NCBI GenBank assembly: GCA_022539475.1
Contig: VCMS01000029.1
Span: 124,001 to 188,000, forward strand
Direction of reading: 5' to 3'
Source: Gracilaria domingensis
Lineage: Eukaryota > Rhodophyta > Florideophyceae > Gracilariales > Gracilariaceae
DNA length: 64,000 nt
The notes under the pieces: generated by a model
What the model was told of the DNA's origin: nothing
The model's database searches: none
The model's input: the letters and a program-made list of their open reading frames with translations, nothing else
Position numbers and translations under genes: made by a program
Shown: piece by piece, positions 1 through 64,000 of the stretch
Position numbering within the stretch: the stretch's first letter is position 1
Layout: every line of letters begins with the position of its first letter

Positions 1-393
1 AGACATCGATTCGTCTAGGTTTATCAATCTCATGATATAGGAACTAATAAAATATCTTTGGCACTACCTGACGTGCTTGAGACTTTCAGCCTGAAAGCTG
101 AGAGCATACTGTCCCCGAGCCGCATCTAAATGCTCCAAACCTCATGAGATACACCCCGCAATATGGGATTATTGTGGATCAACAAGGAACAACACTTCCA
201 GGATTTACCTCATAGTTATCGTATGATAAATGTATGCACGTGGATGCTTCTGTCTTCGCTCCTTAAGCAAAAGGATCTGCGTTCAGAATCGGCATCCAAC
301 GGATGCCAGCAAATTTCAAAATGGTATTGACTTGTCTAGTGTGAGAGAGAGAATGTTCGTGAGCGAGTGGGAGCATATCAATACACAAGATGT

Positions 394-515
394 TCTTCTC
401 TCTCTCTCTCTCTCTCGCTAGTACGGGCACTGCAGTCTAATTCTTAGTCTCTCCTGAAAGAAATGTTCTTTCACTAGAAAACCCAACACTTCTTCTGGCC
501 ATTTTCTGACGAAGT
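394..515 (+). repeat. Dispersed pyrimidine-tract repeat, copy 1 (diverged)
   Basis: A (TC)n run of about 24 bases is followed by a variable part and then by TCTCCTGAAAGAA, TTCTTTCACTAGAAAA, CCAACACTTCTTCTGGCCA and a TTTCTGACGAAGTC tail. The order of blocks matches the copies near 14.3, 18.4 and 30.7 kb. The TTTATGGGC box is eroded here (TACGGGCAC). Confidence 0.5.
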
Positions 516-725
516 CTGCTACGTTTATTCTTCGACGATCCTGACGGGGTAGCAAGCTTGCTATTCCTGATGCAGTCCTCAACGGGCACCATAAACCCTA
601 GTGTTCAGTATCATTAAGCATCCCCGGACGACATTTCCCAACTGCTTTCTTTCCTGTTAAGTACGTCGCAAGTGGATGTAAGCAAGGCGTATGTCCTACG
701 TACACACATGACACACACATACACA

Positions 726-812
726 GTCTCTCTCTGTTTATGGGCATTCTAGCCTAATTCCCGCTTCTCGCGAAGAAACGCTCTCTCACTAGAAAGGCAC
801 GACACAGATAAT
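726..812 (+). repeat. Dispersed pyrimidine-tract repeat, copy 2
   Basis: The blocks are TCTCTCTCT, GTTTATGGGCATTCTAGCC, a small hairpin CTTC-TCGC-GAAG, then CGCTCTCTCACTAGAAAGGC. The downstream GGGCCAC part is not clear. It is 300 bp from copy 1 in the same orientation. Confidence 0.6.
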
Positions 813-1202
813 GTTCTACACACGTGAAATTCTACACCATTCCCCCAGTTTAGCTCGCATTTTTCTAAAGCAGTCAAGAGCGGTTGGTATGCTTTCAAAA
901 CAGATGAAATGTCTTCGACACCTGCTACTGGCAGTAACTGAGCTACGGCCAAATGCCTTTTCTCATTGCAGCTATATGAGTTGCTGAAGAGACTAAGTCT
1001 ATGTAGAACAAGAGGGGCTTTTGATACCACCTATTAATGGCTTTCTGTACAACATCAGGACTATAGTTTCGACCTTTCGTCCCGTCTCAATCCAGCTTGA
1101 AATCTTCTTTTACTTATCATGGCAGACCAATAAAAAAACACAAACTCTCACGCGCAAAGTGCCTTCAACCGAGGGCACAACAGTCAGAATGTTGCGCAAT
1201 CA

Positions 1203-1241
1203 ATAGTCCACCAAGTTGCGATTCCCAACTTGGTGGACTAT
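1203..1241. repeat. Perfect 16-bp inverted repeat with 7-nt loop
   Basis: Arms at 1203-1218 (ATAGTCCACCAAGTTG) and 1226-1241 are exact reverse complements around a 7-base loop. Transcribed from either strand this would form a stable hairpin. It lies in a gene-free stretch, so its role (terminator, small-RNA precursor, mobile element remnant) is open. Confidence 0.75.
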
Positions 1242-1806
1242 ACTCAAATTCTTTTACAATGGATATTCATTTTGCGCGGTAGTTTCATATCAAGGGATGT
1301 ATGTATCGCTTTGCAAGCGGGGGAGGTGGACTTGTCTCAATGGACAAGTCACAATTTATCGCAAGCCACTTGAGATTCCAAATATCTGCAGAGCCCAGCG
1401 GCACTCGCCGACCAGAATAAGCTACAAAACGCGCACGGTGCGTCATGTACGCTAGACTTCTTCTGGGGCCTTTGAGACCTCCGTCGTCAGCGTAATCTCC
1501 GCTCTCGACGACGCATTGTGAATTGTAATATCTGTTGCTCACTTCTTGCTCTGCATCTTTCAACAAGTCTCGAATGAGAATAACGCTATTAATACACTGC
1601 GTGTACCGTTGGTACACATTGTTATTATAAACTAAGCGCAGAGTTCGTGTCCCTAACCAACACCACTCCACGGAATTCGGAGGTGTCGCACCCATCTCAG
1701 TACATACAAACCACACCCCTAAAAGCCGATGCGACAACCAAGTTACAGAGTCCGTAAGCTTGCTAAAATGCACATAGCAAATGTGCTCTGACCGCAAGCC
1801 TGTATT

Positions 1807-3072
1807 TCACGCAACATGTTTTCCATCCAAAGCGGCAATCGTCCTTGCAGCCGACTCGCGAACATCCGCGTTCCGATGCTGTCTCATCAACCTCTCCACC
1901 AAAAGCGGCATATCCCAGGCTTCCAGCATGGTTTTCCAAGCGTCCAAGTTCTTGGTAAGTAACAATTCGGCAAGATTCAACGCTCTTCTGGTGGCTCGAA
2001 CATCCTCCAGTTCGCTCAAGGATCTTCTCAAAGCATGGATGGAAGAAGGTAAGCGCTCAAACACAACGCGTGCATCCTCCAACTCCAAGATAGCATTGAG
2101 AGCAAACAAGGCCCTAGCGCGCACCACAGGAATGTCATCATTGGCAGCCATTTTCACAAGTGTGGGTACGGCACCAAGTTGCAGAGAGGCGTTCTGCACG
2201 GTGGGGTTATTCTGACAACAAGTGGCAAGCGCCCACGCGGCATTGGCACGAACGACATACTGAGGCGCACTCAAGATATGAACCAAAGGCTCCACGCCGC
2301 CGGACAAGTGCAAATCCCTTCCATTATCAATGCTGTGACAGAGCTCTTCAAGCTGCAGAAGAGAGGCAACCACCCTCGAGGCGGCAACACGAGAACCGTC
2401 CTTCAACACTTGAATGTTATCCTTCAAAACGTCCAATTCAGAATACTCTCTAAACTGTGTGTCCGGCTCCGATGGCGAATGGTCCATCTTGCCCTCACGA
2501 GAGAAGGCGGACACTTTCTCCTCCTCCAGAAGCGTCCGCTCCGAAGCAGCCACAGCCGACAGATCCGGCAATGCGCGCGCAACATGCTCAGCCCGATGAG
2601 CCGCGACGCGTTCACGCGGCACAAATTGCTCCTCTGCCGCAGCCGCCAGCGAGATAGACACGGTGGAATTATGCATACGCGACGCAGTGGTATGATTAAT
2701 CGCCCACGCAAACAGCTGGCTCACCGAGCGGAACACAAACCCATGCTGCTGCTGCTCGCGCGTTCCAGGCTCGTCCACGGGCGTGGGCGCGTCACTCGTC
2801 TGCGAGCGCGGCTGCTGAACGACGTGAACGGCGTCGTCGTCCACGTCGCGCGCCGCGGGCCGCACGCGGCCACCAGCGTGCTCATCGAGCACGTCTCTCA
2901 ACGAGCGCCTCTTATGACTGTCGGCGTCCCGCAACAAGCGGGTGGCCAGCGCGCGCTTCCCCTCCCTCTGCAGGACGCGTCGCAGAGCCGGCAGCTGCGC
3001 GGCGGCAGTCGGTCGGCCAGCCAAGAGCAGCAGCGCGACGGCGAGCGCGACGGCGCGCACGCGCGGCGTCAT
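1807..3072 (-). CDS. SIL1/HSPBP1-like Hsp70 nucleotide exchange factor
   Basis: 421 residues from ATG at 3072. The open frame extends further upstream but only from a GTG, and the chosen Met starts a clean signal peptide (MTPRVRAVALAVALLLLAG, cut near residue 26). The middle is low in complexity. From about residue 215 the sequence is made of armadillo-like helical repeats with the family pattern: an LxQLEELCHSIDNGRDL segment, GGVEPLVHIL, VRANAAWALATCCQNNP, VRARALFALNAIL. SIL1 proteins sit in the ER lumen and release ADP from BiP during protein import and folding; this is family knowledge. Length fits SIL1 (about 420-460 residues). The C-terminus KHVA is not a clear ER-retention signal. A cytosolic HspBP1/Fes1 relative would lack the signal peptide. 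The first third is strongly GC-rich, the rest is not. Confidence 0.75.
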   Translation of the reverse strand: MTPRVRAVALAVALLLLAGRPTAAAQLPALRRVLQREGKRALATRLLRDADSHKRRSLRDVLDEHAGGRVRPAARDVDDDAVHVVQQPRSQTSDAPTPVDEPGTREQQQHGFVFRSVSQLFAWAINHTTASRMHNSTVSISLAAAAEEQFVPRERVAAHRAEHVARALPDLSAVAASERTLLEEEKVSAFSREGKMDHSPSEPDTQFREYSELDVLKDNIQVLKDGSRVAASRVVASLLQLEELCHSIDNGRDLHLSGGVEPLVHILSAPQYVVRANAAWALATCCQNNPTVQNASLQLGAVPTLVKMAANDDIPVVRARALFALNAILELEDARVVFERLPSSIHALRRSLSELEDVRATRRALNLAELLLTKNLDAWKTMLEAWDMPLLVERLMRQHRNADVRESAARTIAALDGKHVA

Positions 3073-3588
3073 AGCGGAGCAGCAGAGGCGAGACAGTGTG
3101 GAAGGCGCCACAGCGCTACAAGACGCGCGCGCTGCAGGAGACGGTGGAGCGCCTCGCCGTGAGGTGGAAGTGCACATGAGCGCGCGCGAGGACATTGTGC
3201 ACATACGGCCAATGACGACAGCACACGTGGCCACGCGAGCCCACTTTCGTGTATCCGCGCGCCGAGATCGTGCACGTCGCCGCCCTTCGCCCCGCAGGCG
3301 CGCCTGACGTAAGCGCAGCGGCAGCAGCCCGTTACCGGCCCGCGGCACGTCTTCTCCCCCGGGGCGCCGCGGCAAAACCCGCATCGGCAGACAAGCCACA
3401 GTGTGGCGCCACTTTTTACTGACAACCTCCGCTGGAAATCAAATCTCTGCCCTCCCGACAAGCACGGTTTGGCAGCACAACTTTTACCACCAGCTCAATG
3501 GTGAATGTAGATAGAAAACACCAGTCCAAAACAAGCGCTCTCAAATGTGAATTAGCAGCCACCGCCTCGGCCTCCCTAACAAAAAAGC
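3073..3588. other. Spacer between transketolase and SIL1-like gene
   Basis: 516 bp. Both flanking genes read leftwards, so this holds the transketolase 3' region and the SIL1-like promoter. It is very GC-rich near 3073-3400. The SIL1 frame stays open across most of it without an ATG closer to a recognisable protein start. No defined promoter element was recognised. Confidence 0.4.
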
Positions 3589-5751
3589 TTACATAGCCTT
3601 TGCCTTCTCCACCACATTCTCGACAGTCATGCCAAAGTGCTTCTTCATGTCATCCTTTCCAGGCGCCGAGATACCAAATCCATCAATGCACACAAAGTTT
3701 TCGGCATACCTCGACCAGCCATAGCTTGTAGCGGCCTCCACCACCAGTCTCTTCGACTTGGGCACGATCGCTGGCAACACGCTATCCTTGTACGACTCAC
3801 TCTGTTCCTCAAACAGGTCCACACAAGGCGCAGAAACCACGCGAACAGTCTTACCGCTTGCTCTCAGCTCCTTCGCTGCCTCTTGCGCCAACTCAGTCTC
3901 GGATCCAGTTCCGATCAGAATCATGTCTGGGATGCCGTTATCCGAGTCGTCAGTCAACACGTACATACCCTTCTTGGCGCCCTCGAATGAGCCACCGTCC
4001 AGAATGCAAGTCTTCTGTCGCGTGTACGCCATTGTAGTAGGCGTCTTGGTGCTCTGCAGCGCAACAGAGTACGCAGCGGCAGTCTCGATCGGGTCAGCCG
4101 GGCGGAACATGTAGTGGTTGGGCATGGCTCTGAACGAAGCCAAATGCTCAATAGGCTGATGTGTGGGTCCATCCTCTCCAAGGAACACAGAGTCATGAGT
4201 GGTCACGTTGATCACACCAGTACGCGCCAGCGACGACAGACGCATGGCGCCACGAGCGTAATCGGTAAACACGAAGAAAGTAGCAGTGTACGGCCTGAGA
4301 CCGTAGCCAGACAAGTCGATACCGTTGCAAATGGCAACCATACCGTGTTCACGTACACCGAAGCGCAGGTTGCGGCCTTCAGGAGTAGCCTTCTGAAAGT
4401 CGCCAAAGCCCTTCATGATGGTAAGGTTAGAACCGGCGAGATCTGCCGATCCACCGATGAACGGTGGGTAAAGTGGCGCAATAGTGTTGAGCATGAGCTG
4501 CGAGAGCTGGCGGGTTGGCTTGGCCGGCGACTCCATGGCGGCGTCAATGAGAGCCTGGTCCACCTCAGGGGGGTACTCCTTATTGACGACAAACTTCTCA
4601 AACTGAGCTGCGAGCTCGGGGTACTTGGCCTTGTAGGCAGCAAAGGTTTCGTTCCATGATTGCTCGTAGGCGGCGCCCTCGGCCACCTTCTCACGGTAGT
4701 GATCCATCACGTTCTGCGGAACCTCGAACGGTTCGTACTTCCATCCGAGAGCCTCACGGGTGGCAGCAACCTCGTCAGTTCCGAGGGCGGCACCATGACT
4801 GTCGTGGCTGTCAGCCTTGTTCGGGGATCCGTATCCGATGATGGTGGTGACCTTGATGAGGGTAGGCTTGTCAGTGCATGCCTTCGCCTCAGCGATGGCG
4901 TTCTCAAGTGCGGCGACGTCGGTGTTGCCGCTAGGCACGTTGATGACCTGCCATCCATAGGCCTCAAAGCGCTTTCCAACATCCTCAGTAAAGGAAATGT
5001 CAGTGTGACCGTCGATGGAAATGTGGTTGTCATCGTAGATGGCAATGAGCTTTCCAAGGCCGTAGTGACCGGCCAGCGAGCAGGCCTCGCCTGAAACACC
5101 CTCCATGTTGCAGCCATCACCCAAGATGCAGTAGGTGTAGTTGTCAATGATGGAGATATCCGGCTTGTTGTACACGGCCTCCATGTGGGCCTCAGCCATG
5201 GCGATACCGACGGCGTTGCAAATACCTTGTCCGAGCGGGCCGGTGGTGACCTCGACACCTTCGGTCTCAAAGTTCTCCGGATGGCCAGGAGTGCGAGAGA
5301 GGTACTGACGGAACTGCTTGATGTCATCCATGGTAACTGAGTCGTAGCCAAACAGATACAGGAGGGCATAGAGCAACATCGATCCGTGACCGGCTGACAG
5401 CACGAAGCGATCGCGGTTGATGAAGGTCGGATTCTTGGGGTTGAAGTTCATGAACTTCTTCCACAGCACGTACGAAGCCGGGGCCATTCCCATGGGCATG
5501 CCGGGGTGTCCCGACTTTGCCTTCTCGACGGCGTCGATGGCCAGGAAGCGAATGGCGTTAATGCAATCGTCGAGAAACTGATCGCCGGTCTGCACGGCGG
5601 TGCTGGTGGACTCGTACGCCACCATGGTGGGCACGAAGCGCGCGGCGCGGGGCGCAGGCGCGCTGACGCGCGGCGCGGCCACGAAGCATGAGGAGCGAGA
5701 TTGCAGACGAGGGGCGACAGTGGCCGGGACGAACGACGAGACGAAAGCCAT
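3589..5751 (-). CDS. Transketolase, plastid-targeted
   Basis: 720 residues from ATG at 5751; the frame is open one codon further only through GTG. The enzyme moves two-carbon ketol units between sugar phosphates in the Calvin cycle and the pentose phosphate pathway, using thiamine diphosphate. Residues 1 to about 45 are Ser/Ala/Arg-rich with Phe at position 3 (MAFVSSF), typical of red algal plastid transit peptides, so action in the plastid stroma is likely. Visible landmarks are SGHPGMPMG (about 80), the thiamine diphosphate motif GDGCNMEG (about 211) ending in IYDDN, the catalytic Glu in VREHG (about 468), [14 protein letters not shown] and [14 protein letters not shown]. Mature length (about 670) is normal. 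A poly-G/poly-C tract lies 5 bp upstream of the start. It is a single exon and looks intact. Confidence 0.97.
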
Positions 5752-5756
5752 CACGA

Positions 5757-5792
5757 GGGAGGGGGGGGGGGGGGGGGGGTGGGGGCGGGGGG
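5757..5792. repeat. Poly-G (poly-C in mRNA) tract before transketolase start
   Basis: On the plus strand there are 19 consecutive G at 5761-5779, then T, GGGGG, C, GGGGGG. In the transketolase transcript this would be a C-rich tract ending about 5 bases before the ATG. The exact run length may be unreliable because such tracts are hard to sequence. It lies in the 314-bp spacer (5752-6065) between the AAA+ gene and transketolase; nothing else was seen in that spacer. Confidence 0.7.
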
Positions 5793-6065
5793 AAAGAGCT
5801 ATTCACCGAGACGAGCTACGCGAACGTGGGAGACCGACGGCGACGGGACGCGAGTCGGGGGCGGCGCTGCTTAACAAAACAGCCGGCAGACACGCGAGCA
5901 GCTCGCGACGGTTGCGCACGAGTTGTGGTTGCGCATTGATGGCTGCGGCAGCGCGCCGTACGCACGCCGAGCTCAGTGCGCGCCGTCCACGAACGCGCGC
6001 CACGTTGCCACGCCGCGCGCAACGGCGCGTAGATTCGCATCTGCCTATACATCCGCCGCGCGTTT

Positions 6066-7730
6066 CTACTGCACAGCTGCCGCGCCGCTGACGTCGCCCT
6101 CGCGCGCGCGCGCGCGCCGCGCGTTTCGACGACGCAGCGCCGCGGCCAGGTGCCGCACGTGCGCGGCCGACGGCGCGGCGCCGCTCTCCGCCAGCCGCCG
6201 CTGCGCGGCCGTCGGCGCCACGCCGAGCCGCGCGCACGCGGCGCGGAAGATGGCGCGCCGCGCCGCGGCGTCCGGCGGCCGCACGCCGATGTGCACGTCC
6301 AGCCGCCCGGCGCGCCGCAGCGCGGCGTCCACCAGCCGCGCGTCGCGCGTGGTGGCGATCACCAGCAGCGGCGCGCGCAGCCGCGCGCTCGCCACGCCGT
6401 CCAGCTCCACCAGCAGCGTGCTCAGCAGCCGGTTGAACGCGCCGCCGCTGCTCGACGACGACGCCGCCGCCGCGCCGCGCCGGCTCGGCGCGAGGCTGTC
6501 CACGTTTTCCAGCACCAGCAGGCAGGGCGCCAGCGTGCGCGCCAGCCAGAACACGTGACGCATCTTACCTTCTGCCTCGCCCACGACGCTGCTCACCACG
6601 GAGGTGCTATCCACCACCAGCACGTTCACGCTGTCCGCTGTCATCGTGCCGCACGCTTGCTTCAGCAGCGCTGTCTTCCCGCAGCCGCTGGGCCCGTGGA
6701 TCAGCACGCCGCGGAACGTCCCGATCGCGTGCAGCGCGCGCGCGCTTTGCTGCGCTCCCTCGTGCACCAGCGCGCTGCTGTCGCCGAAAACTGACCGTAA
6801 GCAATCCTTGAGATATTTCACTGCTGTCTCCAGTCCATGTAACACCGCGTCTTCTTCCTGTCTGCTGCCACGGCCCATATTGCGCACGTGCAGCGTATCG
6901 CGAACTATCTCGTTGTTAGCCGCCAATAATGACGGTCGTACTGCCGACACCGTCTTCCTGAATTCCTCTCGGCTTGTCAGCTTGTCCTTAGTTTCGCCGC
7001 TCCCGCTTGTAGTTTCTTCGCCTTCGATATTGCTTCCATCGCGTGTGATCCCATCCTCGAGACGCCACAGAAGCGACATCATGTCCGCCAGCATGAAGCC
7101 CGGAGTCACGCTCGCCATATTTATCGCCTCGTTTCTGCGGCCTTCCACGTCTGTGCCTCCTCCCCACATGCGTAGCATCCATTGACGACATAGTTCTGTC
7201 CTATCATCGAACGAAAGCGCGCTTAAGCCAACTGTACACCCTAGCTTTCCTCGTCGAACAAGCAACCGGTGCACATCACTCAGCGCACAACAAGTCGTCA
7301 GCAGCAACACCGACCGCGACTTATCTTCCCTCAATTCCTCTAGAGCGTCGCTTAGCGCTCCAATCAACCTCAACGTCCACGCTGACTTCACGCGGTTAGG
7401 CGCCCAAATGTCTATTTCGTCAATAACGATCGCCGTACGTTTCGAGCCGTGCGCCATGCATGTGCGGAAAATGTGCATGATCGTGCTCTCCACCACGCCG
7501 GAATCATCGTCTGCCAGCTGTTTGAATCCGAGTACGCGCACGTCGTAGTCATGATCTTGAGCAAATCGTCGGCAGAGTGCGCTCTTTCCACATCCGGGTG
7601 GCCCGTGGATAACGGCTGCTTTTGGGAACTGATCGGAGTGCAACACAAAGCTCCGCAGTTTCTCGTACGCTTCTTTCTGCAGCGCTGAAAGCGACCATTT
7701 TGCGCTGCTTTCTCGCGCGTTAGGCTTCAT
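6066..7730 (-). CDS. Tandem AAA+ ATPase, Cdc48/Afg2-like
   Basis: 554 residues from ATG at 7730. Two AAA+ modules are visible. The first has Walker A GPPGCGKS (43-50) and Walker B IVIDEID (101-107). The second has Walker A GPSGCGKT (346-353), a Walker B position reading LLVLENVD (404-411), a sensor-1-like VIATTRD and an LRRAGRLD segment like the Arg-finger region of the family. In module 2 the usual Asp-Glu of Walker B is Glu-Asn, so hydrolysis there may be weak or lost. The protein is short against Cdc48 or Afg2 (about 780-800) and lacks a recognisable N-terminal substrate domain. Family members use ATP to unfold or extract proteins; the target here is unknown. The C-terminal third is extremely GC-rich and Ala/Arg-rich. 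A Pex1/Pex6-like relative is possible. Confidence 0.65.
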   Translation of the reverse strand: MKPNARESSAKWSLSALQKEAYEKLRSFVLHSDQFPKAAVIHGPPGCGKSALCRRFAQDHDYDVRVLGFKQLADDDSGVVESTIMHIFRTCMAHGSKRTAIVIDEIDIWAPNRVKSAWTLRLIGALSDALEELREDKSRSVLLLTTCCALSDVHRLLVRRGKLGCTVGLSALSFDDRTELCRQWMLRMWGGGTDVEGRRNEAINMASVTPGFMLADMMSLLWRLEDGITRDGSNIEGEETTSGSGETKDKLTSREEFRKTVSAVRPSLLAANNEIVRDTLHVRNMGRGSRQEEDAVLHGLETAVKYLKDCLRSVFGDSSALVHEGAQQSARALHAIGTFRGVLIHGPSGCGKTALLKQACGTMTADSVNVLVVDSTSVVSSVVGEAEGKMRHVFWLARTLAPCLLVLENVDSLAPSRRGAAAASSSSSGGAFNRLLSTLLVELDGVASARLRAPLLVIATTRDARLVDAALRRAGRLDVHIGVRPPDAAARRAIFRAACARLGVAPTAAQRRLAESGAAPSAAHVRHLAAALRRRNARRARAREGDVSGAAAVQ

Positions 7731-9136
7731 CTTGCGCGCGATCTTCCTCTAGTCTCGTACCACCAGAATCAGGGCAAAGGCCGTGAAGTGGAAACTCATC
7801 AGCTAAAGTATAGTCCTTTTTCGAAATTCGTGGCGTCGGTCAGCCTTCCTTTCTTTCGCTCTGTCCATCAACTCGGCGATTGGCGTGGTTGCGTATACTC
7901 GTCCATCATACACAGTAGTTCACTTCCAGAAAATGATGGCCGCTTCTACCTCCGTGGAAAGAAGGATAATCTCGACTCGTGGCATCTACAGGAACTCAAC
8001 CAAAGGCAACGAACGCACCAAAGTTGGATCCAAGTTGGTCTTGATGTGGATCAACTCTGTATAAGGTACAAGGGTAGTTCATTTCTCTTTCGACCAATCC
8101 AAGATAAGGTCGCCTTATGTCACGCAGCGCGAATGCACACCCAACAAACTGCAAAAAAACGCCAAAAAAAGCTCAAAGATTGCAAAACTGTTTCGCGCTA
8201 CCAGTGGACCCCTTTACACAGTGCACCCCCCTGTCAAGCGACCAAAAGTGCACTACAGGGAGTGTGCACTGAACAAAGATGACGATTGTTTTACTTCCAC
8301 ATCTCATTCAGGCTCGTCTGCCGAAAGCCCTTCGTTATATGGGTTTGAGAGACTCTCTGCCGCTCACGCTGATGTACACGTGTTCCACGTAGGCAGGTTC
8401 GTGTCTCGACATAAATGGTGCACTGAAAGGAGCGTGCATTGTTAAAAGGGTGCACTATACGGAGCATACTCCTCTGTACTAGTTTTGGCCGGCTACCCTT
8501 GCAAATTGCAATCGACTTGGATGGCTTGTCATTGACTAGCCTTCCAGGTCGATTGACAAAGGCGACTTCCAAAGTCACGAAGGGGTTGAGGTCTCCGTTG
8601 CACAGCCATTATGCTGTATTTCGAAAAGGCGCTTGCCGCATCTCCATTTAACAACTTTGGTGCCAATCGCCACCACACATAGTGCCGAAGGCGTTGTACA
8701 ATTCTGTGTCGTTTCTATGGTTTCTTTACCCTTTCTGTACAGTTGTGGAGATTGACGTGGGCCGTCTCTGCGAGAGGCGTCGGCACCAAAGCATGGCGCG
8801 ATTAGTACGTTGAGCTGGAAGGAGGACGCAGAGCAAAACAAGACATGGTGAGCACAAGGCTAGGCAACGCGTGAGGCACTTCCATCGTTTGTCTACTCGT
8901 CATCTGCATTGGGAGGCTTGTATAGCACTGACATATACCCGTTCGCTTGACTAGCTGCTGAGTTCACCTTGTCTATGTGTCCCTGCGCAAAAGCCGCTGC
9001 TCACGACGAAGCCACTTTTATTCAATACACACACTCATGGCCGAGTCTGTGTTGTACTTGTTCGTTGCGCTGTGCTTGATATTGTCCTCATTCATCAATT
9101 ATGCTCGTAGAACAGTACCGGAAAACAGAGATGCGC
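7731..9136. other. Spacer with no recognised gene
   Basis: A 164-codon plus-strand frame (7788-8282) starts at GTG and shows no domain or compositional sign of coding. The notable content is a motif repeated three times at 8248-8471 (separate entry). The promoter of the AAA+ gene should lie at the left end. Confidence 0.4.
8248..8471 (+). repeat. Three copies of a GTGCACT..GGAG..TGCA motif
   Basis: Copies at 8248-8271, 8418-8441 and 8450-8471 share the pattern GTGCACTRWAHGGAGYRTRC. The first is GTGCACTACAGGGAGTGTGC followed by ACTG. Each has TGCAC/GTGCA half-sites, so each is partly palindromic. They lie 0.5-0.7 kb upstream of the AAA+ ATPase start. They could be protein-binding sites or a decayed local repeat. 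Confidence 0.5.
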
Positions 9137-10420
9137 TTATTTCTTGCCACACCCCCCTCCCCCCCAGACACTAGGTAGAGGCTTCAGCAAGATCGAACCG
9201 TTTTCGAGTGCTTCATAACAATGCTCACAATCAAGGTCAATGTTGCCTTCTCTTGCGAAGCGGCAGGGACTTCTATCATCAAACGCTGAAAGCGAGAAAT
9301 CGTTTCGGGCCACGTATTGTTTCCACCGACGCTTATCAATAGGAGTGAGCTTGCACTTCCAAACGCAGTTTTTCCACTCCAAATCTGCATTCCAGACAGT
9401 TCCCAGAACAGTATCCAAAGCTACGCCACGAAAGAGCTTTGAATCCTTTTCCTTTCCGGCAATCAGGAACCGGTCCTTCCAGAATTTGTGGTCTTTGACT
9501 TCTGGAGATACCATGCATTGTGGGAATGATCTGGAGCACAAAATTCGTTTTGATATGTGTGCAAACTCATGCGACAAGCTAAACGCTGCCACGAGGTCGT
9601 GATCGTCCTTACAAAGCTTAAGTAGCCCTTCTATCCTCTTGTTAACTGTTGTAGACCACTTCTTGCGTTCTTTTGGTCCAAACTTGCGTAGAGTTGTTTC
9701 ATCATCAACCTTTTTTTCCCGATTCATCTCCCGCAGATAATAATAGTCTTCTCCTAGTTTTCCGTTCGTAAACAAACGTTTGGCCCTTGTTTGGATGTAC
9801 GTAGACAGTTCCTCTGGATGCTTATCCCAGAGGCTGGCGTTGTCAATGAGTTTCCAGTACTCATCCTCTACACGCGGACTTGCGTTAACATTCCCCATTA
9901 AATGCTTCACCGTAGGATGCTTTTTGAAACGCCCATTTGTCATGCCGTTCGTAGTCTGCTTGCCCGTCTCTGTTATTTTCCCTTTGGACTTTAATTTCAT
10001 CTCCAAGTCCATGAAGGCAGCGTGTGAAACTGTAGCGAAGCATGGAAAGCGTCGAACTGCTTCGTTCTGCAGTACATGCTTCACAAGCTTTTTCTTGCTT
10101 CGTCTTCCCAAACAGGACACGGAGACTCTATTTTGTTCTGCGGCTGCTCTGTAAAGTTCAGTGCCGTATTTTTGCAACCAGTCCGAGATGCGCTCTTCTT
10201 GAGTATCGGTCAATTTAGGAACCGTCTTTTGTTCTCGGCGGTTGAAAAAACAGGCAGATGCAATTGTGCTTCCGCTTGATGACGTAGTGCAAGCGCTGCG
10301 GGATGTACTAACCGTCCGACTTGACTTCGAAGCCTTGGGAGGAGTGCAATGCCCGTTTCTCTTTGAGTGACGCCGAAATGAGTCTGCTTTCGTCGGATTT
10401 CTGGTCGGATTTCTGGTCAT
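9137..10420 (-). CDS. Unknown protein with HEFAH motif
   Basis: 427 residues from ATG at 10420 (the frame is open to a TTG at 10447). I do not recognise a family. Residues 1 to about 60 are Ser/Thr/Arg-rich with a short direct repeat (RNPTRNPT). The central and C-terminal parts are basic and soluble-looking with several Trp and Cys residues (for example ECRF-like CRFAREGNIDLDCEHCYEA near the end, with a CEHC pair). One segment reads SLSHEFAHISKRIL, which fits the HExxH zinc-peptidase pattern, but no third ligand is obvious. No signal peptide or membrane segment is seen. The long single frame and regular codon use favour a real gene; a domesticated transposon protein is a possible alternative. 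Confidence 0.55.
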   Translation of the reverse strand: MTRNPTRNPTKADSFRRHSKRNGHCTPPKASKSSRTVSTSRSACTTSSSGSTIASACFFNRREQKTVPKLTDTQEERISDWLQKYGTELYRAAAEQNRVSVSCLGRRSKKKLVKHVLQNEAVRRFPCFATVSHAAFMDLEMKLKSKGKITETGKQTTNGMTNGRFKKHPTVKHLMGNVNASPRVEDEYWKLIDNASLWDKHPEELSTYIQTRAKRLFTNGKLGEDYYYLREMNREKKVDDETTLRKFGPKERKKWSTTVNKRIEGLLKLCKDDHDLVAAFSLSHEFAHISKRILCSRSFPQCMVSPEVKDHKFWKDRFLIAGKEKDSKLFRGVALDTVLGTVWNADLEWKNCVWKCKLTPIDKRRWKQYVARNDFSLSAFDDRSPCRFAREGNIDLDCEHCYEALENGSILLKPLPSVWGGGGCGKK

Positions 10421-11881
10421 TGTGAGGATGAATGATGACTGATTCAAACCAGCTGCTGCAGTTTATGCGCCGCCAACATCAACTTAAGTACGCACTAAAG
10501 AAGCAATCGAGGTAGCTTCATTCCCTCGGAGAGACTGATGGAGACGATGGATACATATGTAACGCCAGTTACGGGGCGGCGTTGAGAATGGACTGACTCA
10601 AAGACAAACGGCCACAAAGCAGCATTCAATGACTGTGTAATCCCAGACTGCCAGACCTATATCAAGTACACGTACAGGTATTGATCTAAAGCTGTCATAA
10701 TTTGATTCTCTAAGGTGTTTCTCGTAAGCTTAGCAACCTGTTGCAGAACAAACGGTATTGATTTCGCACACGCAGATTATCTCGGGCTTCGCAACATATC
10801 ATGAGGCTCTGCCGCATTATCTTCGTATTGCCGGAGCTTGACCTCCTCGATGCTGTATTTAATCACGTTTCAGAGGTGCAGACCTCTTCAAACATCTCCG
10901 CAGCTCATTTACACATTGCGCAATACTCGCAATTGCTCGGAATTCAGTTCTAATGCAAGTTCATCATATCACATAGAACAGTCCATCTTCCAGTGCGCAG
11001 AAAAAAAGGCCTATTAGCAGAATTGAAACCGGTATACAAAAGAATTGGTGGTCAATACGTAGAGATCATAAAATATTCCAGTGAAAGTTCCATCGATCTC
11101 GGAATCACTACCGCTCGTATCGATTCGGAAATCTTCAGCGTCATCAACCAGTTTTTGTTTCGTAGACTCTAATTAGAAATTATAAAGCAACAGAGCGACA
11201 AGTCTCGAGTTGATGCTCGAAAGGACTTTCGAAAACTCTATCAATTGCAGAGGCATTTGAATTCATTCGGAAGGAGATTTTTGAGATCCTGACCACGAAA
11301 GACCATTGACCAAATCCGGAAATCTCGTGCTGGTTCTAGGCGGGTTGTTCCTATCATAGGACTCTTACGTTCAGAACCCGATCTTTTCAAGACTTGCCAG
11401 ACTTCAAGATTGAATTAGTGGTAATCCGTGAATCTAGGGACAGGGAGGTTAGCTGGTGTGCTACTCGTGCTCCTCTTTTAAGGGTCACAAAGTAGTTCCT
11501 ATCGGCCTGAGGTCTTGTGACAGACAGCGTGAGGTACGTAATTTACCAATATAAATTCTGTAATGAACTTCACCCCCAACGTTGTTTTTGGGAGCCCAAG
11601 CACCAATTGATATGACCAAGTGATTGATACAGCTGTGTGTGAAGGCATGAGCAAGACAGAGTGGAAAGTTTTTAATAAAGGCTGCCTGGTGTGGAGAACA
11701 AGTGAACATAATAAGCGAGGGATAGCCGCGCTGTAAATGGTCATTAGTCCCCATGGATAGCATTGAAGAATGAACATCTTTTTTCGCATATATATACCAC
11801 GTGCCGCCATCCTGTTGTACAATAGACATTCTCAGCTTTTATTGTGCCGCCAACGTCAAAGTTCTTCTGTTCTGTCCTACA
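10421..11881. other. Spacer with no recognised gene
   Basis: About 1.46 kb of moderate to low GC. Minus-strand frames at 11485-11829 (107-114 codons) overlap each other and look like chance. A TATATATA run at 11789-11796, about 85 bases before the ATG of the membrane protein gene, could be a TATA element. Otherwise nothing was seen. Confidence 0.35.
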
Positions 11882-13339
11882 ATGCCCTGCGTTCAGACTT
11901 TTCAATCCGCTTCATCATCTAATCTTAACCACGATTTATTCCCCGCGCTAGATGAATCTGGTTTGGGATGGCAGACCATTCTGTCATTGGCATCTATGGT
12001 TCTCTCAGGTATGCAAGCAGTGCTTTGCTTAGAATCAGCACCCTCTAGTCGTATTTCATTTGAAAAAGTTTGGATCCTATTTGTCCTCGAACTCTGTGAG
12101 ATTGTTGTCGTCATTGCAGCGGAGTTTTACTCGTTTTTTAGACTCCGTTCAGTCCTCCAATTCCGGCTTGAGTGGCTTTACTGGGCTCCATATTGTCTGC
12201 TCATCTACGGTGTTCTCGGACTTGCATATGACGTTGTGTTTACTGTTTATCAGGCATATCTTTCTAGGGTAAAATGGCACACACTTTCCTGTGAAGATGA
12301 AGTAGGGGGTCATTGGTACACTGCAGGAATCGCTTTTGTCTTTTTTGCGATTACAACAATTTGTTCTGCGGTTCTGATTGGATGGCGGCAAGAGTGGTGG
12401 TTCAGAGCCCCTTTTCGTGTTGAAGAAGAGCAGGCAATTGCGTCGACGATCTTTGAAACATCTCTTAGCGTCGGTGTAATAAGCTTTTGCATCGGGTGGG
12501 CTATTGTCATCATGGTTTTTCTGACAGTACAATTACTGTTCTTCAGACCTGCACTTGAGAGAGCTATTGCTAGTGCGTATGGAAATGAACCCTTGGGCCG
12601 GAGGTTTCAACGTTGGGGACATCTCAGCACTGGAAGCGACATAAATCGAAGGAATTGGCTCATCATCCCACTTTTTAAACAGATCCTGTGGCCCCATCAT
12701 AATGAGCATTTCCTACCTAATATGTTTTGTCGATTCGAACCAGAAAGGGAAAACATTGAGAAGCAGAGGATTCTTCTTTTCCTTTTGAGAGAACCCGAAA
12801 AAATCACAATCGAACGAATCAAGGACTCTGAAGATCTATCAAAGATGTATACCATATGCACTAGAACTCCGCAGTCGTCTACTGCTGGATTAGGGAACTT
12901 CACTGCAGCAACGATATCAGGTGTGGATATGTGTCGCGACGTTAGCAATGAGATTAGGAGATGTGACAACCGAATTCCACTTCACATTGGTAATGTCCAA
13001 GTTGGAGTACATGCGCATCATACGCATGATAGAGAACAATATGAGAATTTGCATTTACTTCACACGATTTGTATGATCTTGGAGCAGCTTTCATTTGTAC
13101 CCCTGTCAATATGCTTAGTTGTTGCTGTTTCTCGATTGCGGGCATCTTTGGATTCTCCAACTTTTGAGACTCTCAAGGAACTTGCCGATGCAGTGATAAC
13201 ATTTGCGTTGCTTGATGCTGGTATGTCTTTCAAAAGGCTAGTTTGGGGTACAGCCCGTACGAACTTTAATGCTGACAATCCTCTCGGAAATGAAAGGAGC
13301 AATTCCGAACCAGCTTTGCCGGAGGCTACGAACGCGTAG
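11882..13339 (+). CDS. Multi-pass membrane protein, unknown family
   Basis: 485 residues from ATG at 11882; the upstream extension begins at GTG. Hydrophobic segments are visible near residues 30-50, 62-85, 100-126, 146-166, 194-221 and 393-417, with a weaker one near 440. The first five are packed together; then comes a soluble loop of about 170 residues (Arg/Asn-rich, with HAHHTHD) before the last. There is no cleavable signal peptide and no motif of a known transporter, receptor or enzyme that I can name. The arrangement is loosely seven-membrane-segment-like, but I would not call it a receptor. The gene stands alone between two spacers. A TATA-like run lies about 85 bases upstream. Confidence 0.6.
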   Translation: MPCVQTFQSASSSNLNHDLFPALDESGLGWQTILSLASMVLSGMQAVLCLESAPSSRISFEKVWILFVLELCEIVVVIAAEFYSFFRLRSVLQFRLEWLYWAPYCLLIYGVLGLAYDVVFTVYQAYLSRVKWHTLSCEDEVGGHWYTAGIAFVFFAITTICSAVLIGWRQEWWFRAPFRVEEEQAIASTIFETSLSVGVISFCIGWAIVIMVFLTVQLLFFRPALERAIASAYGNEPLGRRFQRWGHLSTGSDINRRNWLIIPLFKQILWPHHNEHFLPNMFCRFEPERENIEKQRILLFLLREPEKITIERIKDSEDLSKMYTICTRTPQSSTAGLGNFTAATISGVDMCRDVSNEIRRCDNRIPLHIGNVQVGVHAHHTHDREQYENLHLLHTICMILEQLSFVPLSICLVVAVSRLRASLDSPTFETLKELADAVITFALLDAGMSFKRLVWGTARTNFNADNPLGNERSNSEPALPEATNA

Positions 13340-14281
13340 ACAGGAAAACTGCGAAAACAAAGCAGGCTGCGCTAGAAAAGAAGAGAAATCGCATTCCGAC
13401 ACGAAGTAAACGCACATACGAAACTTGTGTATGTTTCATAGCGTTCACCGCGCAATGGCGGCGCAGCGAGTGGCCAACGTCGTGGCCCGCGTGGCGAATG
13501 CGTGACGCGCGACAAGCTGCGCGACAAGCTGCGCGACAGATGCCGCGGCTGCTAGCACGTAACGCGCGGGCACGCGATGGGCTTCGCGCGGGTGGCGGCC
13601 AGAGGCCACGCGCAACGCTTCAGCCCGGCGCTTCTGCGGCCCATCCTCCTCGCGGAGCGGCCACACGTGCGTTCCTCGGCACGTTCGGCTGGCGCCCGCT
13701 TGACGGCCGTGCCTCGCAGCCGCACCTTCTTCATGTGCTTGGCACGTCACCCGTCGCCTCGCTTTCGCACAGCTCGGAAAACTAACCCTGGCCGCAGCGC
13801 CGGTCAGAAGACTCTGTAGCAACCTCCCATCGACATTAAATCGATGGGAGGCTGCTACACGATGGTCATGAGTGAAGGTGCGCGCACGTGGTGGTTCATC
13901 CGCGCCGATTCACAGGGCGCGCCCCGCCACGCCCTCGGTTTGCCTGCACACCCTCTCGAAAAGCATGCCGCCACGTGGACGCGCTCTATTTGGCCGTCTT
14001 AAGCTCTATTTATTTTCAGTTCTATTTATTTTCAAAGCATAATAACTCTACCGCAGTAGCCTGCATCATCAGCGGATGATCAGTGATTCACTGTTCACCA
14101 TTTCATCACATCGCCGTTCAAAGCTTGAGGTACAAAGGTACTGACGGTAAGGATACGCTTCAAACCAAACTCTAAGAAGGTGAGAGAGCTAGACCATCGT
14201 GCGGTCCTTTTATGAGATTGTTCCTGTCTGTCAGACTCACTAGGTTTGCTTAGAACAAGTGACATCCCAGCCGATCTCAGC
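13340..14281. other. Spacer with GC-rich block and hairpin
   Basis: 13445-13800 is very GC-rich and open in several frames (125 codons minus from a TTG, 60 codons minus from ATG at 13734), but none shows a domain. A short tandem GCGCGACAAGCT repeat is present at about 13507-13534. A fold-back at 13816-13858 is listed separately. 13960-14280 is AT-richer with nothing recognised. Confidence 0.4.
13816..13858. repeat. 18-bp inverted repeat with 7-nt loop
   Basis: The left arm is GTAGCA, one unpaired base, CCTCCCATCGA; the right arm is TCGATGGGAGG, one base, TGCTAC. The loop is 7 bases (13834-13840). Seventeen of 18 positions pair. Arm and loop sizes resemble the fold-back at 1203-1241, but the sequence differs. 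Confidence 0.7.
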
Positions 14282-14380
14282 CTCTCTCTCTCTCATTTAT
14301 GGGCGCCCTAGCTTAACTAGAGCTAGCTGCGAAGCGCTTTTGAAAGAACCGCTCTCTCACTAAAAAGGCCAACTAAAAGT
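14282..14380 (+). repeat. Dispersed pyrimidine-tract repeat, copy 3
   Basis: Blocks in order: CTCTCTCTCTCT, CATTTATGGGCGCCCTAGC, a CTAGAGCTAG palindrome, GCGAAGCGCTTTTGAAAG, CCGCTCTCTCACTAAAAAGG, CCAAC. It is nearly identical to the minus-strand copy at 18355-18468, so the pair forms a large inverted repeat around two genes. It lies about 100 bp past the 3' end of the alcohol dehydrogenase gene. Confidence 0.7.
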
Positions 14381-14478
14381 GTCGGCCTCCTTTGGAGATC
14401 CGAACGCGATCCGTTTCGCTTTCCCGGAGGAAAGTCAGGCACACCACGAGAAGGCGGATCACATGTGCCCCTCAGCCC

Positions 14479-15627
14479 CTAGCTGTCCCAATGCAAAACA
14501 AAGCGGTACCCTCTGTTCGTGCCTTCGAGCAACTGTGCCATAGCTTCATTCACTTTTGCCATGGGCCAATGCTCAGTCTTCCATGCATCAGTATCCTTCA
14601 TAAAGTCCATATTTGCCTCTACAAGTTCCATCATTTCCTTGAATCGTTTCGTTCCAGTAATCGTAGAGCCCACAACTTTCTGCTGGTGGAAAATCAGCAA
14701 CCTCAAATCTCCAGAGTACGTGCAGTCATTAGCAAACGGAAGTCCAACCTTGCATAGCGTTCCACCCATTCGTAAAAGCTCTAACAAAGAAGTAACCTTC
14801 ATATTCGCTGGCGTAGTATCAAGAATCAAATCCAATTTTCCAATTACCTTCTTGCGATCCTCTTCGTCTTTCATATACACAAACTTATGTGCACCGGCTG
14901 CGAGAATGCCTTCTTTCTTCGAAGCAGTACCGCTCAACGCCCACACAATACAGCCCCTCAATTTAGCAAGTTTCACAGCTGCGGTTCCAAGCCCACCAAT
15001 TCCGACCACACCTACATGCTTCCCTGGAGTCGCGTAGTCACAAAGCGGTTCAAACACAGTACCACCGCCGCACACCAACGGGCATGCCATTTCAGCGGGC
15101 AGCCCGTCGGGAATCTTGATGGCAAACTTCTCTTCAATCCTTTGGTGACGAACAAAACATCCTCCATGTAAATTATACTCTCTCGGCGAAGCACCAAATA
15201 TACCCGCTGCGGAGGAAAGAAACAATCCTTGATACCCTTTCTCACATATGTTCTCCCGACCGACATGACATGCGGCACATGTACTGCAAGAGTCACGAAT
15301 CCAGCTGACGGCGACCTTGTCGCCTACTTCGAGGTGCCGAACGGAAGGACCCAGATGAGTGACTATACCAATACCTTCATGACCCAACGCCACCGGAAAG
15401 TTGGAAATCCCAGTGTCATTGTCTCTCATGTGCACATCTGTGTGACACAGACCGCACATCAAGATCTTCACTTGCACCATTGTCGGCGTCATGGGTGGTA
15501 ACGTAACTTGCTGCAGACTAAGCTTGGCTCCTCGCTCATTGACGACATAGCCCTCCGTCACTAGCGGTTTTTGGGTGTCAACCACGAGGTCGGTAGCTTG
15601 AGGCCCATCAACTGGACTCGGACTCAT
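14479..15627 (-). CDS. Zinc-dependent alcohol dehydrogenase (MDR family)
   Basis: 382 residues from ATG at 15627; a longer frame to 15699 begins at TTG. It is a medium-chain NAD(P)-dependent alcohol dehydrogenase, closest in pattern to the AdhA/cinnamyl-alcohol-type group. Catalytic zinc ligands are Cys in CGLCHTD (about 61), His-Glu in GHEG (about 83) and Cys in CPLVCGG (about 186). The four structural-zinc cysteines lie in CSTCAACHVGRENIC (about 114-128). The Rossmann motif is GIGGLG (about 209-214), followed by a Ser-containing turn (SGTASKK) that often goes with NADP. The first 20 or so residues are an extra N-terminal stretch of unclear role; a clear targeting peptide is not seen. Substrate is not predictable; cytosolic aldehyde/alcohol interconversion is likely. 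Confidence 0.9.
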   Translation of the reverse strand: MSPSPVDGPQATDLVVDTQKPLVTEGYVVNERGAKLSLQQVTLPPMTPTMVQVKILMCGLCHTDVHMRDNDTGISNFPVALGHEGIGIVTHLGPSVRHLEVGDKVAVSWIRDSCSTCAACHVGRENICEKGYQGLFLSSAAGIFGASPREYNLHGGCFVRHQRIEEKFAIKIPDGLPAEMACPLVCGGGTVFEPLCDYATPGKHVGVVGIGGLGTAAVKLAKLRGCIVWALSGTASKKEGILAAGAHKFVYMKDEEDRKKVIGKLDLILDTTPANMKVTSLLELLRMGGTLCKVGLPFANDCTYSGDLRLLIFHQQKVVGSTITGTKRFKEMMELVEANMDFMKDTDAWKTEHWPMAKVNEAMAQLLEGTNRGYRFVLHWDS

Positions 15628-16923
15628 AGTGGCGGGCGCAACGGTCAAAGAAGTGTTTTCGAATGCAAGAGGAGCGGAACACCCAAAGGTTTGTAACAAG
15701 TTCGCAGGAGCTAGATGTGGACGATTTCTGCGTCCATGACCTCCAGCTGGGACACTCCATTGAGCCGTGTGCGGAGCTCCAGATATGTCTAACCGGTCGG
15801 GATATCTGTCCTACCAGATGCCGTGTGCGATCCAATTATGGTGCGATAAAGCGTACGGCGTCGGCACTGGTGTTCCAAGTGCACCAGTTACGCTGGCAAC
15901 CACCAAAACTCGCGGAAACTCTGATCTTTCCACACAGTGTATACGACGGTGGGAGCGCTCGATCCTCCTGAACATTATCCAGTGCTATGCCCAGTAGGGC
16001 TTGACGCTGCGCGTCGTTGCAATTCGCTGCGCGTTTACCGCACTAATGCAGCCAGAACGCTCTCCGTATGTCGCGTAGGAAGGGTAATTTACCCTCTCGA
16101 CAACACTTTGACGAGCACGCGCAAGGGCGTCTTGATTCGCTATGATTAACGACATTCAAACCAGCCCAGATCTCACAGTTACTAGGCGCATAGGACGATA
16201 TTCGCAACGGCAGCGTCTCAAGCGGCAGGCGATGCACAACAAAAGCTGAAATTGCAAACTTAGGTGGATGCTAAGGCTGTGCAAGACTCTTTGCTCGACT
16301 GCCCTCGCAGCGATACCGATTGGCTTAGACTTGCATAGCAGTACCGGCTTGTCGACGAAGGACTCCAGTCATAGAGTAGCGAATTGTAACAGCGATATTC
16401 TAGGCTCAATCCCCGTCACCTGATTAGTATTCCCTCACATACACGGGAAAAATGTTGCGCATTGAAAGAACGGTTCTCAAACGCCGCCTTGCCCTTAAAC
16501 AAGGCGCAAACGCAGGGTTCCAGTGCCGATTCGATATTCTACAAAAAAAACGTCTTGTCCATTCGTTGATTCATTCCTTGCCACCCCAGCATTGACCAGT
16601 GACGAGTGGAGTGAAGTGCTCCAGGATTCGGGCGCTCTGTTCTCCACCACAAAACGATTGAACCGCCATCATGGCATTTGGAATGATTTCACCATCCACC
16701 GACTCGTCAGTAAATGGGCCAGTCTTCCTCTCTCTGTGAAGCAAATGGTTCGACATTGATCGCTCCTAAGAACTTTTTCTGCCGACCTGCATTGTTGAGA
16801 CGGGCGAATTAAGCAAGAAGTCATTTGGGATACGCAGTATATACCAAGCAATTTTGCTTCCTCGAGTTCATCTCAGCCAACGAACTACATCCAGATCTAA
16901 TCCGCAACACTCACATCTGTAGT
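15628..16923. other. Divergent spacer between dehydrogenase and phosphatase-like genes
   Basis: About 1.3 kb between two genes that point away from each other, so it contains both promoters. Frames up to 102 codons (15663-15971) lack ATG starts or domains. A short repeated GCTGCGCGT word occurs near 16008-16031. No promoter element was recognised. Confidence 0.4.
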
Positions 16924-17589
16924 ATGCCCGCGTCCACCGTTTACATCGCACGACACGGCGAGAGAATTGATCACGTTGATAAATCATGGAAGGCAACCTC
17001 CGAACGACCACACGATCCGTTTCTCACAGAGACTGGAATTCAACAGGCCCATCATCTCGGGAAGCATCTCGCCACAAAGGAGCTGACTCATATTTTTGCA
17101 AGTCCATTCTTCCGAACAGTTCAAACGGCAAACGAAGTGGCAAAGGTGACAGGGCTGCCGATCAAGATTGAACCGGGTCTTAGTGAATGGTTACATCCCG
17201 AATGGTTTCCTAAGACACCAACTATGTTGCCTGTCAAAACTCTGAAGGAACAATTTCCTTCCATTGACGATACACACGAACCTTTGGTTTTTCCTGACTA
17301 TCCTGAAACAAGAGACCGTGTGATTGAGAGGTCACGGCAGATTGCCCAACGCTTGGCCGCCAAGTATTCGGGCAACTTACTACTTGTTGCACATGGTATG
17401 ACTTGTGAGTTCGTTGCTCGTGGTCTTACTGATGCGGGACCACGTCCATATATTTCATACTGTTCTCTACAAACCTGTGTTCGTGTGGAAGATGAAGACA
17501 AGTATGTTGTCTACGGCCCAGACGAAGCTGATGTTAGTTTCATGCCGGAGGACATTCGTCCTGAGATCAAAAGTGGTGTTTATCAGTAG
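16924..17589 (+). CDS. Histidine phosphatase superfamily protein, TFIIIC tau55-like
   Basis: 221 residues from ATG at 16924; the frame is open upstream only from TTG. The catalytic signature YIARHGERI is near the N-terminus, followed by FASPFFRTVQTA, GLSEWLHPEWFP and the second catalytic His in LLVAHGMT. This is the phosphoglycerate-mutase-like phosphatase fold. The combination of YIARHG, FASPFxRxxxT and GxxEW resembles the phosphatase domain of yeast TFIIIC subunit tau55 (Tfc7) as well as UBASH3-type and plant proteins annotated as phosphoglycerate mutase family. The next gene rightwards on the same strand is a TFIIIC-like WD40 protein, which makes the tau55 reading attractive but unproven. 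A metabolic phosphatase is the alternative. Confidence 0.8.
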   Translation: MPASTVYIARHGERIDHVDKSWKATSERPHDPFLTETGIQQAHHLGKHLATKELTHIFASPFFRTVQTANEVAKVTGLPIKIEPGLSEWLHPEWFPKTPTMLPVKTLKEQFPSIDDTHEPLVFPDYPETRDRVIERSRQIAQRLAAKYSGNLLLVAHGMTCEFVARGLTDAGPRPYISYCSLQTCVRVEDEDKYVVYGPDEADVSFMPEDIRPEIKSGVYQ

Positions 17590-17669
17590 ATCTCCTATCC
17601 GCCGAGGATGTAACACTTGGAAAGCAGATGTAGGGGAAGAGCCGTGTTGGTCATGACGCTGCCGTCCAT

Positions 17670-17765
17670 TCTTTCTTCTTTAGTATGGTCTGCAACTCCT
17701 CATTGCGAAGAAGCAGGAAAACTACGCTAAGCTAAACGTAATTCTCTCTCCTTAAGAAGGTGCCG
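17670..17765 (+). repeat. Dispersed repeat, TTTAGTATGG subtype, copy 1
   Basis: A pyrimidine run TTCTTTCTTCTT is followed by TAGTATGGTC, ACTCCT, a GCGAAGAAG stretch, then ATTCTCTCTCCTTAAGAAGG. It shares the first two blocks with 23250-23372 and the CTCTCTC..AAGG block with the TTTATGGGC subtype. Confidence 0.5.
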
Positions 17766-18354
17766 TCCATTCATTGCTTCTTGTATGTCAAGAATGCTGT
17801 CGTTATGATTGTGTGTACATGACGACAAAAGAGCCCGAGACTTATGCCACATCGGTTGCGTCTTCTCGTATAGCCAGAAACAGGAAGCCATAACTATGTA
17901 AACCACCTCTCTCTCTGTGTATGTCTCCGGGAATGCTGGCCCAATCAGCTCTTTCGCGATCATCGCGTGTACCTGTTTCCCACAGTAGTCTGGGGCGTTT
18001 CTTTCTGCAACAATCTCTCCAGATGCGAACTAGCATTCTTGCGAAGGAAACTAAGTTTGGATAGAATATCGCTGGCCACAGCTTCATGTCGTATTTTGCT
18101 GATGCCATGTGCTCGCACGCTGTTGTCTTCGTCTTTGGTAACCTGTAATAGCTGCCAACAAAACTCTCCTCATTGCACTCCGCATCTACCGACGGTATCG
18201 TCGTACCGCCACCTATCTACCTCCGTATAATTTCCAAGCAATTCAGATAGGGGATGAAGACGTGGTTGTTAAGGTGTCCGATGCGAACACTCTCAAGGCG
18301 ACTCAGCCTGCCTCCTCTGAGCGAGCGTAGAGGTTTGTCCGTTAACGAAATCAT

Positions 18355-18468
18355 CTTGAAGTGGCCCGAAAAAGTGTTGGCCTTTTTAGTGAGAGAGCGG
18401 TTCTTTCAGAAGCGCTCCGCAGCTAGTTCTAGTTAAGCTAGGGCGCCCATAAATGAGAGAGAGAGACG
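18355..18468 (-). repeat. Dispersed pyrimidine-tract repeat, copy 4
   Basis: Read on the minus strand: TCTCTCTCTC, ATTTATGGGCGCCCTAGC, CTAGAACTAG, GCGGAGCGCTTCTGAAAG, CCGCTCTCTCACTAAAAAGG, CCAACACTTTTTCGGGCCAC. It is almost the same as copy 3 at 14.3 kb but inverted, 3.98 kb away. Confidence 0.7.
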
Positions 18469-18878
18469 TGGAAGGCTTCTAGGATACCCTTGTACGTTCT
18501 TGTCACCGCCGAGCAGAAAATAAACTTGCTTTGTTGTTGTAACCAGATTCTGGTTACCAGAATTCATAACCAATTTTCGAAGACTGGAAGCCTCCGTCGT
18601 TCAACGAAATCGGCGGCTAGAACGCGAGTCCCTGTGTGCGCTCACTTGGTCAATCCCGAATCTTCGAGCGAGAAGCTTCATGAGCTCTACTTTCGTTGAG
18701 CGCCTTGAGACACCTACTCATGCATGTCATGTAAACGGTATTCGAATCGCCGGGACCGAATTAATGTGAGTACAAAGCTTTCGCATGCCAAGAGGCTGAG
18801 GAAAGCTTTCCAACGTCTGGACCCGACTCGCACTACTGTACCTAGTAAGTTCAACAGCACGCACCACTGCTTGCGTGT

Positions 18879-20483
18879 ATGGACACAGAAACCACAACAG
18901 AATGCGCAGAACTGTCCGAGTATTCACCGCCCATTGCTCTGGCGCGTTCCCACCTTCCCCAATGGACGTCAGCAACCAGATTGTCGCTCTTCGAAAGCAA
19001 GGCTCTTCCCGAAAACGGCGGTATAGCGTTCGCAGGCGGACGCATAAGCGCTTTAAAGTGGCATCCGCAAGTCAAAGGAGTTCTGGCTGCAGCCGCCCAT
19101 CGATCAGATCAACCTGTCCATGAAGTTCTTAAGTTGTATCGTGGGAGAGGCCACATTCAATTATGGTTTGTGGACAATAATCTGGCTACTTGTATGGGTG
19201 TCGTTCCCCATAATGGTGATTGCACCTGGGATTTAAAATGGAGACCAACAACGAACGAGGCAGAGTCGACAAATGAGCAGGGTGGAACTTTTGCGGCTGC
19301 TCTTGGAGATGGTACTATCTTGGTATGCCAATTCAATGACATTAGTCGCAACTCTAATGGTTGCAACGCAGAATCGGGTCGAATGTGTGTTTTACCTTGT
19401 TCTCAGAAGATCCTTCGAGCGAACGTTAGAGGTTCTCCGCCAAAACCCGTTCGCGTAGTCGAATGGTCGTTAGATGGGAATCGCCTTCTTGTTGGCTGTG
19501 TCACTGGTGCAGTGGAAGTATTTGAGTCATCTTCCTCTGAATCAATGTGGGCAAAATGGAGCGTTCCTGCTCAAGAGTCAATAGTGGCGGACATAAGATG
19601 GGTGAATCGTTATCTGTTCTGTTCCCTAGGGACATCATGTGTGCTTCGGCTGCGAGATATTCGTGATCCAATTGCCACAATCGAGCAGAATGCGGAAGGA
19701 CTAGCTGGAAGCCTCAGCATGTGTATGGTAGAACCGAATGTCGTTGTCGTTGGGGGAGACACGGGTTATCTCCGTGTCGTGAGACTATGTGGAACCGATA
19801 ACTTCAAAGCTAAGTACCCTGTTCGAAGAGTATACATACAGGGAAACTCTTTTCGGACGATGCAGTCTGTTAGCGCTCCTTATGAAGGAACTTCTAGAAG
19901 TCTCGTGTTCACAGGAGGGTGTGAAGGAGTTCTACATGAAGTCATCTTCCCTCGTCCTATATGGCATGGGAATGAACAATGCAGCATTTCCAAGACCAAG
20001 GTCGAGCAACTTCTAAGTTGGGATGTTGAAGATAGTTTGGAGGGTAGGGACGATACCGGTGCAGCACTACTGCTCACCATAGGTGCTACGATTGCCGTTC
20101 GTGTTCCCGATAATGTTGAAGGTAATGAAGGGCACGCTGCCGATGAAGCTCAGAACAGTTTTCCACCCGGGCAGAAAAGAAAACATCAACAAAGAACACG
20201 AAAGATCAGTGGTCCGAGTGGGGACGATAAACCTTTATTTGGCACTACCTATCGTCAATCTGTGTGTATAACTCGGGTTGATGTCAGTCTTTGTGACAGA
20301 AGAATTGCTGTTGGTATAGACGGGGGTATCATAACATGGCTACAGTTGGAACACGAATTTCTGGAGTCATCTCTTGTTCGAACTATCCCGCCGCCAACGA
20401 AAAAGCGAAAAAGAGCAACGAGCAAATCAATGAGTCAAAGACTGAAAACGACCCAAAAACCAGTGAACAACAAGGAGAAGTAG
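18879..20483 (+). CDS. WD40 protein, GTF3C2/TFIIIC tau91-like
   Basis: 534 residues from ATG at 18879. The sequence reads as WD40 blades with the pattern of the TFIIIC beta-propeller subunit: ISALKWHPQ, a GRGHIQLW blade end, then CTWDLKWRP followed by GTFAAALGDGTILVCQF, PVRVVEWSLDGNRLLVGCVTGAVEVFE, and SIVADIRW. The C-terminus is basic with a nuclear localisation-like KKRKR (about residue 510). TFIIIC binds the internal promoters of tRNA genes and recruits TFIIIB for RNA polymerase III, in the nucleus; that is family knowledge. The WDxKW..LA.A..DG pattern is the main reason for this call. A generic WD40 scaffold is the alternative. The gene upstream is a tau55-like phosphatase-fold protein on the same strand. 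Confidence 0.65.
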   Translation: MDTETTTECAELSEYSPPIALARSHLPQWTSATRLSLFESKALPENGGIAFAGGRISALKWHPQVKGVLAAAAHRSDQPVHEVLKLYRGRGHIQLWFVDNNLATCMGVVPHNGDCTWDLKWRPTTNEAESTNEQGGTFAAALGDGTILVCQFNDISRNSNGCNAESGRMCVLPCSQKILRANVRGSPPKPVRVVEWSLDGNRLLVGCVTGAVEVFESSSSESMWAKWSVPAQESIVADIRWVNRYLFCSLGTSCVLRLRDIRDPIATIEQNAEGLAGSLSMCMVEPNVVVVGGDTGYLRVVRLCGTDNFKAKYPVRRVYIQGNSFRTMQSVSAPYEGTSRSLVFTGGCEGVLHEVIFPRPIWHGNEQCSISKTKVEQLLSWDVEDSLEGRDDTGAALLLTIGATIAVRVPDNVEGNEGHAADEAQNSFPPGQKRKHQQRTRKISGPSGDDKPLFGTTYRQSVCITRVDVSLCDRRIAVGIDGGIITWLQLEHEFLESSLVRTIPPPTKKRKRATSKSMSQRLKTTQKPVNNKEK

Positions 20484-21546
20484 GCAAAGAAGCCAACAGA
20501 GTCCCTATTTCAGGCGAGAACGCCCTTGGAAGCTGAGTACAATTTCGTTAGGAGTATATGATCGCACCAAGCATGCGTGTTATCGTACACAACGTTACCT
20601 TGGGTGATGTTTTTGGCCCCAGGCCCCTGGATATATTCTTTTCGAGCATACTGATGTGCCCCCACTGATGTGCCCATGCTCTAAAAGCGCCCAGATTGTA
20701 CGCCGACGACGGGACAAGTAGTGTACTGTATCCGATACAGTGTATCCTTGTAAGGCACACTAAGCATTGGTACAGGTTGTATCTTTACCCCTGCTGTTAG
20801 TGTACGCGTACAATCCGTTACAAATACCCAGAGGGTCGTTAACAACCGCAGCTACAGCTTGTTCTCTCGTCGATTGCCAGTGTGCCGAAGAGAGAAACTA
20901 ATAGCAAAGGTTCAGTCTTGTGGTTTCGGGTCGCAGAACAGGCGAACAACTGCAGGGGTTACCCTTGCTATTATGTACAGCTTTGGCGGGCAATATGTGT
21001 CTCGCTGAGCTTGGTTTCTTTGCAAACATTCTCCTTTCCTTGCACGATACTGCAGAGTTAAGACTCACCCTTTGAGGACGTTGTCAACGGGCCAGATGCG
21101 GCCTGAATCACGTTAGACTAACGGATGTGTAACGGAACAAAAACAAGAAATAAGATCGCTGGAACCGGCTCCCTTAGGCTAATTCTTGCGGGAAGAAGTT
21201 CGTCCTTTCGTGTTGTGTGATACTATCAGACCAACTTTCACACCATACGCGATGACTCTCGCCCTCCCGATTTTGAGAAGGCTCATACTCCTCAAGACCT
21301 GGCGGGCCGACGTGCGCTCCTCCTAACATCTTTGAACAAAGTCTCGTTGACTGCAAATGAACTTCTTAATAAATCTGCAATATCGTCGTGGTTTGTGGGA
21401 AAGGTCTTCTAGATATCGACGTGATTTGTACTCCCCAACTTCAAAGCAAGGATCGCTCTTAGACTCCTGAGTTCTGATACATCAAGAAGCTGAACCTGAG
21501 AATCGTTCAGAGGTGCAACTGAATTTGTCAGCTTACCTGTACGACA
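20484..21546. other. Spacer with small palindrome
   Basis: About 1.06 kb with no recognised gene. It holds an odd palindrome ACTGTATC-C-GATACAGT (20718-20738 region) and a short direct repeat of ACTGATGTGCCC near 20650-20680. The promoter of the glycosyltransferase-like gene should lie at the right end. Confidence 0.4.
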
Positions 21547-22308
21547 ATGAAGCGGAAGCCTTGTCATCGCACAACAAATGCCCTCACGTTTGCGATTTGC
21601 ATTCTGGTAATCCTCCAGGCGTTCTCCTTGTCTAGACCTGGTCCCGTCATATTGCCCAATACACCAACACCGAATGTCAAGTTGATAGCCGACATAAGCA
21701 CGAGGAATGCACGTGGAACAATTTTCACTTGCGTATCTCCCTCATTCTACTACATGAAACACTTTCTGTACTCCTACACGGGAATGGGGTATAACGTTAA
21801 AGTTTACGAAGCGAGCAAAGTGAGGCTCAACGGAGAGCAGTTGCCAATTCATTGGTGCCGTGTTCGATTGCTGTCTAAAGATTACGACATCGGGCCTGCT
21901 CCATTGCTATACTCAGATGCAGACACTCGGGTGAATATTACCGAATTAGAGGAATGGATACCACCATATCTCGACTATGATGGCCTTATAGTTATGAACG
22001 GGACCGAACGACGTCTACATGAGATTCGAACGAACTGGTTTGTGCTTCCTGTTCCCAAGGGCCCGAGAACGATGAAAGTTCTTAAGAAATGGGCATCCCA
22101 TGCGAGGGATGTTGGGCTGCAGGATCAGATGGTGATTAACGAACTGTATCCTAAGTGCGTTGAGAGTGCAGGGGTCTTGTGTCGGCATTATCGGAAAGTT
22201 GGCGTCACTAGCTGGCATTGCGGATCTCACAATCGATCCAGAGCTTCTTGTATGCAAGATATGATACATATCAACGAAAAGATTCCGAAGTATAAGAAAA
22301 GTTTATGA
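21547..22308 (+). CDS. Type II membrane glycosyltransferase-like protein
   Basis: 253 residues from ATG at 21547. A basic N-terminus (KRKPCHR) is followed by one hydrophobic segment (about residues 12-30, ALTFAICILVILQAFSL), then a stem rich in Pro and Asn, then a lumenal domain. That layout fits a Golgi type II membrane protein. The lumenal part has a DxD-type motif in LLYSDADTRV, the metal/nucleotide-sugar signature of many GT-A glycosyltransferases, followed by LDYDGLIVMNGTERR, NWFVLPVPKG and DQMVINELYPKC, a DQ..N/E pattern seen near the end of GT-A domains (for example GT34- or GT77-like enzymes). The exact family and sugar are unknown. Red algae build sulfated galactans, so a wall polysaccharide role is possible but is inference. 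Confidence 0.6.
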   Translation: MKRKPCHRTTNALTFAICILVILQAFSLSRPGPVILPNTPTPNVKLIADISTRNARGTIFTCVSPSFYYMKHFLYSYTGMGYNVKVYEASKVRLNGEQLPIHWCRVRLLSKDYDIGPAPLLYSDADTRVNITELEEWIPPYLDYDGLIVMNGTERRLHEIRTNWFVLPVPKGPRTMKVLKKWASHARDVGLQDQMVINELYPKCVESAGVLCRHYRKVGVTSWHCGSHNRSRASCMQDMIHINEKIPKYKKSL

Positions 22309-22596
22309 TCGCACGACGTCTGAGTTGTACTGCACATTGCGGCACAATGAACTGAGGTATGGGAGAATACCTCGCTTCGAAACGCATAGAAAGGGAAGAC
22401 AGAAAGCAAAATTCTGCGTGATGGAGAGAGACGCTTTCCATAACAGAGACTTAATTGTGTGGATATGCATTGGGCGAAAGTGAGACAAATGGTCGTTACT
22501 CAATAGCTGCAGGTCTCGTACGACGGACTAATTCCCTAACTACACGAACTTTTGCATCCTGAAGTTGGCTATTTGCCCATAAGCCGTACTCAGGAG

Positions 22597-23222
22597 CAGG
22601 GGTCCGAACAATATTATTGGAGCGTATTGGAGACTTCAAACCAATATCCAATACCAATATAATATTGGCGTCTTGACTGAAGAAGAACCAATATATTGAA
22701 AGGTTTCAAGCAATATCAAGAACCCAAGCAAGAACGGAAGCCAACGATCTACATATAGCTAGCTTTAAGTTTCAACTATGTAAGTTGTATCTGGAAACTG
22801 TCTTCATGCAGTCTTTGCGCAACCCTGTCGCTCTTCATGGGTATGCTTAAACAAAGCGGATCAAGCCAGGGATGCGTCACGAGCACACGCATGGTTGGTC
22901 GCCGACGGTGCTGTTCGTGCTTATGGTATTTTGCGGTTGCTTTCGTATAAATTCAGTGTTGTGGACTGCGGGACCCTTGGACAGCTGAGTGCTGTCATGC
23001 AGGAGTCTTCGTAATAAGAGCCTAGAACAGACTATCGAACATAATGTGCTGGAGACAGACCGTAAAGAACGTGTGAACGTTTCTATCTCAGGTTTCCAAT
23101 AATATATATCTGTATTGCTCTCTTGAACCAATACAGAATTTCTTTGCCCTCTTCTCCAGCAATTCCGTATTGCAATGGTATTGCAATATCAATCCAATCC
23201 AATATATTGCGTCCGACCCCTG
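22597..23222. mobile_element. Non-autonomous hAT-like transposon, complete
   Basis: A 626-bp element flanked by exact 8-bp target duplications CTCAGGAG (22589-22596 and 23223-23230). The ends are inverted: CAGGGGTCCGAACAATATTA on the left and, on the reverse strand from the right, CAGGGGTCGGACGCAATATA. Terminal CAGGGG and an 8-bp duplication are hallmarks of hAT (hobo/Ac/Tam3) elements. Inside both ends are many CCAATA/TATTGG words in both orientations, as expected of subterminal transposase-binding sites. No transposase frame is present; small frames inside are chance. It must have been moved by an enzyme made elsewhere. Confidence 0.85.
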
Positions 23223-23249
23223 CTCAGGAGGCTTGCTTTTATATTGGTT

Positions 23250-23372
23250 TTCTTCTTCTTCTTTCTTCTTTAGTATGGTCCTCTACTCCTTACTTCGAAG
23301 TAGTGGGAGAGTTCACCGTTTTAGATGTAGCTCTCTCTCCTGAAAAGGCCAAAAACTTTGAGGGTCACTGCC
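23250..23372 (+). repeat. Dispersed repeat, TTTAGTATGG subtype, copy 2
   Basis: TTCTTCTTCTTTCTTCTT, TAGTATGGTC, ACTCCT, a CTACTTCG..GAAGTAG-like pairing (TTACTTCGAAGTAG), then GCTCTCTCTCCTGAAAAGGC, CAAAAACTTT and GGGTCACT. The end blocks correspond to the GGCCAACACTTT and GGGCCACT blocks of the TTTATGGGC subtype, joining both into one family. It begins 20 bp after the hAT-like element's target duplication. Confidence 0.5.
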
Positions 23373-24272
23373 TAATCATGTCTATCATTGTTTTGTCTTT
23401 TCTTTCGCCTACTGCGGGAAGTTCTTATCTACGGGATTTGTTTGTGTTTGTGTGTATTGGTTTTATAGGACGCAGATGTTTCGTTCTGGGAGCATTTGAT
23501 GGCATTCGCCGTGAAGATCACTGGAGATCACTGGCCTGCCCACAATGCACGATCTCAGGCCGGCTGAAATCCATTTGAGCAGTCATACTGTGTGTCAGGC
23601 GCAAAGCAAGCTCGTTTGTTCTTGTCAGAATTTCGAGCTCTCCAGCCTTAAACGCCCTTCGACCTGACATATGTACCTTAATTGGCACTACCAGCACTGC
23701 TGGGCACTACGTAGTGCCAATCAAGGTGAAATTTCAAACAGAAAAGAAGGTGTGGACTCCACACTGTGGAAGCAGCATGCATCCACTTGCCACGATCAAC
23801 ATCTAATAGCTTTCCTCTCTCTTGAATTCGATCTCTATTGATTCAGATCATTTGGATGATTTGTTTTCAGCGAAGCTCGCATAGGTTATAGCATGGTTTT
23901 CTTGTCCCTGGAATGCTGTACTACATCCATATGACGGCTTTTATCTACCAATTTATGGAACTGCGACGGTAGGTTAGGATCTACCATGTACATTCATGAG
24001 CCACACGCTGCTCGCACCAATAAATGAATCGATGCATACTTCGAAACCGAATTACTGCTGGATCTACCAGAGTCAATTTCAAGGGTGCGACCATTTTTTG
24101 ACCGGAGCACGACCTCAGTTACTGAGAACTCTTACTGCATCTTACCATTAGTTTTCTTGCACATTTGGTCTGAAAACGGTGCCCTTTTGTATGGGGAATA
24201 GAAGCGCAAGGAACAAAACCACTCTCTTCTCACTCCTTGTGATACAATCTTTCTCGGCGTCGGTCAACAAGG

Positions 24273-24273
<1 letters not shown>
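23373..24273. other. Spacer with long hairpin
   Basis: No recognised gene; a 151-codon plus frame overlapping its left side (23123-23578) runs through the hAT-like element and the repeat and is chance. The fold-back at 23675-23727 is listed separately. Confidence 0.4.
23675..23727. repeat. 17-bp inverted repeat, 19-nt loop
   Basis: Arms ACCTTAATTGGCACTAC (23675-23691) and GTAGTGCCAATCAAGGT (23711-23727) pair at 16 of 17 positions. The loop itself contains CAGCACTGCTG, which can pair, and repeats GGCACTAC from the arm. Confidence 0.65.
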
Positions 24274-24311
<38 letters not shown>

Positions 24312-24355
24312 TGGAAACGGTAGAGCTAATTTCCGCTCCTACGCGTGGGTTTCCT
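24274..24355 (+). repeat. (TC)n microsatellite with partial dispersed repeat, copy 5
   Basis: About 33 bases of TC repeat end in CATTTATGG and GAGCTAATTTCCGCTCC, matching the start of the pyrimidine-tract repeat; the CTCTCTC..AAGGCC half is missing or too diverged to see. Confidence 0.5.
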
Positions 24356-26316
24356 CAAAACCCAACGACCTATTATACCTCTACATCGCAACCACTGACC
24401 ACAACGAAGTAGCCGTACTACACTTACTGGACTACGATGAGAAATATTAGATATCTTAGGGGTTTCCGACCCCGGGCGTTTCGCTACCGACGCTTATCGC
24501 TCTCTTCCTCCCACTACTCTCTTCATTCATCCTCTGGAGACCGTCGGCAGAGGAGTACACCACGACAAGGGGCTCCGCATGTACCACATTGGCCACTCAA
24601 GAAACCATGAGCGACGTTCTTTCCACCTGATCCTCATATCATCGGGGAAACCAGGTGCAAGAACCAGTCCGTAGCCTTTCACAGTAATCCAACCCTGGTG
24701 TAGTCCGTCCGAGAAAACCCTGGAAAAAGAACCCTCTTCAGAAGGAAAAGTCAGGGAAACGGCGGCAGGAACAAGGAGTCAATTGGGGTTGTCAGCGCTT
24801 TTTCTAGCGTTTTATATAGCGCCTCGGTTAATCCAGGATTTTATAGCTTGTAGCGCATTGAGCTGTTTAGTGATCCACGAACAAAACGTTAGACAGTAAC
24901 GTAGCCGTAAACGAGTGTAGGGGATGGCGCCAATCGATTTGTAGCACGACAGAGACAGTCGTTCGCTGTCGAAGACACTGCGCGATAGTGGAACAGCTAG
25001 AGGATCGCAGGGACTGCAAGACGGCAAGCTAAAACGGTGTCATTTCACGTGGCAAAGTAATTGCGGACGACGCCGCGGTAGAGAAGCTGCGGGTGGATCA
25101 GTGCCCACTGCTTTGCCATTTTGAGCATGTGCGAACGCCGTACGTCGCAACAAGCTCATGCATGGGCGGCTGCGATGTTGATGGAGGTTGTTTTGAATTT
25201 TGTGAGAAGTTCAGGAAAGTGTACAAAGGATGCTGAGGTGTGTTACGGTCGTTGGAACAGGAACTAGCATTCAAATTGCAATAAATCCCTCGCACAAGAG
25301 TACCTAATAGATGACCAATAGCAATGTAAACCAGCACATGGGTTGTTAGCGTAGATTCGGGTCTTTAACGCTCCTCAGTCTTGGTCATGACTGTGACTCA
25401 CAGTCTGTGAGGCACGATAAAAGCGTTCTTCACGATGCAAATTCTTGGCCCTTCTGATGCTTTAACCCATCATGAATCTCGCATCTCTTCCGAGGGAGAT
25501 ATGACCAGTTCCGAAAAGAAGCAGGTTTCTTGCCATCGACGGTGAAGAGGAACAAGCGAGATAGGAGACGTAACTTTAAGGGTTAAAGGCCCTCCTACCT
25601 TTACAAAAACAGTATTCTGCCAGCGGCTATCCCTACCCCTGCACTGCCACCATTTTACACCAGACATGTTGCATAGCCTACCGTGCGCAACGGTAACCCT
25701 CTTACCGTCGTGCCGTTGGAACCAACGGTACCAAGGGTAACGGCGTTGGAAACCTATGTTTTCAGCGCAAACATTTCCCTAAGCCTTGTGGCTGTTATTG
25801 ATTCTTTTTGATCCGACAAATGGTGATCCGACCGACCATCCCCGAGCCCCGGATCGGAGGATATCCTTGGGGATATCCCAACGATACAAGAGTACATAAC
25901 CCTCGTCTCAGACAGACGAGTCGTCTGCGATTGCACCTCAAAAAACTTTGGATCTTTGTTCCACGAAGAGGAGTCTTTAGAAAGAATTCGCGCCCACAGT
26001 CAACAGTCACCAAACAAAAGAACTCTTCAAAACATGCAACGCGATTCCGCGAGTGCGCGCTCTCGTGGAATCCCGTAGAATGACCACAAGGCGGGTCTGT
26101 CACGTGTGGGTCAAGATTCACGTCAAAGAGAGGTGCGAAGACGAGTTGAGGCGGGTTCAGGATGAATCTGCCTGTGCGCTAGTAACAATGCCATGCGAAT
26201 CGTGACTTCCTGGAGAACCTTCGCATGACTCCTGAAAAGTCTACAAGTGATATGTCCCAACCTTAAGCCACAAGGGAGCGATCAGAAGGAAAACAGTTCA
26301 GCATCTTCATCGTCAC
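24356..26316. other. Spacer with no recognised gene
   Basis: About 2 kb. Only short frames without domains are present. A cluster of nested palindromes lies at 25689-25750 (CCGTTGG-AA-CCAACGG at 25713-25728, flanked by CGGTAACCC and GGGTAACGG), and GGATATCC-TTG-GGGATATCC lies near 25859-25877. Nothing else was recognised. Confidence 0.35.
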
Positions 26317-28035
26317 TTAACACCATTCCGGGTTTCCTTGAACAATTTGCACACTGAATACTTTCACGGGAACGCCCAATTGCTCACTCAAAGACAGTGA
26401 AATGACCCGCGTATCTCCACCCGTATTGCCCGGTAACAAACAACTCGCTTGCCCGCTAATCACCTTTGTCCAAGCAACCCTCCCCCTTAACGCGCCGGAA
26501 GATCTCCCATCCATAGCGACTAGCAACCAAATGGCGGATATCATAGAACCTCGATTCAGCAGCTGAAACTCGCCCTTGTCAGTGAGAACATTGTAGATCG
26601 CAGATCTGTTTAAGTTCATAAACATGTGGTCGTATTGTGAGCCCGTTCCAACTTCATTCCCACTGACCCATTCGTCAAACCCGCTCCACGATCCTCGCGC
26701 GTACTTGCGGCTCCCGTCTAGGAAGATGTTCTGACTATTTGCAAAGTACTGCATCTTCCGTTGAAGCTGCAAACCAGTGATGATATTGAAACGTGGTTGT
26801 TTCTGGTATCCTGCAATTCTCGTTCTCCAGTCGACCCCAACAATCACATCTTGTGACGAACATTCAACGTTCCACCGTGCCATCTCCTGCAGCTCCTTCA
26901 CATCCTCTTGCCAACCTGTCTTCAGCCCATCGGTAGCGCCATGAAATATGTTGAATAGCAAAAGCTTCATAGTTTCTTCCGGCTCCATTTTCACTCTAAT
27001 GTTGTACGAGAGCGACCGCCTAACTCCCTGCGACACCTCTTTTCCTCGCATCTCGCTCGTTACCAGCACGCCAAGAGACCAGAGCCCTGCCACTTCTTCC
27101 ACAAACGGCCACATGCGTTCATAGCTCGCCGTCGTCCGCTCCCCCTGCATCACCCTGTCGCCCAAACTAATTACCGGCCACAGCACATACGGTAGGATAC
27201 CGGTGTGCGCCCATGCGCCCTGGCTTGCGTCTCGTAGCCACAAACATTGGTCCAACCACAAGCGACATTCGGTCACCCCATTTTCGCTCAACGTTCGTAA
27301 CGCGACATGCAGATTCTGCCACTGTGCATCAGAAAACTTGAAGCGGCCGGAGACAGGTTTGGTCTGCACATACGAAACTGCGAAGCATGGTACGCGTTGT
27401 TGCAAGCAGGATAAATAGTCTTCCGCAATGGCGCCGCGGTCGGAGTTGCTCAGTTGAGAGCCGAACTTCTGAATATCATTGCCGTCGCCAGGGTAGAGAA
27501 CTCGTGACAAACCCTTGCACGCCTCTTCAACAGCGGTCCCTCCCAACTTGACTCGTGCGGAATGCGGGCGAGTATATGCTTGTTCTACAACATTGGGAAT
27601 TAAACTGGAACGCTCAGGTGGAGGCCGTTGAGGGCCGTAGTCAGCGGCGTTTGGCGCTCCAGGTTGTGGACCCGAGGGGGGGTTTGGCGCTCCAGGTTGT
27701 GGACCTAAGGTGGCGTTTGGCGGTCCAGGTTGTGGAGCCGAGGCGGCGTGGGGGGCGTAGTAGGGATTCGACGATAGATTGGCAAGCTGCTCCAGGAATG
27801 GATTCCCAGTAGAGCTCATTGGCGGGCTGTGGTTGTTGCTGGTCGCGTGTGAAGAGGAAAACTGATTGAGACCGTTTAAGATTCTGGAGTAATACTCCTG
27901 CAAGGGGTTTGACGGTGACGACTCCACGGGATGATTATTCCCAGGGTTGTTAAGACGCGACATACTCTGTAGAATCGGCTTGCCGTGTTTGTCTAGCATG
28001 TTCTTGATGAATTCTCTGCGATGACCTCTCTCCAT
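26317..28035 (-). CDS. Large unknown protein with Pro/Gly/Ala repeats
   Basis: 572 residues from ATG at 28035. No family is recognised. Residues 1-30 are basic and helical-looking; 30-90 are Asn/Ser/Pro-rich; about 95-135 are three to four copies of an 11-residue GPQPGAPN-type repeat; the rest (about 150-572) looks like one or two globular domains rich in Trp (for example RLWLDQCLWLRD, WAHTGILPYVLWPVISLG, WTKVISGQ). The RLWLDQCLW segment is faintly like the IWxDxxCI motif of fungal HET domains, but I would not assign it. No signal peptide or membrane segment is evident. The gene stands alone, far from its neighbours. A long clean frame with normal codon use argues that it is expressed; a transposon-derived capsid-like protein is possible. 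Confidence 0.6.
   Translation of the reverse strand: MERGHRREFIKNMLDKHGKPILQSMSRLNNPGNNHPVESSPSNPLQEYYSRILNGLNQFSSSHATSNNHSPPMSSTGNPFLEQLANLSSNPYYAPHAASAPQPGPPNATLGPQPGAPNPPSGPQPGAPNAADYGPQRPPPERSSLIPNVVEQAYTRPHSARVKLGGTAVEEACKGLSRVLYPGDGNDIQKFGSQLSNSDRGAIAEDYLSCLQQRVPCFAVSYVQTKPVSGRFKFSDAQWQNLHVALRTLSENGVTECRLWLDQCLWLRDASQGAWAHTGILPYVLWPVISLGDRVMQGERTTASYERMWPFVEEVAGLWSLGVLVTSEMRGKEVSQGVRRSLSYNIRVKMEPEETMKLLLFNIFHGATDGLKTGWQEDVKELQEMARWNVECSSQDVIVGVDWRTRIAGYQKQPRFNIITGLQLQRKMQYFANSQNIFLDGSRKYARGSWSGFDEWVSGNEVGTGSQYDHMFMNLNRSAIYNVLTDKGEFQLLNRGSMISAIWLLVAMDGRSSGALRGRVAWTKVISGQASCLLPGNTGGDTRVISLSLSEQLGVPVKVFSVQIVQGNPEWC
27649..27747 (-). repeat. 33-bp tandem repeat inside the unknown gene
   Basis: Three units of 33 bp, phased by GTTTGGCG(C/G)TCCAGGTTGT on the plus strand at 27649, 27682 and 27715. 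Because 33 is a multiple of three the unit adds 11 residues per copy (GPQPGAPN-type) and copy-number change would keep the frame. Confidence 0.75.
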
Positions 28036-28206
28036 TGCTTCGAGTTAAGGAAAACGATGCCGTTCGAAGGCAGAAGCTTCAATTAAAGGTTATCGGGTAT
28101 AGAAAGAGTTTAAGCGATGGTAACACAGCCCTTCTTTTACAAGTTTCCCTTCTTTCTCGGTTTCAACACGTGAAGTTTATGAGGATATAAGGCTACCCAA
28201 AAGAAG

Positions 28207-28289
28207 AACCGAGCGCACAGTAGGCGAACTCTTTAGTACTAGAGAAAGTCAAAACTTAGAAGAATTACTGTGCGACTGTGCGCTCGGTT
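28207..28289. repeat. 15-bp perfect inverted repeat upstream of unknown gene
   Basis: Arms AACCGAGCGCACAGT (28207-28221) and ACTGTGCGCTCGGTT (28275-28289) are exact complements, spaced by 53 bases. The right arm is preceded by a partial direct copy (ACTGTGCG). It lies about 170 bp upstream of the ATG at 28035. No flanking target duplication was seen. Confidence 0.65.
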
Positions 28290-28500
28290 GCATGAAGTTC
28301 ATACGGATGTACGTTAGGCTCAGCCAATGGAAAGAGAGGACAGCAAGTCATTTCGTCTGACGTTTTCGACGCCGAAAGGTTAGACAACTGTTCCAAACCT
28401 TGATGGTGGAGGAGCTGCAACGTAGACAGCAGCATCAAAACCATCGAGATACGCGCAGATATGCGAAATGAACGGCATCGACTTGGCCCTAATGGACTTT

Positions 28501-28533
28501 GACGTGCACGGAACGGAACGCTCCGTGTACGTC
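28501..28533. repeat. Hairpin of 12-bp stem
   Basis: GACGTGCACGGA, a 9-base loop (ACGGAACGC), and TCCGTGTACGTC pair with one G-T position. It is close to the inverted repeat at 28207-28289; the reason for clustering is unknown. Confidence 0.55.
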
Positions 28534-30680
28534 TCGAGAGATTTATGCGATCGTCCTGCCGAGTACACAAGTGAGATCTAGAAGTGAGGTGGACATTTTA
28601 GCTCTGAAGCTGTATTATACCTCGGCTAGCCCTCATGACTGGGGTTTCGGAATACTATATCTCGTAGCGAGTTGGCCATACTGTACGACGGCTACGGCAA
28701 CTCCGTGGTCTCCGGCACACGTTACGAAACGGACTCGGTGATTTGCAAGATGGCAATCACGAAATTGTTTCACGAATGGCGCTTTGGCGTTTAGAAACTG
28801 TCGGACGACCCGACACTGCTGCTTCTTCTGTTGACAACTTGTCAATATCTGACCCAATGACAGCCGCGTGTCAAGATTATCGCTGCGTGCCATGGGCCCC
28901 CTAGTGGGGGGCCCCCACACAACAAGTCTGGTACGAAGCCGAGAAGGGCACAGGTAGCCCTTTACCGTCGGTGCTTTCAGTGCAGAAGGTGTCCTAAGGA
29001 TAACAGCTTCCGATGGCAAACCTTTACCGCGAGGAAACAAAATTTGATGGAAACAAACAAAGCATTGCCTCGGGTCTATGTTTTCTGCAAGTTTCAAATC
29101 CACAATATTCAGTGGACATACGTTTGAGCTGCAGTTCGTCGGCCATTACAATGATCGTGATAAGATTCATCGTTGTCGGGCACAGTAGCGTATCTCAAGA
29201 AGAGCAACTGACCAATATACTACCTTCGTATATCAGTTTTCCTTCCTGAAGTTTCAGCCTCAAATTTGTTGATTAACATTTATCATAACCTGATCTTGCT
29301 TTAACGGCTTTTTCAAAAAGGGTGGATTTATATTTTAAGCGCTTGACTGCGACTATACCAAGGGTATAGCGACGTCTCGTCGCACACAGACCATTCAGGG
29401 TAAGATTATGTTCTTCCACAGGGCACTATACACCTCAACATGCTCCCTTCAACTCGATTGGCCGTGTGCGCGTAGCACTCAAAAGCAATTGCTGCACTTG
29501 CTCACAGCACTATAAAAGATGAAGTACTTCTGTCGCCCAACTCAACGTTCCGGTCATATTCATTGCTTGGAAGTCTTGACGTCGAACTTTTCGCTCCAAT
29601 TATGGTACACAACCACAGTCTCGGCCGCAGGAATTGTAGCAAAATGATAAAAAGCATTCGTTCTTTACTTGTTTTCATGGCTATGTTATCTCTTTTTCGT
29701 CAATCAGCAAAGATTGATACGGAGAGAATGGAGAATGCAGAATGGATTCGTCAGGATGCTCCTGCTGCAGTATTGCTGTGGGCATCTTCTTCATTTGTAG
29801 ACACCTGCTCCAGCAAATGGCAACACGGGATTTTGCTACCGGATTTGTTGTAATTTGTGTGCATCGTGTGGACCTATCCCAATTGGTATAAGATATCCTT
29901 AGTAAGGATTCCTTACCCTTTGCACCTCGACACTCCCAGACGGCTAAAATCATAACGGCATTGGTTCAAGCAGGCTCGGAATTGGCGCTTCCGGAGCAGT
30001 CTCTTCCGGAAGCAGAACAAGGGAGGAGCTGCAAGAGGTAGTCCAGGCGGAGAAGGAGGAGCAGGCGCATCAGCTCAAGGGGCGCGTTCATGCTACAAGC
30101 TTCGTATAAATTGCTAATGCCCGCTTTGTATTTCATCTTCTTCTGAATCGCTGGAGGTCAAGGTTGAGAGAAGATGATGGTGCATTCTCGACTATGGAAG
30201 AGGCTTCACATGAACTGTAGTTAATCTTCGCACCCACGCTTTTTACAAAGTCTGCTTACTCCTGGCTTTCATAGGTTTTGATCGCTTTTGGATGTATGCT
30301 TTTCGTATGTCCAATGTAGAAGCTGGATAGGCGTACAACATCTTGACGATGGGAGGAAGTTGTTGGGCTTAACGTGGCTAAGTTATTGAGTACTTTTATT
30401 GCTCACGCCTTGTCTTTGTTCGCTGCTCGATCGTTGTTTTCTGACGCTTTCTTGTGACTGTGAAGTTGTAGTTTGATATAGCTGAGCTCGGTTGCATTCG
30501 TTGATTCCGTTTGTAGAATGCCTGGGGATGCCCATCATGATGATTAATATCTTGCGCTACGCACACGCCCACAGTCGTGTGTTTGCATCCCTAGTGTTTT
30601 ACGTCATGATCGACGCAGCAGCTTTCCGCGCAAAAGCGTTCGTCGACGTGGCAAGACATCTGTGCTCAGGCAGGTGTTCT

Positions 30681-30800
30681 ATTCTCTCTCTCTCTCTCTT
30701 TATGGGTATTCTAGCCTACTTCCGACGTAGAATATAGCGCTTCTCGTCGAAGAAGAGCTCTCTCGCAGGGAAGGCCAGCACCCTCGCGGGCCACTTTCGA
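30681..30800 (+). repeat. Dispersed pyrimidine-tract repeat, copy 6
   Basis: TTCTCTCTCTCTCTCTCTTT, ATGGGTATTCTAGCC, GCGCTTCTCGTCGAAGAAG (small hairpin), AGCTCTCTCGCAGGGAAGGC, CAGCACCCTCGCGGGCCACT, TTCGAATAATCGC. It has the full set of blocks and, with copy 4, defines the 3' part of the family. Confidence 0.65.
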
Positions 30801-32038
30801 ATAATCGCACCAACAGCTAGACCCTGGCGTTCGCGTAGCGTGTTCTATTCGATGCACACTCTTTATCACTGCGAACGTCCAGCATCGCATGTTAGTTCAA
30901 CTAACTTAGTTGTGTTCAAAGTGCATCTCAGTCAACACGGCGCCAAATTCAGTGTGAACGAGCACGACTAGCAGACGCCGTGGTGGAGCAAGTCATCTTC
31001 CGCAGAAACGAAAGCATCAATGATCATCATCGATGGACGAAGAACAATTACCTTCGCCGAGGTATAGGCGCGAAGTGCTGGGTGTCAATAAACGAGATAG
31101 GATATCATATGTACCCTATACCCAAACTCAGTAGTACCCAAAAAATGGATTTCGCTAGGACCCAAAATTATCGGTGTAAAATTATAAATATTCCGTAAAA
31201 ATAGAACTTTTCAGTTTTTCGATCTATTTTGGACAACTTGTAGTACACAATACTCTTGATGCACTTTCGATTGATTATCACATTCAAATTCAACATTGAC
31301 CACATATTCATAAAAACAAAATGAACGATGTAGATAACACATTCTAACTTCTTCTTGAACATTTACGCTATTTGATAAACTAGTGTACCATTTTATGAAA
31401 TATGTTGCTTCAACCGGAAGTGTTGCTCTTTCTTTTTTCACTTATAAAACGTTATTAAATTTGCTTACGACATAAATATTTATTTCATACCTGATTACTA
31501 CATAAATGTTTATGTCATACGTTATATCCAACCAATAAAATATATTTTATCTTTGTAAGAACTAAACTTTTATACCATAGCCACAGCGTTCACATTGTTT
31601 TACTAATTTTGTAAAGCTTACCCAAAAACACCAATCTTCTGATATTGACCAATACAAACCCAGAAATAAATGAACATAACGACTAAATCTATCACTTTGA
31701 TAAACTACGCTTAAACAAATACATCAATCAAAACAAGTTGTATCAAATCGCGAATCGTACGCATGGCTCATAACATCTATGCTGTAGAAAAACGTACCTT
31801 GTAGTCTGCATTATGGACTTTGGGCATACCCCTCTATCTCGGTTTTCTTCTATCTTTTTGTTGCATTTCAATCTGTTTTGCATCGTTCTAATGTTTGAGC
31901 TGTGGTCTGCTTTTTCATTACATCTTTCCACAGATACATCTTTGTCTAACTTGCTTTCTTTGGTATCGAATATACGATAAGCTCCTTCCCTTAACCAGCT
32001 TGCTCGACACGGCTATCTTCTTTTTGTCAGCACAAGCA

Positions 32039-33706
32039 ATGAACCTATCTGATCTACTTTTGTACGATGATTCTGCAAAACAGATATCAGAGGAAGCCTT
32101 GAAATTCAACATTTTGTTCGAGAAAAGAGATGAAAGATAATTAATCTTCAGGAATATATTGGCTGAAAAATGTGAAATCTATGACAGGCCTTTATCTTAC
32201 ATACCAACCTGTGAAAGTGGATTTGCATCGTTCATTAACCTGGAGGGATATGAATTATCTGGAGACACGTTCTGTGGCGGTTCCCTTTATTCAATGAAGT
32301 TGAAGGCTGCAAAAACTTCTTCAGTCTAGGTTCTTGGTAATCGAATAGAAGTCAAGCGAAAAACGTTTCTGTGCTCTGGTATTAAGTGTTGCTCTACGAG
32401 TATAGTCCGTTGCAAGCAACCACAGGATGAAACCTTGATATCAACTTCAAAGACCGCTTCAAAGACATGTGATCGACGGGAAGTAAGGTTTATGGGTATC
32501 GGATTAAACCCTCCAGAACCACTTTTACATCTATTTTATGAAGGAGATGCAATTTGTGCTCACGACTTATCGGATAGGACTCCTTCTGGCCGGTTTTAAA
32601 ACTATCAAGAATCTTTTGTAGGTTTGGTGTCTCAACGACAAAATTATTCCAGTCGCCAAAATGTGCAAGAAACGTATGCTGGACTCATGTTTGAACGACA
32701 AAAACATTCTAGTCGTTTGTCAGATCAACAAAATTCCGTGGAATTAATGTCTGATGAACAAAATTCCGCCGAATTAATATCCAAGCGACAATATCATGCC
32801 CGTCTAGCAAATTATCAAAATGCATCTGCCAGTCTAACATCTGAACGACAAAATAAAGTTAGGGTAGAGAATGACACGACGGATTATGACAGAAGCCTGG
32901 CAAGACATGTGTTCTTCCTTGCACAAAACTGTTTATCGCTGCTGTGCAAGCACGTTAACTTTATCTCGAATATAGATCAGTTGGTATCACTTCAACATGC
33001 TGAGAATCCTCGAAAGCGAAGTCCGAACTGGGTTTTCAGGGTGGGGAACATGCGGAATAAGAAGGACATGATTGGAAAGCTTGTTGGTTACAAGCTTCCA
33101 GATTTTATTCGCTGCTCACAATTTGGGGAAGAAGGCTTCCGAGATCCAAAGAAGTGCTCTCTGGTAAAACTACCGCCGCACTTACAAGGAGCAAATCCTG
33201 AGCTTGTGCCTCGCTTGGTGGCAATTGCGCAGTATGGTACGTTCCCTGAGAGCTCTCCGAATAGTGGAAACTGTCCGCCATTTCCACTCAGTAGCCTTGG
33301 AAAGTTCTGCCCACGACCCGTTCACCTCCAAGAGTCTCCAACACCTGTGCACCTCAAGTGTGATGTGGAATATCATTATTTTCTGATGAGGAAAAGTGGT
33401 ACAGAAGGATATATATCATGGACAGTTGTAGTTGGTTTCGGAACGCACAAGCACACTTGGCCAATAATGAATACATCTCCAAAGCTAGTTCACCGATTTG
33501 TACCCAGTCTTTGTGAGGAATCCAAAATTCTTACTGGTCCTATGATTTTGCAAAAGCTTGAAGAAAGGTTTTGTTGCGCTCCATCCCCGGCAACAGTTGA
33601 GAGCACTCGCAGGGCTATCCGAAAAAAGGGCCATCGGTCAGGAAAATCAATGACAGCATTTTTTGAAGCGTTTCGTTCTCAGAAGCATATTAAGGGAAGT
33701 GGACAT
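32039..33706 (+). pseudogene. MULE transposase, N-terminal part (broken)
   Basis: One reading frame runs from ATG 32039 to the LTR insertion at 33706, interrupted by TAA 32138, TAG 32327 and TAA 32597 but with no frame change. A Cys-rich segment (KTFLCSGIKCCSTSIVRCK) precedes the 32597 stop and may be the zinc-finger type DNA-binding part common in MULE transposases. After it come several short Gln/Arg/Asn-rich near-repeats (ERQK, DEQN, ERQN) and a domain with Cys and His residues. The long open frame seen to 33865 includes about 53 codons of LTR sequence and is chimeric. The frame continues after the LTR element at 45614, in phase once one GACAT copy is removed. No longer functional. Confidence 0.65.
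33702..33706. other. Target-site duplication of LTR element, left copy (GACAT)
   Basis: GACAT directly precedes the 5' LTR (TGTAAAGCC) and is repeated directly after the 3' LTR at 45614-45618. Five bases is the usual duplication for Ty3/gypsy integrases. The match shows the two LTRs belong to one insertion, into the MULE transposase gene. Confidence 0.9.
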
Positions 33707-34464
33707 TGTAAAGCCACGCTTTATGCGGTATTTGCTCGCTTTTGGTGCGCAATCACTTCCCCTGCAGTGCAGTGGAGGTCGAGGACTCTGGTGAGGTTGG
33801 CACAGCATTGCTGGATGGCTACACACGTGTATGGACGGTTGGCACCCAACTTTGGGATATTCTAGATATTTATTATTTATTTTAGTTAGCCCGGTTGCAC
33901 ACTTGACAGTGGCACTCTACACTACTTAGTAGGTTGAGCTGCACCCATTGTCGGGGAAGTAAACGAACCAACCGAGTGTTCGGCTCTGATGTTTCACCCT
34001 TGGTGACCGATATCCTCCAACTGGAGAGTCGACACCTTGTGCAGGGTTCATCATCCGCCTCGCGTCATCTACCGCACTACTACCGCTTGCGCGTGTGTTT
34101 GTTTAGTGTTCCTTTCTGTTATTTTGTCACTGTTATACAGGTATCGCGTGTCTGCGTGCCGGTGTCTACCGTTTTCGTGTCGACCCACTCGTGTGGCTTG
34201 TTACCGCTACCGCGTGTTGTCGCCACTCTCGTGAGTGTTCCGCTTTACTCACGTGGCGCTCCTACCGATTTGTGTCGTGATCTCTACCGCATCGCGCGGC
34301 TTCTTTGCTTTGTGCTCCCTACGCCTGTCGTGACGGATTGGTCTCGGATTTACAGCCGGCCTTGTGCACCATTCCTGGGAGTGCTCTACTGCTGTGTTCA
34401 CCTCTTCGAAGGAAGGCTTCGAACACCTTTCGTGGCTTCGCCCGTTCACGGGGTTTGCACGACA
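33707..34464 (+). repeat. 5' LTR
   Basis: 758 bp, starting TGTAAAGCC and ending GCACGACA (TG...CA ends). It includes an AT-rich block TATTTATTATTTATTTTAG near 33870. Downstream, TGGTCTCCCGACTTAG begins 2 bases past the LTR and sits where a tRNA primer-binding site is expected; I could not name the tRNA. Confidence 0.95.
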
Positions 34465-34905
34465 TTTGGTCTCCCGACTTAGAAGTCGCGTTGATCCAGC
34501 AAGTTGGTTTTCTGATCAATTTCCGGTTTGCCGGTTCGGTTCTGGTCGCGGAGATACACTACACAGTTTGTACTGGAAGGCTTTGCCGACAGACGTCGTG
34601 TTGGTAGTGCTTTCCTAATTTTTGGGTTGTTGTTTGGACACGGTTTACTACCGGTGGCACTACCTATTTCCGTAGTGTGTGATTCCCGTCGGTACGGTTG
34701 TTGTCACCCCGTTTGGGTTGTCTACTGTTCCCAGCAATCTGGTCGAATCAGCCCTAATTCCGTATACGGCTGTTCCCGTTGGTACGGTTGGTTCGTCCGA
34801 TTTGTCGGTTATCGTCACTCGTGTGAGGACGCTACACTCATTCGAGGTTAATTTGTTGTTTTGCTTTCCTGTTCCCAGTTTTCTGGTTGTATCTCGTCGT
34901 GGACG
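34465..34905 (+). other. Untranslated leader of the LTR element
   Basis: 441 bp between the 5' LTR and the gag ATG, beginning with the putative primer-binding site. A CCCGTYGGTACGGTTG phrase occurs twice (about 34684 and 34767). Open frames here start without ATG and are not taken as genes. Confidence 0.5.
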
Positions 34906-36994
34906 ATGGTGTCGGGCAAGCGCTCGAGCCCCGCGAAGTCTCGCTCCGTTGGCTCTGGCTTGCCCCCGCGTCTGCGGTCTGTTCCTGAACCCCTACAGGG
35001 GGATGGAAAGAAACCCGGAAACCGGGAACAGCCTGTCAAGTCGTCTGACGCCCCAGTGGCTGGGCCCTCATCTGCTCCTTTGGAGGGTCTTATACCCGCT
35101 GTCGCGGCGAAGGATGCGCTCGTAAACGAGTTGGAGACTCAAGTTCGTGTGCTTGAGGCTCAGACTGCTCTCATGAGGAGTTCTCATGAAGCACTCGTTT
35201 CCGAGGTCGACACACTTCGTTTGAAGGTTGACGCAGCCCTCAACGGAGGTGTATCAGATGATCTACGTATTTTACGGAAGGATGTTAATGCACTCTTGGA
35301 GGTTCTTCAAGGATATCCCGGTTTCACCGAGGAGGTCGACACGAAGTTCATTCGAATTCTTGGCCGTCTTAAGACGTTAGAGGCCACCATCCGTGAGGAT
35401 GACGGCCCTGCTGCCGCCTCTGCGGGAGTGTCTCGTGGTACACGTGACCGGAAGTCCGGGAAGAGTCGCTCTAAGAAGAGGAACGTCGACGAGTATGACT
35501 CGGATTCGTCACAGTCTTCTGGTATTTCAAACCGCTCGGCGGGTTCCTTATCATCGAGCTCGTCAAGTGACGGTGAACGTCGCGCACGTTCTACGCGTTC
35601 GCGGAGTTCTACGTCCACCTATGGTGTTGTTGGTACCCGGAAACTGGGGCGAAAGCATTCAGGTTTGAGGGAACTGGAGCCGACGAATCCCTTGTTCAAA
35701 AGGTTGTTATCTTACCGGTATTACCGTTTGGAAGATTCAAGTCTGAATCGGACGCCCCGTGGCACGGGTAAGGTGAAGGACTGCATCAAACGCATGTCCT
35801 TAACCTTTCGCAACCAGTTGTTCACTGGGGAGGATCCCATTCTGGTGCTTGACTTTCTTTCACGCTTTGTAGCGGAAGCTGACATCCTCGGCATGAGTGA
35901 GGGGCAAGCTTATGTTGCCTTACCGTATTTTCTACGTGGACTCGCTGAAGATCAGTATAACTCTGTAAGAGGTTCATCTCGCGCCTCTGAAGGAGGGGTC
36001 ACCTGCTGGCCCGAAGCAGTGCAGTATTTGTTGCGCTCGTATGCCACAAATATCTCTATCGAGGAAGCAATCACCGCGTTGCGGGAGACGAAACAACGCC
36101 CGAAGGAGTCGGAGACCGAGTACTCGGTACGCCTGAATAAGGCATTCCACCGTTGTGGCAATGTTTACTCGTCAAACGAGCGCTGTACGCTGTTTATCAA
36201 CGGATTGAATCCGGCTATTCGTACTCTGGTTGCCCAGCGACGGGAAGACCGGAAGAAGACTACCTACAGATCTGTAGTTAGTCCAGTACGCGAAGGCGGA
36301 GGGAGACGCCTTGCGCGCACGCACCGGATACCGGGTTTCAACCAAAGCGTTGCACCTCGACGGAGGGTCGTCATCAGCTTCACTGCTACTGCAGGACTTT
36401 TCTGGCCACGATGTGGATAACTTACATCTCGCACAGGTGGACCTGGATTCTATTCCGACTACGGAGTTGCCTTCTCCTTCAGAAGCCTCGTCGAAGACGG
36501 AAGATGCGCTGCTTTACGCAGACCGTCCACGCGTTCGCGGTCCTCAAGTACCCTATTCAGGGAGTCGTTACCAGCGACCTGGTTGGGTAGACCCGCGAAC
36601 GGTGAAGTTCCAAGACCCACGGAGTTCCGGAAGACCACCCCTGATCTGTTTCACGTGTTACAACCACGGTCATGCAGCTCCGAACTGCAACCTCTCGATG
36701 AGGGAAATGCCCACGGTTGTGGCGAATTTTGAAGCGCTGACCCCCGCCGAACAAGCGTCAGTGCCGGTAACCGCTTATCTGCGGGCGAAAACAGAGTTTC
36801 CTCGGAGAATTTCTGCCGCAGAAATAGCTGCGTTGCTGCACTCTGGTTCGACCCAGGTCAATGTTTCACCGGCTCAAGCAGCGGCGGCAACCGCTGCTGC
36901 AGGTAGTTCTGTCGCTGTTCCCCAGGAATCTGTGAAGAGGCCTGCTGCACAGGACGCCGTTCCCGTTAGAACGGATGGAACTCAGTTAAACTGA
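34906..36994 (+). pseudogene. gag of LTR element (one frame change)
   Basis: Starts at ATG 34906. The N-terminal part is Ser/Lys-rich with a coiled-coil stretch (about 35115-35260), then a Ser/Arg/Asp low-complexity linker, then the capsid-like region (FTGEDPILVLDFLSRFVAEAD, ALPYFLRGLA, YATNISIEEAITALRETKQ, TEYSVRLNKAFHRCG). Between about 36277 and 36300 the homologous reading moves forward one frame and continues to 36994, including a CCHC zinc knuckle CFTCYNHGHAAPNC (36649-36690) that binds the RNA genome during packaging. Gag forms the virus-like particle. The frame change looks like a 1-bp indel, not a programmed site. The end overlaps the pol frame through a slippery sequence. Confidence 0.85.
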
Positions 36995-37587
36995 GTACGG
37001 GAGTCTCCAATGGAGAGGCGCCCGAGTCGAGGTCTACGGCTCCCGAGGCGTCACCGCCTCGCTCCCAGGTCAGAATCCTTTCGAGGAAACAGACCGTCTT
37101 AGACGTGGACTCTACCACCATTGGTGTGTTACGTCGCCCGTGGATACGGTTCAGGAACAACCGGATCCCGGATCGAGTCATGGTAATGGCCAAGCGAAAC
37201 TACAAGATATTTGCTGACCTTGGCCTATCCACGCAGTATATGGTGCGTCCTCTCTCTGTCTTGGATACAGGTGCTGGCCCCAACTTCATTGTTGAGTCGT
37301 TACTACCGCCGGAAGTCCGTTGTCGAATCCGCCATGGACCCGTCATGGACGTGGCAGATGCTAACAATAACCCGTTACAAACAGCTGGAATGGTTTCACT
37401 GATTGTCAGGATTGGTAACTGCATCGAGCAGGTAGAATTCATCGTCTGCAAGACGCTCGCTGGCCCTGTCATTCTAGGGTGTGACTTCTGCGACAGATAT
37501 GTCGAAGCCATACGACCGCGTGCGCGTGAAGTGGAAATGGAAGACGGTTCGGTTGTACCGATTGTTCGTCGCTCATTACGCCGAGCG
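36970..37587 (+). CDS. Protease region of pol
   Basis: Open in the pol frame from just after TAG 36967 and ending at TGA 37588-37590. It holds the aspartic protease signature LDTGAGPNFI (about 37261-37290) and a later VILGCDFCDRY segment corresponding to the conserved ILG motif. The enzyme cuts the Gag-Pol polyprotein. There is no own ATG near the frame start, which agrees with expression by frameshift from gag. The frame continues without a further break after the TGA into the reverse transcriptase, so the TGA is either a nonsense mutation or a readthrough stop. Confidence 0.8.
36985..36994 (+). promoter_or_regulatory. Candidate -1 ribosomal frameshift site, GTTAAAC then TGA
   Basis: In the gag frame the last codons are CAG TTA AAC TGA. 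G-TTA-AAC is a known slippery heptamer type (used, for example, by equine arteritis virus), and sliding back one base enters the pol frame, which is open from 36970 onwards. A short stem CTCC-AAT-GGAG follows at 37005-37015 and a stronger GAGGCG-TCAC-CGCCTC at 37045-37060. Confidence 0.6.
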
Positions 37588-37590
37588 TGA

Positions 37591-39126
37591 GCTAAGCTGG
37601 TACCACTACCCACTCCTCTACAGGATTCCTCACTTCCGAAGGAGTCGACGAAGCTCCGCGTAGCGCGTGCAATTTCTATTCCGCCAGAATCTCAGGTTTG
37701 GGTTGATGTTACTGCCGCACCGCGTGGTTTGCGGGTTGTTCAACCATTGAACTCGTTATACGGGAAGTATCAGGTCGCGTTGGCGAACGGAGCTGTTCAA
37801 ATCAACGGCGAACACCCCTTTCGGGTTCTGTTAGCCAACTTTGGCAAGAAACCCCAGTATCTGGTGAAGAACCAAGTAATTGGAACTGTACTACCGCACC
37901 CTACGGCGCTTATCCCTACAAAGGTGACTGCCGCCGAGATGCTCGGGATTGCTGAAGAACGCACTGGTGTGCTTCACCCTAAGGAGAGGGAGGGAGATTC
38001 GTCGCACTCATCTGCGTCGGACCCGTCTCAGACGGTTGAACAACAGAATGACTCGGAAGTTAGGACCGTCCCTACGAGTTATGACAAGATTGACCCTATC
38101 AAGGAGTTAGAAGAATTGAATCTCGGTCATGTACCGGTTTCACACCGTGAGAAGTTGCGCAACATGTTGCGAGAGTTTACACCAATGTGGGATGGTTCCC
38201 TCGGAGAGGTTTCAACTACGGAACACCGGATTGACCTCCTGCCGGAGACCAAGCCGATTGCTCAGCACCCTTACAGGGCAGGCCCGAAAGCACGGGAAGA
38301 GGAAGAGTTTCAGATCAACAAAATGCTCCACGCTGGCGTGATAGAACCGGCTCAGTCGCCGTGGGCATCTCCAGTTGTACTGGCTCCGAAACCCGATGGG
38401 TCCTGGCGCTTTTGTATCGACTATCGTCGCTTGAACGATGTCACCGTCAAAGACGTGTACCCCATACCTCGTATGGACGAGTATATCGACTCGCTTGGCG
38501 ATGCTACTGTGTTCTCCACTTTGGATGCAAACTGGGGTTACTGGCAAGTACCAGTTAGACCGGAAGACCGTGACAAGACCGCATTTACCTGTCATTCAGG
38601 ACTATACCGCTTTAAGCGTATGCCGTTCGGGTTAACGAACGCCCCCGCTACGTTTCAGCGTGCTCTGGACATTTTGTTAGCTCGCTTCAAATGGCGGAGT
38701 TGCTTGGTATACCTCGATGACATCATCGTGTTTTCCAACAGTTTGGACGATCACCTCGAACATGTTCGGGAGATAATGACCGCTTTGCGGGATGCTGGAA
38801 TTACTCTCAAATTGAGGAAGTGTGAGTTTTTCACTGACTCAGTGAAGTATCTGGGCCATGTCATACGTCCAGGACGGTTACTGATCGAGGAAGCTCGCGT
38901 GAAGTCCCTCAAGGAGGCGAAGCACCCCACTACACAGACAGAGCTACGCTCCTTTCTGGGGCTATGCAACGTTTATAGACGGTTCATTTCTCGCTTCGCG
39001 AAGATCGCGGGACCGCTCAACGAACTCCTGAAGAAGGGACAACCGCCCAAATTGGGACCACTTACCCCCACGCAAGTGGAGGCTTTCAACTCTCTTAAGA
39101 GGCTGTTAATACGGCACCCGTGTTAG
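37591..39126 (+). pseudogene. Reverse transcriptase region of pol
   Basis: Same frame as the protease. Conserved blocks: APKPDGSWRFCIDYRRLNDVT, YPIPRMDEYIDSLGDATVFS, PFGLTNAPATFQRALD, the catalytic YLDD in CLVYLDDIIVFS (38704-38739), and KYLGHVI. It copies the RNA genome to DNA. At about 39100-39119 the homologous reading drops back one frame (…LLI then TAPVLALPK), entering the RNase H frame; the local sequence is not a standard slippery heptamer, so a 1-bp deletion is the simplest view. Confidence 0.92.
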
Positions 39127-42041
39127 CGTTACCGAAGAATGGGTTGCCGTACACCGTGGATACGGATTCGAGCGATTACCAAATTGGCTGCGCTCTCTTT
39201 CAGACTACACCCGAAGGGGAACGCAAACCAATTGGCTATTGGTCTCGTACACTCAACGTGCACGAGCGCAATTACTCTGTATCCGAGAAGGAGTGTCTCG
39301 CCATGGTATGGGCTTTGCAGACTCTACGACCATATCTTATGGGTGTGCACTTTACCGTCAATACGGATCATTCCGCCTTGCGTTGGTTAATTTCAGTCAC
39401 GGAGCCTTCCGGACGCTTATTGCGTTGGCGTCTTCGTCTTGCCGAGTTTGACTACGAGGTCACCTATAAGAAGGGTTGTTTAAACGTGCAAGCGGATGCT
39501 CTTTCACGTCTGGGAACGGAAGGTGAAGCTTTACCCGTCGATGACGAGGATGAAGATATCCCCTGTTTCCTCATGGAGGAGGGTGATGAAGACTACGACA
39601 TCGTGTCGGACGACATCTGTGATTATTTGCTCGTCGCAGACGGTGAAGACCCGGAATCCGGTACATTCGTCCCCATTACTCCAGAAGAGCTGGTGCGGGA
39701 ACAGCAATCTGACCCGTTCTGTACGAGGATACGCCCCCAAATTAATGGTGGTGCTAACATCCCGTTCGGGGAAAACACACAAGGTTACCTCGTCAGAGTG
39801 GTTCGTTCTACCCCACAGATTGTGGTTCCTCACTCCTTACAAACAAGGGTACTGCATCTCTCGCATCACTCGCGGATGGCTTCCCATCCGGGTGCTAAGC
39901 GGTTATACACGACACTGCGTCGGGATTTCTACTGGCCCGCGTTAGCGTTGGACTGCTACACCACCGTGAAGGCGTGTACACATTGTGCTCGCGAGCGAGT
40001 TAAACAGCGTCGCCATGCGAAGAAACTAACACTTTTCCCGGCAAGGGCGCCGTTGGAGTTTATTGCCATCGATATACTCGGTGAGTTCTTGCGTACTTCC
40101 CGAGGAAATCGGTTCTTACTCGTTATTACGGATAGATTCAGTAAGCTAGTCCGGAAAGTTCCGTTGAAGTCGATTACAGCACGCAGTGTTGCGGAGGCAT
40201 TCGTTCGCCATTGGGTTATGGTCTACGGTCCCCCGGTCAATCTCCTCTCGGATAATGGTCCGCAGTTTACTGCACGTTTCTTCCAGGATGTCTGTCGGAT
40301 ACTCGACGTGGAGAATCTCTTCACGACGACGTATCATCCCCAATGCAATGGGCAAGTCGAACGGTTTAACCGGACAATGCTCTCCGCGTTGCGGGCTTAT
40401 ACTGTTGAACACCCGAAAACTTGGGATCTCTACACGGACACCGTGACGTATGCGTATAATACGCAAGTTCACAGAGTAACTGGTTTATCGCCCTTTGAGC
40501 TCGTGCTCTCACGGACACCACCGCCAGTTGCGGTTGAACCATCAGCAAAGCTGGATACGTCACCGTCAATACGGGATCACTATTTGCAATGGAAGCAGTG
40601 GTTATCCGCAATGGTACCTGTCGCCAGGTCGTCAATGGCGAAAGCACAACACGCTTACAAGCGGAACTTTGATGCCCGGGTACGGAGACCACTACCGCCA
40701 CTGAAAGTGGGAAACCTCGCCTTTGTCAGGAAAGAGTACTACAACCCTGAAAAGGAGCGGCGCCACAAGCTTTCACCCATCGCTGATGGTCCATACCGCG
40801 TTATTAGCGTGAATACGGACACAGTCGTACTGGAAGTTGGCGACGCTCATGAGCGTTTCTCCCGCGATCGTGTTGTGCAGGGCCCAACCGTGCACACGGA
40901 AGTAGTTTCGAATTCACAGCAGGAAGCTGGACAGACACAGAACCGAGAATTCTCGTCGCAGAACACTACACCTACTGTAGGGCTTCGCAACCCTGCAAGG
41001 GGTCTCGCAGAGGTACCGATTATATCGTCCCAAGCCGAGATATCGGAACATACACCGCTGGTGAAATCGCGTTTCACAGCGTCTATTACACCGTCAACAG
41101 ACGTGATGACTGCTCCCCGTAACGCTCCACCTAAGGAGGCGGAGGAGGATTCACGCGTCGTCGCGGAGAGTGAGTCACCGGTGTCGCTGCCGTCGCAGCA
41201 CCGTGATTCACGGGAAGATAATGAAGAGGAGGCGGAGTCGCCTCAGGACACCGTCGAATACTTAGTTGCTACGGACACCACTGTCAGTGGGAAGGATCAC
41301 CCGCTGTCGCGTGTTCAGGCCGCGAAGGACGCGCTGCAGTCGGCCGCTGTCGCGCAGAACTCCGCGGAGGATGCGCAACCTTCTACGAAGGATCGCGACC
41401 TTTCTGAAGGATACCGCACGCAACGAACGGACTCGAGGTTGTCCCAGGATACTGGTATCGCTCACCCGCTTGGGGAATTGTCGCCAGAACACGCGCCCAT
41501 CGCCTCGTCGGCGCAGGACGCGGAGCATGCTCTCGTTCGCGACTTCACCACGGCAAGGCCGGAAGTTGATCCAGAACACTCGACTTCTCGGCAGAGTGAG
41601 GCTACAGCGAAGCTGGATACTGTATCACGGAGTATTCCGGACGCGCAGTCGCCGCAAACCGTCGCTGACGACCGCCACATACCGCCTTCGCGGGCGCGCG
41701 CTAAGGAAGTCACGGCAGATCCCGGTACCTTAGACACTGCAGAGCAGGAAGAAGAGAAGACGCTCGCTGAAGCGAAGATCACACACCCCGGTTCGGGTAA
41801 TGGTAGTGTACCGTTGCACTCAACCGTGGGGAAGTCGCAAGTCGCACGTCATGACGTTTCGCTAATTCATGACGGCGCACCGCTCGTTGGAGATACGGAT
41901 TACAGCCCTGATTTAGGGAAAACGCACACTGCAGCTGCAGGAGCGCTTGCGCACCACAAATCTTGGGGCGCGCAGCGCGCCCCACACAATGGGTCAGTCA
42001 CAGCTCGTGGCAGTGCCACCACCGCGAACCGTCGCGTGTAG
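39108..42041 (+). pseudogene. RNase H and integrase region of pol
   Basis: RNase H: VDTDSSDYQIGCALFQ, SEKECLAMVWALQTLRPYL, VNTDHSALRWL, QADALSRL. Integrase: zinc-binding HHCC region (LHLSHHSRMASHPGAKRLY…CTHCARE), catalytic triad Asp in FIAIDILGEF, Asp in LLSDNGPQFTARFF, Glu in HPQCNGQVERFNRTMLSALR, and the GPY-like motif DGPYRVISV. From about 40900 to 42041 follows a tail of some 380 residues rich in Glu, Ser, Asp and Ala without known domain. The frame ends at TAG 42039-42041 but stays open behind it into the chromodomain. Confidence 0.92.
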
Positions 42042-42524
42042 TCACGTGAACCGGCACGTGCCGTGGTGAACAATCCGCCTCCGCGTCCGCCTTCACCGTC
42101 AAGACGGGAACTACCGCGTGAACTAGCCGTTCACGGACCCGCCGAAGCGGCGAAGCTGCTTGAAGAAGCCCGGAAACGGGAAACGAACACTCAGCAGAGG
42201 GCAAATCTACCGACGAAGGCGTCAGGAGAAACTCACAGCACCGCTGGTGACGAAGTTACGGCATCGCCGCAGCGCGCTGACGACCCTTCGCAGGAAGAGC
42301 TCGAGCGGGGCGTATACTCGAAAGAGTTCGTCGTAGACCACATCGTGGGACACAGTTGGAACCCGAAGGGGTATGTTCAGTACCAGGTACGCTGGTATGG
42401 CTATCCGCCGTCGCGGGATTCGGACGAACCCGCGGAGCACTTACCCCGATCGAAGATCGTGCAGTACCATCGTCGAACTAACACGGCGTTGCCGGCTAAC
42501 CTACATCAAACGATGGTCGGATAA
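42042..42524 (+). CDS. Chromodomain at pol C-terminus
   Basis: In phase with the integrase frame after a single TAG. The end reads KEFVVDHIVGHSWNPKGYVQ, YQVRWYGYPPSRDSDEPAEH and a Tyr-His-Arg-Arg close, a recognisable chromodomain (aromatic cage residues in V-x-I, W-Y-G-Y). In chromoviruses this domain guides integration to marked chromatin. The frame begins with GTG-only starts, so it probably needs readthrough of the TAG or that stop is a mutation. Confidence 0.8.
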   Translation, partial: SREPARAVVNNPPPRPPSPSRRELPRELAVHGPAEAAKLLEEARKRETNTQQRANLPTKASGETHSTAGDEVTASPQRADDPSQEELERGVYSKEFVVDHIVGHSWNPKGYVQYQVRWYGYPPSRDSDEPAEHLPRSKIVQYHRRTNTALPANLHQTMVG

Positions 42525-44855
42525 CACACGTCGTTGGAGACGGAGGCTTATCGCGTACCGCGCACGAACGGTTCTACGAACGACAACACTCAATCGAGGA
42601 ACACTGCGACAACCTCCAGAGGAGTACTGTACCGCTACTCGCGTGGTGAAGAGACACTCTAGGAAGAGGAGAGTTGAGTTCAAGATCAGTTATGCCCTCA
42701 GGATGAGGAGAAGTTTAGTTGCACTCTGAAGAGGATGAAGTACACTCGGAAGAAGAATGAAGACTCTATGGAGAGGAATTGTCATTCAGATGCGAAGTTA
42801 TGAAGAAGGAGTTTCACATGTGACTCTCACCCACGTGGGGTCACTTGGTTGCTCGCATTTTGCGGTTGGAATCCGACTCATGTCGTGTCTAATCGCTATT
42901 CAATCGTTTTCGATGTTGTTTACCTGTTAGGTTTATTGTCCAGCTTGCTGGTTCGCTACTACCATAGTGGACCGCAATCACGGTTTTTCCCTAGCAGAAG
43001 GTTGTACAATTTCCGTGTACATCATGTGTATCTACCGGTTTGATCACCGTTTGCCATTTTCGAGGAGCACCGCACGTTCGTTTGGCTTTCACGTTGAACA
43101 GGGTTCGTTCTCGTCAGTGACGGTCTTTGCACGTTTTACGGTTCTCACTGCACGCCACATGCGGCCGAGGTTCGAAACCGTCACGCATATTGCGGAAGAA
43201 CCCCGACCTTCATCGGTTATCATCACCTTTGTAAGGGTTCGTCACTCTCGTGGTCGAGGATAGTTTCTGGTTAACCGATATCTCTGGAGCTTCGTTTGCG
43301 CCCGCACTGCGGCCTATCATTCCATCTCACCGTTTGCACGGGTTTTCGAAAGCTTACCGAGACGTTCTCGGGAGTTCTGCACGGTACGGGACCGGAAGAT
43401 ACACTTCCTGTTGAAGGATCATTGTTGTTTTGCGACCCATTTTTATGGTGTCATTTGTTGTCTCAGCCTTGCTGGTGTGTTTGATTTTGGGTTTCACGAA
43501 CCCTCTGTGAGGTCTAGTGACTGCCCTCGGTAGAGGTTGAACCTTGATTAAGGTCTAGTACACCGTCATCCGGTTGAAAGTTTTCACGGACTACCGTTTT
43601 AATTGCTGCTGTCGACGACTTTCGACCACGTCTACTACTGTTCACTCCGTTGTGGAGGCCGTCTTTCACGCATCTGCGGTCTCTGGTACAGCCGCACAAG
43701 GCGTTGGTATCGATTACCAGTCGTTTCTGGTCTTTTTCGCGGTTCTCCGATGTCGGTTGTATCACCTCTACAGTACCTTGCGAGGGTCATCTGCAAAAAA
43801 ACCCGTAACTCGGTGAATACTTGCTCGTTTCTTTAACAGTTTTGTATCAGTAGTCACTGAATGTATACAAACACTTCGGCGGAAACCGAACGCAATTATC
43901 TCGAAGAACTTCGGAGTTACGGCACCGTTTCGGTTCGACAATCTATTTTTAGACCGCATTTTCGTGAACTGAAATGGGTCGAGCTTTCCCACTTAGTGGT
44001 GTTCAATCTCACTTATCTTGGTGTCAAATGAAAGCTCTGGTTTTCAGAAGTTCTCCGATGCACTCGGTTTGTTCACAGCGTTGCTGGTTCAGAAGTTATT
44101 GCGACTGCAATTTTGGGGTTGTTGCAAAACCCCAACTTTCAGATGCGAAGTTTGCAAAACCGCTTCGAAAGCGTTGATTCGACATTGTCGCAAGTCTTCA
44201 AACCTCCCGAGGATTATTTGCCGCGTAACTGCGTGGTGTGAGTGGCCGCATGACGGGGCGGTGGACCTCGGAGAGGAAGGAATTGGGCAGGAAAAGGTCG
44301 CTACTGTACTGGGTGACCTCGGATCGCGCTTGTCGATTCCACAGTGTGGCAACCGCCGCTGAAAGGGAAAATAGACCTCAGAGAGGTATAGCACCGGAAC
44401 ATCGGGACAGTGAACGAAGTTCAGGAGGACCGCTCCCGTTCGGGTGTGTCGAGCGTTGCTGCAGCACTGCTTGGCAGGAAGTCCGCTCGCCGTACTGCGG
44501 GCAAGGGCACCGTCACGGAGGTTGGTTGCGCACCTACTGGCGAAGCCCAGACGCATATCGCGCGGGCTCCAGGACCGTTATTAGGCGTGAAGGAAACGCA
44601 GTGAACCCCAATCTGGGCGTGCTGCAGCCATTTTCACGACGATGTCGGGAACGTTATGGCACATCGATAGACGGTGATCGCAACTTCATAGGAGGTACAG
44701 GACGGCGCATATAGACCCGGAAACAGGTAAGATGGCGCAAATTCATCACGATCGCTCGCAGATACCGCTCTTGCGGGTGGATACACAACGTTGTTGGTTT
44801 GTCCGGTGCTTCAACCGTCATGAAGACGTAGTGTTCGCACCTCAGGAGGGGGATA
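42525..44855 (+). other. Long 3' region of LTR element without clear gene
   Basis: 2.3 kb between the chromodomain and the 3' LTR. Frames of up to 158 codons (44238-44714 plus, 44089-44556 minus) overlap and show no domain. 42540-42830 is GA-rich. GGTTCGAAACC at about 43170 looks like a Pol III box B but has no box A or cloverleaf. The polypurine tract GGAGGGGGATA ends the region directly before the LTR. No envelope-like protein is visible. Confidence 0.5.
44845..44855 (+). other. Polypurine tract
   Basis: AGGAGGGGGATA runs up to the TGTAG that starts the 3' LTR. It would prime plus-strand DNA synthesis in reverse transcription. Confidence 0.75.
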
Positions 44856-45613
44856 TGTAGAGCCACGCTTTATGCGGTATTTGCTCGCTTTTGGTGTGAA
44901 ATCACTGCCCCTGCAGTGCAGTGGAGGTCGAGGACTCTGGTGAGGTTGGCACAGCATTGCTGGATAGATACACACGTGTATGGACGGTTGGCACCCAACT
45001 TTGGGATATTCTAGATATTTATTATTTATTTTAGTTAGCCCGGTTGCACACTTGACAGTGGCACTCTACACTACTTAGTAGGTTGAGCTGCACCCATTGT
45101 CGGGGAAGTAAACGAACCAACCGAGTGTTCGGCTCTGATGTTTCACCCTTGGTGACCGATATCCTCCAACTGGAGAGTCGACACCTTGTGCAGGGTTCAT
45201 CATCCGCCTCGCGTCATCTACCGCACTACTACCGCTTGCGCGTGTGTTTGTTTAGTGTTCCTTTCTGTTATTTTGTCACTGTTATACAGGTATCGCGTGT
45301 CTGCGTGCCAGTGTCTACCGTTTTCGTGTCGACCCACTCGTGTGGCTTGTTACCGCTACCGCGTGTTGTCGCCACTCTCGTGAGTGTTCCGCTTTACTCA
45401 CGTGGCGCTCCTACCGATTTGTGTCGTGATCTCTACCGCATCGCGCGGCTTCTTTGCCTTGTGCTCCCTACGCCCGTCGTGACGGATTGGTCTCGGATTT
45501 ACACCCGGCCTTGTGCACCATTCCTGGGAGTGCTCTACTGCTGTGTTCACCTCTTCGAAGGAAGGCTTCGAACACCTTTCGTGGCTTCGCCCGTTCACGG
45601 GGTTTGCACGACA
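44856..45613 (+). repeat. 3' LTR
   Basis: 758 bp, the same length as the 5' LTR with about ten substitutions and no indels by eye (for example TGTAG for TGTAA at the start). It is followed by the second copy of GACAT. Confidence 0.95.
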
Positions 45614-46784
45614 GACATTCATATGTTCTCTCAGTCGATGACGATAGAGAGAGTGACAATTTTGACCTGACTGGAAACCAAAGAGGTCTTTCTGTAATCT
45701 TTGGGGACCCTTGATTGCTTGATGCTGCCGCCTTATATCCTCGATTTGGGTGTGATGGAACGTTTGGCATTGTGAAAGGTTATGATAAAGAAGGAAACGT
45801 TCTGTAATTCGAATTGGTCTCCATTGTTGCCAAGGATGAAGAAACGGGGTGCGTTTATTCCGTCATGCATCAGCTCTGTAACAGAAAGACCATGAGTAGC
45901 AGATCATTGCTTTTCCGCGAATTCATTAAGCAGCTTCAGTTTCGTGGCCTTCAGGACCCCTTAAGAGCAGCAGGAAAAACCCGCCTGAAAATGGCCACAG
46001 ACTTTGAAACGACCTATGTATTTAGCTTAGCCAGCATTCTGAAAGAAAATTTTATGTCAGGCTCAGTAATTGACTATATGAAGGCTATCGCAGCTGGGTG
46101 TGATATCCATGCCAAAAGGTGCATCTTGGAGAAGTCCAACATTGGAAACGATCGTAATCCTTTCAATGGGCAATAGGGACACGGGACTTGTGCTACAGTG
46201 AACAGTGCGAGAAGGCTCTACAACACATGAAGACAATGGGAGGAAAATGAGAATCCTTTGCAACTTGGTTAAGCACAAATCAATGCGCTTTCATACTATG
46301 GTTCCAGAAGCTCAATTGCTCTATTCCTGTTTCAGAAAGACACCGTGCGCTTCTTTTTGACACCAACGCCAACGAGTCGTACCATAACAGGATTCAGTCA
46401 TTGCCAAAATTTGCAACGGCAAGAAGTCAAGATTTGCAGTTTATGGATGAGTTGCAGTTGTTGAGGGGATTAGATCAGCAGGACGCTGCAACTCTATGCA
46501 AAAAGGCACCTATAGATGGTTATCAAAAGACTTTGAGACCTGAGTGGAGACGAACGAAATCGAAAGCACGGAAGAGAAGTGCTGCCGAGATTATCCTTAT
46601 TGATGACAATGAAGTTTTAGCGCAGCCTCTGAAGAAAGCAAAAAAAGTTCAGCAAACTGCAAGGACTCAAAAAACGACCTCAAAGCAGACAAAAACAATC
46701 GAGCAGTTGAACTCGAAGATAGAAAGGCTGGAGAACATGTTAATCAAAGTCCTTGAACAGAGCCAGAAGGGAAAGGACAAGTAA
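45614..46784 (+). pseudogene. MULE transposase, catalytic and C-terminal part (broken)
   Basis: Continues the MULE frame in phase after the LTR element. Motifs: FGCDGTFGIVKGYD (first catalytic Asp at about 45754), KMATDFETTYVFSLASI (second Asp, DFE, at about 46000), AAGCDIHAKRCI (the GCxxH box, about 46093), and in another frame TNANESYHNRIQ (about 46362), the Asn-Glu-x-x-His region carrying the third acidic residue. Stops TGA 45712, TAA 45805 and TAG 46174 interrupt it, and a frame change lies between about 46177 and 46350. The last part (46401-46784) is basic with an NLS-like KKAKK and a coiled coil (IEQLNSKIERLENMLIKVLEQ). MULE transposases cut and paste DNA with a DDE-type catalytic core. 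Confidence 0.75.
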
Positions 46785-47467
46785 CTGTAGTCAATTTATA
46801 GACAGTGCTATGCAGTGAAGCAATCATTTCCCGGACAAGAATGAAATGGCACTACGTAAACAATTGACAATGACTACAGCGCTTTTTTGGTTTCTCCATA
46901 TGTAATGCTTTCTTTTGTTATCCCAATAGTAATTATTTTATCTCAGAAGGCGATATTTACAAAGTTTTTACATCAGTTGCAAATCATGTGCAAAGGTTTA
47001 GGTCAATGTAGTAATATAGATACAAAAGTATCTTATTTTTACTGAATAAATAATGCTTTATGTAGCTTCAGAAGAAAGAATAGTATGTTACATAATAGTG
47101 GTATACAAGTTAGTTTCTGCGTCATAGAGTTCATTTAACTAAAATATCAGTAATGGGGTGATGTCTACATAGGAGTAAGTGTGCTGGAGATTAGGCCTAC
47201 AATAATAATTATATTTTTGTTATCTTTCTTTATTTTTAATCGCTTTTGGGCTGAACTGCGCAAACCGCATTCTCAATTCACGCGAAAAATATATTAAAAT
47301 TGTTCTGGGAACCAAATGTTTGAAACTAGTATTCTGAACTGGAATGTACGGCTGGAACTCTTTCGTGGAACTGGTCCACCAGACATAAATTCATATGCCG
47401 CTCTTTCTCTGGCCTATCACCAACCCTCAGACCAACCAACATATCCTTCATCTTGGATTACGTGGAT
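46785..47467. other. AT-rich spacer at the end of the MULE island
   Basis: No recognised gene; very AT-rich to about 47290, then a quick rise in GC. No inverted match to the left edge at 31.1-31.7 kb was found. Confidence 0.4.
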
Positions 47468-48564
47468 ATGGGTGGAAGAATCCGTCGCGCTCCAGCGCGC
47501 CACATAGATAACGCCGAAGCCACCCCGCCGCCCGGTGCACCGAGAAGTCGGACCCCTACGCCGGTCCCTGGTACGACGAGTATGACCGTTTCAAACAAAC
47601 CGAGGAAAACCATTGGTAAGAAGGCTCCAAGGAGATCTGTAGCTACTGCCAGGGTCAGTGACACTGCTAAATCCGCCCCCCACCCCCCTCTGCTGTCCGT
47701 CACATGGTGAAAAATGGTGCTCGCACCCGTCGCAGCACACCCGCAGAGGCTCCAGAGGATGAAATTTATCCGGACCCGGCTCCGCCTCGCCGGAAAAAGC
47801 AACCGTCTCAAGCTGCCGTGCCTTCACGCAAATTGCGCAGCAAGAGCGCTAACACATCTGCCAGGTAAGCCACTGATCCCCCTGTTACCTCAGTCAGGTC
47901 AAAACACCGTTCTACTCGGCCGCAGACTGCAAGTAGTGGACATGTACGGAGACCTTGGGCTCCTTTTAAGGGTGAGGTGAAAGCGACGTACGCGGGAACT
48001 AATGAAGTCGGCTCCCATTGGGTGAAGGTGGTCAGCTCAAAGTATTTTCTAGTGGCAATCTTCGGCCACTGTGGTTGTAAAAAGCTCGTCAAGGTCGGTA
48101 AATACGGACACCTAAGCCCGGAGGGAAGCACAAAGTGCATTCATTGCAATGGGGGCGGTGATAATGGTTTCGGCAGCCGCCAGCAGCTTATTAATCACCT
48201 TGAGTCGAAAGGTTTTCGGGTTGCGCGTGGTCTACCCGTCTCGGCTCTGCAGCCGAAAGATAAACTGGGTCGCACTCTACTGTCGCGCATCGATGATCCG
48301 CGTAACGAGGTACTTGTCGAGAAGAAGTTGAAGTTTAATTGCCGATATTGCAAAAAGAACATAAACTACCAAGAACGTTTCAACCATTGTGTCAAATGCT
48401 GGCTGAAGGAGCACGGTGTACAGCCAGTTCAGCACGTCGTTCGCAGGATAGGCCAGACGAATGAGGAGGAACCCCCTGGCGAGGAAGAAGAAGTGTTGGC
48501 TGGAAGTGACTGTAATGTAGGTGAGTATGACGACCAAAGCAATACGATTAGTCTTTCTTGTTGA
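47468..48564 (+). pseudogene. Unknown Cys-rich protein gene, probably broken
   Basis: Three pieces look like one gene. From ATG 47468 the frame is Arg/Pro/Thr-rich and basic; within the C-run at 47675-47690 the coding-like reading moves to the frame that is open to 47865 (PPRRKKQPS, RKLRSKS); then TAA 47866 is followed in the same frame by the main domain to 48564. The TAA could be removed with a possible 33-base intron (47865-47897, GTAAG...CAG), which would keep the frame. The main domain has CxC and CxxC pairs (HCGCKKL, KCIHC, FNCRYCKKN, HCVKCW), suggesting zinc binding, a HLESKGF segment and an acidic tail (EEEPPGEEEEV). I do not recognise it. It lies between the MULE island and the Harbinger element and might belong to another mobile element. 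Confidence 0.4.
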
Positions 48565-50012
48565 TGATGATAGTATAGCACAACGGGACCGTTCAAATTG
48601 CATAATTGTAGCGGAGCCGGTGTGCACACGGTGGAGGCGATATACGTGGAGGTGGCTCACGAAAAAGCCTCGCAGTGCGAGATATGAGACAGCTTGGTGG
48701 CGGTGGTGGTGGCGTATCCACAGCGGGAACCAATTCTGAATTAGTTCGGATTTGCGCAGTATGCAGCAGCGGTGCCGGCCTCGAGCCAATAACTTTGGTG
48801 GCTGTGGAGACATTTACAACCGTGGAGGAGAAAAGAGAGTGATCGCTTCGCCGATAATCAAAGAAGATTGAGCGCAAAGCCCCAGGAGCTGTGCGCAAAG
48901 TAAAAGCAGAGCGGCTAGACAGAAGGCGCAGCCAGGTCATATCGGTGAGTTGCAGTGGCGAGGAGAGTGAAGCAGCGGAGGTAAGAATGATGAGAGGCAT
49001 TGTAGAGCATTTGATTGAAACAAAAAGAGGCTAAAGCATCTAGGCGAGACTGAGAGCGGCGCTTCATTGCGGAAAAGTGTGTCCTGGTAGTGGCGGGAGG
49101 AGGGCGGAGAGTGGCCTACAAATGTTGTTAGGAGAGCGGCGGCAGTAGTATAAGAACGTACTGGTTAGGAAGGGCAGGGTTGGGACGTTGATTCGATGCA
49201 GATCGTAGCGACGAGTTGTTGTAAGTACACTAGCGGCGGTAGTGCTAGGGCGCTGGCAGTAACGGAGGAGAAGTTTCGGACGTCGTAACGTTGCAGAGGC
49301 CTGCAGGATGAGGTTGTTAAAAGATTGGCGGCCGTAGTGCAGCGTAGAGTCAATGCATCGTCATCGGGGCACTGCAGGGTGGAGCGGCGAATAGCAGTAA
49401 GGAAATGGTAGAGAATCGGCAGAAAAGCGTTGAGACGGTGCTCCGAAGACGGGGCGATGCAGGGCGCAGCGGTTTTTTTTCGAGAAGAACGTGATGAAGA
49501 GAGTCGGCAGGCTGGCGGAGAGACGGCGGTAGAAGGTCGAGTGCGTTTGTCTTCTTTGTTTCACAATCTCAGTGAGTGCTGATGTGTAGTGTTGAAGTTC
49601 GCAAGTCTCACGAGAGTTGGTGGGTGGTCTTGAGCAGCTGCCAGCGGAGCGTTTTGCATGCCTGCGCTGCAGTCAGAGCTTTCAACGTCTCAGAGCAGCG
49701 AGAAAACGAGGCGGGGAAACGAGGTTCTCGTTTGAAGGCGCCGCTCTCCGTGCAAGGTGCCGCGGCGGAGAAAGGACGAACCAGTCGTGGTTGAAGTCGG
49801 CGGTGGCAACGGCCGCGCCAGACGACGAGAGTGACACAGAGGCCAACTGGTCGGAGAAGCCGGTGGCAGTATTGGCGGGCGCGGAGCGCGCGTTCTGCGC
49901 GGCGAGAAAGGACTCATCGACGAACGGCAAGGACAGGAAGTTGAGGGCGGCAGCGCGCGTGGTGACGACGCGCAGCCACAGCAGCAGCGACTGCAGTGAT
50001 GCTTCCAGGTTT
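48565..50012. other. Spacer with no recognised gene
   Basis: About 1.45 kb, GC-rich, G-rich on the plus strand with many GGCGG, GGTGG and GCAG words. Frames on either strand (135 codons at 48593-49000 minus, 136 codons at 49617-50027 plus) have no domain and the last one runs into the transposon end. It may be the 3' region of the preceding gene plus unknown DNA. Confidence 0.4.
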
Positions 50013-50015
50013 TCA
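50013..50015. other. Target-site duplication of Harbinger element, left copy (TCA)
   Basis: TCA lies directly before GGCGGTGTCTAAA; the same TCA follows the right end at 58938-58940. PIF/Harbinger elements make 3-bp duplications. Confidence 0.7.
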
Positions 50016-50057
50016 GGCGGTGTCTAAAGAGGCGTTCACGTGAACGCGTTCACGCGT
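50016..50057 (+). repeat. Harbinger left terminal inverted repeat and subterminal palindromes
   Basis: GGCGGTGTCTAAAGAGGCG is followed by TTCACGTGAACGCG and TTCACGCGTTCA. CGTTCACGTGAACG is a perfect 14-base palindrome and CGTTCACG recurs, as expected of binding sites for an element-encoded protein. Confidence 0.75.
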
Positions 50058-50447
50058 TCATAATTTACGTGTGTAAAGAAAAGAACTGTAAATTAAATTT
50101 CTAACGCTCTCCAAGAGTTTAATGGTCCAAACAAAGGACCACCAACCCACTTTGTATTCTGCGCTCATTCATTCTACAGTTTGCAGTTTGGCCCCTCAGT
50201 GTATGCCGATAACAACGAGTCACAAACATCGACGCAAACCGTCCATGCTGCCTGCGCTTACAAACACCAAATCAAGCCGAACGCATTGGTTCTATAAGGT
50301 TTGCAACGATCCGCTCTATGTCTAAGCGCGCTTCTGCCTATAAGTGCTTCAAAATGTTACGAACAATGCGTAATCAAACTTGGCACCATTCATTTCTGCT
50401 AATCTTCTCCATCTTCATCAGTCTGCGTTCGCAAGCATTTCTCCATC

Positions 50448-51720
50448 ATGACATCCCAGCCTTTGAGCCCTATCGTCATGGTAATTCTTAGCGGTGCTCA
50501 AAAACGAGCGGTAATTAACGCTGCCAGTCTCAAAGTGAAAGAAATTATTACTCGAAACCGCAGTTCGACTAACTCACATCATCCTCCATCACGAACCAGA
50601 AAGAATGTTTTTTTCGAAACTATTACAGACTTTCTCAGTGACACGGCGTTCAAAAGGGCTTACCGCATGAGTCATGCATCTTTCTATAAACTCGTCAGAA
50701 TGCTTCTTCCACATCTAACTAAGAATGAAGAGATGGGAAAACGCTCGGGCAGACCGACACTTTCCGTTTCAATTAGACTCGGGATAATCTTGAGTCGCTT
50801 GGCTGGAGGGAATGTCGACACCATTCATCAACTATTTCGGAGACAACGCTCGACAGTGTACAGGGTTTTCTTGGAAACTTGTGTTGCTCTATCAACGGTT
50901 TTACAGCTTCCCGGCATTCCTGATTCATTTCATGACCTTTGTGAACTTTCTAGAGGGTTTAAAACTTCTAGAGCCAACCCCAGTCCGTTGAGCGGATGCA
51001 TCGGTGTCATTGATAGAATCACCATCAAGATAAAGCGTCCTAGTGGAAATGCAGCGAAGTATTGTTGTAGGAAAGGCTACTACGCGATACCTGTCCAGGC
51101 GGTGGTTGACTACGCTGGCAGGTTTTTGTTTGCTTCCGCAAAGTGGGTTGGGTCAACGCATGACTCGTTAGCATATGCAGCTTCCAGGCTTTCAAAGTTT
51201 TTGAACCAGCAAGGGTTTCCTATAGAGTTTTGGATTGTAGGCGATGAGGCTTATGTTTGTACTGACAATTTGATAACCCCAATCCCTGCGTCACAGGCTC
51301 GTCATTGGTATCAGAAGGCGTTCCAACTATTTTTTATCTTCTATGAGAATACATGTTGAGCAAGCATTTGGAAGACTAGTAGCTCGGTGGAGGATTTTAC
51401 AATGTCAGCTTAACTATTCCGTTAGTATCAATGCGAGTATTATTGTCTTATGCATGAAGCTTCAAAACTTCTGCATTGACGAAGGGGAGCAGAAAATGAG
51501 CGGTTTATCACTAAGAGAAGAACAGGACGTGGACAGAGAAATCAATTCGTGGTATTCCGCTAGCAAACAAGGGCTCGCAGAAATGGCAACTGCATCAGAT
51601 GATGCCCAATTGAATCCAGACGCGTTGCTGTCGACTACGAAGCGAGAAAAAATGGTCGAGATTATCCGCAGTCGTAATCTACACAGACCTCCATTAAGAG
51701 GAGCACCTGAGCCTCTTTGA
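50448..51720 (+). pseudogene. PIF/Harbinger DDE nuclease (one frame change)
   Basis: From ATG 50448 in one frame to about 51310, then the homologous reading moves to the frame ending at 51720; total about 424 residues. The N-terminal part includes FKRAYRMSHASFYKLVRML, typical of the DDE_4 family (F....RM....F..L). The first acidic site is in GCIGVIDRITIKI (Asp about 189), where the usual Gly-Thr-His after Asp is changed; the second is in VGSTHDSLAY (Asp about 239); GDEAYV follows; the last acidic residue is in MRIHVEQAFGRLVARWRIL after the frame change. The shift is explained by one extra base around 51322-51335. The nuclease cuts the transposon ends. Altered VIDxx motif and frame change suggest this copy is inactive. 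Confidence 0.85.
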
Positions 51721-51774
51721 TTTGGATATGGACTTTTTGCCAGTTCACTGTGGACCATCACCTCGTACCTCACT

Positions 51775-54700
51775 GACCGGAAACAATCCGAACCATCGAA
51801 GCAGCATGACAGCGATTCTGATTTGAGTGAGCCGCTACCATCGGACGAGAGTTTAGATGATGAAGAAACTTTTCGGGCTGCAGAAATTGAAGAAGCTCTT
51901 GCTGTGTTGGAGGAGCAAACATTTGCTGGAAGGCTGCTGCCGGAATCGAAGAGATTTTGCGGGCCCCAGGCATTGATCCTGATTTGTTCAGGGCTGACCA
52001 GACCAATTGCCTCAAGCCTCAGAATGACTCGGATGTTTCGAACCCATCAGAGCCAAAGTCTGGAGACGTGCAAACCACCGAGAATGGTGTAGAGCATAAT
52101 TCTTGCAACAGCGTTGAACTTCCAGAGAGGGCTAAAAATCAAACCACCGCTGATCGAATGGTTGTAGTGTCATCTGCTGTGGTGCCTGGGAAGGAGAAAG
52201 AAGTGGATGGAAAGCAGATCGTGGCAGCAATGGGTAACTACGGTTCAATGAACGGAGAGTCGACAAAGACTCGATGTGAAAGTATTTGCTCTCAACAAGA
52301 TTGTCGCTCGAACACCGTCTCAAACTCTCTAAGCGCCGATACAAATGTTACAGCTGAGAAACTGACCGAGACTGAAGATCTGTCTCGAAATTTTTGTGCC
52401 CCGGTTATGAATGTACAGCCTTTCGCGGCCAAATCAGAAACAGGGCCATACACTTGTCTCCCTAAGTAACTACTTCGAGGTAACCCACGGGACTACCAAA
52501 TGAGAGGTTTAGATTGGCTTCAGACGCTGTGGCAAAAGAACCTCAACGGGATTCTAGCAGATGAAATGGGTCTTAGCAAAACCATCCAAACGATAGCGCT
52601 CTTGGCGTGGCTTGCAGTCGAAAAGGAGATATGGGGACCTCATCTTATAGTCTTTCCGACATCAGTCATGGTCAAATGGGAGGTAGAATTTAAGAAATGG
52701 CTTCCTGGCTTTAAAGTTTTGACCTACTTTGGGAGCGTGAAAGAACGAATGGAGCAGCGGCGAGGATGGACTAGACCCGATATGCTTCATGTTTGTATAA
52801 CGTCGTACACGCTTGCTGTGCAGGAGTCTCTTATTCTGCGAAGGAAGAAGTGGTACTACTTGATTTTAGACGAAGCTCATAACATCAAGAACTTCGAATC
52901 CCAACGATGGCAGACCCTCTTGACGTTTTCCTCTCGGCATAGGCTGCTCCTAACAGGGGCGCCCCTACAGAACTCTGTCATGGAACTATGGTCTCTCATG
53001 CATTTCTTGATGCCGAAACTCTTTGCAAGCCATTCATGGTTTAAGGATACTTTTTGGAAGCCTCTGATTGAAGCTGTAGAAGCGGAAAGGGAATCAAATC
53101 GGGGGCGATCAGAAACTGTTTCTACTCTTCATGGAGTGCTTCGACCTTTCTTGCTTCGTCGATTGAAAGCGGATGTAGAGAAAGGTCTTCCTCCTAAAAC
53201 GGAACATGTTATATCTTTTCGTTTAAGCAAAAGACAACGGCAGCTTTACGAGGACTGCATGGCTCGAAATGATACTCGGGAAACTTTGCAATCAGGAGAT
53301 TTCTTCGGAGTTATGAACGTTCTGATGCAACTACGGAAGGTTTGTAATCACCCAGATCTGTTTGAAGGACGCCCGATTCTCTCGCCGTTTTCGTGCGCAG
53401 CTGTTTTTTATCCAATTCCTACTATTGTGGCTCGAGCCATCAGAGAAGATGTGAGACACAATGTAACACTACGACTTTTAGGGCTAGACTTTCAGTATGG
53501 GGAATCAAACTCTGCCGGAAGATGGTACGAGGACGAAATCGCGCGCATCTCGGCTGTGAAACAGATGCGAAGTGACCTGAAAGACGAGGCAACTGCCGAT
53601 TCTCTTGGGGGTAACTTGGATTTTATACCTAGTGGCCCGGGTGGTCAACGTGCTCTTTCTCGCAAGGCTGCGTTTCGTAGAGCTGCCTTGCATCATCAAG
53701 TTCTTATTCATGCCTTGAGAATACGTCAGCGTGCTATACTTGGACAAGATCTGAGAAAAGTATTCACTATGACTACTTCGTCTTTGAGCCGACAGATTAG
53801 CGCGAACTCTCGTACAGAGTCTGTTGCGGACAAGCCAAGAGTATGTATGGTTCGCTCTGTTGAGGAGTTCATTGGGAGGGCAAATCCGATTGCTCATCGT
53901 TTCTTCTGCTGCGTAACGCGAGCTATAGCTCCTTGTGTTGCGCTTCGCTATTACGGCGATGATATGCTACGAATGAGAGAACGAGATCAATACCGTAGAT
54001 TGGCGCGGAAATCTTCTGGATTTCGGGCTCTTTTTCGTGAGTTTGAGGTTCGAAGTCAAATTACGATTCCTGATATAAGACTTATTCAGTGGGATTGTGG
54101 AAAGCTTCAAACACTAGAGCGCTTAATTCGTGAGCTGAAAGTACGGAAGTCTCGAGTACTGATCTTTACGCAGATGACAAGGATGTTGGATATTTTGGAA
54201 TCCTTTCGCAATCTCCATTGTTCTCGTTATCTCCGGTTAGATGGTACAACAAAGACGGATGATCGACGGAAAGTAGTGAAAGGTTCAACGCTGACACGAG
54301 GATTTTCTGCATGATTCTTACAACCAGTGCCGGTGGTGTTGGGCTTAACTTGACGGGTGCCGATACTGTGATTTTCTATGACTCTGACTACAACCCTGCA
54401 ATTGACAACCAAGCTCAAGATCGAGCCCATCGTATTGGTCAGACGAAACCGGTTCATGTATACCGTCTTATCTCGGAGCAAACTGTGGAAGAAAGCATTT
54501 TGAAACGTGCCATGGAGAAAAGGACTTTGGAACAGCATGTTATTTCCCAAGCTGGCTTTACTACGGACGCGATTCAGGGAGCTAGAGGATTGTTGAAGAC
54601 AGGTACCGTTGGGTGCGGGAGCACAGTTGGGGAGGGATTTACTCTTTCACGGAACGCGGAAAAGTCAGATACAGTCAAAAATGGGTTTCGAAGCAGCTCG

Positions 54701-56642
54701 GAGACGAGTGATGAAAAGAAACAACACCGTACACCAGAGAACTGGCGGAATGGTTCCAGTTCCGAGAAGGTTGGGAAACTGTCAACCATGGTTGATATTC
54801 AAAGCTCATGTGGACTGTTTATGGGATTTAGATTTGGGAACGGTATCGAAACTGTTTCTCATCAAGGAAAGTTGGAAGGAGATTCGACTGAATGTGGTAG
54901 GGACAGGGACATGAACGAGGATCAAACCATAGCTTCGAAGCTGCTTGCGAGCGAAGATGAACGAGAAGAAATGGATCTGCAGGTTGCGGAGAAAGAGAAG
55001 AGAGATCTTGAGGCTGAGTTCAAAGGCACACCAATTGCAAACCAAGGACGTTTGTCAAAGAGAACTGATGTGCGTCCGAACGACTCAGAAGATCTTAACA
55101 AGCTCCTAGATACATTAACACCCATTCAGCGATATGCACTTCGTGTTCTTGAACGTTTAAACAGCGCTAAACCTTTCACGCATGTTGACTGCTACGTGGG
55201 TACACCGCCCGTGACTTCGAGTCAGGAAAGTGAATCGGTGTTGGAAAGCTTTCCATCTAGAGAGTACAAAAGGAAGTCTGATTCCGAATGCAGCGGCGAG
55301 GATGACACGCAGTCTCTGCTTTATGAGATTGATGTTACGGACGAAGGGCAAACAAGTTATTTAAAGGCGCCGACGGACGCCGACGCGGACATTAAATTGT
55401 ACCTGCCGCTACGCGACGGTGGTCCGGAAGAGCTCAAGTTTTCGACGGTTGTACTCGGCACGGCAGTGGCAGGTTTGGAATGCGCGGAAGACGCAGCCTT
55501 CTTTCCCCATGCATACAACAGGATGAGTCGGAGGATGCACGCAACGAGAAGGCAGAAAGAGAAGGGTCTGGAAAACCTGCGGAAGAGGAAGGCGGAAATC
55601 GAAGTGAAACGCAAGCATGAGGTTTCAAGCTCTGTCTCTAACCAAGGCTCCAGCCCAAAGGTTTATTCGGCAGATACATGCAGAGAAGAAGCAAGGCGTT
55701 CTAGTAATTTAGAAAGAGTGAAGACGTCGAAAGGCAAATGTGATATGTCTCGTTACCCGCCTCCGAATGTTCATTCAAAGAAGACGAGAGTTGATCCTGG
55801 TCCAAAGTCAGGAGCTAATGTGGCTGTCACTAGCTCTGTTACCGGGCCCGAATCTCATGCCGGTATGGGCGGTTTGTTAAGAATCAAACCCAAGAAGAAT
55901 GTGAGAAAGTTTACCATTCCTGGAATGAAATCTTCTATAGCATTCTACGGAGGCAACATGTGGAATGAGCATCAAGGTGTAAACGATGAATAGACCAAGG
56001 AGGAAGATGAAGCATTGATCGCAGCTGCTTCGGCGTGCAACAATATCATGTGTTTCATGGCTGATCTTTTGTCATCGCAAGCATCCGTGAGATTGGGGGC
56101 TCGTCGATATCGTCCTATAAGGCACCGCGTTGATAGGCTCCTAAATGTGTTGGGGAAACACGTCAAGAACGACCCCTTGCTCCCGAAGTCGACCACCTCA
56201 GAATCGGATACATCGGAGATATCACCAAGCATTTCAGAATGCATTTGCGGTATTACGGGCAAAGCCTGTGGTCCCAGTAAGGACTGGGCAGACATCAGCA
56301 GAAATGAATCCTTCCCGTCATAAGCTTCTTTCAGAAGCGGCATCAAAGAAGAAAGGATTGGTACGCCCAGATATTTTGCCTCCTATCTCGGAGATTCTTG
56401 ACCTGTTCGAAGTCCGTGATCATCATAAGGCTGGTTTAAAGAGTGATGAAACCACACATCAAGGTCAGTCAAAGCGTAAACCGTTCATGTTTGCCCTAAG
56501 GGATGACCCCAGACGTGGCAACGGATTCACAGACCCCATCAACGGATCACATCAAGATCAAACAAGCTCCGTATCGAAAGGTGGAGAACAAAACTCCAAG
56601 AGCACAGATAAGGCTCCGGTTCAGAAGGGAGCGAGCAAATGA
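51775..56642 (+). pseudogene. SWR1/PIE1-class SNF2 chromatin remodeller, decayed copy
   Basis: Acidic N-terminal stretch (SDESLDDEETFRAAEIEEAL, about 51836-51895); a frame change near 51920-51950; TAA 52467 just before the block LLRGNPRDYQ; then the ATPase: DEMGLSKTIQT (Walker A, usual Gly replaced by Ser at 52575), LIVFPTSVMVKWEVEFKKW, LDEAHNIKN, LTGAPLQNSVMELWSLMHFLMP, LMQLRKVCNHPDLFEGRP, a long insert (about 53390-53990, the INO80/SWR1 hallmark), then after a frame change near 54285 [31 protein letters not shown]. Near 55990 TAG stands where a SANT domain begins (then TKEEDEALIAAASA). A further frame change leads to the last reading, ending 56642. SWR1-type enzymes exchange H2A.Z into nucleosomes. 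No HSA domain is visible. The copy sits immediately behind the transposase. Confidence 0.8.
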
Positions 56643-56855
56643 GCACGAACTCAAAGTACGGGAACTTTACACCGCCCTAGCGTTCAGAACCGGACTTCTG
56701 CTGCCCCTCGAAGCAGCTCTACCTTGAAATCTAAGACCGTAGATTTGAAGAATCCAAGTGAGGTGGGTTCCCATCGTGTGCAACAGCTGCGGAAGCGGAA
56801 GGCGGTAGATGCAACATATGTGCAAACTAAACTAAAATGGATTATCGCGAATACA

Positions 56856-58550
56856 CTAAGAACCGTCATTGTCGCCCATGCCACTTGAGTGCAACATAGA
56901 CTTGTACTTTTTGAGCAGTTGTACACGGTTATCTTCCAAAACCTCGATCAAATCCTCGTCATTGAGCTCATGAGCTCTCTTGAGCGATGCAGAGCTTTCA
57001 GCAAGCATTGTAGCAATCCTAGTACGATTCACAATGTTGTCCATGTCCTGCTCTGCGGAGGACTTCTTCGGTCCTTGCTGCCGTTCCAAATGCCTCCGCA
57101 GAATGACCGTTTGCTCCTCTGATATCTTGTTCGACCTACTAACTTCTCTAGATATTTCACCCAATTCCTTAAAGCTTCCGCTATTTCGTCCACTCGATAC
57201 TGTCTTTTGGACAGTTCGAAACGCCTCATGACTCTGTACACCACCAAGAACACCTTCCTCAACACCTCCTCCTTCCTCCTCAATAAGCTTTGAGGCCTTA
57301 TTTAGCAAACTGTTAGATTCATTCTCGGTTCCCAGTCTTGAAACAATAAAAAAGATATGAGCACGCTTTGCTTCGGCAGTAAGAGCTCCACCAGGAGATC
57401 TCTCCAGAAACTTTGAAATGTTCGATGGGTCATTTTGACCTGACACAGACCAATTAACTCTAGCCCGCGTCACAGAAGCTCTAATGTTTTCAAACTGCCT
57501 TCGCAAAACAGCTGCTCCTCTAAAACACAGGGGACGAAGATTTGAATCCATGTTGTCCAGCTTACCAGCAAAGCAATGCTTAGAATCTACAGCACTGTCA
57601 TTAAAACGATCCGCAATTATCAGCCAAAACGATTCACGAGAGACTCTGGCGTTGAGCTCGTCCTTAGTTAAAATATCACCAATAGCTTTCTCCAACGCCA
57701 ACTTTGCTTGGTCGTCATCCCGAAGAATAATCATTAGCCTAGCAAATTCTTTCAGGCTGAAATAAGGTTCTTTGTGCCCGGATTCTTCTTCCAGTGTTAG
57801 CGGAAACTGCTCAGACCCCTGCGGCATTCCTTGGTGTGCCCTAATGAGCCGCTCAAATTTTCCGCGATCCCTCTGGTGAAGCATGTTCACAAATTCACCC
57901 ACTTGGGGTAGCTCTGTTAATGCGCTTCTGCTCTGAATACAGTTCTTTTCCCACCCAAAGAACGACATCAAGCTTGAATTAAGAGAAATAGAGTCTCTTA
58001 TACTGACATCTTCCAAACTCTTGACATGGAAGAAGAGCACAATCTGCGAAAGCAGTTGCGCTTGCTTTCTACCATGAACGACCAAGTGATAGGGCTTGCA
58101 AACGTCTCGTAGTTGCGCAACTGTTTTCCGAAGTAGGAAAGAATACAGATATGCCATGCGTTGTTCTCGAAAGTGCGGGACGTTGAATGGAGAAACAGTT
58201 ACCTCTGACGATGACGGCGCATCGCCCGGATTCGCACTGCCTTGTTTGGATGCAACTACATTTCGACTGTCAATGTCTTCTCGCGGAGTTAGAGTAGGTA
58301 CGCTTTGAGGGAGCGCGGACGCAGAGCTCGAATGCTTGCGTGGACTGCGACGTGGTTCTGATCGTGCAATACGGTCGCCCTGTCGGTGAAGAGAGTTGTG
58401 CTTACGGGGACTCTTTCGTATTTCATGCTGTGCGCGGTATAGTTCTCCCGTTTGGGGCGGCGCGGCAGTTACGGTAGGCGAAGAAGAGGACAACGAACGG
58501 TGTCTTGCTTTTGGAGAAATCTCCTGATTTGAGAATTGCTTGTGGGACAT
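56856..58550 (-). CDS. SAP-like domain protein inside the Harbinger element
   Basis: 564 residues from ATG at 58550; the frame extends to a TTG at 58784. Residues 1 to about 120 are Ser/Arg/Lys-rich with repeated RKSPRKH-type basic patches (AT-hook- or NLS-like). Around residues 155-190 is TVAQLRDVCKPYHLVVHGRK followed by QAQLLSQI, which fits the SAP DNA-binding helix-loop-helix. The rest is helical and charged with a long coiled-coil-like C-terminus. No enzyme motif is seen. Unlike its neighbours in the element it has no stop or frame change over 1.7 kb, and it converges on the remodeller copy with 213 bp between. It could be the element's DNA-binding partner (usually a Myb/SANT protein in Harbinger) or a captured host gene. 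Confidence 0.6.
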   Translation of the reverse strand: MSHKQFSNQEISPKARHRSLSSSSPTVTAAPPQTGELYRAQHEIRKSPRKHNSLHRQGDRIARSEPRRSPRKHSSSASALPQSVPTLTPREDIDSRNVVASKQGSANPGDAPSSSEVTVSPFNVPHFREQRMAYLYSFLLRKTVAQLRDVCKPYHLVVHGRKQAQLLSQIVLFFHVKSLEDVSIRDSISLNSSLMSFFGWEKNCIQSRSALTELPQVGEFVNMLHQRDRGKFERLIRAHQGMPQGSEQFPLTLEEESGHKEPYFSLKEFARLMIILRDDDQAKLALEKAIGDILTKDELNARVSRESFWLIIADRFNDSAVDSKHCFAGKLDNMDSNLRPLCFRGAAVLRRQFENIRASVTRARVNWSVSGQNDPSNISKFLERSPGGALTAEAKRAHIFFIVSRLGTENESNSLLNKASKLIEEEGGGVEEGVLGGVQSHEAFRTVQKTVSSGRNSGSFKELGEISREVSRSNKISEEQTVILRRHLERQQGPKKSSAEQDMDNIVNRTRIATMLAESSASLKRAHELNDEDLIEVLEDNRVQLLKKYKSMLHSSGMGDNDGS

Positions 58551-58937
58551 ATCGTTGACACGGGGAAGAAAAAGCTGCGTTGGGAACAGCGCGGTTCGGG
58601 GAACGCAACTCTGTGAAAAAGGAGAGTATAAAAAGCCTATAATGAAAGCTGCTTCTGCACCCTGGGAACTCGGAGATGTGTGTGCAACTTGCCCTACAAT
58701 GCACAGGATGCATTGTATCTGGCACTTTGGTCCGGTAGGGAGTCTATGAATTTCAATTCGAATGATTGGAAGTAACGGCAACAATTGCTACGTTTTGGTT
58801 TGCCAATGGGGGGTCTCCTTACAGGTTGTGGGGTTTTGAACAAAAGCTTCGGGGCGTTAACGAGCGTTTATGACCCACCTACTTCCTGCCAATGAATGGC
58901 CGTTCACGTGGACGTGAACGCCTGTTTAGACACCGCC
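58551..58937 (-). repeat. Harbinger right end: promoter side of SAP-like gene and terminal inverted repeat
   Basis: The right terminal repeat (58912-58937, reverse strand GGCGGTGTCTAAACAGGCG then TTCACGT) ends the element. Inside it CGTTCACGTGGACGTGAACG (58901-58920) is a near-palindrome. The remaining sequence upstream of the SAP-like ATG shows nothing else; TCA follows at 58938-58940. Confidence 0.7.
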
Positions 58938-58963
58938 TCAGTCTTACGCGGCGGCGGCGGGAG

Positions 58964-59406
58964 TGTAGCAATTTGAAAGTTTTGAAATGTATTGTTTAAA
59001 ACTTACTTCTTTTTAAAAGTTTTGGACTTTTAGAAGTTTTGGTAAAATATTTGGACTTTCAGATTGTTTCAGAATTTGTCTACGGACAACTGAATATTTC
59101 AGAAAGAGTGTCTTGTCGGGGAGGCACTTCTAGGCTCTCCTTCCGATCTGCACTTGACCGGAGAGGGAGAGAGAGCGAGTGCGCGCTCCGCGCGACGGCT
59201 TAAATAGACTTTACTTAATTAAGTAGTCGTACTTGACAACCAGTAGTGTAACAATAGTAAACCTACTATACAAATACATGTAACAACAAAAATTCCATCT
59301 ATTCATAACAACAATCATTACATATATATCCCAAATTCAATAAACATTTTGTTTGAAATAATCCCCTGTTTTGTCCTAGACAAAACCCAAATTAGGATTC
59401 ATAACA
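58964..59406 (-). repeat. 3' LTR of second gypsy element
   Basis: 443 bp. On the minus strand it begins TGTTATGAATCC and ends AATTGCTACA. The polypurine tract AGAGGGGGAGTAAT (59407-59420, minus) abuts it. The flanking GGGAG (58959-58963) would be the target duplication; its partner is outside the window. The LTR is AT-rich with a GC-rich centre around 59150-59200. Confidence 0.8.
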
Positions 59407-59471
59407 ATTACTCCCCCTCTAAAATCCTTAATCGTCCTCGATTAACTTCATAGATAGGCAACAGTAATTAG

Positions 59472-59675
59472 TCACTGATCCGGCACACCATTAGCAATAG
59501 GATGATTCTCGAAGAGTCCGGGTGGATTAGGGAAGATAACCATACCAGAACGAGGTTCGAGTTCAAGAGAGAAATCGTAATCATCCGGAAATTTTTCGAA
59601 TTGTCCCAAAGCACCTTCAATAGCATCCATGAACGTATCGTCACGTTCATGGTTTAGATGCGCATATTGTGACAC
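59472..59675 (-). CDS. Small frame near 3' LTR of second gypsy element
   Basis: 67 codons from a GTG (an ATG within it lies at residue 16). The sequence is acidic and Pro-rich (MVIFPNPPGLFENHP) and reads more like protein than noise, but there is no homology I can name. It could be an exon or a degraded accessory frame. Confidence 0.25.
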   Translation of the reverse strand: MSQYAHLNHERDDTFMDAIEGALGQFEKFPDDYDFSLELEPRSGMVIFPNPPGLFENHPIANGVPDQ

Positions 59676-59716
59676 AATATAACAATAAAGAAATAAAATG
59701 AATTCTCATCTATAGT

Positions 59717-59980
59717 TTACATAATACCATTATCATACGAATTGAACCACCTGCGGAGTAACAAAGCGTATTGTTTCGTGAAGAATGGTCCTCGAAGCTG
59801 TAAGTAGGCAAAGCAAATGTGACAAGAGGCCCATGCGAGACGGAACCTTTCGTTTAGATCCTCCGTAATGCCCTCAAACCAAAGTAACATCCTTTGTCCA
59901 CCAAGGTCAATACGTCCGTAGAATCGGCTCGCGACACGACTACGCCTGTTAATTAGTATCAATTGGTTGTTTTCCGCCAT
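59717..59980 (-). CDS. Small accessory frame overlapping pol end
   Basis: 87 residues from ATG at 59980, starting 22 bases before the stop of the chromodomain frame (59959). It contains NRRSRVASRFYGRIDLGGQR and a Trp/Phe/Tyr-rich C-terminal half. No family is recognised. The position after pol and the short overlap are those of an accessory or envelope-like gene, but it has no signal peptide or membrane anchor. Confidence 0.35.
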   Translation of the reverse strand: MAENNQLILINRRSRVASRFYGRIDLGGQRMLLWFEGITEDLNERFRLAWASCHICFAYLQLRGPFFTKQYALLLRRWFNSYDNGIM

Positions 59981-60361
59981 GATTTGTACTCCTCAACTGA
60001 CTTCGGTTTGGCTGATGTGATAAGGGTTTGACTGTCGACCCATTGATTTTCAGTGTCGTCTGTGTTTTTATAGTGAACGAGGTATGGGAGACGAGTGCTG
60101 CGAATGCGGTCGTCGAGAATCTTCTCAATGCGATTGTCAGGAACATTGATGAGCTTTTTGGCATTCATCATGGTTTTATCCTTGCCACTAAACTTTGTTG
60201 TTTTATCTCCCTGTACAAATAGCTTGAGCAGTGATACATGGAAGGTGTGGTGAATTCGTTCCAACTGTTTCGGTAGTTCCAATTCATAAGATCTGCCTTC
60301 AGCTAGGACCTTACGTACCGCATATGGTCCTATGTACTTCGTAGATAACTTCTTCGTTCGG
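59959..60361 (-). pseudogene. Integrase end and chromodomain of second gypsy element
   Basis: Begins right of the solo LTR with GRTKKLSTKYIGPYAVRKVL, the GPY motif region of the integrase, then ERIHHTFHVSLLKLF and a chromodomain (NRIEKILDDRIRSTRLPYLV, HYKNTDDTENQWVDSQTL). The open frame to 60411 includes LTR sequence and its Met is not genuine. Removing the solo LTR and one CCTTT copy joins it in phase with the upstream integrase. Confidence 0.8.
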
Positions 60362-60366
60362 CCTTT

Positions 60367-61343
60367 TGTAGAGCAATCGCGATTTCGCGTTTGTGACGTG
60401 TTCCGTCTCATAACACCTCGGCTTTCTGAGTTACCTTACAGCAAGGTTATGAATTTAGGTGGCATTCTGACGCCATATGGCATGGTGGCACCCGATGGGG
60501 TTGATAGATTGGTAACTGGTTGTGGCAGTGGATCGCGTGTATGCGTGTATGGATTGGCTCTGTTACAGAGAGAAATGGATTGGTTATTAGAATTAGTGGC
60601 CGCCAAGGCGGGTCCGCACTGTGCAACACGTGTGTCGCTCTGCCGTATTTGGCACTACTTAGTTAAATTATTTAGTTTAATTTGTGGAAACGTACTTAGG
60701 TGATGGCGACCTCGCCGTCACCACCACAAAGTAAACTCAAACTTGTCCGCGGCTCTGACGTGAGCGCCTGCGCGTAAGGCACAACTCCGCGAGGAGGGTC
60801 ACGGCGTACGGCTTCGCTCATTTCATCCCCAAGGGATCACTCAGGTACCCTGATCTAACACTACGTTTGTCTTCGGACTGTGTTCGCACATTTATTTGCA
60901 GGTGTCTGCTACTCTGGTGTTCGGATATTGTATCGACTCTGTATAGAGGTCTGCCGCGTGGGCTCAATACACATCGTCACCCTCGGCCCGGGTCTGTTGT
61001 CGCTTGTCGCACGACCCCGCCCTCGGGTTTTTCCCTTTTTCTTTTCTTTCCTTTCCCCTTTTTTCCATCCTTTTCCCTATCTTTTCCGTTTTCTTCGAGG
61101 CACCCCGTCGACCTGGGTTCCTCCCATTCCGCCTCCGATCAGAGATCTCCGACTCTCGGGCGTTTGCTTACAGATCCCCTCTTGGCGATTCCCGCCCTCA
61201 CCTCCGTAGTATTTCCGAAGTACGGGCGGATTTACGCCCGCGCTATCCGTATAGGGAGGGCTCTTCTGCTGAGTCTACCTCCCAAGGGAGCAAGGATTCG
61301 AGCACCTTGAGTGTCATTTCTTCCAAGTGGGATTTGCACTACA
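60367..61343. mobile_element. Solo LTR inserted in the second gypsy element
   Basis: 977 bp with ends TGTAGAGCAATCGCG and GGATTTGCACTACA (TG...CA), flanked by identical CCTTT (60362-60366 and 61344-61348). No internal coding region remains, as expected after recombination between two LTRs. It separates the integrase core from its C-terminus. It differs from both other LTRs here, so it marks a third LTR family. Orientation is not clear. A pyrimidine-rich run lies at 61020-61100. Confidence 0.85.
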
Positions 61344-62110
61344 CCTTTCTTCAAATTCAAGTTCTTAGTAGATAGCATAACCTTGTCATAAACTTTAAAT
61401 AATTGTTGCTTGCGTTTGGCATTGATGTCGTCTATCATTTTGAGGTTGGTGGCTTCGATTGATGCCTTCGCAACTTCGGTTGCATACTTGATGTTATCAA
61501 TGAATTTACCTGTAGCATCATTGGTGATGTCGGTTTCGTCATGATGGAGAAAACCCGAAATCGTCACTGGATGTTGACCATACTCCAGGAAAAATGGTGT
61601 TTCATTGGTTGCATCATTTATATAATTATTGTACCCAAATTCAAGACCAGAGAGGTAGATGTCCCAATCGTTTTGAGTGTAACTGATGAAACATCTTAAC
61701 GTTTCCTCCAATGTCCTAAAAGCACGTTCTGATTGTCCATCGGTCTGTGGATGAAACGCAGAGGAAAGATTGAGCTTTACGCGTAGGATTTGCATAAGTT
61801 CTTTCCAGAAGTTTCGCGTGAATCGTGAATCTCGGTCCGATATTATCTTTCGCGGTAAGCCATGATGTTTATAGACTTTTCGGTAAAACACTTCGGCTGT
61901 ATCTTTAGCGTTAACATTGCTTTTCATGGCTATAAAATGAGTTCGTTTTGATAACTTATCCACGACAACAAGGATTGAGCGCATTTCATCCTTGGTCTTT
62001 GGTAGGTCGAAGATGAAATCCATTGAGATGACTTCCCATTTATTACTCGGTGGAGGGAATGGTCGAAGAAATCCCATCATCTTCTGATTGGTACTCTTGG
62101 CGCTTGGCAT
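61344..62110 (-). pseudogene. Integrase core of second gypsy element
   Basis: Catalytic Asp in VISMDFIFDLP, Asp in KIISDRDSRFTRNFW, Glu in HPQTDGQSERAFRTLEE, then a region ending STKNLNLKKG at the solo LTR. The zinc-binding part lies in the preceding RNase H piece (HRGSQRTISL…CPECQ), in another frame, so a frame change lies near 62100. The integrase inserts the DNA copy into the host genome; this copy is inactive. Confidence 0.88.
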
Positions 62111-64000
62111 TCAGGACAGTTTCTTATAAATTCTTTGATATCTTTATTCATTCCAGGCCAGAAGAAATCTCTTTTTGTTAGAGATATAGTTCTTTGGCTT
62201 CCTCTATGAGCACCAAGTAAGGATTTATGGTTTTCAGTCAAGATTTGTTTTCTTATCTCTCCTTCAGGAATGCATAGACGATTTTCAAAATATAGTCTCT
62301 TCTTTTTCAAATGAAATGGTTCTCTGGTATTTTGAATTACGACTTTAAAGAATTCATCTTTTTCATAGCATTTTTGTAAGTTTGTTAAAATGTCATCCTT
62401 TATCTTTATGATTGTAATGTTCATAAGTTTTCGGATGATCTCTGAAGAAATTTTCTGCTGTTCCTTGTGCTTTCTTGATAAAGCGTCAGCACCTTTATTA
62501 TATTTTCCTTTCAGGTATTTGATTTCGTAATCAAATTCTTGCATGAATCCCATCCATCTTGCTTGTTTTCTTGATAGCGTTTTTTGTGATTCTAAGTATT
62601 TCAGAGGGTGATGATCAGTATAAATTATAAACTTCGATCCATGTAAATATGCTTCGAGAGCAAACACTATAGCTAGTAGTTCGCGTTCATGCGTAGAATA
62701 TCCTTGTTCCGCGCTAGGTAGCTTTCTGGAAGCATATGCAACTGGTCGGCTTCCTTTCTCATCCGTTTGTGTAAGAACTGCACCAATGCCAGTTTGGGAT
62801 GCATCCGCTGTTAATTCATATGGTTTTGTTGGATCTGCACACCTTAGCACTGGTGTATCGCTTAATGCTTCCTAAAGACTAAAAAAGGCTTCTTGTTGTT
62901 CTTCCTTCCATAGAAAGGGTATATTTTTCTTTGTGATATCTGATATTGGAGCTGCTATACGTGAAAAATCTTTGACAAATCTTCTATAATAGTTACATAA
63001 TCCTAGAAAGCTTTGTACCTCAGTAACATTAGAGGGTACTTCCCAATTTTTAATTACTTCCGTTTTCTTGGGGCTAACTCTTATGCTCTCTGCAGTTATG
63101 ATATGTCCAAGGCATTCAATTGAATTCTTCATGAAGTCATATTTAGATATTTTTCCATAGAGTTCATGTTTCTTCAGGATTTCAAATACGATTCTTAGGT
63201 GTTTTAGATGTTCTTCTTTTGTTTTACTGTAGATAAAAATATCGTCCAGATAGACGAGTAATAATTGATCTAGATGTTTACCGAATATTATATTCATATA
63301 TGTTTGGAAACATCCTGGGGCTCCTGTGAGTCCAAAGGGTGTTACTAGATATTCGAACTGTCCATATCTTGTTCGAAAAGCAGTTTTTTCAATATCATCT
63401 TCTCTGACTTTTATCTGATTATACCCAGACCTTAGATCTATAGCAGAAAAATATTTTGCACCTCCTACCTGATCCCATGCTTCGTCGATTCTTGGGAGAG
63501 GCACTTGATTCTTAATTGTTTGTTTGTTTAATGCACGATAGTCAACACACATCCTTAAACCACCATCCTTTTTCTTTGCAAATAAAACTGGACTTCCCCA
63601 AGGACTTATACTTGGCCTTATGAAGCCATGATTTAACAGTTCGTTTAACTGCTTTTTCATTTCTTGTAACTCCATTTTGGATAGCTTATATATAGGTCCC
63701 ATTTTAGGATTTGCTCTTTCTTTCAGATCGATTTTCATTTCAATCTCATGATCAGGAGGCAACCTCTTTGGTAGTTCTTTAGGGAAAACTACTTCATATT
63801 CTTTTAACAACTCTTGTAGTAGGATGTCCATTTCGTGTTTCTTAACTTCAGGATCCACTTGGTCCTTTTTCGACTTTTTCAGGGAAGGGTAGATCACGAG
63901 TGTGGTTGGGGTTTCGTGCTTTGCGGTCCAAGTCAGGAGTGAGATGTTCCAGCGTGACCCAGCGCTCATGCTTCTTAATTTCTTGCAACGAGTAGAGACA
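62077..64000 (-). pseudogene. Reverse transcriptase and RNase H of second gypsy element, cut by window edge
   Basis: Reverse transcriptase blocks: AKKKDGGLRMCVDYRALNKQ, PLPRIDEAWDQVGGAKYFSA, PFGLTGAPGCFQTYMN, catalytic YLDD in LLVYLDDIFIYS (about 63241-63276), SFLGLCNYYRRFV. After TAG (62872-62874, in phase) the RNase H follows: LTADASQTGIGAVLTQ, STHERELLAIVFALEAYLHG, YTDHHPLKYLE, KGADALSRK, then the integrase zinc-binding region. Upstream reading near 63900-64000 is better in a different frame (EIKKHERWVTLEHL), suggesting another indel. It continues beyond the window. Confidence 0.92.

Follow-up and report, generated by a model that had tools for sequence, protein, structure and literature searches.

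The question raised by this locus was whether a stretch of red algal DNA forms a single transposon and, if so, whether the chromatin remodeller sequence of the SWR1/PIE1 class inside it is a working gene or a passenger. The DNA analysed, referred to here as the window, was the whole 64-kb stretch (64,000 nucleotides) of Gracilaria domingensis on contig C29. The original prediction had proposed a Harbinger-type transposon with such a remodeller and a SAP-like gene as cargo. The part of that reading that stood was the PIF/Harbinger-like mobile unit with SWR1/PIE1-class sequence in it; the working cargo gene and the SAP-like cargo did not survive the analysis. The features of the element are given below; host codons are those of the related gene on contig C122.

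50013..50015, no strand: left target-site duplication TCA, repeated at 58938-58940
50016..50062, +: terminal inverted repeat on the left, perfect over its first 13 nt; arms of 47 nt, 79% complementary
50448..51720, +: DDE_Tnp_4 nuclease of PIF/Harbinger type (Pfam), frameshifted near 51323 in the window copy
51765..56786, +: captured internal piece of an SWR1/PIE1-class gene, C122 codons 430-2105, 96% identical
52467..52469, +: stop in place of host codon 665, before the SNF2 domain begins, also in C41
52575..52577, +: changed Walker A glycine codon (GLGKT to GLSKT), also in C41
55991..55993, +: stop in place of host codon 1840, also in C41
56787..56804, +: what remains of an older SWR1 fragment, fused to element sequence and ending near host position 8004; junction read by eye
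56859..58550, -: the family's second gene ("SAP-like"), 564 aa counted from its ATG, with an unbroken frame in the window copy
58891..58937, -: right terminal inverted repeat, paired with the left arm
58938..58940, no strand: right target-site duplication TCA, matching the left one

Ends, native genes and mobility of the element

The end sequence GGCGGTGTCTAAA occurred exactly twice in the 64 kb, at 50016-50028 (+) and 58925-58937 (-), within inverted arms of 47 nt that were 79% complementary and perfect over 13 nt. No further site was found in the window at up to two mismatches. Two matches at two mismatches were not rare in the shuffle control (35 of 100); the element's two are both exact. 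A second full copy was found on contig C41 (206476-215376; 8,901 bp), SNF2 and SAP-like content included. It was 98.4% identical to the window element (8760 of 8900 aligned bases), alike in ends and content, with flanks unlike those of the window copy and a TCA duplication of its own. Because of this copy, with its other flanks and its own duplication, the element is shown to have been mobile, and 50016-58937 is confirmed as a single mobile unit, a PIF/Harbinger-like DNA transposon. The predicted unit of matching inverted ends and TCA duplications around a nuclease, SNF2 sequence and a SAP-like gene was thus borne out by the exact ends and the C41 copy, and no element end was present just after 51720, the place where a Harbinger right end would have spoken against it. 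That C29 and C41 are one locus assembled twice was disfavoured by the different flanks and the 1.6% divergence.

Pfam identified DDE_Tnp_4 in two nuclease frames of the window copy (1.9e-17 and 5.8e-6). The predicted DDE nuclease was therefore of the right kind but not intact, being frameshifted in the window copy; in C41 it forms one frame of 432 aa, in which the D, D and E residues were visible by eye. The arm length lies within the range of about 25-50 bp given for PIF/Harbinger terminal inverted repeats (TIRs) in the accessible part of PMC9179366. Target-site duplications of 3 bp matched in four of the five elements with both ends read (TCA in C29 and C41, TAA in C181 and C214); the C9 element was flanked by TGA and TCA, with no matching 3-bp duplication. 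Relatives of the window element showed similar ends. As in the superfamily, two separate genes were present, the nuclease and the convergent SAP-like gene, the latter with a putative ORF1 role.

A nuclease lay within 12 kb at 41 of 59 SAP-like places, and all 41 pairs were convergent, which rules out captured cargo; the SAP-like gene is the family's native partner gene. An origin beside host SWR1 was also rejected, since the C122 neighbours read include no such gene. The original prediction had correctly placed this gene between the ends, where it is convergent to the nuclease, but had named it after a domain that was not found: Pfam scans of three members at E up to 5, one member being represented by a partial frame, detected neither a SAP nor a Myb domain in any of them. 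The protein had no confident match in Pfam, NCBIfam or PDB, a PDB search with a four-row profile gave no match, and none of 7,995 scored candidates was a homologue at E<=0.001. A single-sequence structure model was unusable (pLDDT 36.6).

Origin and decay of the SNF2 piece

The SNF2 piece begins at 51765, 45 bp past the nuclease stop at 51720 (within about 60 bp had been predicted), and ends at 56786. Its 5,022 bp (a match of 5,026 columns) correspond to codons 430-2105 of the 2,533 in the C122 gene, and its break points are identical in the window and C41 copies. The SNF2 lobes of the C122 gene lie at residues 674-962 and 1210-1322 with a long insert between them, both within the captured span; the class of that gene, SWR1/PIE1, was assigned from the long insert and database names. 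The insert of the INO80/SWR1 class that had been predicted was therefore real, but what bears it in the window is a broken and truncated piece. Pfam matched its frames to SNF2-rel_dom (3.7e-80) and Helicase_C (4.5e-6 and 2.2e-10). The HSA domain of the C122 gene, at residues 173-240, falls outside the piece, which includes neither end of the gene and has neither an open frame nor intact ATPase motifs.

The C122 gene is an open frame of 2,533 aa at an ordinary locus, between what we take to be gamma-tubulin-complex-like and eIF6-like genes. The 12.3 kb read at this locus showed no element end and no match to the nuclease or SAP-like gene better than E 0.87. Because the same SNF2 sequence and its flanks sit there without element ends, nuclease or SAP-like gene, the C122 gene is the donor-type gene and the element copy its transduplicate. 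A host locus of this kind, without terminal repeats, had been named beforehand as evidence against the transposon; its discovery does not refute the mobility of the element.

Two frameshifting deletions, of 1 nt and 2 nt, are common to the window and C41 pieces, as are the stops at host codons 665, 1840 and 2057; in all, the window piece has three frameshifting deletions (two of them also in C41) and three stops. In both copies the Walker A glycine is replaced by serine and DEAH is kept. The common stem of the two copies carried 28 synonymous and 87 nonsynonymous changes (w ~0.93) and the host branch 11 and 10 (w ~0.27), with 24 sites ambiguous in these counts. For the window and C41 pieces alone, w was 0.90 over 1,666 codons; because the SAP-like gene shows the same degree of relaxation for this brief period (w 0.87), this value does not set the piece apart, and the earlier shared changes were relied on. 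Since the disabling changes are common to both copies and the stem is near-neutral, the piece was dead before the last transposition, and the window copy would make no working remodeller. Frames of 604 and 560 aa remain between the breaks, so a partial protein could be made. The suggestion that the remodeller helps the element to reach or open chromatin is contradicted in the window copy by the truncation and the changes shared with C41, which fit the passive capture offered as its alternative.

The SWR1-to-SAP junction at 56787 was also present, by eye, in C214, C9 and C38. Two sets of SWR1 fragments seemed to abut exactly at host 7744/7745, but this was rejected as an alignment artefact: read by eye, C214 and C9 run on to about 7719 past a short deletion. 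The history of the element was very probably one of two-step SWR1 capture by a PIF/Harbinger-like element with a native nuclease and SAP-like gene, followed by neutral decay and later transposition. The family's own genes are the DDE nuclease and the convergent SAP-like gene, with a tolerant gap between them that would take copies of host gene pieces. An ancestor would already have had a short SWR1 remnant beside its SAP-like gene. Then a 5-kb stretch out of the central part of the host SWR1/PIE1-class gene (today's C122 gene) would have been copied into the same gap and would have decayed without selective constraint, and the unit would have transposed at least once afterwards to give the window and C41 copies. 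Capture may have occurred by template switching in gap repair, perhaps aided by the resident remnant.

Recurrent captures and alternative readings

At least four, and probably six, separate SWR1 acquisitions were found beside nuclease or SAP-like genes, in the following groups.

C29/C41; C57/C152; C201; C214/C9/C38; C106/C9b; C12

Pieces of two other SNF2 genes lay beside a nuclease (C204) and a SAP-like gene (C301). Orientation was uniform in all eight SNF2-bearing lineages: the piece shared its strand with the nuclease or was convergent to the SAP-like gene. Repeated acquisition of the same gene on one strand is not accounted for by plain passive capture. Relatives also carried pieces of a DEAD-box helicase (C214), an M13 peptidase (C181) and a SacI phosphatase (C57); the helicase piece was on the opposite strand, and the SacI and M13 pieces were likewise on the nuclease strand, so the strand bias may be general rather than SNF2-specific. 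No comparable copy was found of another SNF2 gene with an insert (C55) or of two window genes. More frequent capture of SWR1 than of other genes is suggested, not proven, by a search aimed mainly at SNF2 genes and thus biased in its comparison with other cargo. The C57 SWR1 piece starts at host codon 1171, past the first lobe, and is interrupted by a single stop and a single frameshift across its 1,110 codons; this piece and the C57 SacI piece seem to derive from a related species. Inheritance of SWR1 together with the nuclease, as a gene of the ancestral element, was disfavoured: synonymous sites in the nuclease and SAP-like genes have reached saturation between C57 and C41 or the window copy, and the SWR1 pieces, with differing end points, are at dS 0.05-0.47 from the host gene.

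It is scarcely conceivable that inverted repeats paired by chance flank a segmental duplication of host genes and that there is no transposon unit. A segmental duplication of the SWR1 locus does exist, in C38, with part of the neighbouring gamma-tubulin-complex-like gene, but for C29/C41 this reading is refuted by the complete C41 copy, which has matching ends and a duplication of its own; the nuclease and SAP-like gene also lie inside both ends, and the similar ends of relatives argue against it as well. It is very improbable that the element carries a working SWR1-class remodeller that serves the transposon by opening chromatin or exchanging H2A.Z. The captured piece covers both lobes and the insert and retains DEAH, and the C57 piece has few breaks, but the HSA domain and gene start are missing, the C57 piece begins beyond the first lobe, and functional SNF2 cargo in C29/C41 was rejected because of the near-neutral stem, the altered Walker A motif and the stops and frameshifts that the two copies share. 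An ancient SNF2 piece in the gap, refreshed by homologous repair from host genes without independent capture, is unlikely. The joining of a new capture to an older remnant in the window copy, the same slot and strand throughout, and a weak 17-nt SWR1 match just beyond the C57 junction (E 0.013) would agree with it; the best such match in C201 is at chance level (12 nt, E 0.20), SNF2 genes besides SWR1 were also taken, and the saturated element genes contrast with the low dS and different end points of the SWR1 pieces.

Repeated capture of SNF2 genes for the element's benefit, for example through transcripts giving rise to small RNAs that target the host remodeller or through dominant-negative fragments, with weaker H2A.Z-linked silencing as the outcome, is quite doubtful. 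The number of acquisitions, the uniform orientation and the genes without a comparable copy speak for benefit; the biased search, the other genes taken, partly on the same strand, and the neutral decay of the C29/C41 piece speak against it. A wider proposal is similarly speculative: that in this alga and its relatives transposons with the nuclease and SAP-like gene take up SNF2 genes repeatedly and non-randomly, SWR1 above all, that the pieces act transiently, before their decay, against remodeller-based silencing as protein fragments or as a source of small RNAs, and that elements carry them between species, as C57 suggests. If the recurrence stands up to an unbiased census, it is either a clue to mechanism, in that resident fragments would seed recapture, or an indication that transposons gain from interfering with the H2A.Z and SWI/SNF machinery. 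The C57 element is a direct test case for horizontal transfer, as captured host coding pieces bear the donor species' signature.

Comparison with known systems

The window element resembles the PIF/Harbinger elements Ping/Pong and Harbinger3_DR in its DDE_Tnp_4 nuclease, TIR length, 3-bp target-site duplication and two separate genes, as far as the accessible parts of the sources describe the superfamily (PMC2836001, PMC9179366). Unlike them, the algal family has a second gene in which no Myb-like or other known domain was found, a variable cargo gap of 1-10 kb and a duplication of TCA or TAA. Compared with the SWR1/PIE1 ATPase of H2A.Z exchange, the element piece is close in sequence to the C122 gene but truncated and, to judge from its changes, inactivated. 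Among the matches listed, the accessible open-licence literature yielded no report of gene capture by PIF-type elements or transduplication in red algae, or of a single chromatin remodeller being captured again and again.

Pack-TYPE elements, including Pack-PIF of maize, hold host coding pieces between their TIRs, move them along and are defined as non-autonomous in the accessible part of PMC8903248. The window element likewise has captured coding DNA between TIRs, but it differs in having a nuclease (one frame in C41, frameshifted in C29) and a second gene of its own, and the algal elements acquire one host gene repeatedly. Turmoil-1 of Caenorhabditis elegans is also an element that took in host coding sequence, described as a transduplication of two host coding sequences in the accessible part of PMC2572040; its pieces, as described there, sit in inverted repeats, whereas those of the algal elements lie between two element genes.

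Ends, second copy and nuclease of the window element

The original prediction described the element below as a Harbinger-type transposon carrying an SWR1/PIE1-class remodeller.

Features of the window, C29:124001-188000
50016-58937: PIF/Harbinger-like element; 47-nt ends (79%; 13 nt perfect), TCA on both sides
51765-56786 (element 1750-6771): captured SWR1 piece
56787-56804: remaining end of an older SWR1 piece, joined to element sequence as it is in the related element on contig C214
34861-42041 (+) and 61232-63969 (−): reading frames, presumably Gypsy-like retrotransposons, named by eye from reverse transcriptase and integrase

The left 485 bp of the element was used to search the genome (77.9 Mb, 680 contigs) and matched nine places, including the window's own. 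C41:206476-215376 matched the whole query and is a complete copy of 8,901 bp, identical to the window element at 8760 of 8900 aligned bases. Because the flanks of this second copy differ and it has a TCA pair of its own, the window element is a genuine mobile unit, as had been proposed. The 3-bp duplications matched in four of the five elements with both ends read (TCA in the window contig, C29, and in C41; TAA in C181 and C214), those of C9 being unmatched. Pfam DDE_Tnp_4 was matched in two nuclease frames of the window copy because of a frameshift near 51323. The C41 nuclease is a single 432-aa frame; it, or a relative's nuclease, could mobilize the window element, whose own nuclease is frameshifted.

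State of the captured SWR1 piece

The SWR1 piece matched the middle part of a 2,533-aa host frame on C122 over 5,026 columns (96%). The C122 frame contains HSA, SNF2, and Helicase_C domains, the two lobes being 247 residues apart, and lies between what we take, by eye and without a family search, to be a gamma-tubulin-complex-like and an eIF6-like frame. Over the 12.3 kb that were read at this locus, the search for element ends found none, and matches to nuclease or SAP-like genes reached at best E 0.87. Among the matches listed, the closest relatives of the C122 protein were a EukProt transcript (82%, residues 660-1700) and Agarophyton chilense (80%), from which the host would be a red alga of the Gracilariaceae.

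The C29 and C41 pieces have in common their break points, 1-nt and 2-nt deletions, stops at host codons 665, 1840, and 2057, GLSKT instead of GLGKT in Walker A, and TGAPLQN instead of TGTPLQN. Private damage consists of one frameshift in each and one extra stop in C41. Changes were polarized with the SWR1 pieces of C57, C201, and C38, excluding 24 ambiguous sites. The common stem had 28 synonymous and 87 nonsynonymous changes (w, the nonsynonymous/synonymous rate measure, about 0.93), and the host branch had 11 and 10 (w about 0.27); the tips were small and uneven (13 and 19 for C29, 6 and 30 for C41). From the common breaks and the near-neutral stem, we conclude that the piece was unconstrained and broken before the two copies split. 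The original prediction was a good observation, in that SWR1-class sequence does lie inside a mobile unit; however, the stops, frameshifts, and w indicate that the cargo is a dead captured fragment and the element is not armed with a remodeller. Because of the older remnant at 56787-56804, we regard the 5-kb piece as a second capture atop an earlier one.

The second gene and repeated acquisition of host sequence

Protein searches gave at least 72 matches for the 642-aa frame termed SAP-like, merged to at least 59 places, and at least 98 for the nuclease, merged to at least 92; these are lower bounds because candidates were scored in part (69 of 129 and 97 of 244, respectively). A nuclease lay within 12 kb at 41 of the 59 SAP-like places found, convergent in all 41, with a spacing of 1.0 to 10.2 kb. 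The SAP-like gene is native to the element family, and cargo occupies the gap between the two genes. The label itself, given in the original prediction, is a guess: no confident relative was named in Pfam, NCBIfam, or PDB (one Pfam match, DUF7522, E 0.099) or found, among the 7,995 candidates scored, in a search of 5.8 billion proteins. Gaps were equal within three sets of elements, at about 7.02 kb (C8, C4, C163, C390, C87), 4.89 kb (C216, C12, C30), and 6.85 kb (C40, C287, C232); large-gap forms therefore seem to have been amplified.

SWR1 pieces elsewhere adjoin nuclease or SAP-like genes; they share the strand of the nuclease or run convergently with the SAP-like gene.

SWR1 pieces in related elements (positions along the C122 gene)
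C57: 6394-9736, after a SacI-phosphatase piece; open nuclease and SAP-like frames
C152: partial copy of C57, nearly identical (99.8% over 2,544 bp), in which no SAP-like gene was seen
C201: 3734-9848; both element genes, about 41% and 32% identical to those of the window family
C214, C9, C38: end at 8004 and join the SAP side at a common junction; nuclease not seen in C38
C9 second element (both genes) and C106 (SAP-like gene only): 7599-7744
C12: 5608-5749, about 190 bp past the nuclease; nuclease only

Among these, C214 and C9 were read at both ends and C57 at the left; the other loci were assigned by their neighboring genes. Distances were roughly star-like about the host gene, with varying end points, except that C57 and C201 were somewhat closer to each other (synonymous distance, dS, 0.34) than either was to the host (0.41 and 0.47, respectively). 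By sequence comparison, these pieces indicate at least four separate acquisitions (C29/C41, C57, C201, and C214/C9/C38), and probably six. Host pieces would enter by template switching or excision-gap repair, as suggested by abrupt junctions, some of which share a few bases (e.g., SacI-SWR1 in C57).

C38 also holds a decayed copy of the gamma-tubulin-complex-like gene that neighbors host SWR1, the only one found elsewhere. C38:19500-33800 is a decayed duplicate of the host locus (both genes), split by sequence with a BTB frame common to element relatives. In the relatives C214, C9, C181, and C159, a stretch resembling this BTB/POZ-frame region recurs past the nuclease; it could represent either an old capture or a third gene of the element.

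Copies of two other SNF2 genes were found as well: C204 holds, downstream of a nuclease, one that is 85-88% identical to the C91 gene, and C301 holds one that adjoins a SAP-like gene and is 92.7% identical to the C30 gene; a further C91-type piece, 15 kb from a nuclease (C238), was left out of the count. The C55 SNF2 gene with an insert, taken to be INO80-like, had no copy in the genome; its four matches, of 54-139 bp, were all to other SNF2 loci. Further cargo comprised a DEAD-box helicase on the opposite strand (C214), and an M13 peptidase (C181) and SacI (C57) on the nuclease strand; C407 holds another, broken SacI copy. The transketolase and AAA-type gene stretch of the window matched C21 at 66%; another 35 matches were shorter or weaker (40 to about 400 bp, mostly inside one 0.4-kb part). 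Pieces of an 8.7-kb stretch of several ordinary genes were present on C242 (91%), C339 (89-97%), C322 (77%), and C195 (68%), contigs absent from the nuclease and SAP-like match lists, which are lower bounds; gene fragments therefore arise outside these elements too. Capture by these elements is general; the search, directed mainly at SNF2 genes, hints at a preference for them.

A probable divergent donor for C57, and known systems

In the element at C57:185000-195300, the nuclease (459 aa) and SAP-like (582 aa) frames are both open. Over 1,110 codons, the SWR1 piece of this element differed from C122 by dS 0.41 (w 0.19) and carried a single stop and a single frameshift. Its SacI piece, stop-free in the host frame but containing an 11-nt gap and 35-nt insertion, differed from the host gene on C95 by dS 0.47 (w 0.11, 737 codons). 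An alternative count of 721 codons in the C57 frame, which fails over the piece as a whole, gave dS 0.28 and w 0.32. The C201 piece had a similar pattern with more decay (dS 0.47, w 0.22, 15 stops). Decaying pieces should not show such constraint, and there is no obvious ground for selection on a SacI fragment in an element. The simplest reading of these sequences is that both pieces were recently captured from a genome at about dS 0.4, which would imply horizontal transfer. Alternatively, they may derive from a second locus since lost or from a divergent haplotype. Identity to this host's SWR1 was 85% for C57 and 80% for C201, with the nearest database protein at 69 and 65% (residues 1171-2285).

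PIF/Harbinger elements require two proteins, a transposase and a Myb-like ORF1, and produce 3-bp duplications (PMC2836001, PMC9179366). A survey of Pack-TYPE elements with PIF ends covers maize and rice and illustrates a Pack-PIF family for maize (PMC8903248). In a review of plant gene capture from 2026, no word of the main text begins with "remodel" or "alga" (PMC13317346), and neither a red-alga case nor remodeller capture was found among the matches listed in a literature search mostly without subscription papers. Turmoil-1 acquired two host sequences (PMC2572040). Repeated acquisition of a remodeller is an unexpected pattern, worth a census.
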